Assembly (NCBI GenBank): GCA_009760855.2
Contig: WPIO01000008.1
Location: 7,682,501 to 7,746,500 of the forward strand
Direction: 5' to 3'
DNA: 64,000 nt
DNA from: Cristatella mucedo
Taxonomy: Eukaryota > Bryozoa > Phylactolaemata > Cristatellidae
Shown here: piece after piece, positions 1 to 64,000 of the stretch
How the letters are laid out: every line of letters starts with the position of its first letter
Position numbering within the stretch: the stretch's first letter is position 1
Position numbers and translations under genes: made by a program
Notes under the pieces: model-generated
Seen by the model: only the letters and a program-made list of their open reading frames with translations
Database searches by the model: none
What the model was told of the DNA's origin: nothing

Positions 1-457
1 GACGACGTCCTTGTCTGACAGAAGGCGTGTACTCGCCACAATCACCTAGTCAAAACGGAAAGAAGGTCAGACTACTGCGCTGCTACGATTTTCATATGCA
101 TTACAGCACAGATGCATGGAAAAAGCATTTCTAAATTAGACATCATTAATAAGCTTTTTTGGCTAAGGTATCCAAGAGCATCGTCAGTGACCCTACCCAC
201 AAGTTTGACAGAAACCACGAGCACGAAAGCACGTACATGTGAGCACCGTGAGTTGTGATGGGGGGCTCCCACCACCACTCATGCAATGGCAGACATTCTC
301 AAGAGCAAAAAGCACTTCCTTCTGTAGCTTCTGCATCCTACTGGAAAACAGGAGGGGATCCTGCAAGCTGCAGAGCCCCAGAGATGCTCCAAACTCAGCT
401 GCTGCCGGTTCAGTGTTATTTATGATATTTTCCTATTGATATTAATAGAAGCTGAAG

Positions 458-523
458 CACACACACACGCACACACACATATGCACACACGCACACACAC
501 ACACAGTATATGTGTGTGTAGTG

Positions 524-561
<38 letters not shown>

Positions 562-601
562 TGTGTTTGTGTGTGTGTGTGCGTGTGTTTGTGTGTGTGT
601 G

Positions 602-666
<65 letters not shown>

Positions 667-746
667 CATGTGTGTGCGGGTGTGTCCGCTCGTGTGTGTG
701 TGTGTGTGTGTGTGTTTGTGTGTGTTTGTGTGTGTGTGAGCACACA
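458..746. repeat. AC/GT microsatellite with converging halves
   Basis: An AC-rich stretch (458-503) is followed by a long interrupted TG tract (about 521-738). The two halves are complementary, so either strand could fold into a long imperfect hairpin. Cysteine/valine- or histidine/threonine-only frames across it are repeat translations, not genes. Confidence 0.95.
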
Positions 747-1890
747 CGAACACAAAGGGACTGTCAAGGCCGCCTATAATGGCTGGTGGGCCCAAAAGGT
801 TCCGACTCTGGTATAAAAAGCACTACTGCAACCTGCTGCAATCATGAGAAGTAAAAAGAATACGTTTGTATAACCACTAAGCAAGTTTTAGTACAAAAAT
901 ATTGATTTGGTGCAAAAATGAAAGTGTACAACCAACAATAAGCAATTCCCTATCTGAGCCGCTCCGGCATGGGACGAGCTAGGCGCCTGCCAACTCATGA
1001 AAACAGCAATTCTTTAGACGGTGATGTGACCCACGTGAGCTCAGAGCCTTCTAACCACTTCACCTCGGGCACACTCGTGTGATTCCACATGAAGATTGAC
1101 TAGGCCACTCAGTTAGTGTAAAGGCCCTTAACTAAATTGAACAGTGTAGCAAAGAAATATTGACTGCCCTTAGCAGCATGCTTAGACTCATTACTCTGTC
1201 GGAAAAGGAAATTGTCTCCACGACGGCTTGTTTCACAAGGTACTGCAACTTTATGGAGGAGTTCTAAATAGATGTCTTGCGTTATGATGCCAGGTATCCG
1301 CAACAGAAGCAGCCCCAAATCATGACCACTTTGCTGACAAATTTAGCCTTGTCCTTTGAGTCAATTATCACTGAAACCTTTATTGGAGCACCGACGCATG
1401 TACTGAATCACATTTTCACTTAGCTAAAAGGGCAAATTTACTCTCATCGCCCGATTTGATTTAGCACCTGTCTTTGCTGGTTCAGTGTGTTCTCGCCCTA
1501 GGCCATTCCAAAGGATCCCATGCTTGATGGACACAAGTGCTTCCTTTTTTTTTGATCCGGGCAAACACACCCTGTTTATCTATCTAGTCAATGCCTAGTC
1601 GAAACCCACCAACTAGCTTCCTAGTAGTAGCGAGCAGGCTTTCAGCATGAACCTTAACAAGTGTGAAATAAAGTCTAAACCATAACTTTTTATAAGACTG
1701 TCCCAGTGGGTGTAGTGACATGTGGGTGGTAGGGTCCTTTTTCGTAAGCAATGACACCAGTCGTAGCCATCTTCTTCAGGCAATACCTCACTGCAGTTAC
1801 ACCAATTCAAAACCGTATAACAATTGCAATGCTATCCAGTACTATTTAGTGCAAAGCCCACATTTGGCCCTTGGTAAAGGCAGGTATCAA
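747..1890. other. Stretch without recognised gene
   Basis: I see no coding exon with supported splice sites, no RNA gene and no clear repeat. If SCFD2 has further 3' exons or its 3' UTR in this window, they would lie here or in the adjoining sequence. Confidence 0.4.
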
Positions 1891-1899
1891 GCATGCGGA

Positions 1900-2270
1900 T
1901 TGGCAGTACTGTGATGCAATGTTATTTTCATACTACTGTAGACTTCTAGTACCTCCAAAAGTAGACAATGCAATCGTTTTTTAAGGATCAGTACAAAAAG
2001 GGAAATCGTGATCACCACAAGATTTCTATTGAGTGCCAGGGATGACGATACGACTAGATACAGAGAAGCGGGCTCAGTGCGAGAGAGCTCAGCGGAAAGC
2101 AAGGAGGTCGAATAGGTCGTCTGATGCCAGTGAAGCGACATGTAAGACAAATAGGGATCCATCTTAAATCGATTCTATGCTTGATAGTGAGCCAGTAAAG
2201 CTTAAACAGAAGTGGGGTTCTGTTGCTGCAGCTACTACCCCTGACGACAGGCCAGACGAGCTATAGATTG
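1900..2270 (-). mobile_element. LINE remnant (3' part of reverse transcriptase ORF)
   Basis: The minus strand reads a degraded form of the same segment that is better preserved at 47937-48641: an 'AARL' motif, a weak counterpart of the 'LHWLP' motif, then the stretch leading to 'AYLSDLL'. Stops and frameshifts are present. It is a dead copy. Confidence 0.5.
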
Positions 2271-2434
2271 TCATACCAGCTGCAGACAATAAAGGGCACT
2301 GGCTTGGAGTCCTGAATACAGGGAATCACAGTCACTAATCCATAGGGGATTACTCTGCTCCAGCACCCTGAGCACCTGCAGCAGGCAAGTATGTCAACGG
2401 CCATGACAGCAAAGCAGAAGCCATCTCGTCCTCA

Positions 2435-2512
2435 TCAAGATCCACAATCGCCGAGTGCCAACATTTCAATAAGAAAAATGTCAAATATGTTCCCTTCTTC
2501 TGCTTTGCATCC
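2435..2512 (-). CDS. Candidate last exon of the SCFD2-like gene
   Basis: A strong acceptor (long pyrimidine run ending in CTTAG) lies just before 2512. The preceding exon ends in phase 0, and phase 0 from here gives 25 codons ending in TGA, with the stretch 'NIFDIFLIEMLA'. The length is near the roughly 30 residues expected after this point, but the similarity to known SCFD2 C-termini is weak. The true last exon may lie elsewhere or outside the window. Confidence 0.25.
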   Translation of the reverse strand, partial: GCKAEEGNIFDIFLIEMLALGDCGS

Positions 2513-2856
2513 CTAAGCAGCTTAATCAGAAGAAGTGAAAGAACAGACATAGATAATAACTGTTAGGCTATCTCCTGGATTTTCGCTAACTAAGCAAAGC
2601 AGCCAAAGCCGAATTACTGACATGGCAATAGTGAGCAGAGTAAACCGGCAGTGCTAAGCATGAGAAAATCAGCGGGCAGCCAATCAAGGGGCCACTCGTG
2701 ATGCCAGTCACTTGTGAACCGTTGTTACTAAACAAAATATTATTAGCAATCAGAATGAACAGTCCAAAAGTCTGTAACATACGGTCAGTGAGAGCACAGA
2801 CATTCAAGTGGCATCGGCAGATAGGTCGGCAGTGACTTCCAGGTGCTGGCGCATAC

Positions 2857-5800
2857 CTGCTTGGTCTTGGCAAAGCCGGCTGATGCAAGCGCTTCACGAC
2901 AATGCTTCACCTCAGAAGCGGTGACTCCTCCAACGACAAACACGATCAGGATGCCCTTGTCGCCAGGATGACTGGCAGAGGATCCTTTCGATTTGAACAA
3001 CCTAAATGAACGATCAGACATGCCCACATAAAAAATCTGCCGTGTACACAGCTATGACGGATGCGCTTGAATAGCTACAGTAGAAAGAGGCATCGTATCA
3101 GAGATTCGATTCAATAATTTGATCCGTCATCCTTTTTTGTGAGCTTGTGCCCCCAAATTCGTGACCGTATATCCAGCTGTCTGCAGCTGTCTGGTTAACA
3201 CATCATGACAGTAAGCCTGAAGCAAGAAGCCTTGAAGCAATCATCGTGGCCTTCGATCCAGAATAATCAACGAGGCATGATCAGGTGCTGAGAAACAGAT
3301 GAACGACACAGAAGTAAACGTCGTGTACAGGATTCATTATTTCAACACCGAGTGTCGGCACATGAACTAAATCAAAAGACACGGCTTGAAAAGGCTCGCT
3401 CCTTGTTAGCTCACGTGCTAGCAGTTACCAATTTCTATGCTGATAACATAAATTAGACGATTTCTACACTGATGACCTAACGGTAGGCAGATACGTCTAG
3501 CTGCTAGTAGCAATTGCAAAACAAATATAACTTTGACAGGCTTTAGTGCCCTGATTACAGAAAAGAATGCAATGCAAAATATAGAGACTTACTGAGATTT
3601 TTCAAAATGCAACCTGTAACCAATATTCGGGTGAAGGCTTGGGGTTTAACTCAGCAGAGAATTCACACATTTACTCGCGATGCAATGACTGCTACAGACA
3701 AGATGAGAGCTACATCTAGAAAAGTTTAAATAATAATAAATACTCGTATAGCTACAGCAAGCCGTTGTTCCCATAAAATGCCCACTCGAACTAGGAGAAT
3801 TAAATTTGGTGAAAAAATGGAATAAAAATTAAACCAAAATTCTAGCAAAGCTTTTACGTAAGAGACCCTATTAAAGTAAGTTCTCTTTTAATCGATTGGT
3901 AAATACTCAATTTCTATTTCTATGACATTGTATCATATAGCATGGGCATCTCATCTGACGTAGAGTGTACAGTGGCATTAATGTTTACCATTAGCTGAGA
4001 TTAAATGCATTAATACAATGCTGATTTTAGCTATTTCAAACCAAGACACTTGGGCCACCGGCTTGCATACGAGAGTCTTGTGTTCTAGAAATTTTACACT
4101 TTTCCTGTCATGCATGTTCCACCGCACGCACTAAGCCCTTACTTACGATATTCTGACTGGTTTTAAAATTAGTTCATCTCTTGGCATAGTAAGCTGTCAG
4201 ATATTTATGCGACAAGAAATTTACTTAGCATTATTTTGAGCATCAGCCATAGAAAATCGAGCAGCAAGTGATTCACCATTTGATGAGGATTGAACCGACC
4301 TACACTTGCTCCCCGTCAAGCAGTGCATCGACAAAAACTACTTGCATTCCCTTTCTGGTTCGTTTATTAACGTGCTCTGAGCGATCTGAGTTGCCTATTC
4401 CTTGGCCCTCCCATCGCAGTCACCAACTTGAGCCATTTAGCTAGGATTAACCAACCTCAAACCCTTCGGAGATAATGCACCTAAAGTCTGGAAATCTCTG
4501 CCTACCAGCAGACACTACGATATACCCTGACTTGACGACCTTTCTATTGAAGCTAGAAGTTCACCAATTCCTTATAGCATTTGCTTCGACCACATCGATC
4601 ATCTTGTGCATGCTTGCACTCCAAGACTGTACATGTTATCACTAACCAATTGCCATGCTTCCCTTCTAGCTTACATGAAGCACCTAGGAAGTTGTTCGTT
4701 GTTTTAGGGTGAAATACAAATGCATTATAACTATTATTATTATCATCATTGAATGCAAATATTCCTTAATTCTAAACATAGCATAATTTAGGACTTGCTA
4801 TTCAAAATACTACTGCGATTAGCCTTTCCGTGGCTTTCATCTACTTTGAAACGATGTCTTTTGTACCCTTAGATGGGACCCATCCGCAAACAGCAAGGGC
4901 AGGCTATTTTTTGCAAAGCATCTGCAGGCTACCGTGAAGCATAAAAAATTAATACACGCACATGAGCACTTGGCTCTAATTTATTCTTTCCTCTCTTTAC
5001 AAAGATCGTGGTATGGCACTTAATGTCTCTCCATAAACTTATTTCGCATTTGATTTGTCGGCAAATAATTTTCAATCAGTACAAACCTGCCCACTATCAT
5101 CTGTCATCTTAGCACAAGGGCTTGCATACAAGTTCATCTCACAGTAAATAATAGCAGATGCTATCCAGCGTAATGGCATCGTACCTATTTTGGAGAAACC
5201 GAAAACGTCCAGAATATTGTTTTCCTTTCCACTATAAAAGCTGCACTTCGAATATACTGTCAGAAGATTATATCAAGGAAGAGGCAGCAATAACTGCAGA
5301 AAGACAGTGCCAACAGTTACGCAACTCCTCAATCCCAGATCTCACAATCTGACACGATATGAGATCCGGCAGAGAAAAAGTCAGGAAACGATTCTTTACC
5401 CAACCAACGTAGACAATAAACTAAAAAGTAAAGGTCAGTTGATTCAGCAGCCTCATTTACGTAGCATCAGAACAGCCTTAGTGGCTATCATTTCTGCTTG
5501 CACTGGGCGACGAGAGGATGCCTGGTGCAAGACTCAAACCCACGATCTGGGTCGTGAAGTGCGAGCACCTTGCTACAATATTTCTCTGGGATTAAAGGCA
5601 TAGAGTAGCACAAGATTAGATCCAAAAAGTCACAGCAGAGCATGACCCGTGAGGGAGGGCACAGACAGGGAATAGCACTCACTGTGAGGGAGGAAAGAGA
5701 CACGAGATAGCATTCGAGTATGAGGGAGCTCATGGTCTGCACTGCAATTCTGAGTTTGGCGTTTGCCATCACGTATTTTAAACGACGCTGATGCAACTGC

Positions 5801-8800
5801 ATTGATGCAACACCTCGAAACACACAGTACTGCGTCTTGAAGTTTTCGAAGTAGGAGATAAAGGCCTCCTCTCCCCCTCCACTGAGAGCCCAAGAGAGCA
5901 GTCAGTGGTGACCACAAACGTGTCACTGCTCACCCGAGGCCGGTCTTCAGCAGACTTGCGGCACCACTTCCACCACCGGATATCCCGCCACCCGACGCCG
6001 AAGAGGCAGCGTGCTTTATGTCGGTGCAGCTCAGTGGAGTGTCACAGTCAAGTGCACTGGACACGAGCCTCTTGAGCAGCGGGTCCAGGCGCGGCGGTGA
6101 TGCAACCCCGTCCGCAACAGGAGCTGTCTTGAGCAAGTGCCTGCAAAATCACGCACAGAAGCTGCAGCAATGCACGGCGCAGGTGCACCACTTCGGCGTA
6201 GGAAAAAATATGGCCATCCAGATACCGGTTCCTACTCATTCAACACCTCAACATTGCCGCCAACGGAGCTTTAGTGCACCTCGGAGCACTGGCAGAGCCT
6301 GAATCGCCTCTTCAGCGACAGATGTGCCCTCCACACTTGCACTTATGAGCTGCAGATGGTGCAAGGACCTCATCTCTCTTCCCTCCATCTCCCTTGCTCA
6401 ACCTACCTCCCCAAGCAAGGAAGGAATACGCGAACTAGGGCAGAGTAGTATTGCCTCAAACGCAGCACGTCTGCACCGACCATTCCAGCAGCATAGACGA
6501 AAGGGGCATTTTTATAATGCTTACAATTGGTGCATGATTCCACTAACGCCAGACTTGTCTGTAATGACCGCTTCGACTACTGAATTACACCACTGCTCAC
6601 CGACCTGCACTGGCTACCGATCGGGTAATGGCCCAGGAGGTAACGTGCTCGCACATCACGACCCAGGTCGTGAGTTCGAGTCCTTCGGCAGACAATCCTT
6701 GGCTTCTGGCTGCAAGCAGTGGTGATAGCCAAAAATGCTCTTCAGTTGCTGCATCCATAAGCATGTTGAATCAGCAAAGCTTTACTATTCACTTACAAGC
6801 AGCTTATCGACTTCAGGTTCTGTCGCTCACTTTTATGCAGCATCATTATCTGGCTCCAGCCTACCGACCCGAAGTATGCCTCAATCAGGCCGGGCCACCC
6901 ACTCTTCTGAATCAAATAGTTTAGAATTGCCTCGAACCAATTTCAGACCTTTCAGAGACCGTATTTTGTATATTGTATTCTCCCAAAGCCTGCAACTCAC
7001 TCTCGACTGACGTCATAACATCCCATGACTAGACGGCATTTAAAATGAAGCTAAAAATGCACCTGCTTTTCACAGCGTTTGCCTGGTCGATGGCTCACTG
7101 GGTAAGGGGGTAGGGTGGATGCTTTTTACGACCTTGGTCCCAAGGTCTCGGGTTCAAATCCTGTGGTGGGCGATCCTTTATCAAAACTGCAAGCAGTGGT
7201 GATAGTCGTAAAGGGTCTTCTATCACTATACAAAAAGAGGCTATTCAATCAGCTAGAATTTCTTATTTGGTCCTTGTGATTTGTCGTTTTTGTGCTTATG
7301 CATGCTGACACTGTGCATGCTATTACTAACCATATTGATACACTTCCTTTAAACCATGTGCACAGTGCCTAATATTAGCTGATTCAACAGGCTCATTTGT
7401 ATAGCAGCAGAAGAGCCTTAACGGCTATATTCACTGCTTGCTTATGACAATACAGGATTGCCCACAGCAGGAGTAGAACCCACGACCTCGGTTGAGAAGA
7501 GCGAGCCCCTTACCTCCTGAGCTATCACGGCTTTCTAGAAAAAGAAACTAAGTTCTCTGTGAGAACTATACAGATGTATTACTAGTGTTATTGTTATTAA
7601 GAATTTACTTACGCTAGCCCGCAAGTTGGGCAACGTTGCAACGTCCACCACAACCATCTCCTGACTGGACGACATTCAAGAACCCCCGCTAAAATCTACT
7701 GGTAACCTAGGAGATGTCAAGGGCAATAAGGTGACCAATATAGCACAGGCTCGGTGGGTGGACCACAGTTGAAGCTTAGCATGTTAAAATTAGGAAAACC
7801 GATATATGTGGCTTGAAAATCAATGATTTATGGAAGAGAACACAAAAATGGCTGCTGATAACGCAAAGATGTCTGGCACCTTAGCCTTGACTGATGATTT
7901 AGGGTACGAACTGGTCGTTCTTCCTGCAAAGGCTGCAAGGGGCCTGTGGGGCCACTGTGGAGCCTGTGACTGTTGTTAATTGCTTCGAGTACGCTACTGC
8001 GCTAGCTGTTGAGGTCATGGACAGCTGCACTGATACTGGACAAGTTGCCTTACTGCGCCCTCCCGTGTCTTAGCCAGAGGGAGGCGAGGCACTTGCTCTT
8101 CATGCCCCGCGTTCGTGGGTTCGAGTCCTACAGTAGGCAATCTCTTATTGCTCATGCAAGCGGTGGTGATAGCAGTAAAGGCTCTACTGCCACTATACAA
8201 ATGAGGCTGTTAAATCAGCTTACCATGTTTACTACTCTGCAATTGTGCTGCTGATGGTGTATATAGTATGATTCATGTGACTGCTGCAAGCCGTTGCTAA
8301 ATGCCCGATAAGGAACTATCCTTTAGTGCAATATTCAGTGAGGAGACAATGCTATATGTCACATGCCGACATGTATGATGGCAGATAACAATGCTTGTCA
8401 ATTTCAAGCTTTCTACACTTCGAAAACTAGTCTTCGATTTTTTACCGACTTCAGGCACATCATAATCTGCAGTGTTTTCTTCTGCAATGATTTCATTGAC
8501 AGTGAAACGCTTTGAATGCAATGTCGTTAAGTCGTGTCGCTCAATGCTTGCAGGTCTACTTGCAGGTGCAATGAGGCACTTAAAGTTGGTGCAAATTGCC
8601 AAATCGTCCTCTTCTCATCGACCTGCACTGGCTACTCCTCAACCACCATATCGACATAAGTTTTTTGTCACTAATTTTCCAGTGCCTTCACTATCTTTCT
8701 CCAGCCTACCTATCTGAACTACTTGCTAATCGGGTCAGTCATCACCGTACCACACCTGCTCCTCTGACTCAAGTCGTTTAGGTGTGCCTCGAATCAAACC

Positions 8801-10548
8801 TCAAATCCTTTGGAGACCGTACCATTAGTTTATATGCTCTCAAAGCCTAGAACTGACTGCCAACTGGCGTCACGACATTCCCTGACTTAACATGATTTAA
8901 ACAGAAGCTAGAAAACGCACGTGCTCCTCATAGCGACAGCTTTCCAGTAGGCTGCACTCATCGACCTGAGGTTTGCCTCTCGAGGGCATGGGGGAGGGCA
9001 ATGATAGTTCTTGGATGTACTAACGGCCGATTGTGAAAGTGGGGGCAATTGGGAGGTGTAAGTATGTCTGGCCTTTCAGCACTTGCTAGCGTCACAGCAA
9101 AGAAGGGTAGGGCATCGTACCGATTGCGCTGCTGCAGAGCCGCCGAGCGGGCACTGCACATAGCCCGAAGTCGGCTCTGCACGAGGCGTGGCTCCGCTGC
9201 AGGTAGCCGTGGCACGTCAGCGGCACACTGGTCAGCAGCACTGCGCTCCTGCGCAGCGCTTTCGGCCACAGAAGCGGCCGTTCGCTGAAACGAAGAGAAA
9301 ATCTAGCATCACTAAACTAATATCGATAATAAGTCGTCTGTATAGCATTCGAAGAGCGCTGAATCTATTTCGTGGCATTTCAAATAGCCCGGAGAAGGAA
9401 GCATGTTGACTGACTTGTGGCAATGCCATGCACAATTGCAGTAAGCTTAAGCTCGCACAGAACATGGGATTCACGAGGGACAAGCAAACGTGTAGGGGCA
9501 GGGTTGTGAGGAAAAGTAGGGCTTCTAGCTCTGCTCTTAAGTCTGCTGAGTTCGTGATACCAGTCGGTAGCGAGCTCTAGGCTTTAGTCGCATAGAAACT
9601 GAAGGCGCGGTGTCCGAAGGATTTTCAAGGAGCGCCCACATGCGTTGCTGCAGCCGTGCTGCTCAGGAGACGAACGCGTTGGCACGTGAGCACGCTGGCA
9701 AGGTGCTCACCTGCAGCGAAGCCACTGCTGCTGCCACCGCCGGGTCGTTTTCGCCGTCGACGAGGGACGTTACGTAGACCAGCAAGCCAAGCAGCTGGAT
9801 CAGCGAGTACCTGCGGCAGCGGCCACAGCGCGTGCATGTGCCGCTAGACAAAACACTGCCAATCCAGCAGCACCGGCAGAGGCAGTTGCAGCGCCGATGC
9901 TGGCCAGCAATCGGCCAACAATCAATTTGGCTGCATGCCAGCATTGGTCGACAGTAACTGTTCTAGTAAGGTCGTGATGGCACACTAGGTAAGGCGGCTG
10001 CTTATCACGACCTCTGTCCCGAGGTCGTGGGTTCAAATCCTGCGGTGAGCGATCCTTTATTGCCCCTGCAAGCGGTGGTAATAGCCGTAAAGGCTCTTCT
10101 GTCGCTATGCAAAAGAGGCTGTTAAATCAGCTAGTATGTATGTTATGTTATGTTATGTTATAAGGCGCACCTACTACTTACTGTACTTCTGACAGCCAGT
10201 TTACATGCCGCTGCTGTCGCCACCACAGCTGCTGCTGCTGCACGAGACTTCTGATTGAAGGTTGGCATAATAGCAGCCTTGATGCGAGCCACTGGAGTGG
10301 CCTTGAACTAGCTGCTTTCTTTCAACGTCTCCGAATTAACAAGAGGACTACATTTGAGGCGGTATATCTAATTAGCACTTGCCTATCTGCACAGGCAGAG
10401 AGAAGTGTGCCACTGCTGCCTCTTCAGACCACTGCTTACGCTGTTCTCACAGTGCCACACAGCCGGACACATCAAGTCTCGAAGATTTGAGCACATCTAC
10501 AGGTGCTTTTCAGCCTGCCCATGGTCAACCCAGAGGTTTGACGCTGGC

Positions 10549-10613
<65 letters not shown>

Positions 10614-13600
10614 AGCTAACGATCGGAGAGAAAGAGAGACGGATAGAAGTGGTGCAAAACGCTTTACCAAAAGATCAAACTACGGGAAGCACAGAGGCCA
10701 GGAAAAGGTATTAAGACCGGCACGTATCGCTAGCCAGCCTACGAAAACCTCTGCAGGTGGTGGCAGCAACGCTCGGCATGGGCTGACTGCCGCTTCGACC
10801 CATTGGAAGATGCAGAGGTTTGAGTTCGAGAGAGAGAGAGAGAGAGAGAGAGAGCAAGCCTTACTCAGGGCCACCGCTGTCCACTTTCTCGCCCACGGGT
10901 GATTCGGGTGACTGCAGCCGCTTCAGGACGATCTCAGTAAGGCGGTCGGCGGCGGCAGTCAGCTCGCCCTCGCCGATGGCTTGCATCAGCACCTTCTCCA
11001 GCTGGCCAAGCTCGTCAAGCGATGCCGCTCGGCGGGAGCCGCAGCGGGGCGCTGCGTCCAGGCTGCCGCAGACGGCCAGGCTGGCCTGCAGCAGGCTACA
11101 GTGCCGCCGAACAGCCTCGTGGCGACCCCTGAAAGCGCCGAGTCACATCGTCACTGGCAGCGCGTGGGCGCGCACGTTCGATTTCCATTCCGGAATGAGG
11201 CTAGCCTTCGACGGAATGCCAGCGGCACAACTCTTTGCAGGCCAACGCTACTTCATGAACCAAAAAACGTTCAGCAAAGCTAGGAGTAGGATACGAGCAG
11301 TCGATGATGGTGAGCCAAAGTGCGCTCCGTCCACCGAGCTCGCTGCGCTAGCCACCGCAGCGGCCAAGATGATGGCCAAGATGGAGGCCACGATGGCCAT
11401 CAAACAAACCTGAAGAGGAGCACGAGCGACAGGACCTCTGACGTCGAGATGCGGCTGCCCAGCTTGCCGCCGTGGCGTGCGGGCAGGCGCTCGGCTGTGG
11501 CCGCGTCGGTCAGCCGGCGCAGGCACTCGGCCAGGGCATCAACCTTGGACTTGGCAGTCAGCAGAGCCTCGTGAAGAGGCAGAGTAGCGCTCGACGGAGG
11601 AGCCGACTTGCTGCCGCCATCCCTGTCGGCAGGCTCTTCCAGCGCCGCAGAAGGTGACAGGCAGCCGAAGGGCAGCAAGCGTGCAGACAGCCTGGAACAA
11701 ATGCACACCTTCAGCGGCTGCACGACATATCCTTCAGCTGCTGCAGGCAGCAGGGTCCGAGCCGCCTGTAGAGAGAGCAGACAGAGGATTCCATCGAAAT
11801 GTCGCACGTGGCAGGCACGGTGATGCTAGATCCCTAGGAGAATGGGAGACATGCAGATCTACCCAGACAGAGGAGGGGTGAGGGAGAGGAGGCGAGAGAC
11901 ACAAAGACAAGGAAGAGAAAGACAGCAAGAAAGAGGGGAGGATATAGACTGAGAAAAGCAGGGGATGCAGCAGGAAAGAAGAGAGTGGGAGACGAGAGAG
12001 AATGAGAGACAGATAGACAGACAGACAAACAGGGAGAATGGGTTTGATGTAGGAAAGGACAGATAGCAAGAGCATGAGAGAAAGACAAAGATGACAGGGA
12101 GCCTTACTGTTCCGGCTGCCCGACCAGTGGCTGCATGCTGACGGCCACATCAGTGTGCTGACACGGGAAATGCTCATGCGCTTGCAGCATCCGGTCCAGA
12201 AAGCTGTCCGGATCGTGGCGCAGACATGTCACCAGATCCAGGATGCGATCAACGACGAGTACCGATCCTCCAAGCGTGGCCTGCGGCCACCCATCAACCC
12301 GATAAATCACTGCAGCTGCATGGGCAAGCGGTTCGATCGAGCTGCCGCTGAGAAAGAGAGAAGAGAAAGAGGCAGAGGAGAGAGGCAGAATGAGTGAAAA
12401 GATAGCTGAGCAGCAGCAGCACCTTTCGCCTTCGCACAGCCGCCAGAGGCCACGAGGCAGCCAGAGTGGAGGCGACGTGGCGGCTAGCATTTCCAACATA
12501 GTAGCATTCTTCAGTGACACCGGCGGAGGTGAGGAAGCAATCGAGAGCCGTCACTAGGTCCTGACAATGGCAAGAGCGGCTGCAGACGACATGGTGCGAA
12601 CAGGCAGAGTGCAGGATGCCAAAATAGCACACCAGCAGCCGAAGCCGAGGCAGCCCCCTGAGCGCGGTCGCACAAAGTCACTGAGGTCATCATGAGAGGA
12701 AGCCTGGTTTAAGATTAAGATCGAGACCGGATCGGCAGCATAGCAGCTTCGCTGCCTGCGCCTGGGCATTAGCAGGAGTACGAACCTTGACCTTAGCCTG
12801 GCATGTCGTATTCAGCTGGGGCTGTGCATAAATATCCTACAAGAGCACAGGTGCAGCTTATACAAACTGTCTTAGTGAGCCGATAGGTACCCCAGCATTA
12901 ATAATATTAAGACATTTGTATAGAACCCCAAGGGAGCCGAACCTCTCTTTACATAATGTATGCATGCTGTAACAAGCACTTAAATCTTCACGTGTAAACG
13001 CACAAAAGAGAATTCACACAAGAACCTAGCAAATGCTGTGAGGAGCAGATGAGTTTTCAGCTTCTTTTTTAAACGTCGTGCAGGTAGGGGGATGTCGTGA
13101 CCTTAGTCGGGAGTGATTTCGAACCTTTGGGAGCACGCAAACTAAAGGCATGGCTTCCGAAGGATTTGAGATTGGTTAGAGGGCACAGTTAAGCGGCTCG
13201 AGTCACAAAAGCTGGAGGCAGTATGCCAAGCCTAATTAGCAAATAGTTCAGTTAGGTAGGCCGGTGCATGACAATAAAGAGACATAAAAGTTAGTGGCAA
13301 AACCTTAAAGTCGATACGCAGCTTGATGCGAAGCCAGTGCAGGCCGATGACAACTGGTGAAATGAGGCAGTTGCGACGCTAAAGACAGACAAGCCTGGCA
13401 GCAGAGTTTTACAGCCACTATATAAGCTTTGCGCCAACTGCAGCAGCGCGGCCAAAATGATGCCTCTGTGAAAATGACTTAATATAAAATAAAAAATAAT
13501 AAGTACCAGCTCACTTGGCATTGCACACCAAACGAATGCTGGTTGCAAGTTCTTTTTTCGTGCCGGTCCGTGTAGCAAATGACAACTCTCAAGCATGCAT

Positions 13601-16600
13601 ACAACTGCTCGTGTGAATGGTCAACGCCCACCAATGCTTAGAGTGATGAGGCGGGTTGACAAAAAGCTCATTCTAGCTCCAAAGGAATTCTCTGGCGAGA
13701 CAGAAAAGAAAAGGCTGGCTGCATCCGATTCGCTTGGCCAGCCAGATGTGCTTGCAACGAGGCTTTAGGATCGAGCCCCCAGCTGACACGTCCGCAGCTC
13801 CGATTAAACCGAAGCTCTGCTCTAGCTGCTTTTTCATAGGTGGCGGAGATAAGCGATTACTCCGACTGGGTCTTGGCCTAGCGGCAAGGCGCGAGCGCTA
13901 AGCAACCCAGGTCCTTCACCTTCGAGTCCGGCAGCTGCCACTTTCTTTGCTGCCCCCTGCAGGCGGTGGCAGAGGCAAACGTCGATACAACTCTTCGGTT
14001 GCCATGTAAATGACGCCATTGAACAGGCCAAGCTCTACTTTTTTCCCCACAGAAACTTGGACGGCCCAAGTGCACCAAAGCAAAATCTCAGGCTACGAGC
14101 TTCGAGAGGGCTACGGCCGCGCTGACCTAGTAGCGGACGGTTTCGTGAACGCCAGTCAGCAGCACGGCAAAAGCTACAGAGCACACGGTGGCTGCAGCGC
14201 AGCACAGCACCCGACTGACCGAAGCGCCTCCGTCCAGCGCCGACCACGCCTCGGCCCGGCCTGGCATGATCACGAGGTCGGCCGACACAGCAGCCACGTC
14301 GAGTGGAATGTGCACGACTTCGGCAGTGAAGTTCTGCAGAAACGCGACAGCGGCAGGATGGAGGCGTGCGCATGCTCCAAGCTTGGCGAGCGCGCGGCGA
14401 GCTCGGTCGAGGACCGGCTTGCTTCGTGCGTCGCCCGCTCGCTCGCTGTGCCTGGCGCAGCGGCTCACCGCATTGCCCATCCACTCGAGAAGCTCCTCTT
14501 CGAGACGCTCGAAAGCGGCGGTGGCAGCGGCGGCTGTGCCTCCATCGCCCTCGGTTCGCAGCCAGCGCGAACCCTGCTGGGCAGCAGCGGCTGCAGCATG
14601 GGCAGCTCCGGGCACGGCCGTCACCACGGCGACGTATAGCAAACGACCCTTTGCGCTGGCGACGATATCTCGCACCGTCTCGCGTGTGTCACCGGCCACG
14701 GCCGAAGCTGTGACGAAGACGGCCTTCTGGCAGCCAGCGGGCACGACCTGTGACGATGAGGCTGCAGGTCAGGGGGTCGAGCATCCTGTGGGCGGGCGGT
14801 CGGCTTGTTGGCAGCTAATGGCATGGATCAGGCTTCCCGGAAGCCTGGCTTCACCGTGGCATGCTACGCAGCCAGCGAGCAGCATTAGGCTGTGCCCAGG
14901 CAAACGGGGAGGGAAGGAGGGGTGGACAGGCAACCTTCGGTAAGACTACCAACACTCGGCTCAAACCGATCGAGCCACTCTGGCGGGCGGATGCCCTCCG
15001 GATGCAAAGCTATTTGCAACTCGCCTGTACCTTACAACGAACATTGCTGGGCCAGAACAGGCTGTCGATGCTGTGCAACAGCTATCAATTCTATAAAGAG
15101 CACAAGTGGGAGCCGGCATGATGCCGCCGTGCTATCGATAAACCACGAACTAAACTGTGGCATCTGGTGCTGCAAACGACCTTCGTGCGACCGGGCACTC
15201 GACACGGTGGACAGCAGTGGTCTGACAGTGGCTGCCGTTCACGGTTGGATAGGCACCAACAGCCGAGAGTTACTGGGCGTGCAGCAGCAGCAGCAGCTGC
15301 TGCTGCCGGGTAGCTCCTGAAATCATGCTAGCATTTCACATGCACCCAGAACCTTGTAGCACACGACTCGACCTGTACAGACGGTGTCATTCACAGGCTC
15401 GGACATGCTGCAACAGCAGCCACCTTTCAGTCCCAAGCCTTCCAGCGATTTCTGGAGAACTGTTCAAATTGCCACTCCTTAGGAATGCAGGCTTAGATAG
15501 AGTTTCTCGACTTGTTTTGCTCGATCTTCCAGCAGCTGTTCATACTATCGATTGCCAAGTCCTTCTCAAGGGCCTCTCGTCTCGTCTCCTGGGCATCACT
15601 GGTACTGAACTGCAATGGTTTAAGTGATATCTCACTAGGAGAATACAGGGAGCTGATGTGAACAGACATATATCATCCAAGGAATGACTGGAGTATGGAA
15701 GGCCTCGGGGCTCTGTGCTTGGTCTGGTTCTTTTCAGTTTATATTCTCCCTCTTGCCAAAGTGATTGCCAGGCACGATCAAGGCTTTCACTTCTATACAG
15801 ATGACACTCAGCTGTAATTTTGCTTCGATCACTCCCAGCCCTCCAGCACATTGAATTCTCTCCTCCCTTGCTCCATGTATTAAATATATCCACACATGGA
15901 TGGCCATATTCTTAAATTGAATGATAATAAAACCAATTTAATTGTTATTGGCAAATCAAATATGATTTAGAAAATGCAAAGGTTAACTCTCACAATCGGT
16001 TCTGCCAGCATATTTCCTGTTGAATCTGCACGAAATATAGGTGTCCTTCTCTAAAGTGGCCTTTAGTTAGACGACCACATAATTCCACAGTCAAGTCTGC
16101 CTACTTTCAGCAACATAACATTGCTAAAATTCGGGCTTGCTTAGACAGGCATACTACATCCAAATTGGTCCATGCATTTGTGACAACTCGTCTTGATTTC
16201 TGTATTCCGAACAGCATCGATGTCAAAGGTCTTGAGGTTTGTGATTCACAGATAATTTTAGACGATGAGGGGGCACACACGGTAGGCTGAATGAGATCTG
16301 CATGTGGTCAGGTAAGTAGGATTTGGTAATAATTGGTGATGACGAAGTGCAATTGTACGAGAAAATTTGGTTGAGTGTGTGACCTCTTTGTGAGTGTGTG
16401 TGTGTGTGTGTGTGTGTGCAGCACGAGTGTCAGCGCTAATGAGTACGAGTGTTCATTCCACTAGAGTCCTTCGGCGGCAAGCACAAGTCTCATCTTTGCA
16501 ACCGTGCTGCTGCTAGCGTACCATTTGTATGTGCAATGCAGGCAAAAGTTAATCAAGCCTGTGCAAAGCCGAGCACTTGAAAGAACCTACACCCAACAGG

Positions 16601-17081
16601 AGACACCTAGCACAATGTATTTAGATGAGCAGACGGTAAAAATTCACCAAGGAAAAAATAAAACAGAGCAACAAGGAAAGCCTGATTTTGCCGTGTGGCA
16701 GAGCTTGATTATATGACAAGTTTACGGCTGCTGCTGGATCATCCACCAGCAAACAAGAGCCTGGCCTACCACCCACCCACTCTAAGCAGAATCATTTGCA
16801 CGGCCTCACCATTTCATGACCACTTTTTCAGTTAGTTACATAATCAAAGAAATTTGGCAGAGATCAACAAAGAGCAATATGAAAATCAGTTGACAGTGTG
16901 TGCTGCACACTTTGGAAGCATGGGAACCAGAGGCTCGGTCTCCAATAGTCCTAGTTCGTTAGAGGCGCAAGAGGGAGTTCTGCAAGTTGGTCAACCAAAC
17001 GTTGGACAACCACAAGTTGGGCACAGCAAATGTGGCTAGATACGATAGATATGCTTAGTGATGGTCTTCAGACTACTTGGC

Positions 17082-17143
<62 letters not shown>

Positions 17144-17624
17144 CAGAGAGACAGAGAGAGCAAAGCAGTAGGCAGCCTCGCTGCCAGCCCACACCTCCTG
17201 GCACTTTCCTTGGTGACTGGTTGCAGACAGCACGCAGGATGCACATTCGAATAGCTAACGGTAGCGCTGCCAGCGAGTGCTATCCTGGCAAGGCGCCATG
17301 CGGCAGGGGGCACTGCTGCGAGCCCACTGCCGCAGGAGCATCGCTGGCTGCAACCAGGCAGTGCTCTGCACCCTGCACCCCAACCCACAGCAGACATCTC
17401 GGTCTCGAGGTGGGCTAGCAGAGGATGCAGCTCGCGAGGGTTACCTCAAACGGCGACAGCTCGGCCACGTGAAGTGCGCCGGCAGCCAGCAGACGCTCGA
17501 GGCCACCGTTCCAGTGAAGCGCCTCTGCGGCGCCGCGGTCCAGGTACACGCTGGCGTTCTTCACCGAGCCGCACACCGCTCGCCAGGCCTTGTGTGCCAG
17601 GGCTCTGACGTCCACCGCAGCCAT
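2857..17624 (-). CDS. SCFD2: SCFD2-like Sec1 family domain-containing protein, at least ten exons
   Basis: Exons in order: 17624-17445, 14747-14220, 12560-12423, 12280-12108, 11691-11410, 11128-10865, 9810-9711, 9284-9121, 6140-5934, 3001-2857. All junctions are GT-AG and keep frame, giving about 727 codons before the missing end. From memory of vertebrate SCFD2 I see matching blocks in order: an N-terminal 'YLDRGAAEALHW'; 'FERLEEELLEWMGN' with 'FTAEVVHIPL' in exon 2; 'VTEECYYVG' in exon 3; 'VLVVDRILDL' near residues 289-298; 'LLVYVTS' in exon 7; 'LLKTG' at the exon 9 end; 'VFVVGGVTASEVK' in exon 10. Sec1/Munc18-family proteins regulate SNARE-mediated membrane fusion; SCFD2 itself is little studied. 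The ATG at 17624 has a good context (GCCATGG). Exon 8 is the most diverged and its donor (GTACGA) is weak. Exon 2 is rich in alanine and longer than I recall in vertebrates. The C-terminal exon is not settled; a candidate is listed separately. Confidence 0.93.
4284..4760 (+). mobile_element. Degraded LINE 3' end
   Basis: It contains the decayed 'LHWLP..RID' segment, the downstream ORF end, and the family's 3' tail finishing in ATT-rich triplets near 4735-4750. It lies in the SCFD2 intron between exons 9 and 10, antisense to the gene. Confidence 0.6.
5440..5605 (-). mobile_element. tRNA-derived SINE, short-head subtype
   Basis: The minus strand carries the B-box-like 'GGGTTTGAGTC', preceded by 'ACGACCCAGATCGTG', and the shared body ending in the 'GAGGCTGCTGAATCA' hairpin. 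It is diverged from the other copies. Confidence 0.7.
6535..7075 (+). mobile_element. LINE 3' fragment split by a SINE
   Basis: LINE sequence up to 'CTGCACTGGCTACCG' (about 6623) resumes after about 6780 with 'TATCGACTTCAGGTTCTGTC', as in the intact copy near 48350. The part between is a SINE. The rest of the LINE ORF end runs to about 7070. Confidence 0.75.
6624..6780 (+). mobile_element. tRNA-derived SINE inserted in a LINE
   Basis: A-box-like 'TGGCCCAGGAGG', then 'ACGACCCAGGTCGTGAGTTCGAGTCC' (arm plus B box in two parts: ACGACCCAGGTCGT, GTTCGAGTCC), then the body with 'GCAAGCAGTGGTGATAGCC'. It interrupts the LINE 6535-7075 and so is younger than it. Confidence 0.8.
7086..7262 (+). mobile_element. 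tRNA-derived SINE, long-head subtype
   Basis: A-box-like 'TGGCTCACTGGGTAAGG', long variable-arm hairpin around 'ACGACCTTGGTCCCAAGGTC', B-box-like 'GGGTTCAAATCC', and the standard body ending in 'CAATCAGCTAG'. It abuts the LINE fragment at 6535-7075. Confidence 0.85.
7376..7545 (-). mobile_element. tRNA-derived SINE, short-head subtype
   Basis: On the minus strand: A-box-like 'TAGCTCAGGAGGTAAGG', 'ACGACCTCGG...' arm lacking the long insertion, B-box-like 'GTGGGTTCTACTCC' with one or two changes, and the standard body and end hairpin. Confidence 0.8.
8040..8222 (+). mobile_element. tRNA-derived SINE, short-head subtype
   Basis: B-box-like 'GTGGGTTCGAGTCC' at about 8114-8127, followed by 'AGTAGGCAATC', 'GCAAGCGGTGGTGATAGC' and the closing 'GAGGCTGTTAAATCAGCTTA'. 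The head upstream is diverged. Confidence 0.8.
8525..8950 (+). mobile_element. Degraded LINE 3' fragment
   Basis: The reading frame is broken, but the order of motifs matches the 48 kb copy: 'ACCTGCACTGGCTACT', 'CCTTCACTATCTTTCTCCAG', 'CTCAAATCCTTTGGAGACCG', and 'CCTGACTTAAC' near the ORF end. Confidence 0.7.
9970..10165 (+). mobile_element. tRNA-derived SINE, long-head subtype, with ATGTT tail repeat
   Basis: One of the best copies: A-box-like 'TGGCACACTAGGTAAGG', a long variable-arm hairpin, B-box-like 'GGGTTCAAATCC', the full body and 'AAATCAGCTAG'. It ends in four to five copies of TATGT (10134-10160), which may be the element's simple-repeat tail. It lies in the SCFD2 intron between exons 6 and 7. 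Confidence 0.88.
10549..10612. repeat. CT microsatellite
   Basis: A nearly pure CT run of about 60 bases in an SCFD2 intron. A GA run in the same orientation follows 220 bases later, so the two could pair. Confidence 0.95.
10829..10854. repeat. GA microsatellite
   Basis: A GA run of about 26 bases that ends ten bases before the donor of SCFD2 exon 6 (exon ends at 10865 on the minus strand). On the transcribed strand it reads as CT immediately downstream of that donor. Confidence 0.92.
11862..12095. repeat. Purine-rich (GA-rich) low-complexity tract
   Basis: Almost all A and G over more than 200 bases, filling the intron between SCFD2 exons 4 and 5. On the transcript strand it is a long polypyrimidine run before the exon 5 acceptor. 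Confidence 0.85.
12895..13400 (-). mobile_element. Degraded LINE 3' end
   Basis: The minus strand shows 'NSAARLVCL', 'LHWL', 'RIDFKVL' and the ORF end, then the decayed 3' tail near 12900. Many stops are present. It lies in the SCFD2 intron between exons 2 and 3, in the same orientation as the gene. Confidence 0.7.
13868..14040 (+). mobile_element. Diverged tRNA-derived SINE
   Basis: A-box-like 'TGGCCTAGCGGCAAGG' and B-box-like 'CCTTCGAGTCC' are about 45 bases apart. The body 'CCCCTGCAGGCGGTGGCAGA' matches the main SINE but with many changes. It may be an older subfamily. Confidence 0.6.
15450..16212 (+). mobile_element. LINE fragment with reverse transcriptase core, inactive
   Basis: Decayed reverse transcriptase motifs in order: 'LLDLPAAVHTIDCQVLLKGL', 'LGITGTELQWFK', 'GSVLGLVLFSLYI', then 'FHFYTDDTQL', the counterpart of the catalytic YADD box. 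The sequence continues into the thumb region shared with the 47.9 kb copy and breaks off near 16212. Stops after 'WFK' and 'TQL' show it is dead. It is the only copy here that reaches the polymerase active site. Confidence 0.85.
16394..16419. repeat. GT microsatellite
   Basis: A GT run of about 24 bases in the first intron of the SCFD2-like gene. Confidence 0.85.
17085..17162. repeat. Compound TA then GA microsatellite
   Basis: About 19 TA units pass directly into a GA run with two GACA interruptions. It lies in SCFD2 intron 1, about 280 bases downstream of exon 1. Confidence 0.95.
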
Positions 17625-19019
17625 GGCCAGCTCACGACCGATCTTGAGACCTGCCGCCAGAGAGCTAGAGATATAAGAGCAGCCGTCCCAAGAGCACGCT
17701 AGCTCGAGAAAACAAGATCCGCCCGGCGAGCGGGCACGAACTTCGCTGCTGCTCTGGTCTCTGGACACAAGAGCAGGCGCATCGCTTCACTTGTGCCTCA
17801 GCATCACCAGAGAGGCCCCCTCCAGCAAGTCACTCGATCGGCGAAGAGGGGGCCCGGTTCCACGACTTGTCACTTGCACGTATGCCAATTCACCGTACGA
17901 GACATCGTGTTGCAAGCAGGGGATTGGAGCAAGGGATTGAAAGCAGGAGTCGGAATCACCTGGCGATTGACCCTCAAACGCTGTGCCAGCTGTGAGGGCA
18001 CTCGGCGAGCCCACCGGCGGTGGGATCCCAGCAGAGCCCAATAACGACCATCAGATTTCTTTAATACAGCACTGTCGCTGTACCAAGGTGACCGCTCGAA
18101 AGTTGTAGCAACAAGGACAGGGACCCCACGTGCCACCCAAATGCCACCATACGAAACTCCTGCTCCTTTCACTTCGAGGCTTCGGTACGCGCCGTCTGCC
18201 AGAAATCCGTCACGTTAACCACGATCAGACATCGAATTCGGTGGGCGCGCAAAGCAGCCGCACGCTGTCTCACATTCTTACTCGGGAAACGTTGCTAGCC
18301 GAGCCCCGAGCCGGCTATTTCGGCACGAGCTGGCGTCGATGGACCGTTGCCGGTAAGCAACGCACGGTAACTCGTTCCTTGAATGAAAGCGATGCTCCTT
18401 CATCGCGCTTGCGACATATAAAAGCGCAATCGTACGCCGGCCAAGAGGAAATGCGATGAAAGTCTAGAGGGCAGATGGAAGGCAGGACGGCCAGTCCGTT
18501 TGCGGGCGACGTATTCTTACCTTGACATTGGTATTTGCGGTGGGCGGGACTATTGGCGCGGCACCGAGTCAACTGTTGTGCAAGCCACTCAATCTCCCCC
18601 CTCCCCACCCACTACCCCCCCCCATCCATATACTTACGTCTATATGTTCAAACTCGCTGTAAGAAAATCAATATCCAAGGGTTAGTTATATCGTTATGAC
18701 GCTATGAGCGCCCGAGCGACCATCACTACTTTCAGGTAGCTGCAAAACGCGTGCAATGTGCAAAGACCTGACGTTCGCAATACGTCAACGATAACGAAAC
18801 AGTGCTCGTCATTCTGTACCAAGCGCTAAAGAAAATACCGAAGTAGAAAAGCACGAACAATAGCCTTAATATTAAGGCAGATGCGACAGGTGGGTTCCAG
18901 CAGACTCATTGACAAGCTCGCAGCAGTTCCCACTCACAACCAGGACTCCCGACCGTCAGACCGTTAATCCAAGAGGGCAACTGCGGTTAAGCATGTGCCT
19001 TATGTAATGGTCAGGTCGT
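17625..19019. other. Upstream flank of the SCFD2-like gene; no gene seen
   Basis: Presumed 5' UTR and promoter region of the minus-strand gene. I see no TATA box, no coding exon with supported splice sites and no repeat family member. A C-rich tract sits at 18595-18630. Confidence 0.4.
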
Positions 19020-19762
19020 AAGTCATACCACATCTAAATTGGTCCATGCATTTGTGACATCCCGTCTTGATTTCTGTAACCCACTGCTTGCTGGTCTACC
19101 GGCTGTGCTCTCAGGCGGTTACAGCTGGTGCAAAACTCTGCAGCGACGCTTGTCTGTCGCGAGCACCAAAGTTTCCACATTACACCACTTCTCGCCGACC
19201 TTGACTGGGACACGGTCAAGCGATGCATCGACTTCAAAGTTCTGTCACTCACTTTTAGGTCCCTTCATTCTTTGGCAGCAGCCTACTTATAAGATCTACT
19301 CTTCCCCCTCCCCACCAGGCTAACCATCGTCACACGAGCTTTTCGGAATCTAACTGTAAACCCATACCTCGTACAATTCTCAAATCTTTTGGAGTCCGTG
19401 TCTTTAGTTCGTACGCTCCCAGAGCCTGGAACCCACTCCCGACTTGCGTCACGATATCTCCTTACGCGTTCACATATAAAAAGAAACAAAAAACGCACCT
19501 ATTTAGGACAGCATTTAGCGGGTCCCTGCGATTCTTCCTTGCTGCGCTTATGCGTGCTGGCACTGTGGATGCCGCTACTAATTATACTTGCATGCTGACC
19601 CCGTTCATGTCGCCTCACCCCTAACCATGTTATTCTTGTTGTGTATTGAGCACGCTACCACTAACCATTCAATCGTGCTTCCTTTGCAGCAAATGTAAAG
19701 TGCCTAGAAAGATATTGAGTTCTCCGAGGACGCTATATCAAATGTATTATTATTATCATTAT
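19020..19762 (+). mobile_element. LINE 3' end, frameshifted
   Basis: It begins at 'KLVHAFVTSRLDFCNPLLAGL', then shifts frame several times across the 'LVQNSAARLVC' and 'LHWLP' segments. It ends with the family's 3' tail and ATT triplets (about 19740-19760). Confidence 0.85.
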
Positions 19763-19959
19763 CATACAATAATCTCGTTCTTACATAATCATAATCGCGC
19801 TACCGGTTAGTAGGAACTCTGGCTAGTAAATTGCACTGGATCATGCACAGGTAAGCACCAAAAAGCCAAGTCAGGAACAAAAAAGACCGGTTCGTTGATG
19901 CGAAATGAAAGCTGAAGCGATTTAGAGGCGTATGGCTGTACATGAACGGAGTCTTACTT

Positions 19960-20345
19960 TAAATGAGTGGAGACTTGCTGGAAATCGTACCACGTAGTCA
20001 CTGCAGGTACTGACAGTAGCCGGAAGCAGGTTTCAAGCTCTCGGTGCATATGAGCTTAAGGCTCGGTTGTGAATAGATTTCAATCAAGTGCGAGGGGATG
20101 ACGACAAGATGCTGAGGAGCGGGTGTCACGAGAGCAAACGACTGAAGGAGCAACGAGGTCAGTTAGGTATTCCAGTAAGACAGACAGGGAATATTGATCT
20201 AGATTCTATACTTACTAAGGAGCCAATGAAGTTCGGAAAGAAGGGGTACGATGTGGTAGCTACGCCACTTTCGACGGACCAGACCAGACGAGCTGCCGAG
20301 TTGCGCAACAGTAGCAGACGATTAATGGGCACTGGCCGTAAGAGC
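19960..20345 (-). mobile_element. LINE fragment of a second, diverged subtype
   Basis: The minus strand reads 'RNSAARLVWSVESG', a decayed 'LHWLP'-like segment, 'IESRSIF', and further on 'ALSSYAPRA'. The order matches the main LINE, but the nucleotide sequence is distant from it. Confidence 0.6.
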
Positions 20346-20768
20346 TTCGATTTTACAGCGGGTAAGCGAGATGCCAGACTGTTTTCCAGGCTTCTTTGCC
20401 CGAGCAATTCCCCGCCGATATTCGGGAGTACCATTCTATAGATACTCGCACGTTCTTAAGCCGAAGCTGACGTGCGGATAATCGCGCGGCCGCCGGCAGA
20501 CCAGGAAATACGCTACTAGTCGAGTTTCCGCGGATAATTCCCGCAGCCCTTTAGTAGCAGTGAGCGGCCCAACCGTACTTGAGGTTTGACACACCCTGCG
20601 CATTCTATAAAAATGCATATATTTATTAATTTATTCAAGTAGATCGCTATACATATGTAGATAGTAACCTAATACACAAGTTGCGGAAGTCGTAGTAGGT
20701 GCTGCTGAGAGACGGCCATTTTACTCCGTGTTTATTTCAACCTGAATTGCTGCACGTGCTTTAACGGA

Positions 20769-23700
20769 ATGCCCACTTGTGTCGTATGGGGATGCAACTA
20801 TAGGCAACACAAAGGATGTGGGAGGACTTTTCATACGTGAGTTTTTTCACACAAATATCTGATATTTGTTGCTTATGCTATTCAACGCAACAACACATCG
20901 ACACGCCCCCTCGTAGTGCCGCTCTTAATACCTTGAATAGTAGACCGGAACCTTTGACAGTGCCCTTACTTCCTATCGTCAGCGCCGACATAGCCGCTGC
21001 TTTCCCCTTTCTGAAGTTGCGGACTGTGACCATTGTATTTAGTAGCTGTCACAAGCCAATTCCAAAAAACTCACCTGGGCTATCGCAGTTTTGCAACCTG
21101 CGCCATGGGGCTCCCCTGAATCTTGTCTCCCTAGGGTGAGCCCGGGGGATTCCCTACTGAAGTTGCTAGTTGAATGGTTACGCGGTTCCCGGACGACCTA
21201 ACTGCGAGACCGAAACCTCAATTGTGAGCTGCGTTGGGTTTTCGTAGCTTTAGAATCGTCATGCGGTGAGGCAGTGGACGCGTAGCTGGCGCGTTAGTGT
21301 AGCTTACTCGAAAGAGGGATCACTAATCTGGCAGATGGGCACTTGAGTCAGTAAACCACGCTCAATTCGCATTAACTTCGCAGCGGTAGTATAATGGTTT
21401 CTAGCCCCGGGGTGGACTATGGTGACTTGACCCAGGTCGTAGGTTCGAGTCATGCAGTAAAGAATCCTTGGCTCCCCACGTGTTCATTCAATGCAACATC
21501 GCTTCAACTACAAGCGATAGCAAAAAAAACAACCCGGCTAGGCCACAGATATAGCCTCTGACCGCCAGCAGCAAGAAAGTGAAAACCTCTGTCTGTTATT
21601 TAATAGAGAGTTCAACATTGTAGCCGTGGTAGTCTGTAAAGTGTAAACTGTAAACCCTGAATCCTGAACCCAAAAACCGTGCAAACACTAAATAAATAAA
21701 TCGTAAGATGAAGAGATGTCGCACAACCTAGCTACCCACCCTATCGGTATCCAGTTTACTGTACATGCATGTATGCTTGAAACATGAATTATTGTGCTGT
21801 TTGTCCGTTGGCAAATATCGAGTTACTTGTGAGCGCCATGCTATCATTGCCGCTTAACCAGAAGTTGTAATGCCTTAAGCAAGGAAAGGACGATTTACAC
21901 GACTCAGCAAAAGCTGTGAGGAACAGGTTTTTTAGCTTTGGTTTACAAATCTAGTCAGGTGGTGTCGTGTTGTCAGTTGGTAGAGAGTTCTATGGTTTAG
22001 GTACGTATGAACTAAAGACATGATCAATGAAGGATTTGATTTTGTTTAGAGGCACAGCTGAACGACCAGGGTATGTAGGGAGGCCAGAAAAGTAAGTATT
22101 TCAGATGGGATAGGTGGACCAATAGGCTGAATGGATCTTAAAGGGAGTAGTAGACCCTTGAAGTCGATGCGCTACTTTTTCAGTGGAGAGCCTGATTAGG
22201 TAATTAGATGAGGTCCCAGAGAATTAAGTTATGTTACAGCTCTGACGTTTATGACATGTTAGCCTAGCAGCCAAGTTTTGTGTCATCTGTGTGTCGCACT
22301 GCGTTGGCAGGAAGACCTGCTCATAAGAGGTCCTGTAAGTCTGGATAAGATGTCACAAATGCACGAACTATCTTATATAGATTGTTTATCCGTATTACTG
22401 CATATAGGACATGGCTGACAAACAGCTGTGGCTTGCACTGGATCTTCTCAGCATATATGCCTGTACACGTGTTGATATATAGTGCTGGCGCACAGCTTTG
22501 CTCACACTGAGAACACTATGAAAATACAATTTTGCAAAGTTGTACACACTATTTGTTTGTTGTACCGTTATGACGGTGCAGAATGCATTTTATGGTATAT
22601 GGCGGGCCATCTTTCTTTCGATGTATCTCAATGACCTGTTTGTAGGTTTGAGTCCTGCTGAGGGCAATCCTTTATTGCCCACTGCAAGCAGAAGGGGGTT
22701 GGGAAATAGTTGCTAGAGGTTTTCAGTTGTAGGATACAAATGAGGCTATTGAATCAGCCGACCTTGATTTGATTTCAATAGTTCCGGTTTGAGGCGTGCG
22801 GTTTTGTGAATGCACAGCTGCTTGTTGGACATGGTTCAATATTAGGAATTCGATTTAGGTTGATAACGATAATGGTAGAATGCTCTGCTTCATTTTCTTA
22901 TAAATAAAGACCGGTAGAAATGTTTTAATTTGTTATGTGCACTCAAGTCTTAACCGTAATTAATGACCGGCAGCTATTAAAAGGTGTAGGTTAAGATTGT
23001 GAGAAGGAAGTTGGAGTGCACGCATTTAGCTCACCAACTGGGGTCATAAAAAGATTTGCAGTTGAAATAGAGGCTCTTTAACTCATTATCAGATAAAAGG
23101 TTTGGTTTATTTTTCATCTCAATGGTATAATCGGCTCTTCCTTTTCTACTCATGCGGTTCTTTCCTGCTACTTTTTTTAGCTTTGTCCTGTAATGCCCTC
23201 CCAGAAGTAGCTGTCCTGCATTCTTTTTATTTGTTGTTTGAAAGGAACGCTGTTGGCTACCGATTACTCATCTAAAGCTGCTTGGGCTCTATAGTCTCCC
23301 ATAGAAACCTCTTCAACGAACTGTCTGCTTTGTCCTCATGGCTTTGTGACGTTGCAGGTGGATATAGATAGAAATCCGTAAAGTCGTCATTATTCCTCAG
23401 AACTGTTAATTGCTATGCATGCAGATAAAAAACAGAGTTTAATGACTTCTAATTGAATTAAGAATTGCGGATCTATCAGTTTTGGGTTTGTTTAGAGCAT
23501 CAGAATTATACTGGTGCCGCAACATCAGTGGGATCCTGCCGCATACTAATCGGAATAGTCGAGCGATCTTGTGTGGCATCAACCATTTTCTACCTCTTGT
23601 AGTCTGCTGCCAGTAACAACCAAGTGGTTGAATTATCAAGACTAAGAGGCAAAATTAGGCAGTTTTGCTGGCCAAAGACTGGCCTAGTAAATCTGCCACA

Positions 23701-26700
23701 AGCTGCTTGCTTATTTGCTGGATTCTGACAAGAACGTTAGCACACAGGGTAAAAGAGGTGGAAGAGAGTGGAGGACCTTTAGAAATGCTCATCAGCCGGC
23801 CCGACACGTGCTGTCACTAGGCTTGCAAGCATAATGCTAAATTAGAGCAGTTTCTAGTCTGCTCTGCTCCAGCAAGAAGTTGCACTGAATATGATCCCAG
23901 TTTCGCCAGAGAAGCGAAGTGATATTTACCCTTTTAAGAAGCTTCTGAATGAGGCTAGCGGGCTAGCATGCATCAATAAACACACATCGGCCAGGATTGC
24001 TTTAACTTGCCTTTTGTGGACCACTGCCCGAATCTGCTGGGCAGCAGCATTGCCAGTTTTGAGTGTTTTTAAACTGCAAATGAATCATCTGGTCATTGAT
24101 AACCCGTGAAATTTGGTTCCCTAAAACTCCACCGGTCTACAATAGAATTTTGGCGGCGACAGTCGTGTGGTAGTGTGGTGCCATGCCGGCAGTGGCTGGC
24201 TGCAACATACTGTCCTGCCCACCAAGTCTGGTAGGCTCTTGCAAATAGGAGAGCCTCGGGTCATACACCCAAACTGCATCGAGGCGTTGTGCATACTTGA
24301 ATATCTCTAGGGTGTTATTTGTGTGAAATCGCAGCAAGTCTTGGCAGCTGCCTCAGTTTTTCAACTGTAGTGACTACGATGCTGTGGTGGAGCTTACCGA
24401 TGGGGTGGGGGTGGGACTGTGGTGAATCTCGAGGCCTTGGGGCAGGTGAGTAAGTCCACCCGTGTATGGTGCTCAGCCGTGGCTCTGCTTGGTGAGTGCA
24501 CCCTCCACTTGCTCCACGGAGACACTAGTGACATATTATTTACAATTAAATAAATAAATAATAAATCCTAGCAGACTAAACAGCCTCCTATTGTATAGCG
24601 ACTGAAGAGCCTTTACGGCTTTCACCACCGCTTGCAGTGGCGATAAAGGATCGCCCACGGCAGGAATCGAACCCATGACCTTGGGACCGAGGTCGTGAAA
24701 GCAACCGCCTTACCTAGTGTACCATCACTGCTCAGCCTAGCCGCCGAATTTTGCACCAACCATAAGCGAGTTATCGCCAAGCTGGTTTGACCTAGTGGTT
24801 AAGGGCCCCCCCCCCGTCCGAGGTCGTGGGCTCCAGACCCGCGGCGTATGTCAAGCGCCTGAATAAAGAATAAATTTTCTTAGGGCGCTAGAGAAACGAA
24901 TTATATATTTTATATTTTGTTATATAAAACATCTTTTTATAATGTAAATCTAGACAGGTGCTCGCTGTCAAACTTGCGGCTACAGGAAGGGCGCCAGTAG
25001 CCGAAAGTTTGCCATCTGTAAGCATAATCGGCAAAGTATTAGCTAGCTGCCCTTGTGCTGCTTGCTTGTATTGCTCAAAAGCTGCTGATCCTGCCTTGAA
25101 TTGCCGGACAGATGTTCTTGTTAGATAACTGAATAAATATTATTAAATATTAGCTGATTTAGCAGCCTAATTTGTATAGCAGCAAAAGAAACTTATCGGC
25201 CATCACCATTTCTTGAAGCTAACAATGAAGGATCCCCCACTTTAGGATTCGAACTCTCGACCTCGGTCGTGAAGAGCAAGCATCTTATCTTTTGCGACAT
25301 CTCACCCTGTGTGTGTCACGGCCTAAACATGTTTTGTTGTTTATTTAGCATAGTACCACCAACCATTATATCGTGCTTCCTTTGCAAAGCCTAGAAAGAG
25401 ATTTCTCTGAGAGTTCTCTGAGAGTACTATATCAAGTCTATTTTTATTATTACTATCATTGATGTTGCCTTTAGCTGGATACATCCTGCAGATTTGCATC
25501 TCCAATAGTCAGAAGCCTTTTAAAAAATCTTTAGCAAGTAGCAAGTCTTAGTGCTTCAGCCTGTATTAAAGCCGTCATTGTTGTCGTGCAGACCTCTCCG
25601 CCACCTGTTAAGTCTTCCCGTGCCTTCTGGTATGGACAGGCAGTGAGCGAACATACCTTACGATATTGCTGTGCTTTCGTCTTGATCGGCCCTGTGTCGC
25701 GCTTGTGCACCGCACTGAGCTGTTGGAACTTGATCTTTGTGGGGAGAAGCTTGCCTTTCGATTGGACAGCAGATCGATCAGCTGTGCAGGCTATGAGTGT
25801 GGCTGCAGGTTCGTTTCTGCTGTCTGCGTGAGCTCTCTTAGGAGCAGTCAAGTTGGAAGCCCTGCCACAGTGGTTGGCATTATGTCTATGTCGGGGCACC
25901 GAGTGTCTGTGCCCATTTTTTTATTTAACACACGTTGATGTGCACGTGCTGCATGTTGCATGTTACGCCATCGGCACGCTACGCCGTGCTGCCGATAGTA
26001 TCTAGCTTTTTTCGTTAAGCTTAATACTTGTAGAAACTCGACCTGCCAGCTGCAGTCCACGGTTTTGGTGTCACTATAAACTCGATCTTAGTTCGATGCA
26101 ACCTCCAAACTAATAGGCAGCGCCCGTGGTAGGAGTTCGACTTTCACTTCCTCGTACTCTGTGTGTCTCTGTGTGTGTGCTCGCATGCGTGCGATTCGCA
26201 AATCTGACTGTTCTGTCTTTCCATGTGCCTGCAAAGTGCACATTTTGCTTTTTCAGCTCCTGATGTGGTCGTGATATCTTTGCCAGAATATGTCCTTCAT
26301 TTAGTCTTGCCATTGAACTGCCTGCAATCGGTCGGGCTGGTCAGTGCACGATAATAGTAGTATTAATAATAATAACTAGACATCACTGTCTGTGGACTCA
26401 CTTCAAGCTGTCATAGTAGATTTACACGTCTGTAACACGGCACTCCCGGAAAGACTGGTCGCCACCTTGCCGCAGGACGGAGGGAAGGACAGACTGTCTT
26501 TCTCTCTTTAACTAGTAGATATAAGGCATTTGTATAGTGCCCTTAGAGAACTCAATCTCTTTCTAGGCACTTTACATTTGCTGCAAAAGAAGCACGATCG
26601 AACGGTTAGTGGTAGCATGCTCAATGGCAACAAGTGTAACATAGTTAGAGGTGACATGCACATGTTTAGCATCCAAATATGGTTAGTGGCAGCATGCACC

Positions 26701-28323
26701 GTGTCAGCAGGCATAAGCAAACGATATCTTTCTCTGTAAAAAGTAACCCACTTTGGCCACTCGATTGTCTGTACTGAAGTATGGGCTGCTTGACAGACAA
26801 GCACCTGTTCGTCTGGAGGTACAGATGATTGGAGTTGAGCCCCCAGTCGACATTGGATTGTATAGATTTTTTCTTTACTAATGTTTGGATCGATCAGCTT
26901 TGGAAAATAAATGCTTTCTTACATGCTTTCGAGCTTGGGCACCGCGCCAGAAGCTAAAAACGACGCACCTGCTTCATCTAGCGCACCTGCTTCATCTAGC
27001 GCTTGTTAGATCCTTGTGATTGGACCTTTGTGTGCTTATTCCTACTGGTACTGTGCATGCATGTTACCACTAATGTAATGTAGTGTAATGTGTCTCCGTC
27101 TGTAACTTCACCAAGCCACCAACATGAAGTGGGTGTTACGCAGGAGAGTTTTCTACAGCTCACTCTAAACCTAATCAAGCGATTTAAGCTACTTTTTGTA
27201 GCCAACAGACTTCATCTCACGACATGTTGGCACTGTACATGTTACCAATGATCATGCTTACTTCACAGCATATTTTAATTGCCTAAAAAGAAAAAGTTCT
27301 TTGAAGGTGCTATGCAAATGCATTATTAATATTATTATCCTTTCCGTGCCTACGTTATGCCCCTTCAAAGTGGGTAAAGATCGTTTAAGTGGCTGTTCTA
27401 GGTTTCCTAAGGATGAACAAAGGCGAAGGACCTGGATGATCAGCATTGGGAGGGAGCATTACGAGCCACACGAGAAGTCCGTCGTATGCTCCGATCACTT
27501 TGAGGCTGCCTGCTTTGACAGAACAGGCCAGACCGTGCGTCTTCGGTCGAATGCGGTGCCCACACTGTTCAAATATCCGATGGGCTTGCGGCAGAAGGTG
27601 AGTTTGAGGAAACTACGTTAGGTTCGTGACTTGCAAATGCTGTCATGGTAAAATAAAAGCCTTCGTGCTCGTACACATTGCAATCCAGACCGAGACATTT
27701 CTAATATAATGACTTATAATAACTTTCTGTATGCAGGTGTGCATTGCCACCACAAATCTCGTGAGTAACTCTTGAGCAGTGTCTTGCCAGCATTGGCATA
27801 GGGCTTCAAATATGACATCTCCTTAGGTAATACGAGTAACTGCGCAGTAAGTGGGTGTATTTATGTGTCTCCATCTGTACTTCCACAAAGACTAAATGGG
27901 CTGTACACTTAGGGATCCAAACCGGAGACTTACTATTATTATAATGGTAGGGTTTTCTATCTCACACACTCGAGCCTTAGTGGCTTTCGGTGCTCATTCG
28001 GCACACACCCCAATCTCACGAAACACAAGAAAATGTGTGAAGCAGTTCTGATTCGGAAGGCCAGTCAAGGAAGTGAGGAGCATAGAAGTAGCAGCACAGG
28101 ACAGCTGGAAAGGATGAGCCAAGTGTTGGTAGCAGGAGAGAAGATGCTGCTGAAGAATCGTGGAGGTGAGTTCGACAGTCTAGGACCTGCTGAGCAAAAG
28201 CTTATGTTGCCAACGGTCTTAAAGCAGAGAAATTGAACAGCTAATTTGTTTTCCACAGAGGAACTGAGGGCACGAGGAGGCTTAAACTGGTGCAGCAGTT
28301 CAGCTAGATATGCAGGAGCCTAG
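20769..28323 (+). CDS. THAP domain zinc-finger protein, five exons, about 162 residues
   Basis: Exons: 20769-20836, 27402-27597, 27737-27760, 28030-28165, 28259-28323 (TAG). All junctions are in phase, with donors GTGAGT at exons 1, 2, 3 and 4. The first 80 residues are a full THAP domain: Cys4 and Cys9, Cys52 and His55 (C2CH zinc ligands), Pro25 in 'FHTFPKD', Trp34, Phe56, and the 'AVPT' box at 74-77. THAP proteins are sequence-specific DNA-binding factors, and many descend from P-element-type transposases; nothing transposase-like follows here. The remaining half is charged and of unknown function. Exon 3 (24 nt) is a possible microexon, since the reading frame is kept with or without it. 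The exon 4 acceptor has a poor pyrimidine tract. Intron 1 is about 6.5 kb and full of repeats. Confidence 0.88.
21380..21480 (+). mobile_element. Partial tRNA-derived SINE head
   Basis: A-box-like 'TAGTATAATGG', then 'ACCCAGGTCGTAGGTTCGAGTC' (arm ACCCAGGTCGT, B-box-like GGTTCGAGTC) and 'AGTAAAGAATCCTTGGC'. The body is missing or decayed. Confidence 0.55.
21880..22310 (-). mobile_element. Degraded LINE 3' fragment
   Basis: It matches the 12.9 kb and 53.4 kb copies in layout on the plus strand: 'AAAAGCTGTGAGGAACAGGT', 'GGTGTCGTG', 'TATGAACTAAAGACATG', and 'TGAAGTCGATGCG'. It lies in THAP intron 1. Confidence 0.6.
22625..22762 (+). mobile_element. Partial tRNA-derived SINE
   Basis: It begins near a B-box-like 'GTAGGTTTGAGTCC', then 'GGCAATCCTTTATTGCCCAC', 'GCAAGCAGAAGG', and closes with 'GAGGCTATTGAATCAGCC'. 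The A-box part is lost. Confidence 0.7.
22770..24560. other. Intronic stretch without recognised element
   Basis: AT-rich part of THAP intron 1. Short open frames at 23439-23639 and 23891-24109 show no family motif and no clear splice sites. Confidence 0.4.
24570..24735 (-). mobile_element. tRNA-derived SINE, long-head subtype
   Basis: A nearly complete minus-strand copy: A-box-like 'TGGTACACTAGGTAAGG', arm 'ACGACCTCGGTCCCAAGGTC', B-box-like 'GGGTTCGATTCC', 'GCAAGCGGTGGTGAAAGCC' and the end hairpin. Confidence 0.88.
24780..24935 (+). mobile_element. tRNA-headed SINE with LINE-like 3' tail
   Basis: A-box-like 'TGACCTAGTGGTTAAGGG' and an imperfect B box in 'GGTCGTGGGCTCCAGACCC' are followed by 'CAAGCGCCTGAATAAAGA' and 'TTCTTAGGGCGCTAGAGAAA'. 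The second part matches the 3' tail of the LINE ('AAGCGCCTAGAAAGAGATTG ... TCTGAGGGCGCTTTATCAA'). It differs in head and tail from the main SINE. A run of ten to eleven C lies within it. Confidence 0.7.
25148..25305 (-). mobile_element. tRNA-derived SINE, short-head subtype
   Basis: The minus strand has 'ACGACCGAGGTCGAGAGTTCGAATCC' in two parts (ACGACCGAGGTC and GAGTTCGAATCC), a decayed body, and the end hairpin 'GGCTGCTAAATCAGCTAA'. Confidence 0.75.
25310..25450 (+). mobile_element. Solo LINE 3' tail
   Basis: Only the last part of the LINE is present: 'TTGTTTATTTAGCATAG', 'TCGTGCTTCCTTTGCA', 'GCCTAGAAAGAGAT', 'GAGAGTACTATATCAAG', then ATT triplets. Extreme 5' truncation is typical of target-primed reverse transcription. 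Confidence 0.75.
26515..26745 (-). mobile_element. Solo LINE 3' tail
   Basis: The plus strand shows the reverse complement of the tail: 'AGTGCCCTTAGAGAACTCAA', 'CTTTCTAGGCACTTTACATT', then 'GGTTAGTGGTAGCATGC', 'GGTGACATGCACA', matching the minus-strand copies at 42.8 and 51.7 kb. Confidence 0.8.
26945..27335 (+). mobile_element. LINE 3' tail, interrupted, with an 18-bp tandem duplication
   Basis: The end of the LINE ORF region contains 'GCACCTGCTTCATCTAGC' twice in tandem (about 26966-27001). The tail breaks at about 27080, where about 135 bases of other sequence intervene, and resumes at about 27217 ('ACATGTTGGCACTGTACATG') to the ATT triplets at 27325. It ends only about 65 bases before the THAP exon 2 acceptor. 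Confidence 0.65.
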
Positions 28324-28502
28324 ACGTTGTGGGTCAGAGTGAGAGTTTTACTCTGTATCCGATGATCGACCGGAAGCCATTGCAGCTCTTTCGGCAAAGG
28401 ATACAAATCGCCAAGTCTCTTGGATGTATTGGTCAATCTTTCAGCCATATTCATCTTCAGCTGTAGTGGCCTAATTGCTTTGTTTGGTTGCCTAGCCAAA
28501 AA

Positions 28503-28640
28503 TTAGGCTGATTTAACAGCCTCGTTTATATAGCTGTGCAGAAGAGCATTCACGATCATCAGGCTCAAGATCATCCACTGCAGGATGCGAACCCACGACC
28601 GGGTCGTGAGGAGCGAGCACCATGCTCCTGGGGAAAGTAA
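28503..28640 (-). mobile_element. tRNA-derived SINE, short-head subtype
   Basis: The minus strand carries 'ACGACCCGGTCGTGGGTTCG' followed by 'CATCCTGCAGTGGATGATC' and the end hairpin 'GAGGCTGTTAAATCAGCC'. It lies about 180 bases past the THAP stop codon. Confidence 0.78.
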
Positions 28641-28649
28641 GACCCAGGG

Positions 28650-30160
28650 TCTAGACAGACCCAGCAAGCTAGTAAGATCTTGCACTCATTGATTCGATGG
28701 GTACATCTCGTTAGGGTTAAGGCTCATACTTGGCCATGGCTGTTCAGTCAGTGGACGGAGGATACCCATGATTGGGACTGTCGTTGAAAAATTGTCTCAC
28801 CGACAATGTAATGTACTTAGCGTAGTTATCTTGCTGCCTTGTATAATCTAGCCATCTCATGGTTGGTGCACTTAGAATACCGGTATTTTTGCGATATTTG
28901 TGCTGGTTCATAATGCCTTCTTGCGATAGAGACTTCCAGTGCTAGCTGCTTCAGCTTCACTTCTCAGCCACCGGACTCTACTGTCATATGAAACAGTCAT
29001 CGTGGTATGCTTCAATAACGCCCTGCTTTGCATATGCTTTCCTACTTGTTTGGAAGCGGTGAACTTCATCAGTCCACATGTCTCTTTGCCAGCCGGCCAA
29101 GGTCCAGGTGGCATGGTCCCTAGCCATTGCAGACTGCTCAAGTTTTGCTTTTCAGAAGCAAAGGTTTACAATGGGCAATTCTGGAGAGTATGCATTTCAC
29201 TCAGCTTAAGCCCTGTCGTCAGTTGAACTGTCCTAGCAACACATTTCACATGAGCGAATATGTTCTTCAATGCTTTCCTTTTTCTGGCCGTCATCCCTTT
29301 CGTTCGCCAGCTTAGGACGACCACACTGCTTATCTCCATAGTACCGAGTTGCAACTGCTCCTCAGTATTGTTACATATAAGCTGCTCAGAAATCGTAAGC
29401 ATTCTCGCAATGTGTACGTTGTTCTAGCCAGCCGAGTACATTCCCAAACGTTTTTCTTTGGTGAAGGCAGATATCTTCCTGCTTCGCCCATTCTCAGCTA
29501 CCCTACTACCTCCAAATGGGATGGTTAAGGGAAGTCGCCTAAGCTAGTTCTTTAGGAAAAGATCGCTGTGCTGAAAAAATGTCTACTGTTTGGTATTCGT
29601 GCCATTTTTAGCTATTTTTAAACTTATTTCCCCACTTCGGGGAGATATTTTCTTGTGCCGTGTGCTTCCCTTTCGGTGGTGATAACTACAGTCAGCCCCG
29701 ACTTACGGCGGTCCGACCTACAAAATTCTTATACGAATTCGGTGAAGGTCACGAAAAAATTGAAAATCAAAATGTCTGCAAGAAAAATTTCAAAATCTGC
29801 ACTCGGTCAGTAGATTTGTAGGGAGGAAACTATGTCTGAAAGCTATGCATTGTGGGACATACCTTGTACATATATTTAATCCTTTGTCTGACTATCTGCC
29901 TGGCTTTGGAACTCCTAGGGATAGCAAGTCAATGGAAACCAAAACCTTGCAAAGAGGATAGCTGAACATACCAGACCTACGTATCTAGGAGTAGAGAAGT
30001 GTCGATTATGCGCTTGTGCTCGCGTTTATGGGTGCGGTATGGTTAGAGTATATGAGTATATAGAGTATATGTGTGTGTGTGTTCGCATGTCTGTGCGTAT
30101 GCCTTCTCCCCTTCCCTTCCTGATGCTAGCTCTCTGTCTGCCTCTCTCTTACTCTCTGCC
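28650..30160. other. Stretch without recognised gene
   Basis: I see no supported exon. A possible transposon end ('TACAGTCAGCCCCGACTTAC', from 29687) is noted in the findings. No AATAAA signal could be tied to the THAP gene. Confidence 0.35.
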
Positions 30161-30350
<190 letters not shown>

Positions 30351-30585
30351 TTTGTAAATCTAGCCGTGTCCTCTCCCTCCTGGCAGCATCGACGGGTGAA
30401 TCACTATGCTCAGCTAGCAAGTGCATGTGGATGTGCTATGGCTTGCATGATCGCAAAGTATTGTAATTTTCATCTTAAAGGTTCAGGCCAATCACCAGCC
30501 ACCACCTTGCGACGATACTGCTTGCCAGGCCTCAAGCACGGAAATCGCAGTAAATGCAGACCACCTGTACTGTATGACAGAAACC

Positions 30586-30735
30586 ATGCCACTTCGGAAA
30601 AAGCTGGACGTGCAGACTCTTGACAACGAGAATGCCAGCAGAAAGAAACTGAAGCTGGACCCGGCAATGATCGGACTTGATGCTTGCAATGATCCGGCAA
30701 TGAGGCTGCAGACGAAAAGAGCAGGGCAGTCTGCG
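30586..30735 (+). CDS. Possible coding exon, lysine-rich
   Basis: An ATG at 30586, eight bases after a TATGACAG acceptor-like site, opens 50 codons ending exactly at a strong donor (GCG/GTAAGG). The peptide starts 'MPLRKKLDVQTLDNENASRK' and is basic. A second potential exon with strong splice sites lies at 32268-32296 and is in phase. I recognise no family, and the exon could be chance. Confidence 0.3.
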
Positions 30736-30739
30736 GTAA

Positions 30740-32890
30740 GGCAAGTGCAGCCCACTTAAGCCCTCGGAGAGGCAAGGCATTCTCACTAGTCTGCCCTTTG
30801 CACAGAGCCGCCCGAGCTATTCTGCCGCCACCAGTGACTGTCCCACGAAGCCTGCGACGTAGGCACACAAGCAAACGAGAAGGCACGTCGAAGTCGTGCA
30901 CAAAGTCTGTAGGTCACATAGCAAAGTGTTAGACGGGGCGACGCACACAGCCTACGTAGCCTGTGCGAACGTGCACTTGCTGTTTTCTTGCTTTGGCTGA
31001 TTCTAGGCCGTGGAGGCCTGGGAGCACGATTCTTTGAGCACGGGTCCTCGGGAGTCCTGAGTCTGACCAAGTTTACTGCACGATCGCTGGGACATCCATA
31101 AGAAGTGTAGCCATCATTAGTGCAGAAAAGCGACTGGTTACGTTGATGTGGCAAGTGATGAGTACGTCATCTCTATTAACGGATCGTTACCACTGAAACA
31201 CCTTTGATGTTTACGTCATCACCTGTGTGTGCCTGAGACTCGTCTGCTCTCGCATGAACAACTATTGCTGGCATTCAAAGGCCAAACCACTGCGACAGAC
31301 GATGGACTTAAAGCTGACATCATCTATTACTGGTATGTAAAGCCAGCCTGCTGAGAGTGTCTTTCTTGAAACTGGCGTTTGGCGATGCAGTTTTGACCCT
31401 GCCGTCAGTGACCTGGCTTTTAATTGGGCCATTTGGTGTTATGCATGGTGTGTCGCCGTGCAACTCAGCTAGGCGAAATATCCTGGTACTTTTTTCTGGC
31501 AAACGGTTTTGGATGGACAATTTCCTGGTTCACCTGTGCTAAGTGCTGGTCATTTTTGAATGTCGGCTATCTTGAAAGCCGAGTGCCGACTTAGCAGCCT
31601 CTTGACTAGAATACTTTTTTTCTCCTGTGGGCATCAGGTACTGCAGGTACCAGATTTTGCTTGCCGTTGCTGCCTTCTACGTTAAAAAAATGCTGCTTGG
31701 GGCACTCGATTTAGGAATTTTTTAAGTTGCCGTGAAGACAGTTAGCATTTTAACCTTTCTGTAATGAGTTATATGTTTATGGAGAAAATGAACTGAAGGT
31801 AAGGTCTTTAAGGGCTTTAAAGCTCGGTGGAGGCAAAACCAAGTGACCGGAATGTTAAGCTAGGTTAGTTTGACCGGAGGCCTGATTAGAATGTATTTTT
31901 GATTATTAGGCCGAGGCGAGAGAATTGAGAAACCTGAAGATCAGTGACAGAACCTTGCGGTTTGTAATTCTCTTTTGGCTGGTGCTTTGCTGAAGTGACC
32001 CTCTGTGCCGATGTGGCCCTCTGTGCCGATGGAATACACTGTTCTCTATTACCGCCATGAGCTGCTATCAAGGTAATGAAACGCCATTCCTACGTGTATC
32101 GGTTGAGCGTCTGCGACTCACTAGCAGCACCTTGAGGTGCCAGCCCCACCCACTAGGTGTCACTGCTTGCCTGTAAAGACTGGCAGCCGTTACATGTAAA
32201 GCGTTTCTGGCAAAGGACTTTAGTTCAGGAGCCACTACTGCTCATTCGTAACATTTGGCTCTTCCAGACCCGAAGCACCGACAACTGGATACGACCGTAA
32301 GTTTACTTATTCGATCAGCTGTGTTCAGCAACCAGTTCGATGCCGCCGATTTAGAAAGCTCTTGCTCTCGGGTGTTTCTTCCGGATAATTATTATACGAA
32401 AAACCCCTCCGTCTTCTTCCCCAGACCAGACCACCACCACACACCCACCCCCCTCCAATTCGGTTCGCAAGCAGGCCAGTGATCGCGAAGGGTTCGTCGA
32501 GAAAGTTAGTCGTTACGCAATTCTTATGATGCAGTATCCGATTCTCAGTGAAGTATGCAAATCGGAAATTCGCTCTTGGAGCTCTTTTGGTGGACAGGGC
32601 TTGCGAGGCCAGCGAGCATCGAATCTGCTGCACACATGTTCGACGAGTCACCCCTTAGCAGGGCCTTCCCGTAAGCTGAGTACGGAAGTGTTAAGATTGA
32701 GCGACTTACCGCCAATTTCATAAACGTATTCAAAAGGATCGTTAAGAAATTTTTGAATTCTTGAACAAGCCGTGCACCTTTTGCAACCTTCTTTTATTGG
32801 AAACGACTTCGCGTTGGTATACCATTACGACTTTTTGTAGCACCGGATCTTAAGTTTTACGTACAAACGGCAACGCACAAGCGTCGAAAG
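30740..32890. other. Stretch without recognised gene
   Basis: Apart from the 29-nt candidate exon at 32268-32296 (acceptor CTTCCAG, donor GTAAGT) I see no element I can support. Confidence 0.3.
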
Positions 32891-32891
<1 letters not shown>

Positions 32892-32989
<98 letters not shown>

Positions 32990-33073
32990 TCCCTCTCCCT
33001 CTCCCTCTCCCTCTCCCCCTCTCTCCCTCTCTCTCTCTCTCTCTCCCTCTCTCTTCTCTCTCTCTCTCTCTCT
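32892..33073. repeat. Long CT microsatellite with CCCTCT interruptions
   Basis: About 180 bases of CT. Positions about 32985-33020 are a six-base CTCCCT/CCCTCT repeat, so the tract is compound. Confidence 0.97.
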
Positions 33074-34389
33074 GCTGTATGACAGAATAAAGTTAAACTA
33101 GCCCCAAAGCACTGCAAGTGAGTCGTCGAAACGGTGCAAAGCTATGCAGACGATAGCTGAGAATGCATATTCAGTGAGAACAATTCCGTGTCTGATCGTG
33201 TATTCTACACACGTAAAGAGCCACATCTGAACAGTAAGAAAGCTGGCAGGCCAAGTATGAAACATACGCAGCAATGTTTTAGTTTTCATAGATCATTAGG
33301 CATGCGGCTCTTTATACTCAAGTCAGGAACCGCTATTTAAACTTCTCGCTCCCTGCAAGCAGCACAATCTACCACGAACCAGGCAAAGTTTCACGTTCGG
33401 AAAACGTTCGCAAAACAGAAATGCTTTCGCATCGACGCATAATTGCCCACACGCCGGCTTCCGTCGGTCACCAGACCCCCACCACGGGAACTTAAACTTT
33501 CCGATTAAGATTATTGACTCGCTATCCCCTTAAGCAACTTTGCAGAACACGAAGGCAGGTAAGAACACGGTGCCAGGGGAAGCTTCGTCGCGGCGAGTTC
33601 GTTCGCCAAAAGTAGGCCGCACGTAGCACGTGTCAAACTCGGTTCGTGACATTTTTTCTTCAGAAAGACAGTCGAGTAACCGCCTCGGAAGCCCGGGCGA
33701 GGCGGAAGGCAGGCTCGCTTGTCTAAGGTAAAATGAATACAAATAAATTGGCGACGATGCAGAGGACAGCTCGGAGGATCGAGTCGCTGGGTGGCTGAGG
33801 CTCGAGACGCCACCTCCGAGTCTGAACTTCGCTGCTGCCATCGCATGACGTCGTCACGTTAAGTCACGTTTCGGGCCTCTTCATCGATCATCCGCCGTCC
33901 GCGCTGTGGATGACGGGGAGAGCTAGCCTTTGGCCGAGGCATCGATGCCAGCTCAAGGGAGAAAGAAAGATCGCGGCCCAGGGTGAAATCGTCGCCGGCG
34001 GACTCGCCATCCGTCCAAACCAAACAGAAGCCAGCTTTCGCGACGTTAAGCGACCAATTGTGGGCGTGAGGGTTCTCCCGATGCGTCATGCGTTCTCGCG
34101 ATGCGTCATGCGCCGCGCCCCCCCCCCCCCGTGCCTGGTTAGCTACCACTGGCAAGTAAGGCCAGCGGCATACGGCCGCTCTCGCGTGGTGTATATGATT
34201 CTGTAATTGGCCGCCGGACGCGTCGATTTTTGCCCGTAGCCGGCTGCTGGGAGCCGACTTTCGAGCCTACCGCCCCCCGTGGCTCGACATACCGCGGAAT
34301 GTGCCTGGAGGTAGCAGGCCGCTCGGTGGTCCTCGAAGTCGCATATGCTGTATGCGTGCCACCTGTGAACGCGTGCACCTGTGAACGCG

Positions 34390-34490
34390 CTACGTTCGTT
34401 GGCACTGTGTCACTTGTCGTTTGATTGTGCTTCCTTTACAGCGAACATAAAGTGCCTGAAAAAGACTAGGTTCTCTGATGGCGCTGTGCA
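34390..34490 (+). mobile_element. Solo LINE 3' tail
   Basis: 'GTGCTTCCTTTACAGCGAAC', 'AAAGTGCCTGAAAAAGAC' and 'GTTCTCTGATGGCGCTGTGC' match the LINE tail. It is the only repeat-family copy I find inside the GC-rich domain. Confidence 0.6.
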
Positions 34491-34809
34491 TTTTGCACTT
34501 ATTGCTCATGTGTGGGCCTGTACGCTCGCCATACGCTCTCCCCCTCTCTTCATGCCACTTGCTGTGGAGCAGCATACCCGACGGCTGCTACACAGTGTGT
34601 GTACGCTTGCCAGCGTGTCGCCTGCGTACAATACAGCCACCGTGCCACCGTTTCACCCACAACACGTGTGCGGGAGGGGGGTGGGATTAGCCATTCGTTA
34701 TTCTCCATCGTCGAACCACCGCCGCGTGAGCCCCTCACTCACATGAAAGCGATTCGCATACCACGGGGGGGGGGTGAGGGCCGAGGTATTTTTTCCGACT
34801 GCATACGTT

Positions 34810-34837
34810 CACTTCTCGCGGTGCACCGCGAGAAGTG
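34810..34837. repeat. Perfect 28-bp palindrome
   Basis: Each half is 14 bases (CACTTCTCGCGGTG and its exact reverse complement) with no spacer; the centre is GGTGCACC. Confidence 0.95.
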
Positions 34838-35574
34838 GTGGCCGAAATGAAGTTGGCTCGCTGCGCTTCTTCTGCTTGAGCTCACGACGGCGGATTCTGA
34901 GCGGCGACGGCTGGGCCACTGGTTGCCCCGCTTCGCACCGAGCCTCGCCACGCCTCCCCTACGAGCTTCTTTCGCGGAGCTGAGGCGAGAAAGCATGAAG
35001 AATCTGGTAGTATAGGCTGTACTCAAGTACATACAAGATAATTTCCATACGGAAGACTTAATTGGTGCAGGCAGACGTACAAAAATTAGTGCATCGAGCT
35101 GGCTTTCTAGTTTCTCGAGAAAAAACGCCGTGCCATTTTGGCAGACTAGTTGGCGCCGACCGTTGCCGACGCCAAATGTAGAACGACGTCGACTCGCGAA
35201 GTAAAAAATGTCGTGCAACAAGAACCGAAGTGAAGTTGGGTTAGCACCCAGTAGAAAAATTGGCACGGACCCGAGAAAGAAAAAACAACGTCCTGGCTCG
35301 CGGACGGCCGGCCTATTAGGGCCGCGGTGTGTAACCGGTGGCGCAGCACGAAGTTGGCAAGAAACGACATGCGGAAAGAGCACGGCTTGCCGGAAGTCGG
35401 CAAAGCGACGGAGGAGTGAGGAATGGGATCGCTGTGCACGTCTAGCACGGTCGGCAGGCGGACGAAGTTCCAATGAGTACGACGGCCGCGTCTCTGACGA
35501 ACGGAAGCCTCGCCCGCCAGTCGGCCGCTCGTTCGAGTGAGCGCTGGCTGACGACATCGCCGGGTATCAGCGCC

Positions 35575-37189
35575 CTACGTCATACGGAGGCAGGCGGTCG
35601 ACCCCGGAGAGGAAACGACTTCGATGAAGAACAGTGTCGCCGGGTTAACGAACGGCACGTTCGGCATGTCGGCCGCCGTGTCCATGGGGTTCAGAACGAC
35701 CTGCTTGGTAGTGCCGTCCACGCCGGCCACCGCCCTCGCTTCGTCCACCGCGGCGTCGTTGCGCAGGTACAGCCTGCACGACAGAGCGGCACCGGATGGT
35801 GAGAGCGGCAGCTCGCTCTGTGCAGCCTCGAGGCCAGCCGCAGAGCCCCCGAACTGTCCTCCCTGCTAATGCCGCCTCTTCAACTGCCTGCTCGCCCATC
35901 TCTCCGGGCAGACGCCCCGCCTGCTTACCGGAAATAGGGGCCGGCTTGCAAGCTGATCGCGGAGCCTCCGAACGATTGGTTGGTGATGGGCCAGCCGCCG
36001 AGCATGAGCAGCGTGTTGCTGGGCTGCTTGTTCGACGAGTAGTTGCCGTAGGTGTAAGCCTGCAGCGAGGAAACGCGACTTGGTCGGTCGCACAGCGAGC
36101 TGCGCTCGCTGTAGCAGGGGGGCCGAATGCTTTTGACGTCCGGTAAGGAGGCACCGCCTGTCGACTCGCCTTCCGCCAGCCAGCCAGTCAGCTGTGCCAC
36201 AGCCACGGCCGCCGTACCTTCATCACTCCCGTCGAGCCATTGAAGCCGAGCAACAGATGTCGCTTGTCGGCCGTGTTGTTGCTGAGCTTAACTGTGAGAG
36301 CCATCGGGCCGCTGGCCGAGCCAAAGTAGTTGACAACGAAGCGACCTGACAAGGCGACAGCTCTGAGCTGTAGGAGCTGTCGGCCGAAGCAGTGCTTGGA
36401 GCCGACGCGCCAAGCGCTGCTGCGTTGCAGGCAACTGCCCGCCCCGTTGCAGGCAACCGCAAACGAACCGGTGGCTAGGGTGACTTCGGCAGCGGATTAA
36501 CGAGAGCCGGACGGAGCAGCAGTCAGTAATACAGTTTTTGCGAGTGAAAGAGAGCGGAGCGCGAGAGAGCACTCACTCTCCGGGTCGTTGTGGTTGTACG
36601 TCGCCAGCAGAGCGCTCTGGTCGCTATATGGCCTGCTGACGCCCAAGTAGCCGTTGGTCTCCAAAGACTTTATGACGACGACATCGCAAGTAAGGGGCTG
36701 CAACGAAAAGCCAGATCCGTCTATCAGGCCTGCTGAGCGCCCTGGCGGAGGCGTGTGGCATTCTCAGCCGCCGCCGCCGCCTGTTGCTCGACGAGTATAG
36801 CGATAAGCACCACTTTTCTGCACATTCTTCGTCGGCTCGTTTCTGGCTCTTCTCCACTCGTCCACTCTTCCTCCTCATCTTCTTCCTCTTCTGCTCCCTT
36901 TTTCGCCTCCTGCCCCTCATCCGTCTCGTCACGACCGCATCTCTCTAGTACTTCCGTTCTCTCCAGGTGCACTCCTTCCGTTAACCGTCCGCTGGCGAAG
37001 CACCGGCCGTTGGGTGCATGCACGTGGAGGCTGGCAGCGAGCGCCAAGTGTCCTACAGCAGCTAGTGCAGCCACTCACCAGCTTGATCAGCCTCAGCGGG
37101 GCGGCGTTCAGCGCTTCGAGCCAGAGCAGGAGGGCGACGCTGGCCAGCGCCCTCGCCGCGGTCGCGTAGCTCGCACTCAAGTAGTTCAT
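35575..37189 (-). CDS. Predicted secreted glycoprotein, five exons, about 229 residues, unknown family
   Basis: Exons: 37189-37079, 36697-36577, 36345-36218, 36059-35929, 35773-35575 (TAG). All five acceptors and four donors are canonical and all junctions keep frame. The first exon is a typical signal peptide: hydrophobic core 'LASVALLLWLEAL' at residues 15-27, with a likely cut after 'LNA' (29/30). Four N-glycosylation sequons follow (NNT, NGS, NYS, NQS). There are only two cysteines in the mature part and no second membrane segment, so a soluble secreted or vesicle-lumen protein is likely. 'IKSLETNGYLGVS' and 'DKRHLLLGFNGSTG' recall the repeating strands of beta-trefoil folds, but that is a guess from pattern only. 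An in-frame upstream ATG at 37225 would add 12 residues and weaken the signal peptide, so I chose 37189. Confidence 0.82.
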
Positions 37190-37436
37190 TCTGCTGTCGA
37201 GTCTGTAGAAGAGTGAGACAACCATTGTAGCAGCAGCTGCTGCAGCGATGCAGTCCAGCTGCAGCGTCCTCAGGCCGTGGTCCGGCGGTGGTGGCGTACC
37301 TACCTCTGTCGTCGGAACCTGTCCGCTCGGCTGCAGCTCACGTTCAGTCCTGTACGGGGGCGCTGCTGCTCGCTCTTTGCTCGAATTCGAAAAAGTGGCG
37401 CATTTATGGGCGGGCTGCGGGACAAACCAAGACAAG

Positions 37437-37457
37437 CTATTTTTAGGCTCCGCCCCT
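37437..37457 (-). promoter_or_regulatory. Possible TATA/MEF2-like box next to a GC box
   Basis: On the minus strand 'GGGGCGGAG' is followed directly by 'CTAAAAATAG', about 250 bases upstream of the secreted-protein start codon. The second motif fits both an AT-rich core promoter element and the MEF2 consensus. Position and sequence only; no start site is known. Confidence 0.3.
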
Positions 37458-37802
37458 TCCCTTACCCGGGACTGCTCGGTGGATGACGGCCCTTGGGGAC
37501 GGCCTAGCGGGATTCCCCACTGAGTCAATCGCTATGGCTGCTTGGGCAAGGTGGTGGAAAGGTGTATGGGGTAATGCCGGATTCGAAGCAGTCTCAGATC
37601 CGTGGGCGCTCGGTCTGGTCGGGCGGGTTCGTTGGGCCTCCAATTTGCCGGGTAATCGGCATGTCCGCCAGCTGCCCGGTGGGGGGGAGGAACCGAGGAC
37701 CCCTCAGCACTGTATTCTCTGAGTAATCGATACCTCTATGGGCTGTGAGCCCCGCTGCCATTACTGCCGCACGTCTCGTCTAGAATACACCACCCAGCGC
37801 TA

Positions 37803-37836
37803 CGCCGAGTGTCGCTCAGGTTCGCGACACTCGGCG
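37803..37836. repeat. Perfect hairpin, 13-bp arms
   Basis: Arms CGCCGAGTGTCGC (37803-37815) and its exact complement (37824-37836) enclose an eight-base loop. It sits about 600 bases upstream of the secreted-protein gene. Confidence 0.9.
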
Positions 37837-37839
37837 GCA

Positions 37840-40800
37840 GAGCAGGCCATTGAGCGGCAAGGAAGGCGCGGCCTAGTGCCACCGCCCTACCCGCTAAGCA
37901 TTTCCGGTCTCGCGACATCTCGCATAGGTCAAAGGAAACCGGCGAGGCGGTTGTAGTAGAATTGCGAAATGAAAAAAGATTAAAAGAACTTGACTCAAAC
38001 ATTTTTCAAATGCGAGCGGGCAGCGCCATTAAACGTCGGGAGTTCGACGTTCGCCGTCTCAACTACCCTGGATAAGTAAGAGTTAGGCTATCCCCACGTT
38101 GGCTGCTGGGCAACCATGACGCTGCTGCGGCCATGTTGCCAGTGGCTGGCGGCGCCACGAATTCGAAAGGGTCTAGCAGGTTTAGTAGCTAGGCACCTGC
38201 AAATAAAAAAAATTGAAAGATTTAGGCTGGACAATTAATTAATTACCATTTGATAAATCTGTATTCTTTGTGATGCAGTGTTAGCTTTTAATGCAGCTTC
38301 TGATTATCAGGTTGGGGGGTAAACCGGGGACGGAAATATCAGAGATAGCGGCGCCGGATGACCCAGCGGTCAGAACGTTGGCCCAATAAATTTTTAATGA
38401 GTAAGATGGACATGGCAGACGCCCATGCAAGATCGTAACGAATGCCGATTCTTGCATAAGGATAGTGTTCTCATCCTAAACCTAGCTACGTCGGTCGATC
38501 TTCGGTGCTCAGCTATCGCGCCCGCACTAAGCTCTCGCGAATTCAGAGCACCAACCGCCGGCGACTGCCGTCAGGCGCTGGGCTATGGCCTTAGTGTGGC
38601 GCAGCGATTGGCTAGTCCCCTTTGCCACGATCCCCTTGGCCTATCTAAGATGCCTGACTAGGTTTTCGGGGGGGGTCGAGGAAGCTGCGATGCTGTTCGG
38701 CGAGGGGGTCCTCGTGAGCCGGCGCCTCGTCGGCGAGCCAGCAGCGCCACCTGGCTCGCCCCGTAGCATCCGGCGGCGGCCCCAATCGAGCCGGCGTAGC
38801 CGTTTCCACGGCAGCCTAGCGGGAGATGTCGCACGAGCCCGCCTGCCGCCAAGATTCGATGCAGCCAGCCGCGTTAGTTCGGCTGCAGCGAGCTATCAGT
38901 ATGCTAACCGAAGCCCTGCCGGTCGCGAACGGCGACCTGGAAGCGCAGAGCGGCTCCTCATCGCGGTTCAGCTCCGATGAGCACCGTCGCGCAGACGATT
39001 GGAAACGGTAGGAGGAATCTCGCTTCACCTGCGTATCACAAATAATCCTACCGCACGCCCGCGTGAGAATATCTGGCCCTGCTCAGCTTAATCGTTTTAT
39101 CGTTACCGTTTTATCTGTCTGGTGAGACACTTCGTGGGCACTCCAATGACAAGAGGGCGTCTGCTCCGTTCAGAGGCCCGGCGCGAACCAACTCCAATAT
39201 CTAAATTAAATGAGTGCAAATATCTAAAATACCCAAGACGATTTGAAATCTAGAGACAATTTTCCACTCAGCTCCGTAATGCTGATTTCGAAGGAACGCT
39301 GGCGAATAGGACGGGCGAACGCTGGCGCATCCGGAGTTGCTGAACCAAGCGAACCAAACGTACTGTTAGCTTAGCCTCGGAGAGGAATCTCGCGACTTCC
39401 TCGCACGCACGCGGTGGTTTCGTAAGAGTTTCTCAGTACAGTGAGAGAGCAACGCGAATTTTGTGGTCAGAAGAGCAAATCCGTAAATCCCTTCGAGTCG
39501 AAGTGCAGCGTAGGCGGCCGGTGAACTCGCCAACCGCCTCCTTGAACTTCAATGGTGCGTCGCTATTCATCGCGATAACTAGCTCGTGGGCGACTGCGGC
39601 TCTCCAATTCTCGTTTCGGGGCGCCGGTACATCGCACGGTAGCTCAGCTCACGCCGCGCCCGAGAACAGGTCGCCCCTACGTCCAGGAGCAGCCACTCGA
39701 CGAGAAACTCATTCGCAAAGCGGGCACAAAGGCCGCCGAGTTTAAAGACTTTTCGCTCTGCTGCTTCTCTCATTCTTTGAAGGCACTGTGCTCACTCGTT
39801 TGGGCTCTTCAATGTTCGCGATGCTCCGAAGATTACCGCTTAAGCAGATGCGTCTGCTTTCCTGTAGGGCACATGTTCCGATCTGCTGTAGGAATTCACC
39901 GATGTGTGCGGAGCTAATGGACTAAGCGGTTGCTGGCCGTGGACCGTAGCTTAGCTGCAGCCCGGGGTACCTTAAGAAGTGACCGGCCGCTCAGCCCCGA
40001 CCTTAGACGTAGCCAGGACTTCGCCAAGGAGTGGGGGCCAGGCCTTGACTTTTCCATGGGCTGCCAATCGAAAAAAAGGCGCAGGCTTGTCCAGGGGGCC
40101 ATAGGTCTGCATCCCCTTCGCAGCACCCTTCGTACAGACCCTTGCCACTCCGCCACCGTTCTCCCCAAGTCTCGCCAGGACGTTGCCGCCGCTTCTTTTC
40201 TGCTTTAAAAGCTGTGCCGGCGGAGGCTGCACACCCTAGAGGGCGCTTCGAACCCTAGGGGGACGTATCTCCTAAGCGGGTCGTCCGTATGGTTGGTATA
40301 CGAAGGCGCTGAACTTTTTATAAACGGGAAATGCAGCACTAGACAGGAAAGTCGAGTCCTAATCGTCCGTCTGAATGTCGACTGGCGGCTTTAGCGCGGT
40401 CTTACGTTTCGCTCTACAACCGTCCGGTTGGTCGACTACCGCACGAGTCGCAACCTTGACGGAGACAGGGGGGCCAATAGCGAACGCACAACCTGGATAG
40501 GATTTGCTCGCTCACGATTGGTGACGGAAGTATTTTGATTGATTGTTTTGCCTTCATAAGCTCGGCAGATCGTGTTTTATTTTAGTGCGGCTAGGCAGTC
40601 GATCTTCAAACGAGCCAGCCTGCAGGGAAACGCCGCCTCCCGGGTGTCTAGCTAGCTTTCAGGTTCGGAATGCTGCCTCGGTAGGACACCCTTTATCCTC
40701 CCACCGAGTAACTCCCCGAGCAGAGCGAGCCGTAGGCTTCTTAGTTACAGAGTAGGAGAGCCTACTTCTTAACCGTAGTCTACTTTCACTTACAGACTGC

Positions 40801-42750
40801 TGGTTACAGAACGAGACACTCTGCTCACGAGGCACCTAGGCTGCGAATCTTTATCTCGCCCTCGTGACGCAACGTCTTATCGCTAGCCGCCGCCCACTCG
40901 GGTTGCCCTGCCCGAGGCCATCTCTCGAACCCGAGCGCTCCTCCGATTCCAAGTAGTTCTCGGCGACGCAGTATTCCGCCGGGGCTACCGAGCGAACGCA
41001 AAAAGGTTGTCTTGCCGGGCGGCAGCAGATGCGTCATGGCCTTGAGGCTCGGCAGCCGAAACGCCCCCCCCCCCCCCGCGGGCATCGGTTTCGCTGCCGA
41101 CCGCCACCCGGGTTGCCCGCGGCCATCTCTCGAGTAGGCATTCCCCCTAGGGATGACCACCGTCGGCGGCGCCTCCACGCCGACCGCCACCCGGGTTGCC
41201 CGCGGCCATCTCTCGAGTAGGCATTCCCCCTGGGGATGACCGCCGTCGGCCTGTCCTGGAGTCGGACGGTCATTCGAGCTCTTGGCCGTATGGAGAGCCG
41301 TTGGCGTACTTCATGGCCGCTCCTGAAAGCCTGTAACCACCCGCTGCTGTCGAATAGACTTTCTATTTTACGGATACTGACTTGATAGTCGCTGTTGCGT
41401 TCCTGCTACTGACGGCATACCAGCGTGCATTGGTGCAGCACCTACGAGTAGCTAGCCAGTATTCGTCGACCTTCGGGCTGCGACTAGCGCTGTTACGAGC
41501 GCTGCATTTGAGACCTTGCCGCACGCCGCGTTAGTATCTCGGTGACGGCATTTCAACGGATGTCAACTGACCGATACGGGGCCGATGCGGCGACGGTCCG
41601 AAAAGATGCTTCGGCACGAGCCGAAGCGGGGAGACCAGCCGAGAGCTCACCGCGGGACTCGGCTTCAGTCTACGAGCAAGTCAGTCTTCGCAGCCACCTG
41701 CCAAACCAGCGGGGAGAGCGCGGACTAAGGACTCCCAGAGCAGCGAGCGACTGCCCTTCTCGACATCCATCTTCCTAAGCAGCCCCTGCTGTCGAGTCGT
41801 TTAGGCCTCGGACAATGCTCGCAGCTGACGACTCAGCAGGCGAGCGGCTAGTCATTCGTGGGCGGCCATCCGTCTATCAAACTACGCGGTCGAGCGGTTT
41901 CGGAACGGACAATGGGTGTGCGGTGGGAAACGTGGCGTTCAAAGAATTCATAGGCCGCCTGAGGAGTACATGGGCGAGAGGGCGGTATTCCTCTAATTAA
42001 GCCTGGTTTAGACGGCGAGTCTTGCTTCCTACGTACTCGAGCCTTACTCTGGTCTTCCTTTTTGTTGGAGGTTTAGTAGGGCAGTCATGCTCCAAGTCTA
42101 GCCTCCTTCTCGCTCCGCCCACCGAGCATGGGGAAAATTACTTTTGCAATGAGGGAGGAAATGGCCCTCCGAGATGTATGTCCAGGTGAATTAGAGTTGG
42201 CTGCCGCCATTTACATATATTTTTTAAACCAGGGCAGAAGAAGCCGCCTCAAAATCTGATTTATAAACTCCGAGCTTAGAGTGTCCCACAAACGCAGGAA
42301 CCCTTTCGGAAGGTGTTGACGATTTCGCTGGTCAAGCCGTCCGCCAATTCGTTCAAAGTAATGCAGTAGACATGGCCTGAGCGGCGCTTACGATTGGTCA
42401 CTTGCTAAGTCGTGCCTGAATCTTGGCCGAAGAAGTAGAGCCGGGTTCGGCTGCTGAGTCTTCGTCGAGTCTTTCCTAAGTCTTGGACCTGCATTGGTGA
42501 CGTATACACCGAAGATTTGAGTAGGGAAGAAGCAGGTAGTAAGCAAGACTCAACGTCTAAACCGGGCATTTAAGCCGACCGTCTAGAGTGACTGAACTTG
42601 GCCGGCTCATTTTGTTAGCTGAGTGCTTGTTGTGCCGGTTACTCGTCTCTCGGTCTCACTAACGAGCCCGACGGCCTAGAGTCACGCGATCTAGAGGCAG
42701 TCCCACGACCTCTTGACCTCTGGAGAGTTTTGAATAGAGAGCTCAAAGAA
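37840..42750. other. GC- and CpG-rich stretch without recognised gene
   Basis: About 5 kb almost free of the LINE and SINE families seen elsewhere. Frames are open on both strands because of base composition. I found no run of exons with consistent phases. It contains C/G homopolymers and the 83-bp tandem repeat listed separately. Confidence 0.4.
41097..41258. repeat. Two-copy 83-bp tandem repeat, third diverged copy upstream
   Basis: Two almost identical units start at 41097 and 41180, each with 'CCGCCACCCGGGTTGCCCGC' and 'GGCCATCTCTCGAGTAGGC'. A diverged relative ('GCCCACTCGGGTTGCCCTGC', 'GGCCATCTCTCGA') lies at about 40888-40930. A run of about 15 C precedes the first unit. Confidence 0.9.
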
Positions 42751-42754
42751 AAAC

Positions 42755-43285
42755 GATAATAATAATGATAATAATACACTTGATAAAGCGCCCCCGGAGA
42801 GCTCAATCTCTTTCTAGGCGCTTTACATTTGCGGCAAAGGGAAATGCAATTGAATGGTAAGTAATATCATGCTTGATAAACAAACAACATGAATAACACG
42901 GTTAGGGGTGACCTGCACACGGTCAGCATGCAAATGTGGTTAGTGGCAGCATGCACAATGTCAGCACGCATAAGCACATACAAGACGAATCGCAGGGACC
43001 CGCTAAATGCTGTCATACATAGGTTCGTTTTTCATTTCTTTTTAAATGTAGTCAAGTCAGGGGATGTCGTGACGCAAGTCTGGAGTGAGTTCCAGGCTGT
43101 GGGAGCATACGAACTAAATGCACGGTCTCCAGCGGATTTGAGGTTTGTACGAGGTATAGGTAATCTGTTGGATTCCGAAAAGCGGGTGGTACGATGCTTG
43201 GCCTGGTGAGGGAGTAGATCAGATAAGTAGGCTGGAGCCAAAGAATGAAGTGACCTAAAAGTGAGCGACAAAACCTTGAAGTCGG
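42755..43285 (-). mobile_element. LINE 3' end
   Basis: Tail at 42757-42960 (ATT triplets, 'GCGCCCCCGGAGAGCTCAAT'), then the ORF end on the minus strand: 'LRSLHSLAPAYLSDLLPHQA', 'RTNLKSAGDRAF', 'SSYAPTAWNSLQTCVT'. The frame is open for about 80 codons, so this copy is fairly young, though severely 5' truncated. Confidence 0.9.
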
Positions 43286-43289
43286 ATAC

Positions 43290-44395
43290 AAAAGTGGCTA
43301 GCAGAAGGCACAGCAGTGCAGAGCAGTTCGGGTCGACAAGCAGCAGCGTCGGCGGCAGCAGCAGCCGTTATTTAAAGCCTCAGCTAGTGGAATAACGTTA
43401 GCCGCAGTACCAGTAAGCTTTATGCCTTTAATCGTGCCGTTTTCATTGCAGCTCTTTTAGCACACTGGAGCTGGATAAACTACTTCCTGGTCCAGTGCAT
43501 GCGATCGTGTGCACGGCGACCTGTGTGTGTGAAAGGTCGAGCAGGTGGGCGAGCGTGAGCTAGGCAGCAGGGAAGTAGCACATCAGAGGATGCCCTTGCT
43601 CTGCTCACTCAACAGAGAGGTGGTCGCTGCCAACAAGGGGGGGGGGGCACGTCGGGAGGTTCCGTGATGGCAGCGTTACCACCTATCATTATGCCACGAG
43701 ATGGTCGCCCACTGGCTTGCAAGCAAGCACGAGCACTAGTGCACATAGATTGCTCAGGATTGTGGCATTGAGTGTTCAGGATTGTGGCATTGAGGGGCTA
43801 CACCTTTACCGTGAAGGACCACGGCGACATATCCTAAACCAGACACATACTGCCCTACTTTGGAGATGCTTAGATTTACTGCTAACCACCACCCCCATAG
43901 CGAATATGTCTTCGTCTCGGGTTCTGACCCTACATCATCACAGCTATCTTAAAGCAGGACCTAAGTCCATGACCAGATGCTATCACTTACCAAACTCTAA
44001 CGGTGGGTCGAGTCGTACAGCGGCAAGTCCTGTATTGCATACTACCAACCGGTTGACAGTCTGGCTTTCGGCTAGTGAGGCTCTTCTACTGCCATAAAAT
44101 GAAGCCGTTGAATTAGAAAACATTGATCTTCTTCTTTTATGCTCGTGACCCAAAAAGACCAGGATCACAGATGCCCCTGCTGTGAGATTTCGCTGAAATC
44201 CTAAAACAGGAAGGGCATATCAGAAGAGATTTTGGATTGGGTAAAACTGTCACCAATTTTTACAAGAGCATTTGAAATGCCTGCCGTAAGTCTCACTCAC
44301 AGCCACCCACACCTGTTAGAGGCTGTGCAATTTTTCTGCAGGTTCACGGGTTGACCAGCCATTGTGAAAGCACGTTTATGTGAGCTAAGTGAGTC
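43290..44395. other. Stretch without recognised gene
   Basis: It holds a 22-bp tandem duplication ('TCAGGATTGTGGCATTGAG' at about 43753 and 43775) and a G run at 43637. The 126-codon open frame 43717-44097 has no family motif and ends in sequence resembling a decayed SINE body. Confidence 0.35.
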
Positions 44396-44399
44396 TGCA

Positions 44400-44530
44400 T
44401 ATGTAGGTCCTCTCTATCTGTCCATCTATCTGTCTCTATATCACTCTCGTTCTCGTTCCCCCCTCTCTCTCTCTCCCTCTCTCTCTCTCTCTCCCTCTCG
44501 TTTTCTCTCCCTCTCTCTCTCTCGCTCACT
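44400..44530. repeat. CT-rich low-complexity tract
   Basis: Irregular CT/CTCCCT repeats interrupted by CTCGTT and TCTATA-type units; older-looking than the tracts at 30.2 and 32.9 kb. Confidence 0.85.
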
Positions 44531-45124
44531 GTCAATCTCACTCACTCTTACACAGATACTCTCTATCTTTTCCCCTTTCTATCACTCTGAGTTTCCACCA
44601 GGCCATAACATTATGTTACACTGGAGAGTTTACTATAACTTCACTTAAAGTCTAAGCAGCTTTTGTTGGATACTTGGTTGCTGGACAACATTTTCTTGAG
44701 AAGGAAAGGTAGGGAGCACAGCTAAATAAGGAAGTAGGTAGCAATGAAGTAAACAGACTGCTGTAGGGAAGTGCCAGAATCGCCAGCAGAAGAATGATTT
44801 GTGTACACGATGTAGTGCTGAGTACTGCAAATTGCAATGAACATGTATATAAAAAAAATTGTGCTATATGTGTGAACCTGGCGTCAGCATCATGCCTAAG
44901 AGAAAAACCTTTGGGTTTCTAACTATATTTTTACCCCAGAAGCAAATTAATCGTGGATCATTGGGTATTTTCTGTTTATTTCAGGCATACGCGATTAGGA
45001 AAACGCACTTAGATACCCAAAAGCAACAAATAAATTTAAACCTGTTGCCTTGTACTAGGCCAATACTACTCAATGAAGCCAGCGAGGTATGGACGAGCCA
45101 CGCTGCAGCATTTCGTGGGTCGGA

Positions 45125-45310
45125 ATAATATAATAATAATAATATAACTCATTTGTATAGCGCCCTAGGAGAACTTAATCTCTATCCAGGTACTTCACGT
45201 ATGCCACGGGGCTTGAGCCCACGACCTTGGTCGTCAAATAATTTCATTCGCCTTCACCTTGTTAGGGGTTAGCACTTCAACCGCTGGGCCAAACCAGCGC
45301 CGACTGATTT
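45125..45310 (-). mobile_element. tRNA-headed SINE with LINE-like 3' tail
   Basis: The minus strand begins with A-box-like 'TGGCCCAGCGGTTGAAG', has a B-box-like 'GTCGTGGGCTCAAGCCCC', and then runs straight into 'AGTACCTGGATAGAGATTAA' and 'TCTCCTAGGGCGCTATACAA' with ATT triplets: the LINE tail. It is the same arrangement as at 24780-24935. Confidence 0.72.
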
Positions 45311-45631
45311 AAAAATAGCTGTGATTCGACTGGGAGCCTTGTTTCTCTAGAAGCGATGCCCGCTGTGGGACATCTTTTTAATCAATAATCAATATCTGCA
45401 GCACATTAGCAGCAAGATTTAAGTTTCGTTTTCTTTTTTGAAAAACAGCCAAACACCTCGTTAGATGGGGGTGCTAGTTTGCTGGATGTTTGGGGGTCTC
45501 CTGTCACCAGTGCTCTCGCGTGTGCTCTATAGTAGCGCTGCTATCGCCTCCTACTTGGTTTGGGGCTGATATTTACAGTACTTGAATGCACAATGTCGCC
45601 AAGCCAGACCGCTCAATCGTTATGTTAGTTA

Positions 45632-45819
45632 CAGTGGTCCTCTACCTTCCTAATGCTGCGACCTTTTATTACAGTTCCCCGTGTTGTGGTGACCCCCAAA
45701 CATAAAATTATTGTGTGCAAAATTTGGAAATGCGTGTTTCCCAATGGTCTTAGGGAACCCCTGTGAAAGGATCGTTCGACCCCCCAAAGGGGTCGCGACC
45801 AAAAGGTTGAGAACCGCTG
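45632..45819. mobile_element. Short hAT-like non-autonomous DNA transposon, 188 bp
   Basis: The ends are imperfect inverted repeats: 'CAGTGGTCCTCTACCTTCC' at the left and the complement of 'AAAAGGTTGAGAACCGCTG' at the right. The interior ('TGTTGTGGTGACCCCCAAAC', 'CCCCTGTGAAAGGATCGTTC', 'CAAAGGGGTCGCGACC') closely resembles what I remember of the rodent URR1-type hAT elements and is related in its ends to the SPIN/Charlie group. I could not confirm an 8-bp target duplication. Confidence 0.75.
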
Positions 45820-45824
45820 GGTTA

Positions 45825-45895
45825 CTATCATTTACATATGTAAGGTGCCTAGACTGAGATTAAGTTCACCGATGGCGCTATATGGATACATTATT
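45825..45895 (+). mobile_element. Solo LINE 3' tail fragment
   Basis: 'GTAAGGTGCCTAGACTGAGA' and 'GTTCACCGATGGCGCTATAT' followed by ATT. It lies directly beside the hAT-like element, which probably inserted into or near it. Confidence 0.6.
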
Positions 45896-46389
45896 ATAGC
45901 CACATAGGCTGCTAGCGGGAGTGAATTCAGGCACACCGAGCCGACCGTCCATGCCCACTGGTGAAACAATCCGTATCCTTTGCATAGAGAAGCATATTCT
46001 ATAGCTACGGAGTGGGTACAGGCTCCCAAAGCCGGCCGTGGCGTACATCAGCTCTTGTGCCGTTCAAAGCCTAAAGGATACACTCAGCTCAGCTGTAAAG
46101 GCAACAATTCTCTTTCTAATATATGGCTTTGGCATTTATGCTACCTCGGCCGTGGATTATCACATAACCGGCTCGTAGCCATCGTAATTTAGGAGCAGCG
46201 AATAATGACAGTCAGTCATGATCTGGCCGATTTAGCATGCTACCGTTTCAGTCAACACTTGTATGACTGCCTATTTTAATTAGTTACTGCTTTTAGTATT
46301 TCGCTTTCACGCGGACTTTCACTCGTTCGATTTCTTAGTGAGTGCAGTAACGCTGAAATCCCTCGTGCTGCTGAGTCTTAGCCTTAGGT

Positions 46390-46458
46390 TTGCCTAACTG
46401 CAAGCGGCGGAGATAGCCGTTAAAAGGCTCTTCTGCCGCTATACAAATGAGGCTGTGT
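46390..46458 (+). mobile_element. SINE body fragment
   Basis: Only the body is present: 'CTGCAAGCGGCGGAGATAGC', 'AAAAGGCTCTTCTGCCGCTA', 'TACAAATGAGGCTGT'. The head and the last hairpin are missing. Confidence 0.7.
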
Positions 46459-46734
46459 GGTTCGCGCCTGCGGCTTCTGCTGTAATTAGCGAGCCGCCTG
46501 ACACTCATGCACATGCCTCACCTGTGGCCAACAGCCAAGCCGCCGATGCAGCGAAGCGAAGCGTCAGGCCACTAATGCATGTTATATTTCGTGTCGCTGT
46601 TGCGATTTATCGGGCTCTCATATATGTACCCGTTGAGAGGAATAGAAAGTCTCGTTTACCACGCACTTGCGCCCGCTCTGTCTCCGTGAGACTCTCACTA
46701 GAACAGCCGCAGCCACAGCTGCTACATCAAAAGG

Positions 46735-46873
46735 CGAACCGATTTTGTGAACCCTGGTCGAGGGTTCGAGTCCTGCAGCAGCAGGCAATCCTTTATTGCC
46801 CACTGCGATTGGTAGTGATAGGGATTGACGCTCTTCTGTTGCTATATAAATGAAGGCTTCTGAATAAGCTAGT
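46735..46873 (+). mobile_element. tRNA-derived SINE, head partly lost
   Basis: B-box-like 'GGGTTCGAGTCC' at about 46761, 'GGCAATCCTTTATTGCCCAC', a diverged body, and 'AATAAGCTAGT' at the end. Confidence 0.75.
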
Positions 46874-47389
46874 CAGTACATATTAATTTTGGATTCCGAC
46901 CAACGGCCTAATCATGATTTTGGCATAGATGTAGAAAAACTTGACCTTGAGGGCTCGGTACAAGGTCAAAGCCATCATTTTGAAATCCTCTCGGTAATGC
47001 TCTGAAGTGGTCCATCAAAGATTTTTAGTTTTAACTCTTGCTCTTATTTTCAAGTGATCGTAAACTATTCGTTTAGCACTTAGGCCTTCTGGAAATACTT
47101 TAAGTTCCCTGCTAAAGGCAGTTAACCCAGAAGCCTCATTGACAAAGTGTACAGCGACAAAGACCCTCAGTATGAGAGCGTGGAGCTGTGCAGCAACTGT
47201 GTCTGGTCGTAATGCCCATTTCGACTTACCGGAATGTAGATCCACAATCTGATTTGTCTTCTCGTGAATCGAGTTGTAAAGTGGCCTGCTTAGCTATCAG
47301 GTTATCTAAGGGTGCTATGCACACAAGGTATTACTATTATTACTATTGTTATTATTTGAGTTTAGCCTCCTTTCAGCTGCTGCAGCCTG

Positions 47390-47578
47390 CTCTTGGGAAA
47401 GACGTCGTGCCGGACTCTGTGCACGTTACCCCTAACCATGTTATTCATGTTGCTTATCAAGCATGATACCACTCACCATTCATTCGTGTTTCCTTTGCAG
47501 CAAATGTAAAGAACCTAGAAAGAGATTGAGTTCTCTGATAGCGCTTTATCAAGTGTTTAATTATTAGTATCATTACTA
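47390..47578 (+). mobile_element. Solo LINE 3' tail
   Basis: 'CTGTGCACGTTACCCCTAAC', 'TTTCCTTTGCAGCAAATGTA', 'AACCTAGAAAGAGATTGAGT', 'GATAGCGCTTTATCAAGTG'. It lies about 350 bases upstream of the longest LINE copy. Confidence 0.8.
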
Positions 47579-47936
47579 TTAACTCTCGGTAACCAGCGAG
47601 GACCAGCAGATGTTCTATTCCGATTGAAAATCAGCTTCCGTGCGGCCAAATGAACTCGTTTTGGCCTCAAGCTGCAGCAGCGTGGTTCGTGCGATTTTTT
47701 CAAGTTTAAGCTCGTAAATACTCTTGATTTGCCTGAGCAGCAGAGATGTCTGCTTACGCTAATTTTCAATAGCAGAGAGCTTATGCAGGTATCTCTCTGA
47801 CGTATGTACTTCCGTGCGCAAACGTTCGCCCTGCGAACCGTCCGGCAACGTCGGCTCAAATAGTAAGCAGACTATCCGTATCTGAGCTTGACGCCAGTTA
47901 TCCGCGAGTAGTGACGATAAAACTAACTAACTAGTT

Positions 47937-48875
47937 ATGGGCAAACCCAATGTGATTCATAAATTGGAAAGGCTTACGCTCAAAATTGGCTCTGCCAGCA
48001 TATCTCCAGTTGAATCAGCTCGAAATCTAGGTTTCATATTCCAAAACTACCTCTCGTTAGACGACCATATCAGCTTCACAGTCAAATCTGCCTATTTTCA
48101 GCTTCATAACATTGCTAAAATTTGGGCTTGCTTAGATAAAGATACCACATCTAAGTTGGTCCATGCATTCGTGACATCCCGTCTCGACTTCTGCAACTCA
48201 CTGCTTACTGGCCTACTGGCATGTGCGATCAGGCGATTGCAGCTGGTGCAAAACTCCGCAGCTAGGCTTGTCTGTCGTGAGCGTCGCAGTTGCCACATTA
48301 CTCCACTTCTCGCCGACCTGCACTGGCTACCAGTCAAGCAACGGATTGACTTCAAGGTTTTTTCGCTCACTTTAAGGTCACTTCATTTTTTGGCTCCAGC
48401 CTATCTCTCAGATACACTTCCCCATCAGGCCAAGCATCGTACCACCCGCTTTTCGGAATCCAACAGTCTACAAATACCCCGTACAAACCTCAAATCCTTC
48501 GGAGACCGTGCATTTAGTTCGTATGCTCCCAAAGCCTGGGCCTCCCTCCCGACCTGCGTCAGAACATCCCCTGACCTGACCACACTTAAAAAGAATTTAA
48601 AAACACACTTATTTAGGACAGCATTTAGTGGGTCCCTGTGATTCGTCCTTGATGTGCTTATGCGTGCTGACACTGTGCATGCTGCCACTAACCACATTTA
48701 CATGCTGACCCTGGGCATGTCACCCCTAACCATGTTATTTATTTTGTTTGTTTGTCAAGCATGATTTTACTCACCATTCAATTGCATTTCCATTTGCGGC
48801 AAATGTAAAGCGCCTAGAGAGAGAGATTGAGTTCTCTGAGGGCACTTTATCAAGTGCATTACTATTATGCATTAG
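47937..48875 (+). mobile_element. Best-preserved LINE 3' half (non-LTR retrotransposon, Jockey/CR1/L2-like)
   Basis: An open frame of 234 codons (47937-48641) encodes the C-terminal part of an ORF2 reverse transcriptase, downstream of the active site: 'ESARNLGFIFQNYLSLDDH', 'LVHAFVTSRLDFCNSLLTGL', 'LVQNSAARLVCRE', 'HITPLLADLHWLP', 'RIDFKVFSLTLRSLHFLAPA', 'FGDRAFSSYAPKAW', and the closing 'HLFRTAFSGSL'. This motif order is typical of the Jockey/CR1/L2 group. The 3' UTR follows to the tail 'AAAGCGCCTAGAGAG ... GGGCACTTTATCAAG' and ATT triplets. The endonuclease and polymerase core are missing (5' truncation), so it cannot move by itself. The intact frame suggests a recent insertion. It serves as the reference for the other copies in this window. 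Confidence 0.93.
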
Positions 48876-48889
48876 TATTAGTGAAATGA

Positions 48890-51110
48890 ATTGTGTTTAA
48901 TTTTAGCTCATTATACATTTATGCGTTGAGCTAGCTTCTCTTGCACTTTGCGATATCTTTAAAGAATTAATTTAATAAATCTAGGGACTTAATTGAGGCT
49001 AACCCACAGACGCCAAGGGATGGGGCGTTCTTACGTTGACCAGGCGGAGCGGAAGCGGCTGGATGGGGCGTGTCTTTAGTTTCAGCGCCGGATGTAGCAG
49101 CGGTTTTCAATACGACTGCAGCTCACTCTGAACAGACCTCTGCCGCGAGTAGCAAATGCCCAGCTGTTCTCAAATGAAATATTATGCAGTTTAGGCTATC
49201 TTTTGGATACAGGACCTCATGAGTGATTCCCGACACAGCGGCAGCAGACGATGCACACGACCACCACCAGATGTAGCCCACTGTTCTTAAAAAGGCAGTG
49301 CTGTGTAAGCTGATATGCGAAGCCATCGCAGATGGGCCCCACCTGATAGGCTATTAATTGAATCCGGCTCAAAACATATACACAACAAAAATGTCTGTTA
49401 TCAATTAAATTGCACTTTTAATTGGCAATTTGAGTCGTCACATATAGCCTTGACCACGTTGCAGTAGGGTGCATCGTGCGGCAGCTGGATCCCTCACCGA
49501 TGAGCCTTTTTCTACCATCTAGTTCTGACGTTTAGAGCGAACAACAGCGGCGGATACCGTATGGACGTCTCCGGAGAGGACTGTAATTCGGACGAGTTGG
49601 CTGTCGTCAGACGGTCGTTGGGTTAGCGCGAACGGGTCTGCAGCCTAACCATGCGTGCGGGTACCGGACGCTGCTCGGATGCCTACCGTTACCAATGTGA
49701 TAGAGGGGTCTCTGCTTCGCTGCTTTGCAATCATTTATGGCTTGATTGCTGGCTGAGCTCTTTAAAAATAAACTCTTTCGGAGTCTGACGTCAATGAGGA
49801 GAGTCGTAGTGACGGTAAACGTTGAGCGGAAGCTCTCCCGAACAGCCAACGGCTTCGCAGCGAGATGTCATGCCCGCGCCCCTACTGCTCTCAGCTGCCG
49901 GTGAGCTGGCGTTGGCATCTTTCTGCCATTCGCATTGCGTGTGTTGGCGAAAGTCTTGTAGTGAGTTCGCATATGTCATCTAGAACCTTCGCTCATGGAG
50001 CTCCCTCTAGAAAAGAGAAAGTGTATTGCTGAGAAGGGCAGACAATTGATCGAAAGCAGATAATAGGAAGGTCGACACAGCTGGTGGACCTAACGCCCGC
50101 GGGTTTAAGTTTATTAGTTCGACAACGAGGGTGTCAGGTTGACGATGTTAGCGGTCTTGCTAGACAGTTTCTTACTAGATCACGAGCTCAGTGAGAGCCG
50201 CCAAATTCTGATTTACAGTGGGTCTTCTCTCTTAAAAGACTAGTGATTTCTCGACACGCCATGTCTTTCCAATAATCAGATCAGGCTGACGGCTGCTTCT
50301 TTGCCAAACTTGAAAGCTCCGAAAATTATTGATACATAAATGGACCAAATTATCAGCCTTGTGACTTCTTGCCCCCTCCGAATCAGCCTTAGAAACGGAC
50401 ATTATCCAGGATGTCTGCATGTAGAACTGCATAGTTTTCACCTGTCATACAGTGACTATACAGCATCTCGAGCTTTGGCCAATCCTGGCAAACCAAGCCA
50501 CTAGGTTCTTTTCTGTGCTTAATACGTGTTCTGCCGTGCATATCAGTCAAACCTTGCAGTTTCGACCGTATCAAAATCGCCAAATACATAAGGAAGTCTT
50601 TTGTATTGGGCTTCACAATAAAGATCACCTCCATTCAGATTCTTAACAACTCGCTGCAAGAGAAGTGATAAAAAATTGTTAATTACAACCAAGATATCGT
50701 GCGTACTCAAGAATGCAAATGCACGTAAGATGATACTCACGGCTGTTGGTTAGTAGAAACCCTCAGCTAGTAACATGCACTCAATTATGCTAGGTTAAGC
50801 AAAGCTCACAAGAAAATGAATTAACTCACTGGCAAGTTATACAAGCACGTTTCTCTGACCCTTAGTAATTTTGAAGTGCTTAGTTTCGTTCTATCGATGA
50901 CTTACTTTTACAGACTAATCTCTGAACCCTACTTGCGATCTAAACTGCAGCCTCCCAACCAGACAAACGTGTACTTTATGTTCATTACTGGTATTGATAA
51001 CTGGACAATCGGTACTTTGAAATGCACATTGGGCATTTAAAGAGAAGAAACATTAGAAAGGCACAAATAACTTGAGTAAGTTAACTGCTCCTGGGTATCA
51101 GCCCCAATTT
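48890..51110. other. Stretch without recognised gene
   Basis: The 49.4-50.0 kb part is CpG-richer. Minus-strand frames at 49607-49979 and 50232-50740 look protein-like in places, but have internal stops or lack splice support and match no family I know. Confidence 0.35.
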
Positions 51111-51119
51111 AAAGTGCTT

Positions 51120-51250
51120 GCACTTGCCGATACAGGCAGTTGGCTTGAGTCCGGCAGCAGGCAATCTTTTATTGCCCACTGCAAGCTGTGTAGCGATTGC
51201 CATTAAGGCTTTTCTGCTGCAATGTAGATGAGGCTGTTTAATCAGCTTAC
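51120..51250 (+). mobile_element. tRNA-derived SINE, head partly lost
   Basis: B-box-like 'TTGGCTTGAGTCC', 'GGCAATCTTTTATTGCCCAC', 'TGCAAGCTGTGTAGCGATTG', and the closing 'GAGGCTGTTTAATCAGCTTA'. Confidence 0.75.
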
Positions 51251-51456
51251 ATTTACTTTGTTTTTAACTCAGCTGTTATCTGCATCACCCCAATACAAGA
51301 TTGGTTCGTAATACCTTGCTTGCCTCCCTACTGTTAGTCTATTCGCAAAACTTGATGCCGGGGAACAGTTTTTTCACATGTTAGATAGAAAAAAATTTGA
51401 AGTCGATTAGCTAGCTGCCTTGGAGGTCTGTGGTGTCTAAGATTATGCTCTCCTGC

Positions 51457-51537
51457 TCTCACTTCCTCCCCCACTCTCCTTCCTTCCCTGCCCTACTCAC
51501 CTTCCCTCCCTCCCCCACTCCCCCATCTCCTCTCCAA
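51457..51537. repeat. CT/CCT-rich low-complexity tract
   Basis: Irregular pyrimidine tract with CTCCC and TTCCC units. Confidence 0.8.
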
Positions 51538-51629
51538 AAGAGACGTCGCCAGCACACGCCAGCACATCAGACTAAGGAATAATCTGCACGTACAAAGACA
51601 GCTTCTAGCTTGCATGAGAACCAGCTTGT

Positions 51630-52290
51630 CCCTTAATAATAATAATAATAATAGTAATAATAATAATAATGCACTTGATAAAGCGCCCTCAGAGAACTCA
51701 ATCTCTTTCTAGGCGCTTTACATTTGCGGCAAAGGGAAATACAATTGAATGGTGAGTAATATCATGCTTGATAAACAAACAACATGAATAACATGGTTAG
51801 GGGTGACATGCACACGGTCAGCATGCAAATGTGGTTAGTGGCAGTGTGCACAGTGTCAGCATGCATAAGCACGCGAAGGACGAATACCCACAGATACCCA
51901 TTAAATGCTGTCCTAAATAGGTGTTTTTAAGTTCATTTTAAATGTGGTCAAGTCAGGGGATGTTCTGGCGAAAGTCGGATGGAGTTCTAGGCTTTGGGTG
52001 CATATGAACTAAATGCACGGTCTCCAGCGGATTTGAGGTTTGTACGAGGTAATGGTAAACTGTTGGATTCCGAAAAGCAGGTGGTACGATGCTTGGCCTG
52101 GTGGGGGAGTAGATCTAAGAGATAGGCTGGAGCCAAAGAATGAAGTGACTTAAAAGTGAGCGACAAAACTTTGAAGTCGATCCGTTGCTTGAGTGGTAGC
52201 CAGTGCAGGTCAGCGAGAAGTGGTGTGATGTGGCAACTGCAGCGCTCACGACAGACAAGCCTAGCTGCTGAGTTTTGCACCAGCTGCGTT
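51630..52290 (-). mobile_element. LINE 3' end
   Basis: AAT triplets (51634-51670) begin the reversed tail. The minus-strand frame reads 'LVQNSAARLVCRERCSCHIT', 'LLADLHWLPLKQRIDFKVLS', 'LAPAYLLDLLPHQAKHRT' and 'GDRAFSSYAPKA', then shifts. It is nearly identical to the copies at 42.8 and 47.9 kb and cut off at about 52290. Confidence 0.92.
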
Positions 52291-52299
52291 ATCTCGAGT

Positions 52300-53390
52300 A
52301 AATTTATCGATAAATGTAGATGAATATAGGAAATGAGCTTGATTTCATCAAACATATTAATGGTATTCTAGTTGTATAGTAAAAGATTTCATACTTTTTC
52401 AATTCCTTCCCGGGTTTGGGAATGTGATATCTTCAAAGAAAATATAAGGCAGGTAATGTTAGTGATATCATATCTCATTGGATGTGAACCGGCCAATCAG
52501 ATTGGTTTTGAGAGTTGGCATATTGTAGGAGGCCAGAGATCTTGTGGCATTGTTGTGCGCAACGTTGGTACTTGGCATCTTGCTTTTGAACTGACATCTT
52601 GCTTTTGCTTTGGATGAGATGCAAGCTCCTCAGAAGAAGACCGTCACGTGGGCTAAAATCCTTGTCAGCGGTAAGCAAGCCTTTTCGGGTGTAAGGCTGG
52701 TATGCACCTGTCAGAGACTTCAGTCTTCATAGGAATCTTTTCAGAATAGATGGCAAGCAAAGCTATTGTATAATCGCCTCATGCACACTGCTTCTTCAGA
52801 GCTATAAAGCTGCGATATTTTAGCTGTAACCGATGGCAGAAGTGCAGATTGTTTGATTAAAGCATACGAAAACAAATAGGAATCAGTCTTACTTGACAGG
52901 CATTAAGTGCAGTCGTTTTATGGCTGTTTGTTAGCCTCCATGGTTGATTGGGTAGTAAGTAGCTTTATCCTGCTATGACAGCCGGTTCTTTACTGCAGAT
53001 TGGCACGGCAAAGCTGCCCTTGGCTTTGCGAATGCTTTAGCAAGTTTGCCAATGTGTCAATCACATAGTCCTCCTCATCGAGGTGTTCAATTATAGAAGG
53101 ACATGCATCATACTGCAATAGTAAGAAGGCCTGCTGGGATGCATTGCATTTGGTTAGGGCCAATGGATGGCTAATATTAGTCATCCTAATTACTGTAGAT
53201 ACCCGAAAAATATCTTAGGAATTTTACATCATAACATTGAAAATTCATTCGTATGGAATCTTAGCATAACACACTCTCTTTCTAGACATGTTTGCTATTT
53301 GCTAGAAAGAAAGCATACGGAATTATTAGTGCTGATAGCACGTGCAATTTCAGCATTCGTTAGCACATAATTGACATTTCACACAGGCGG
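52300..53390. other. Stretch without recognised gene
   Basis: It includes a short direct repeat ('CATCTTGCTTTTG' twice near 52577-52605). No supported exon. Confidence 0.35.
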
Positions 53391-53394
53391 AGAA

Positions 53395-53775
53395 AAGGCT
53401 GGAAGAAGCAGGTGAGTTTATAGCTTCCTTTGAAATATTGCCAAGTCATAGGAATGTTACTTCGTTAGTGGGAAGAATTTCCGGCATAGTAACTAACTGA
53501 AGGCATCGTCTCCAAAGAAATTTAGTTTCTTTCGAGGCACAGATCAGCGACCAATATAAGAGGACCAAGATATCAAGTGGCACGTTAGGAAGGCGGATTA
53601 AGACCATAGCAAACAGGTGAGCCGATGCAAGATTATGATGGCATTTGAAAGTGAGTGGTAGGATCTTAAAGTTTATATGACAGCTTGATGGAAGCCAGTG
53701 CAGGTTGGTGGAGAATTAACTAGTGCGTGATTATTATGTTCACGGCAGACTAGCATGGCTGCTAAGTTTTGTAAT
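53395..53775 (-). mobile_element. Degraded LINE 3' fragment
   Basis: The plus strand shows the reversed layout of the ORF end: 'GGCATCGTCTCCAAAGAAAT', 'AAAGTGAGTGGTAGGATCTT', 'GAAGCCAGTGCAGGTTGGTG', 'CGGCAGACTAGCATGGCTGC'. Many changes; an old copy. Confidence 0.65.
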
Positions 53776-54139
53776 ATACTCCAGCTGCTCATTAGAACAG
53801 GGCAAGGAGACGTTGTAGCTGAGAGCTGTAGTACTTATTGCACTCTATTCACAATCTGTCTCTAATGGGTTGGAGGCAAAGCTAAGCAATGGCACACCGC
53901 CATTGTTACTGGTCCTTGCACAGTGACCAAAAGCTTTGCCTCATGCATCAAGATTGCAAACTTAGCATATTGACTTGACACTTTCTTTCTAGCGGAATCG
54001 ACACTTGCTCTCAAACAGACAAGTCCGTTTTTGAAGATCGTGTGGTGTAAGCATGCAAGATTCTCAACTTGAAAAGTCGACATTTGTACTCCGACGTTAA
54101 CCAAGTTTAATCAGTGAAATTCCACCACACGATTGAAAG

Positions 54140-54640
54140 CAATAGATGGTACACCGACTCTCCAGCCATGCTACTCTATCGTGAACGGTGCATCAGCCAT
54201 CGAATTCAAATTCTCTCTAACTTGCCATCGACTTCAAGATCATCTCTCACTGGCTAAGGTCTCTTATTTTGTTTTTACATCTACTTCCTGATGTGAAATA
54301 CTTAGTTCTCAGGATTAGTTCTCATACTACCAGCTTCTCTCCCGTGGGGTCATTTAGTCAACCTTCAATCAACCGTCAGCATTTAATTAACCTTCATCCT
54401 TCGGGTATCTGGCATTTATTTTCTATGCAAACAAAACCTTGAAGCCTCTGCCGACTGACATTATGACATCCCCTGACCTGGTCTCAGTTTACCGCAAAGC
54501 TAGAAACCCAGCAGTTCGTTGCAGCAGTGGCATCGTGGCTATGAATCGCGCATGATTTGCATACACATGCTACACGCTACTATCACTAATCGGTCGTCTT
54601 GCTTCTTTTCCAACCCTATGTGAAGCGCCCGGCAGAGGGT
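54140..54640 (+). mobile_element. Degraded LINE 3' fragment
   Basis: 'CGACTTCAAGATCATCTCTC', 'TTATGACATCCCCTGACCTG' and 'GTGAAGCGCCCGGCAGAGGG' keep the order of the LINE ORF end and tail, with decay and small deletions between. Confidence 0.6.
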
Positions 54641-55255
54641 TTGGTAAACCCAAGGTTCTTGACAAATATGCAAGCGGCACTTTCAGATATGCAACTAGGT
54701 GTAGGTTAGCGTTGGCAACCAATATGTTAGTGTATTGAGCTTGTTGGAAGTGGCAATCAAGCCATAGTTGAACTCAGGTTTGATAAACCTCGAGATTTCT
54801 CAACTATATTACGATATTTAAGACAGACTTTGGTCGCACCATATCTGCATTGCACTCCTCAATGCCGTACGCTTAAATGCAAACTGGTAAAACAGGGAAC
54901 ATCTTGCTCAATGGTTTCTCGCACCAAACCCAGTTGCTGGCTGAGTGCCGGTACTTTGTGCCATTTTGTAAACAGCACATTGTTCATAATATCTAGTACG
55001 ACAGCTGAGGACATTAATCTCCCAAATCCAAGTCAAACGCGAGAGCTTACGCACCATAGTAGGGGCCCACCAAAGAGAAGTTTGCTCGTAGCTAATAGCA
55101 GGCAGAAGCAAACCTGTGCACGGCTGCTCATCCGCCCAAGTCACCACATGCAGTTGCCCACGTGCACTTCGGTGTGACCTGATTAGTTAACCCTGATCAA
55201 ATCGTGTTACCTTTTGTGACATTCGGCATTTGAAGGGTGTAACTTTTGTTTTCCA

Positions 55256-58200
55256 ATGAAAGGTTTCTCTCGATTCGACCCAGGTATGTATTTTCCTGCA
55301 GGCCCGAAGAGTTGCCAGGTACCTCGAGACGGTTTTCCCAAGGCAGGCACCGGAGAAGCTCTGGCAAAGATGCACGACGCAACCTCGCCCAATGCATCGA
55401 GGTTGGCGGGTGAGTCTTCTCTCGATTCACTGCAGCATGCACTGGTTTGCGAAAAACTGTTTCTTCTGCTACTCGCTTCCTCTCTGCCTATGCCGTTGCT
55501 GCTGAGTGTCCGGTTCTGTCCACAGACTGTGCCAGACCTCGTGAATGGGGCTACGAAGCCAGATTCTTGAATGAGCTGTCGCGAAAGAAAAGCGATGGCC
55601 AATCGCGGAATCGGCCAATCGCGTCGGTCGGCTGCCAGCAAATTCGAGGCGCTGTCAGCAGCAGCTGCGGCCAGACGTCGGCCAGAGATCGGCTCTCTTT
55701 TGCTGCTCCTCTGACCACTTTGGCCCGAACAGGTAGCTCGTTCGCTGCCCCGGCAGCGTGACGGTGTTGCATCTGCTAGGTAGCTGGTGGCCGTAGCTGG
55801 TAGCTGAGTAGCTGGTGCTTGAGAAAGCCTAGCTTTTCGGCAATGCCGACCTGATCAGGCTAAACGATCAAGCTGACTAGTGATGTGAGTGGGCAGAGAC
55901 CATTCGTCCATTCGAATTGTAGTTTTAAGAAGGAAGTCGAAAACGCGAATGACAGTTGCCATCCCCATTGTCGGAGAGCCCTGCAAATCAAGGAAACCTG
56001 AGCCGAGGTTGTTCGAGCCTTCTAGGTCAGTGAGTTGCTCACGGCCGGCAGGCCTGACTGAGGAGGTGCAAGTGCAGGACTGCAGCTTCAGCCATCCTCA
56101 GTGCAGCTACCGTCAATATTTTTGGTCAGTAAAGGGCTGCTGCATTTACTTTTTTGACAGCCTCTACCAGGAGACAGTGCCGCGGTCATGCTCACAACAT
56201 TCGCGAGGTAGCTCAGCTACAAAACTCGCTGCCAGCTATGATGGGTCAGCCAAGATCGCTCGAGTTGAGAGCAAGTCGAGAGGTTTTGGCACTGCCAACA
56301 GCAGACCTGCCTACAGCAGGCATGCCATCCTTTTTGCCGAGTCCAGGCCAACGAACGGCATCATTGTTGATGGCAGGTCTTCAGCAGTGCATCTACGAAC
56401 GTCAGCTGAGAATGCTAAGACTGCGGACGTCACATCTCCGAGAATGCGGCTAGCCGAAAGATACCGAAAAGCCGAGGAGGACACGTTTAAAAAACTCGAA
56501 CGAATGGCTAGTAAGCAACCGGCGCCCAATGCAACCTATATTAAGTATCAGACGTCACCATCGTTGACAGGTTTCGCCGTTGCATGTTCAGCTGCTCTAG
56601 GCCGTCTTTTTTCTAGGGTTTTGTTTTATTCGCTTGAGGCTGACCAATGAATCGCAAAACAAATCAACTCCATGCACCAAGTGTGCTTGATTTGAGCCGC
56701 GTGCATGTACGGGTCCCTTAAAGAGCACAGCATCCATTTGTCCTATTAATTTTAACTGGAAAACTTTCGTTCATTTTAATATTCTGTTGCCATTATCTTT
56801 AGCCATGGCATGGGTTATTATTTATCAGTGATAGTTATATCTACATGCTACAGAGGCTAGAGGCACGTGTTCTTATATAGCGACAGAAGAGCCTTTACGG
56901 CTATCACCACCACTTGCAGTAGCGATAAAGAACCACCCACCGCAGGAATCAAACCCACGACCTCGGGACCGAGGTCGTGAAAGCAACCGCCTTACCTAGT
57001 GTGCTATCACGGCTAACCGCCTTACCTAGTGTGCCATCACGGCTAACCTTATGGCGGTCGTTATTGGAGCCTGCCTCAAAAAATTAGCCACCGCCTGAGG
57101 TAGCTGTCAGTCATTCTCCTGAGAATGGCAAACAAAACTCTCGCAAGCTGATTGCAGAATATCGTGGCGATACTGGGACAAATTGAGTATTTTTAGGTGA
57201 ACATTGAGATATAAAGGTAGAAATTTAGATTATGAAATAGATTTGATTGGAATGCTGGTTTCTGAGAGATGACTTGCTTAGTATTTTGACCGTCCTGAAA
57301 TAAGCAATCAATCGTGTGGACACGGCACTGTCTTGAAATTGTAAGTTGCCCTTGCTGCATGTTCTTTGTTTGATCAGACCTTTCGCCTTACTTCAAGTTC
57401 AGTTGCATTACTATTGGATCTGCCGATGGTGTAGATGCTATGGATGTCATTTAATGGTAGCTTTGGTTCGCGAAAGTGATGTCTGCATGCTCGCCGAGTA
57501 TAAGCTTCGGTAGTTTTCTTATTGTCTTCATTTAGAGTGATGCCAATAGACTTGGAAACTCGAGAGACATTTGAAGCCCCAACTTGCCAATAAGGTCTCA
57601 AAATCTTATCGTGTCGACAGCCATTCAACGATAATCTCTCTCAACTAATCCTTTAATATTGGAATGTTTCCAGGGCTCTCCGCTCACGGCCAAAGATCCT
57701 CCGACGTCGCCACTGTCACTCTTAACAATCAGTTGGTTTGGACAACCAGGTTGACGCCAATCTGTCCAGATGTGGACAGCCATGTGAAACCACCATTCTC
57801 GAAACTTTGCCTCTGGGCACTGCAGAATCGACTTCGACTAAAGCAAGACGAGCAGCTGCGGCTGACAAAGCAAGTCGCCGATGCCGAGCTTCGAATGCAG
57901 AGGCTGGAACTCGAGTGCCGCCTTTCGGCGACTGCTCTACGAGAGCAGCTCACGGTGAGTGCGGCCAAGGCGTCACCGAGCGGTGAGTTGCTGACCAGCA
58001 TAACAGCCAGTCTAACTGCCAGCACTGGACAAGTTCGCATTTCAGCGTTTCGGGTGCGGGCTCAGGACACCCCCTCGTAGTCTACATATTAGCCCGTTGC
58101 GAATGTTGGCTTGCTTGAGCTCATGCATGCACAACAAATATCAGTGCTTACTGGCGTGACTTAAGCCACATAACGAGATCAGATGGGCTGGTCACTGCAG

Positions 58201-59166
58201 ATCGTCGATTCTAAAATCTGTCGGCTGAGCCTGCAACTGGACGAGCTGCTGCTTGGCGAGACGAGACTGAAGCTTCAGCAACAGCCATCACTGATGGAGC
58301 AGCCACCAGTACAACGACGGCAAGTGACGGTGGGGCCGCAGCCCTGGCATGCGGAGCCGCCTTCGAAGCTTTTGCAGCCACTACTGCAGCAGCAGCAGCA
58401 CGGGTCGTGGCAGCAGCCATCGTGGAAGCAGCTACTGACACAAGCTAGTTTGAATAGCTTGATAAGAAGTAATAACGACAGTGGCATGCAATTGGAAACG
58501 CTTGATCGGCTAGGGGATGCTCACCTTGAGACAGTGAACTGCGATAGAGGCGATAGCAGCTTGCATCGGCCGAAGCCAGCTTTCCTGGAGATCGTCGGTG
58601 ACGGCTCGGCCACGAGGGGCAGCCTGCTTCTGCATCAGCTGCCTAATCGTTGGCCGGCTCGCTCTGAGGCCGGCGGTGGTGTCCGAAGCATCAGCGCTAG
58701 CCGGCAGCGCCGGGGCCTGCTTTGTGCTTCAAGCTCATTTTTTGGCACCTCCTCGTTTGCCCCGTTGACGGCACGCGAAGCCACGCACCCGAACGTCCTG
58801 CTGCTGTCACCAATTGCTGAAACGTCATGCGCTGCCTCTGGCGGCTGCCAGCAGGGCGAGCTAGCGTGGGAGTCTGCTCGTCAGACGTCGACCACTTCCG
58901 TCCGTGCAGACGTCCGGTCGCCTGCCGAAATAGCAGCAAAGCCCCCCCCCCCCCCCCGCTTGAACTGCTCGACCTGTCAACGTTTGCTCGGACCAAAGCA
59001 GTCGACTTCCCCGTCGTATCTGCATGCCGTCAATCGATTGCCTTCGTCAGGCCACTTTGCACTTTTGCTAATGAGGTCGTTCACAGAGCGAAAAGACGTT
59101 CGAGCTTCCAGAAGCTCAGGCCACCGCTGCAGCGTGCAAGGGCAACTACGTGCGCTGTTGCATTAG
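55256..59166 (+). CDS. Coiled-coil protein of about 717 residues, six exons, unknown family
   Basis: Exons: 55256-55409, 55526-55732, 55890-56025, 56161-56570, 57674-57954, 58201-59166 (TAG). Every junction keeps frame. Donors at exons 1 and 5 are GTGAGT; acceptors at exons 2, 4, 5 and 6 are strong. The exon 3 acceptor (GATGTGAG) is weak and uncertain. The sequence has a basic, serine-rich first third; 'MRLAERYRKAEEDTFKKLER' near the end of exon 4; a leucine-heptad coiled coil in exon 5 ('WALQNRLRLKQDEQLRLTKQ' and onward) that continues into exon 6 ('ICRLSLQLDELLLGE'); then a glutamine-rich and proline-rich tail with a five-proline run encoded by a long C tract (58944-58961). No enzyme motif, signal peptide or membrane segment is visible. 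A structural role, for example at cytoskeleton or centrosome, is only a guess. AATAAA at 59275 fits as its poly(A) signal. Further 5' exons are possible. Confidence 0.72.
56868..57050 (-). mobile_element. tRNA-derived SINE, long-head subtype, with duplicated A-box end
   Basis: A complete minus-strand copy in intron 4 of the coiled-coil gene. Its 5' end, 'AGCCGTGATAGCACACTAGG' onward, is repeated in tandem as a unit of about 31 bases (about 56986-57046), giving two A-box-like motifs before one B box. Confidence 0.88.
57060..57660. other. Intron part without recognised element
   Basis: AT-rich sequence between the SINE and exon 5 of the coiled-coil gene. An 84-codon minus-strand frame (57374-57628) has no family motif. 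Confidence 0.35.
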
Positions 59167-59274
59167 CGACCGACTGGTATTGAACGACTTATCGCCATTC
59201 GTTTGCTTTGTATGCACTTTTTATTAAAAGTTTAATTATTACTTTTGCTGATTGTTTTTTAAGCAAATGGTTTA

Positions 59275-59280
59275 AATAAA
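59275..59280 (+). terminator. Poly(A) signal AATAAA
   Basis: It lies 109 bases past the stop codon of the coiled-coil gene, in AT-rich sequence, with a GT-rich tract just downstream (59309-59385) as is usual for cleavage sites. Confidence 0.65.
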
Positions 59281-59306
59281 GACAGGACTTATGCTTTGTA
59301 CACGTA

Positions 59307-59308
<2 letters not shown>

Positions 59309-59385
<77 letters not shown>
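59309..59385. repeat. GT microsatellite
   Basis: A pure GT run of about 75 bases directly downstream of the AATAAA signal. Confidence 0.96.
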
Positions 59386-59386
<1 letters not shown>

Positions 59387-59389
59387 TTG

Positions 59390-60080
59390 GACTTGGGCCT
59401 TGATTATCCTGCCCAGCCAGATGTGCTGCTCCTATACTCTTGGCGACGCTAGTAATTTTAGCTGTGCTAGATTCTAATGCTTCAAAGACTAGAAAGAAGT
59501 TTATCACAGCCATAACACTATTGACATTACAATAGCCGGACCTCCAGCATAATACTAGACAGCCTTCTAGCTTTGGGGTGATGTAATGTAATGTACTTTA
59601 AATGGTGATGCACTTCAAAGTGGGCATACGGGTCTATGCTTATTCCCAGCTTCAAATCCCGGTTGACTAGCTCTATTGGTCCTTATTAGAAATCACCCCA
59701 CTGCTGTCAATATTGAATCTCATTGGTAAAATCCATCGTCTGCGTCAAGATTCCGTAGCAAGTTTGTTCATTGCCTATGGCAGCGATGAAGTGCTACAAG
59801 CAATGAAGAATCCAACCAGTATTTGCATCTAGCATTAACGGTACCTGAAAATCCTAATTCTCCATAAAAGGCTGCCAACAAGAGATTGTTAACAGAAATC
59901 CTGAGCAGTGCGAATGCTGCTTGCAACGACTTTGACATTAAAAGGTGCCTTCAGGTTCAAGGTTCAGGGCAGTATTTTACGATATTGTCAGTGCTTGCTT
60001 TCGGCTTGTCTGGCCTTTTGACGTTCATGCTGCTTTGCCAGTGTCCGGTTGCTTTAAATTTGCTTATTACGCAGTAGTTA
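59390..60080. other. Stretch without recognised gene
   Basis: No supported element. The open frame 59886-60077 ends just before the SINE and has no family motif. Confidence 0.35.
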
Positions 60081-60081
60081 A

Positions 60082-60246
60082 GCCGTGATGGCACACTGGG
60101 TAAGGTAGTTGCTTTTCACGACCTCGGTCCCGAAGTCGTGGGTTCGAATCCTGCGGTTAGTGATCCTTTATCGCCACTGCAAGCGGTGGTGATAGCCGTA
60201 AAGGCTCTCCTGTCGCTATATAATGAGGCTTTTAAATCAACTAGTG
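60082..60246 (+). mobile_element. tRNA-derived SINE, long-head subtype (best copy)
   Basis: Cleanest example: A-box-like 'TGGCACACTGGGTAAGG', arm 'CACGACCTCGGTCCCGAAGT', B-box-like 'GGGTTCGAATCC', 'GCCACTGCAAGCGGTGGTGA', 'AGCCGTAAAGGCTCTCC', and the closing 'GGCTTTTAAATCAACTAG'. Three potential small hairpins follow the B box. Confidence 0.92.
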
Positions 60247-60617
60247 TTCATTTATTTAGTTTTTTGTCGCTGTGTATCGTGCATTGTTGAAACAAAGAGA
60301 AAGGGAGAAACTTGGCATTGCCAATATTTCGCGGTCAAATTATTTGCTCTTATATGTTTTGCCTATTGTCACTATTGGTAGGTGTACATGCCACCTGTGT
60401 ACCTCGACTTTCAGATACACTGGTGAAATATATTTGCCGCAAAATAAATGGCAGACCAGCGCTAAAGTTATGCATGCAATGACTCTGTTATTTCGTTCTT
60501 TCATGCGACGAACAAATGACTTAACTTGTGGCGTTTTTACGTTGTAACGCTTCTGGGAATCCTTGAAACTTCTTATGCAATGACTTCAAGCAGCTACACA
60601 GTGCATTACTATCAATA

Positions 60618-60785
60618 ATATTAGCTGATTTAACTGACTCATTTGTATAGCGGTAGAGGAGCCTGATGGCTATCACCACCGCTTGCAGCTGGCAGTATAT
60701 GATCGCTCGCTGCAAGAATCGAACCCACGACCTCAGTCGTGAAGAGCAAGCATCTCACGTCCTGGGCTATCGAGAGCTATTTGCG
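60618..60785 (-). mobile_element. tRNA-derived SINE, short-head subtype
   Basis: A minus-strand copy with A-box-like 'TAGCCCAGGACGTGAGATGC', 'ACGACTGAGGTCGTGGGTTC', B-box end 'GTTCGATTC', and a body ending in 'AGTTAAATCAGCTAATA'. Confidence 0.82.
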
Positions 60786-60789
60786 AGCC

Positions 60790-61930
60790 ACTGCTTCGGA
60801 TGAGAGGCTTAGAAGTCGCCGTTTTCTTAAATTCGCAATTAAAGTAAAATCAACACTCGAAGTCTAACTGATGACCTTTTTGAGGCAGCAATCGAGAATG
60901 CTTGCCGGCGCTACCTGCTTCCCGGCTGCTTTGGATGTGCTCCCTTCTACCCCGCTGCATAGGATGTGCCCCTGCCTCTGGGCTGCTTAATAATTGTGCT
61001 CTCTCCTGTCGGGCTGCTTAGGATGCCGGTGGCACAATTTACGCAGCCTTCGCTGCAAGACATGCTGCAAATTTCTGCCCCTTGAGTTCGCTTCATGTCG
61101 TCGGAATTCAACCACTCTACCACATAAGTCACTTATCTCAAGTAAGAACAGCCATCGTCAACCCGTTTCAAGCAATTCTTTGCAAAAATAGCGGGTTTCG
61201 GTGATGCAAGCGCATTGTGCAACTTCTAAAACCGGTCTCCGTTGTTGAGTGTTCCCGCACTTTCAAATATACTTCGCTGCACTTATGATTCCTCACCTAA
61301 AACGGTCCGATTATCTTCCCATATTATTATTAGCGTATTAATATTAGTATTTATTAGCGTATTAATAGCAAGCCGCAGCAAAATCTGGAGCGTAATCTTG
61401 GCTCATTCTTCAAGTCTAAGTGAAGTAACCTATCTATGCACGTTGCAGAAAGATGCAGCCGCCGCGATATTGAGCAGCAGTCGTATGTCTCCATTCCACC
61501 GCGTATGTCAGCCGAGATGTAAGACTGGCTGCTCCTGGTGTACAAAGTTATTTCTTTGCCACTTAACGGCCATCTCAGCCTGGTTGCCCTTCCCTAAAAG
61601 TCTGGTAGCCACCAAGGAGGTCGGCCCCTACCTGAGAATGAAGTACAAGGTGCAGAACATGCACCTTGTGCTTCATTCTCAGGAGCATGCAGCAAGATAC
61701 TTTAGACGAGCATACGAAGGGGTCTCGTTCTAGGTGGTTGCCTTGCTGATGTGCATTCTACAAGTACTGCTAATACGCAGTACCTAATAATAATCTCAAG
61801 AAACGCCACTAAACAATTTCAATTTTGCTTTAACGAAATCTGATTGGCTAGATGGTTCGAACGATGCATACGCCAAACCTTTGCTAAGATATAGAGAAAA
61901 AGGGGGAAATACCACTGAGGACAAAAATGA
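60790..61930. other. Stretch without recognised gene, containing a strong hairpin
   Basis: The 163-codon open frame 61242-61733 spans the hairpin listed next and has no family motif, so I do not call it a gene. Confidence 0.35.
61631..61683. ncRNA. Near-perfect hairpin, possible small-RNA precursor
   Basis: Arms 61631-61653 and 61661-61683 (23 bases each) are reverse complements with one mismatch and enclose a seven-base loop. Arm length fits a microRNA or siRNA precursor, but the loop and flanking stem are short for a typical microRNA. It could equally be a recent inverted duplication. Confidence 0.35.
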
Positions 61931-61934
61931 TAAT

Positions 61935-62100
61935 ATTGAGATAATAAAAATAATAATGCATTTGATAAAGCACCCTCAGAGAACTAAATCCCTTTCTAGG
62001 CAATTTACATTTGCTGCAAAGGAAGCACATCGCATGGTTAGTGGTAGTGTGCTCAATGACAACAAGCATAACATGGTAAGGGGTGACATGCACAGGATGC
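61935..62100 (-). mobile_element. Solo LINE 3' tail
   Basis: AAT triplets, then 'GCACCCTCAGAGAACTAAAT', 'TTTCTAGGCAATTTACATTT', 'GGTTAGTGGTAGTGTGCTCA', 'AAGGGGTGACATGCACAGG': the reversed LINE tail. Confidence 0.82.
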
Positions 62101-62484
62101 CAGAGCAGACGAAAACAAGTGACAAGTTAGATACAAGAACTATTTTGCTGCAGAGTATTTGGATTTTCTGCCTATTCTTTCTACTGACAGTTAAACCTTA
62201 TGCCCATGAGCAGTATGCCTTGGATCTTGGTGTATTGTGTACTATGCAAACAGATATTCGGCTTACATGTAAACACGAAGGAGAGGATGATGTTCTCGCG
62301 TATAAGAGCAAATATTCACTTGCTGCGTGCAGTTTGGATTTGATGCGGATAAACATTTATACATCCGGTGCAAGCCAGTGGCCATAATTCCGAGCACGCA
62401 TCGAGAAAGAGATAAGTGGCTTCTTTCTACAGTAATAGAAATAAGGCTGCAGAATCAGCATGCTTTCTCAGTCTCCCCCTTCTC

Positions 62485-62535
62485 TGTTTGTCTGTCTGTC
62501 TCTGTCTCTCTCTCTCTCTCTCTCTACCTCTATCT
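62485..62535. repeat. TCTG/CT microsatellite
   Basis: A few TGTC units followed by a CT run; a short version of the compound tract at 30.2 kb. Confidence 0.85.
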
Positions 62536-62539
62536 TTCA

Positions 62540-64000
62540 TCGGAAACTTGAGGTAGCAGCTGCACAAGCCATCAACAACAATAGTGGAGCTTTTTCTTTG
62601 TCCATAGTGTACTTATGCATAGTGACAGTTGGCGTGTTGCCACAAATGATAGATATGCTTCCTTTTCCAGCATATGCAAATAGGTTTGATGTAGATATAG
62701 TCCCTTTTATGGTGCTGTGCAAATATCTTATCATAATGATTTGCCACATTCAGCACTGCCAAAAGCAAGATTAGGTAGCAGCAGCAGAATCCTTAGCATC
62801 AATACAACTAAGATGATAACATAGGTACCCATTCTTACTTTTTTGTAAATCCTTTGTACACTGAGTGTGTCCTACAACATAAGCCCATTAAAATGTTTAT
62901 CTTGCGAGCACTCTACTACGGGCTGCTGCTTTATGGTCAGTAGGCGAAAATGTCTTAGCTCTTCACTAGTTTGTGTTGAATTTATCCTAGGATTTTTCTA
63001 TTTCTAGTGCTTCCCGCCTAAGAGACGTTACACCAAAGCACACACAACTATTTGTTTCATGATTTATTGAATATCAAGATTCTCTGACGGTGTGTCCGAT
63101 TGATCAGGTCGACAAAGCATTAATCTTGCCACTGCTAAACCGAAAGCTTGTTATGAAAGTCGGACGACGAGGCCTTTCTGATATTAGATGAAGGCCGTAG
63201 ACCTGCTTTTGAACATTTAACCTGTGCTTGTTATGCACAGACTTCTCTGCGCATTGAAAAATCGAAGCATATCAAATGCAAGTGCACACGAGATACCACG
63301 ATCTAGCGTCATGCAGGTACACGTGTGGCTGCATTAGCATCTCGTGATTCATGTGCTAATTTGTCACCATCTACAGTATCCCTCCTATGTTGGAATTTCG
63401 CAAGTCTTCTAATCATTTTTAAATGTCTGGCTATTGAAGAACAGGGCATTAGCCGAACTTCAAAGTGATTTTAAACGTTTCTTTGGAGATAACTCAAAGA
63501 TGCTGGATGAAATAATCTGCTTCGCATCCTCGAAAAAGGCACCATACGCAACGGCTGAAAACACGTTATTAGATTACCAGCAAAAGCGACTGCGACTTTT
63601 TGAACTAATTCTAACTTATCCTCAGCTTACAACTTTCACAACGCCGACTACCAGAGGTCACTATAAAAACAGCTATTGTTAATCACCTGAATAACCTCTA
63701 AAAATAGTTGGCTTCAAGGCTCAATGGCGAGAGATCGAGAACAGAAAACATGTTCACTGGCCATGCGATTTCCAACGACTTCGGCATCGAAAGCCACCTT
63801 TTCGAGGCAGGAGTGTAAAATTATGTTGGTACTAGTTTCCGGCTTGTAAGGCCTTGATTTGCTTTACCTGCATCCTTTTGCCTTTTTTGTATAGATCGGG
63901 TTTTTACTTTCCAGTCGCTTTTTCGCTGCGTGTTGTTCGCTGTTACTCACTTCTTGACAAGATAAAGATGAGGCCCCTTGTTGGCACGCTATTTTGGGGA
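62540..64000. other. Stretch without recognised gene
   Basis: The 82-codon frame 63434-63682 is hydrophilic and protein-like in composition, with an acceptor-like site just before it, but I recognise no family and see no partner exon. Confidence 0.35.

What the first reader, a model, noticed from the sequence alone, without database searches (positions are those of the whole stretch)
35575..37189. Compact gene for an unplaced secreted glycoprotein
Seen: five exons with nine canonical splice sites and consistent phases, a clear signal peptide, four N-glycosylation sequons, no membrane anchor. I cannot match the 200-residue mature part to any family. Strand-like repeats around 'NGYLGV' and 'LLLGFNGSTG' hint at an all-beta domain (inference). 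It is the best candidate here for an undescribed protein.
Basis: partly seen in the sequence, partly recalled or inferred. Interest (0 to 1): 0.72.

Follow-up and report, generated by a model that had tools for sequence, protein, structure and literature searches.

The report
Unplaced secreted-protein gene, probably animal
This looks like a real five-exon gene for a small secreted protein that matches no protein family in the libraries we could search, but without relatives, expression data or a structure it is best regarded as an ordinary unplaced secreted protein whose fold and job are still guesses.

Summary
On the minus strand, five exons (37189-37079, 36697-36577, 36345-36218, 36059-35929, 35773-35575) joined at four GT-AG introns encode 229 residues with a signal-peptide-like start, four sequons and no membrane anchor; the coding introns have eight splice sites, not nine. 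Chance is very unlikely: the spliced frame's codon-position periodicity is reached by 0 of 2000 shuffles, 0 of 2111 contiguous stretches and 0 of 3000 random five-exon models. A 5'UTR intron and CATAAA box are probable.

The family is unplaced: no Pfam or PHROGs hit at E up to 10; NCBIfam and PDB sequences give only non-credible ones. No relative turned up in prokaryote, viral, phage or plasmid DNA.

Best guess: a secreted all-beta domain, beta-trefoil rather than C1q-like, with C41 and C225 tying its ends. Internal-repeat tests did not support this significantly. Eukaryotic databases were not searchable, so novelty is unproven.

The parts
37403..37408 (-). CATAAA TATA-like box (inferred core promoter)
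   Evidence: pattern scan; consensus only
37304..37385 (-). probable non-coding 5'UTR exon (upstream limit is arbitrary), no ATG inside
   Evidence: inferred
37203..37303 (-). probable 5'UTR intron (GTAGGT...TCTACAG, 101 nt)
   Evidence: donor in top 0.6% of all GT, acceptor in top 0.3% of all AG on this strand by simple scores; one search printed it one base short
37079..37189 (-). coding exon 1: ATG and signal-peptide-like start, residues 1-37
36577..36697 (-). coding exon 2: residues 38-77 plus the first base of codon 78; C41, NGYLGV
36218..36345 (-). coding exon 3: rest of codon 78 to residue 120; sequons N100, N113
35929..36059 (-). coding exon 4: residues 121-163 plus two bases of codon 164; sequons N126, N147
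35575..35773 (-). coding exon 5: last base of codon 164 to residue 229 and TAG stop; C225

Best explanation
A genuine nuclear protein-coding gene, most likely of an animal, makes a 229-residue precursor. The signal peptide is removed, probably at A29|A30, and a soluble protein of about 200 residues (21.4 kDa before sugars) is secreted. I think the mature part is one all-beta domain, most likely a beta-trefoil: three copies of a four-strand unit (A: CDVVVIKS / NGYLGV / ALLATY / RFVVNYF; B: LTVKL / HLLLGF / VMKAYTYG / NTLLML; C: AISLQ / YFRLYL / ARAVAGV or KQVVLN / TLFFIEVV), with the only two cysteines, C41 and C225, next to the first and last strand and able to bond, tying the ends that meet in a trefoil. 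It would act outside the cell as a binding protein, a lectin or a receptor ligand, recognising sugar or protein through its loops, with sugars on loops of the middle unit. Shown: gene structure, coding nature, secretion-type start, two cysteines, sequon positions. Inferred: glycosylation, disulphide, fold, binding role.
For: Gene. Secretion-type N-terminus and no other hydrophobic segment. Only two cysteines in the mature chain (count; positions). A crude strand scan gives 11 strands, with all four sequons between strands: three strands in exon 2, three in exon 3, two in exon 4, one across the exon 4/5 junction and two in exon 5; AISLQ would be an unscored twelfth. The layout in three units is my reading by eye.
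Against: No match to a trefoil family in Pfam at E up to 10 and no trefoil chain among the PDB sequence hits. Three-way internal similarity is not significant (5 of 60 shuffles), and its best cut is not the register I propose; MAFFT does not align the three units. Eleven strands is within the shuffle range and total strand residues (51) are below the shuffle mean (53.8). Unit C needs an insertion of about 20 residues. A profile of the MAFFT repeat alignment finds kelch-like, SAKe6 and penton chains at E 0.096-3.3 and no trefoil I recognise.
Confidence: 0.4

Rival explanations
1. Secreted jelly-roll protein of the C1q/TNF type (cerebellin-like): the stretch SNKQPSNTLLMLGGWPITNQSFGGSAISLQ would be the middle strands of a C1q-like domain, which would assemble as trimers.
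For: The best PDB sequence hit is the cerebellin-1 part of 5kca_A over the LMLGGWPI stretch: whole-sequence E 0.0088 for the C-terminal query, 0.016 for the query from residue 39, 0.042 for the full protein.
Against: The E-value sums three near-identical cerebellin copies in one chain; each copy scores only 4-5 bits with its own E near 300. No C1q or TNF Pfam hit at E up to 10. The C1q-type C-terminal FSGF motif (recalled) is absent, and residues 38-78 would be left over.
Confidence: 0.15
2. Another all-beta or mixed secreted fold (for example Kunitz-STI-like inhibitor, lipocalin, ependymin-like or a novel fold) of unknown role.
For: No family assignment at all; crude strand content is compatible with many beta folds and is not above chance.
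Against: No Pfam model of any family was listed at E up to 10. Absence of a hit does not exclude a diverged member.
Confidence: 0.4
3. The gene is real but the model is incomplete: exon 5 is not the last exon, an exon inside intron 1 is missed, or the N-terminus starts at the in-frame upstream ATG if the 5'UTR intron is retained (12 extra residues).
For: Downstream of the stop there is no AATAAA for 2.7 kb and none of 12 scanned poly(A) signal variants for 1.9 kb. The segment with the most protein-like composition in the whole window, an acidic low-complexity stretch at 36760-36930 on the same strand, lies inside intron 1. An in-frame ATG lies in the putative UTR intron.
Against: The stretch in intron 1 shows no excess of GC at its third position (0.72/0.40/0.56), unlike the five exons. 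Codon-position bias is strong up to the terminal exon. Of the 60 of 83 segments printed, the two that lie within 1.2 kb downstream on this strand (34967-35140, 34413-34475) have third-position GC of only 0.43 and 0.57. The UTR splice sites score well.
Confidence: 0.2
4. Chance exon chain in GC-rich DNA, no gene.
For: Single sequence, no RNA evidence, no relatives found.
Against: 0 of 3000 random valid five-exon models, 0 of 2111 contiguous stretches and 0 of 2000 shuffles reach its codon-position periodicity.
Confidence: 0.03

Closest known systems
Secreted single beta-trefoil proteins (FGF, IL-1, ricin-type lectins): recalled, not matched
   Same: Size, soluble single domain, hydrophobic strands that can be laid out by eye as three four-strand units
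   Different: No Pfam or PDB sequence match; no significant internal repeat; longer third unit
Cerebellin/C1q-domain proteins
   Same: Secreted proteins; weak similarity over about 30 residues around LMLGGWPI
   Different: Per-copy scores of 4-5 bits, no Pfam C1q hit, extra N-terminal region
Lineage-restricted secreted ('candidate orphan') proteins
   Same: Signal-peptide-like start, small, no recognised domain
   Different: Orphan status not established: only prokaryote, viral, phage and plasmid DNA, Pfam, NCBIfam, PHROGs and PDB sequences were searched

Membership tests
Secreted soluble protein | N-terminal signal peptide, no other membrane segment | tested here: met
   Hydrophobic windows only between residues 4 and 35, acceptable cleavage after A29; simple rules, no trained predictor available
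N-glycoprotein | Occupied N-X-S/T sites | not testable with these tools
   Four sequons present, a number within chance, 911 of 5000 shuffles; occupancy needs experiment
Beta-trefoil superfamily | Match to a trefoil family profile or chain | tested here: not met
   0 Pfam families at E up to 10; no trefoil chain among PDB sequence hits
Beta-trefoil superfamily | Three homologous four-strand units | tested here: inconclusive
   5 of 60 shuffles reach the observed self-similarity; MAFFT does not align the units; 11 strands by a crude scan, within shuffle range
Beta-trefoil superfamily | Three-dimensional fold | not testable with these tools
C1q/TNF superfamily | C1q or TNF domain profile match | tested here: not met
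   0 Pfam families at E up to 10; cerebellin stretch only 4-5 bits per copy
Fibroblast growth factor | FGF domain profile match | tested here: not met
   0 Pfam families at E up to 10; no FGF chain in PDB hits at E up to 10
Ricin-type lectin | QxW repeats (recalled) and profile match | tested here: not met
   0 Pfam families; the mature chain has a single Trp, in GGW

The most novel reading that the evidence does not exclude
The gene founds an undescribed animal family of secreted, disulphide-closed beta-trefoil proteins, acting as extracellular lectins or cytokine/growth-factor-like ligands, encoded by four exons of about three strands each.
Probability: 0.12. Interest if true: 0.5.

Novelty: new member of a known kind. 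Interest (0 to 1): 0.22.

Why it matters
If confirmed it adds one well-defined gene model for a secreted protein without a recognised domain. Such proteins can turn out to be lineage-specific lectins, ligands, inhibitors or structural secretions (general knowledge). It would matter more if a structure showed a trefoil unrelated in sequence to FGF and IL-1, which would bear on how often animals have evolved secreted trefoil ligands. As it stands it is one of many unplaced secreted proteins. One paper, of which I saw the outline and abstract, reports that a 2023 set of bacterial orphan genes shrank by about 81% on re-analysis within two years as databases grew (PMC12755737). That is bacterial, but it advises caution about novelty.

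Tried and rejected
Searches for relatives: GTDB genome contigs (86 pattern stretches, 0 confirmed), viral contigs (2 stretches, 0 confirmed), phages (1 place, E 5), plasmids (none at E up to 1), window paralogues (beyond the gene's own exons the best has E 0.69). The first three of these need close relatives or exact short peptides and would miss distant ones. The host's own genome (genome search) was asked 11 times and never answered.

PDB hits rejected as chance: viral attachment glycoproteins (E 0.15-0.51 over 44 residues), a DUF4221 protein (E 1.7), a chlorophyll-binding protein (E 1.2). The profile of three putative repeats (A1) gave 8 hits, kelch-like 3, four SAKe6 sequences and adenovirus-type penton chains, at E 0.096-3.3, rejected. 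NCBIfam TraB at E 0.078 (11.9 bits against a cut-off of 882), rejected.

Attempts to name the organism: other ORFs against Pfam (0 of 10 and 0 of 10 reach a curated cut-off) and two against the PDB (best E 0.0016, a bacterial periplasmic chain, over residues 53-197 of an Ala-rich ORF; best E 1.6). Rfam at gathering scores: 0 matches; the 12 sub-threshold ones lie mostly in simple repeats. A LINE-like fragment (label recalled) found no contaminant relative in prokaryote or viral contigs.

Papers: three keyword searches, of which I saw listings and abstract starts, and the outline and abstract of PMC12755737. I recognised none as describing this protein, but a sequence cannot be searched that way, so this says nothing about its being in print.

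Full report
OBSERVATION. The finding's gene lies on the minus strand. Joining 37189-37079, 36697-36577, 36345-36218, 36059-35929 and 35773-35575 gives 690 bases with one stop, at the end, and 229 residues. All four introns begin GT and end AG (381, 231, 158 and 155 nt), phases 0, 1, 0, 2, and reading through any of them in frame meets a stop. By simple scores these are in the top 0.3% of AG and 0.6% of GT on this strand. In the resulting leader the first ATG is 37189, with A at -3. A CATAAA box lies at 37408-37403. The promoter and the UTR intron are consensus matches only.

CHANCE. The spliced frame has GC 0.54, 0.46, 0.85 at codon positions 1, 2, 3, with the third highest in each of the five exons. 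Its base-by-position chi-square is 106.4. It is reached by 0 of 2000 shuffles (maximum 25.3), 0 of 2111 contiguous 690-base stretches of the window (maximum 69.2) and 0 of 3000 randomly drawn five-exon GT-AG open models of 500-900 bases (maximum 68.4, scaled for length). In the last control, minus-strand models that overlapped the gene were dropped and not counted, and plus-strand models over the gene region were allowed. The introns score 11.3. I take the gene as real. The splice sites vary: the four coding donors are in the top 0.3-2.9% of GT, the four coding acceptors in the top 1.7-17% of AG, that of exon 3 being weakest.

RESULTS AGAINST THE MODEL. Downstream of the stop there is no AATAAA until 2.8 kb away, and none of the 12 poly(A) signal variants scanned until 1.9 kb. 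In a scan for protein-like composition, parts of exons 2 to 5 are among the 60 of 83 segments printed (at places 4, 9, 14 and lower), but exon 1 is not, and the top segment of all, an acidic low-complexity stretch at 36760-36930 on the same strand, falls inside intron 1. It lacks the third-position GC excess of the exons, so I leave it as intron, but a missed exon or an incomplete 3' end is possible.

PROTEIN. The first 35 residues hold the only hydrophobic segment, with acceptable cleavage after residue 19, 26 or 29 by a simple rule. Residues 30-229 have a calculated mass of 21.4 kDa, pI 8.6 and two cysteines, C41 and C225 (positions). Four sequons exist, but this many or more arise in 911 of 5000 shuffles, so their number is no evidence for glycosylation. 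All four lie between strands in a crude propensity scan, which finds 11 strands; neither the number nor the total length of strands exceeds shuffles.

FAMILY. Pfam 0 families at E up to 10; PHROGs 0; NCBIfam 1, non-credible. PDB sequences: cerebellin-1 fusion 5kca_A at 0.042, 0.016 and 0.0088 with the full, mature and C-terminal queries, but 4-5 bits for each of its three copies; viral attachment glycoproteins at 0.15-0.51, DUF4221 at 1.7 and a chlorophyll-binding chain at 1.2, all taken as chance. Prokaryote, viral, phage and plasmid collections gave no credible relative. No eukaryotic sequence collection was on offer, and the host genome search was unanswered 11 times, so 'unplaced' here means unplaced in these libraries.

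FOLD AND ROLE. By eye the mature chain can be laid out as three four-strand units with the two cysteines next to the first and last strand, which is what a beta-trefoil with tied ends would look like. Tests of that idea were weak or negative: three-way self-similarity is reached by 5 of 60 shuffles and its best cut is not my register, MAFFT does not align the units, and a repeat profile finds no trefoil I recognise. I keep beta-trefoil as first guess (about 0.4), C1q-like jelly roll at 0.15 and other folds at about 0.4. The role, an extracellular binding protein such as a lectin or ligand, follows only from secretion and presumed fold.

SETTING. The gene sits in a GC-rich stretch (0.60 at 34-38 kb, 0.55-0.59 at 38-42 kb) of a window otherwise mostly 0.42-0.51, with 0.51-0.57 at 8-18 kb. 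Dispersed repeats fill other parts (which lists 20 of 21 direct families and 25 of 80 inverted pairs). One repeated ORF reads to me like the end of a LINE reverse transcriptase (label recalled; Pfam gave no such hit). The introns, repeats and that ORF suggest an animal, which I could not name; this is inference.

VERDICT. Observation confirmed; 'undescribed protein' cannot be decided here. It is an ordinary unplaced secreted-protein gene until a search of eukaryotic databases and a structure say otherwise.

Noticed in passing
57649-59163, + strand: The contiguous stretch with the strongest codon-position periodicity in the window starts at 57751 (chi 69.2); ORFs 57649-58077 and 58174-59163 look Gln-rich and coiled-coil-like by eye. 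Probably another gene; neither reaches a Pfam cut-off.
   Followed up: partly
14040-14940, strand uncertain: Stretch with strong codon-position periodicity (chi 60 at 14071); Ala-rich ORFs are open on both strands (14130-14768 minus, 14149-14940 plus). The minus ORF has no Pfam hit and only a weak PDB match, E 0.0016.
   Followed up: partly
36760-36930, - strand: Acidic low-complexity open stretch inside intron 1, the highest-scoring segment of the composition scan; without third-position GC excess.
   Followed up: partly
19025-19762, 42746-43284, 47428-48824, 51641-52287: Dispersed repeats about 80-91% alike in both orientations; the ORF at 47931-48638 reads like the end of a LINE reverse transcriptase (recalled label, no Pfam hit).
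   Followed up: partly
41096-41250: About 1.9 copies of an 83-nt GC-rich tandem unit, 97% matches.
   Followed up: no
35149-35574, - strand: The frame stays open for 142 codons directly after the stop of the gene, in the same frame; by eye the composition does not look coding.
   Followed up: no
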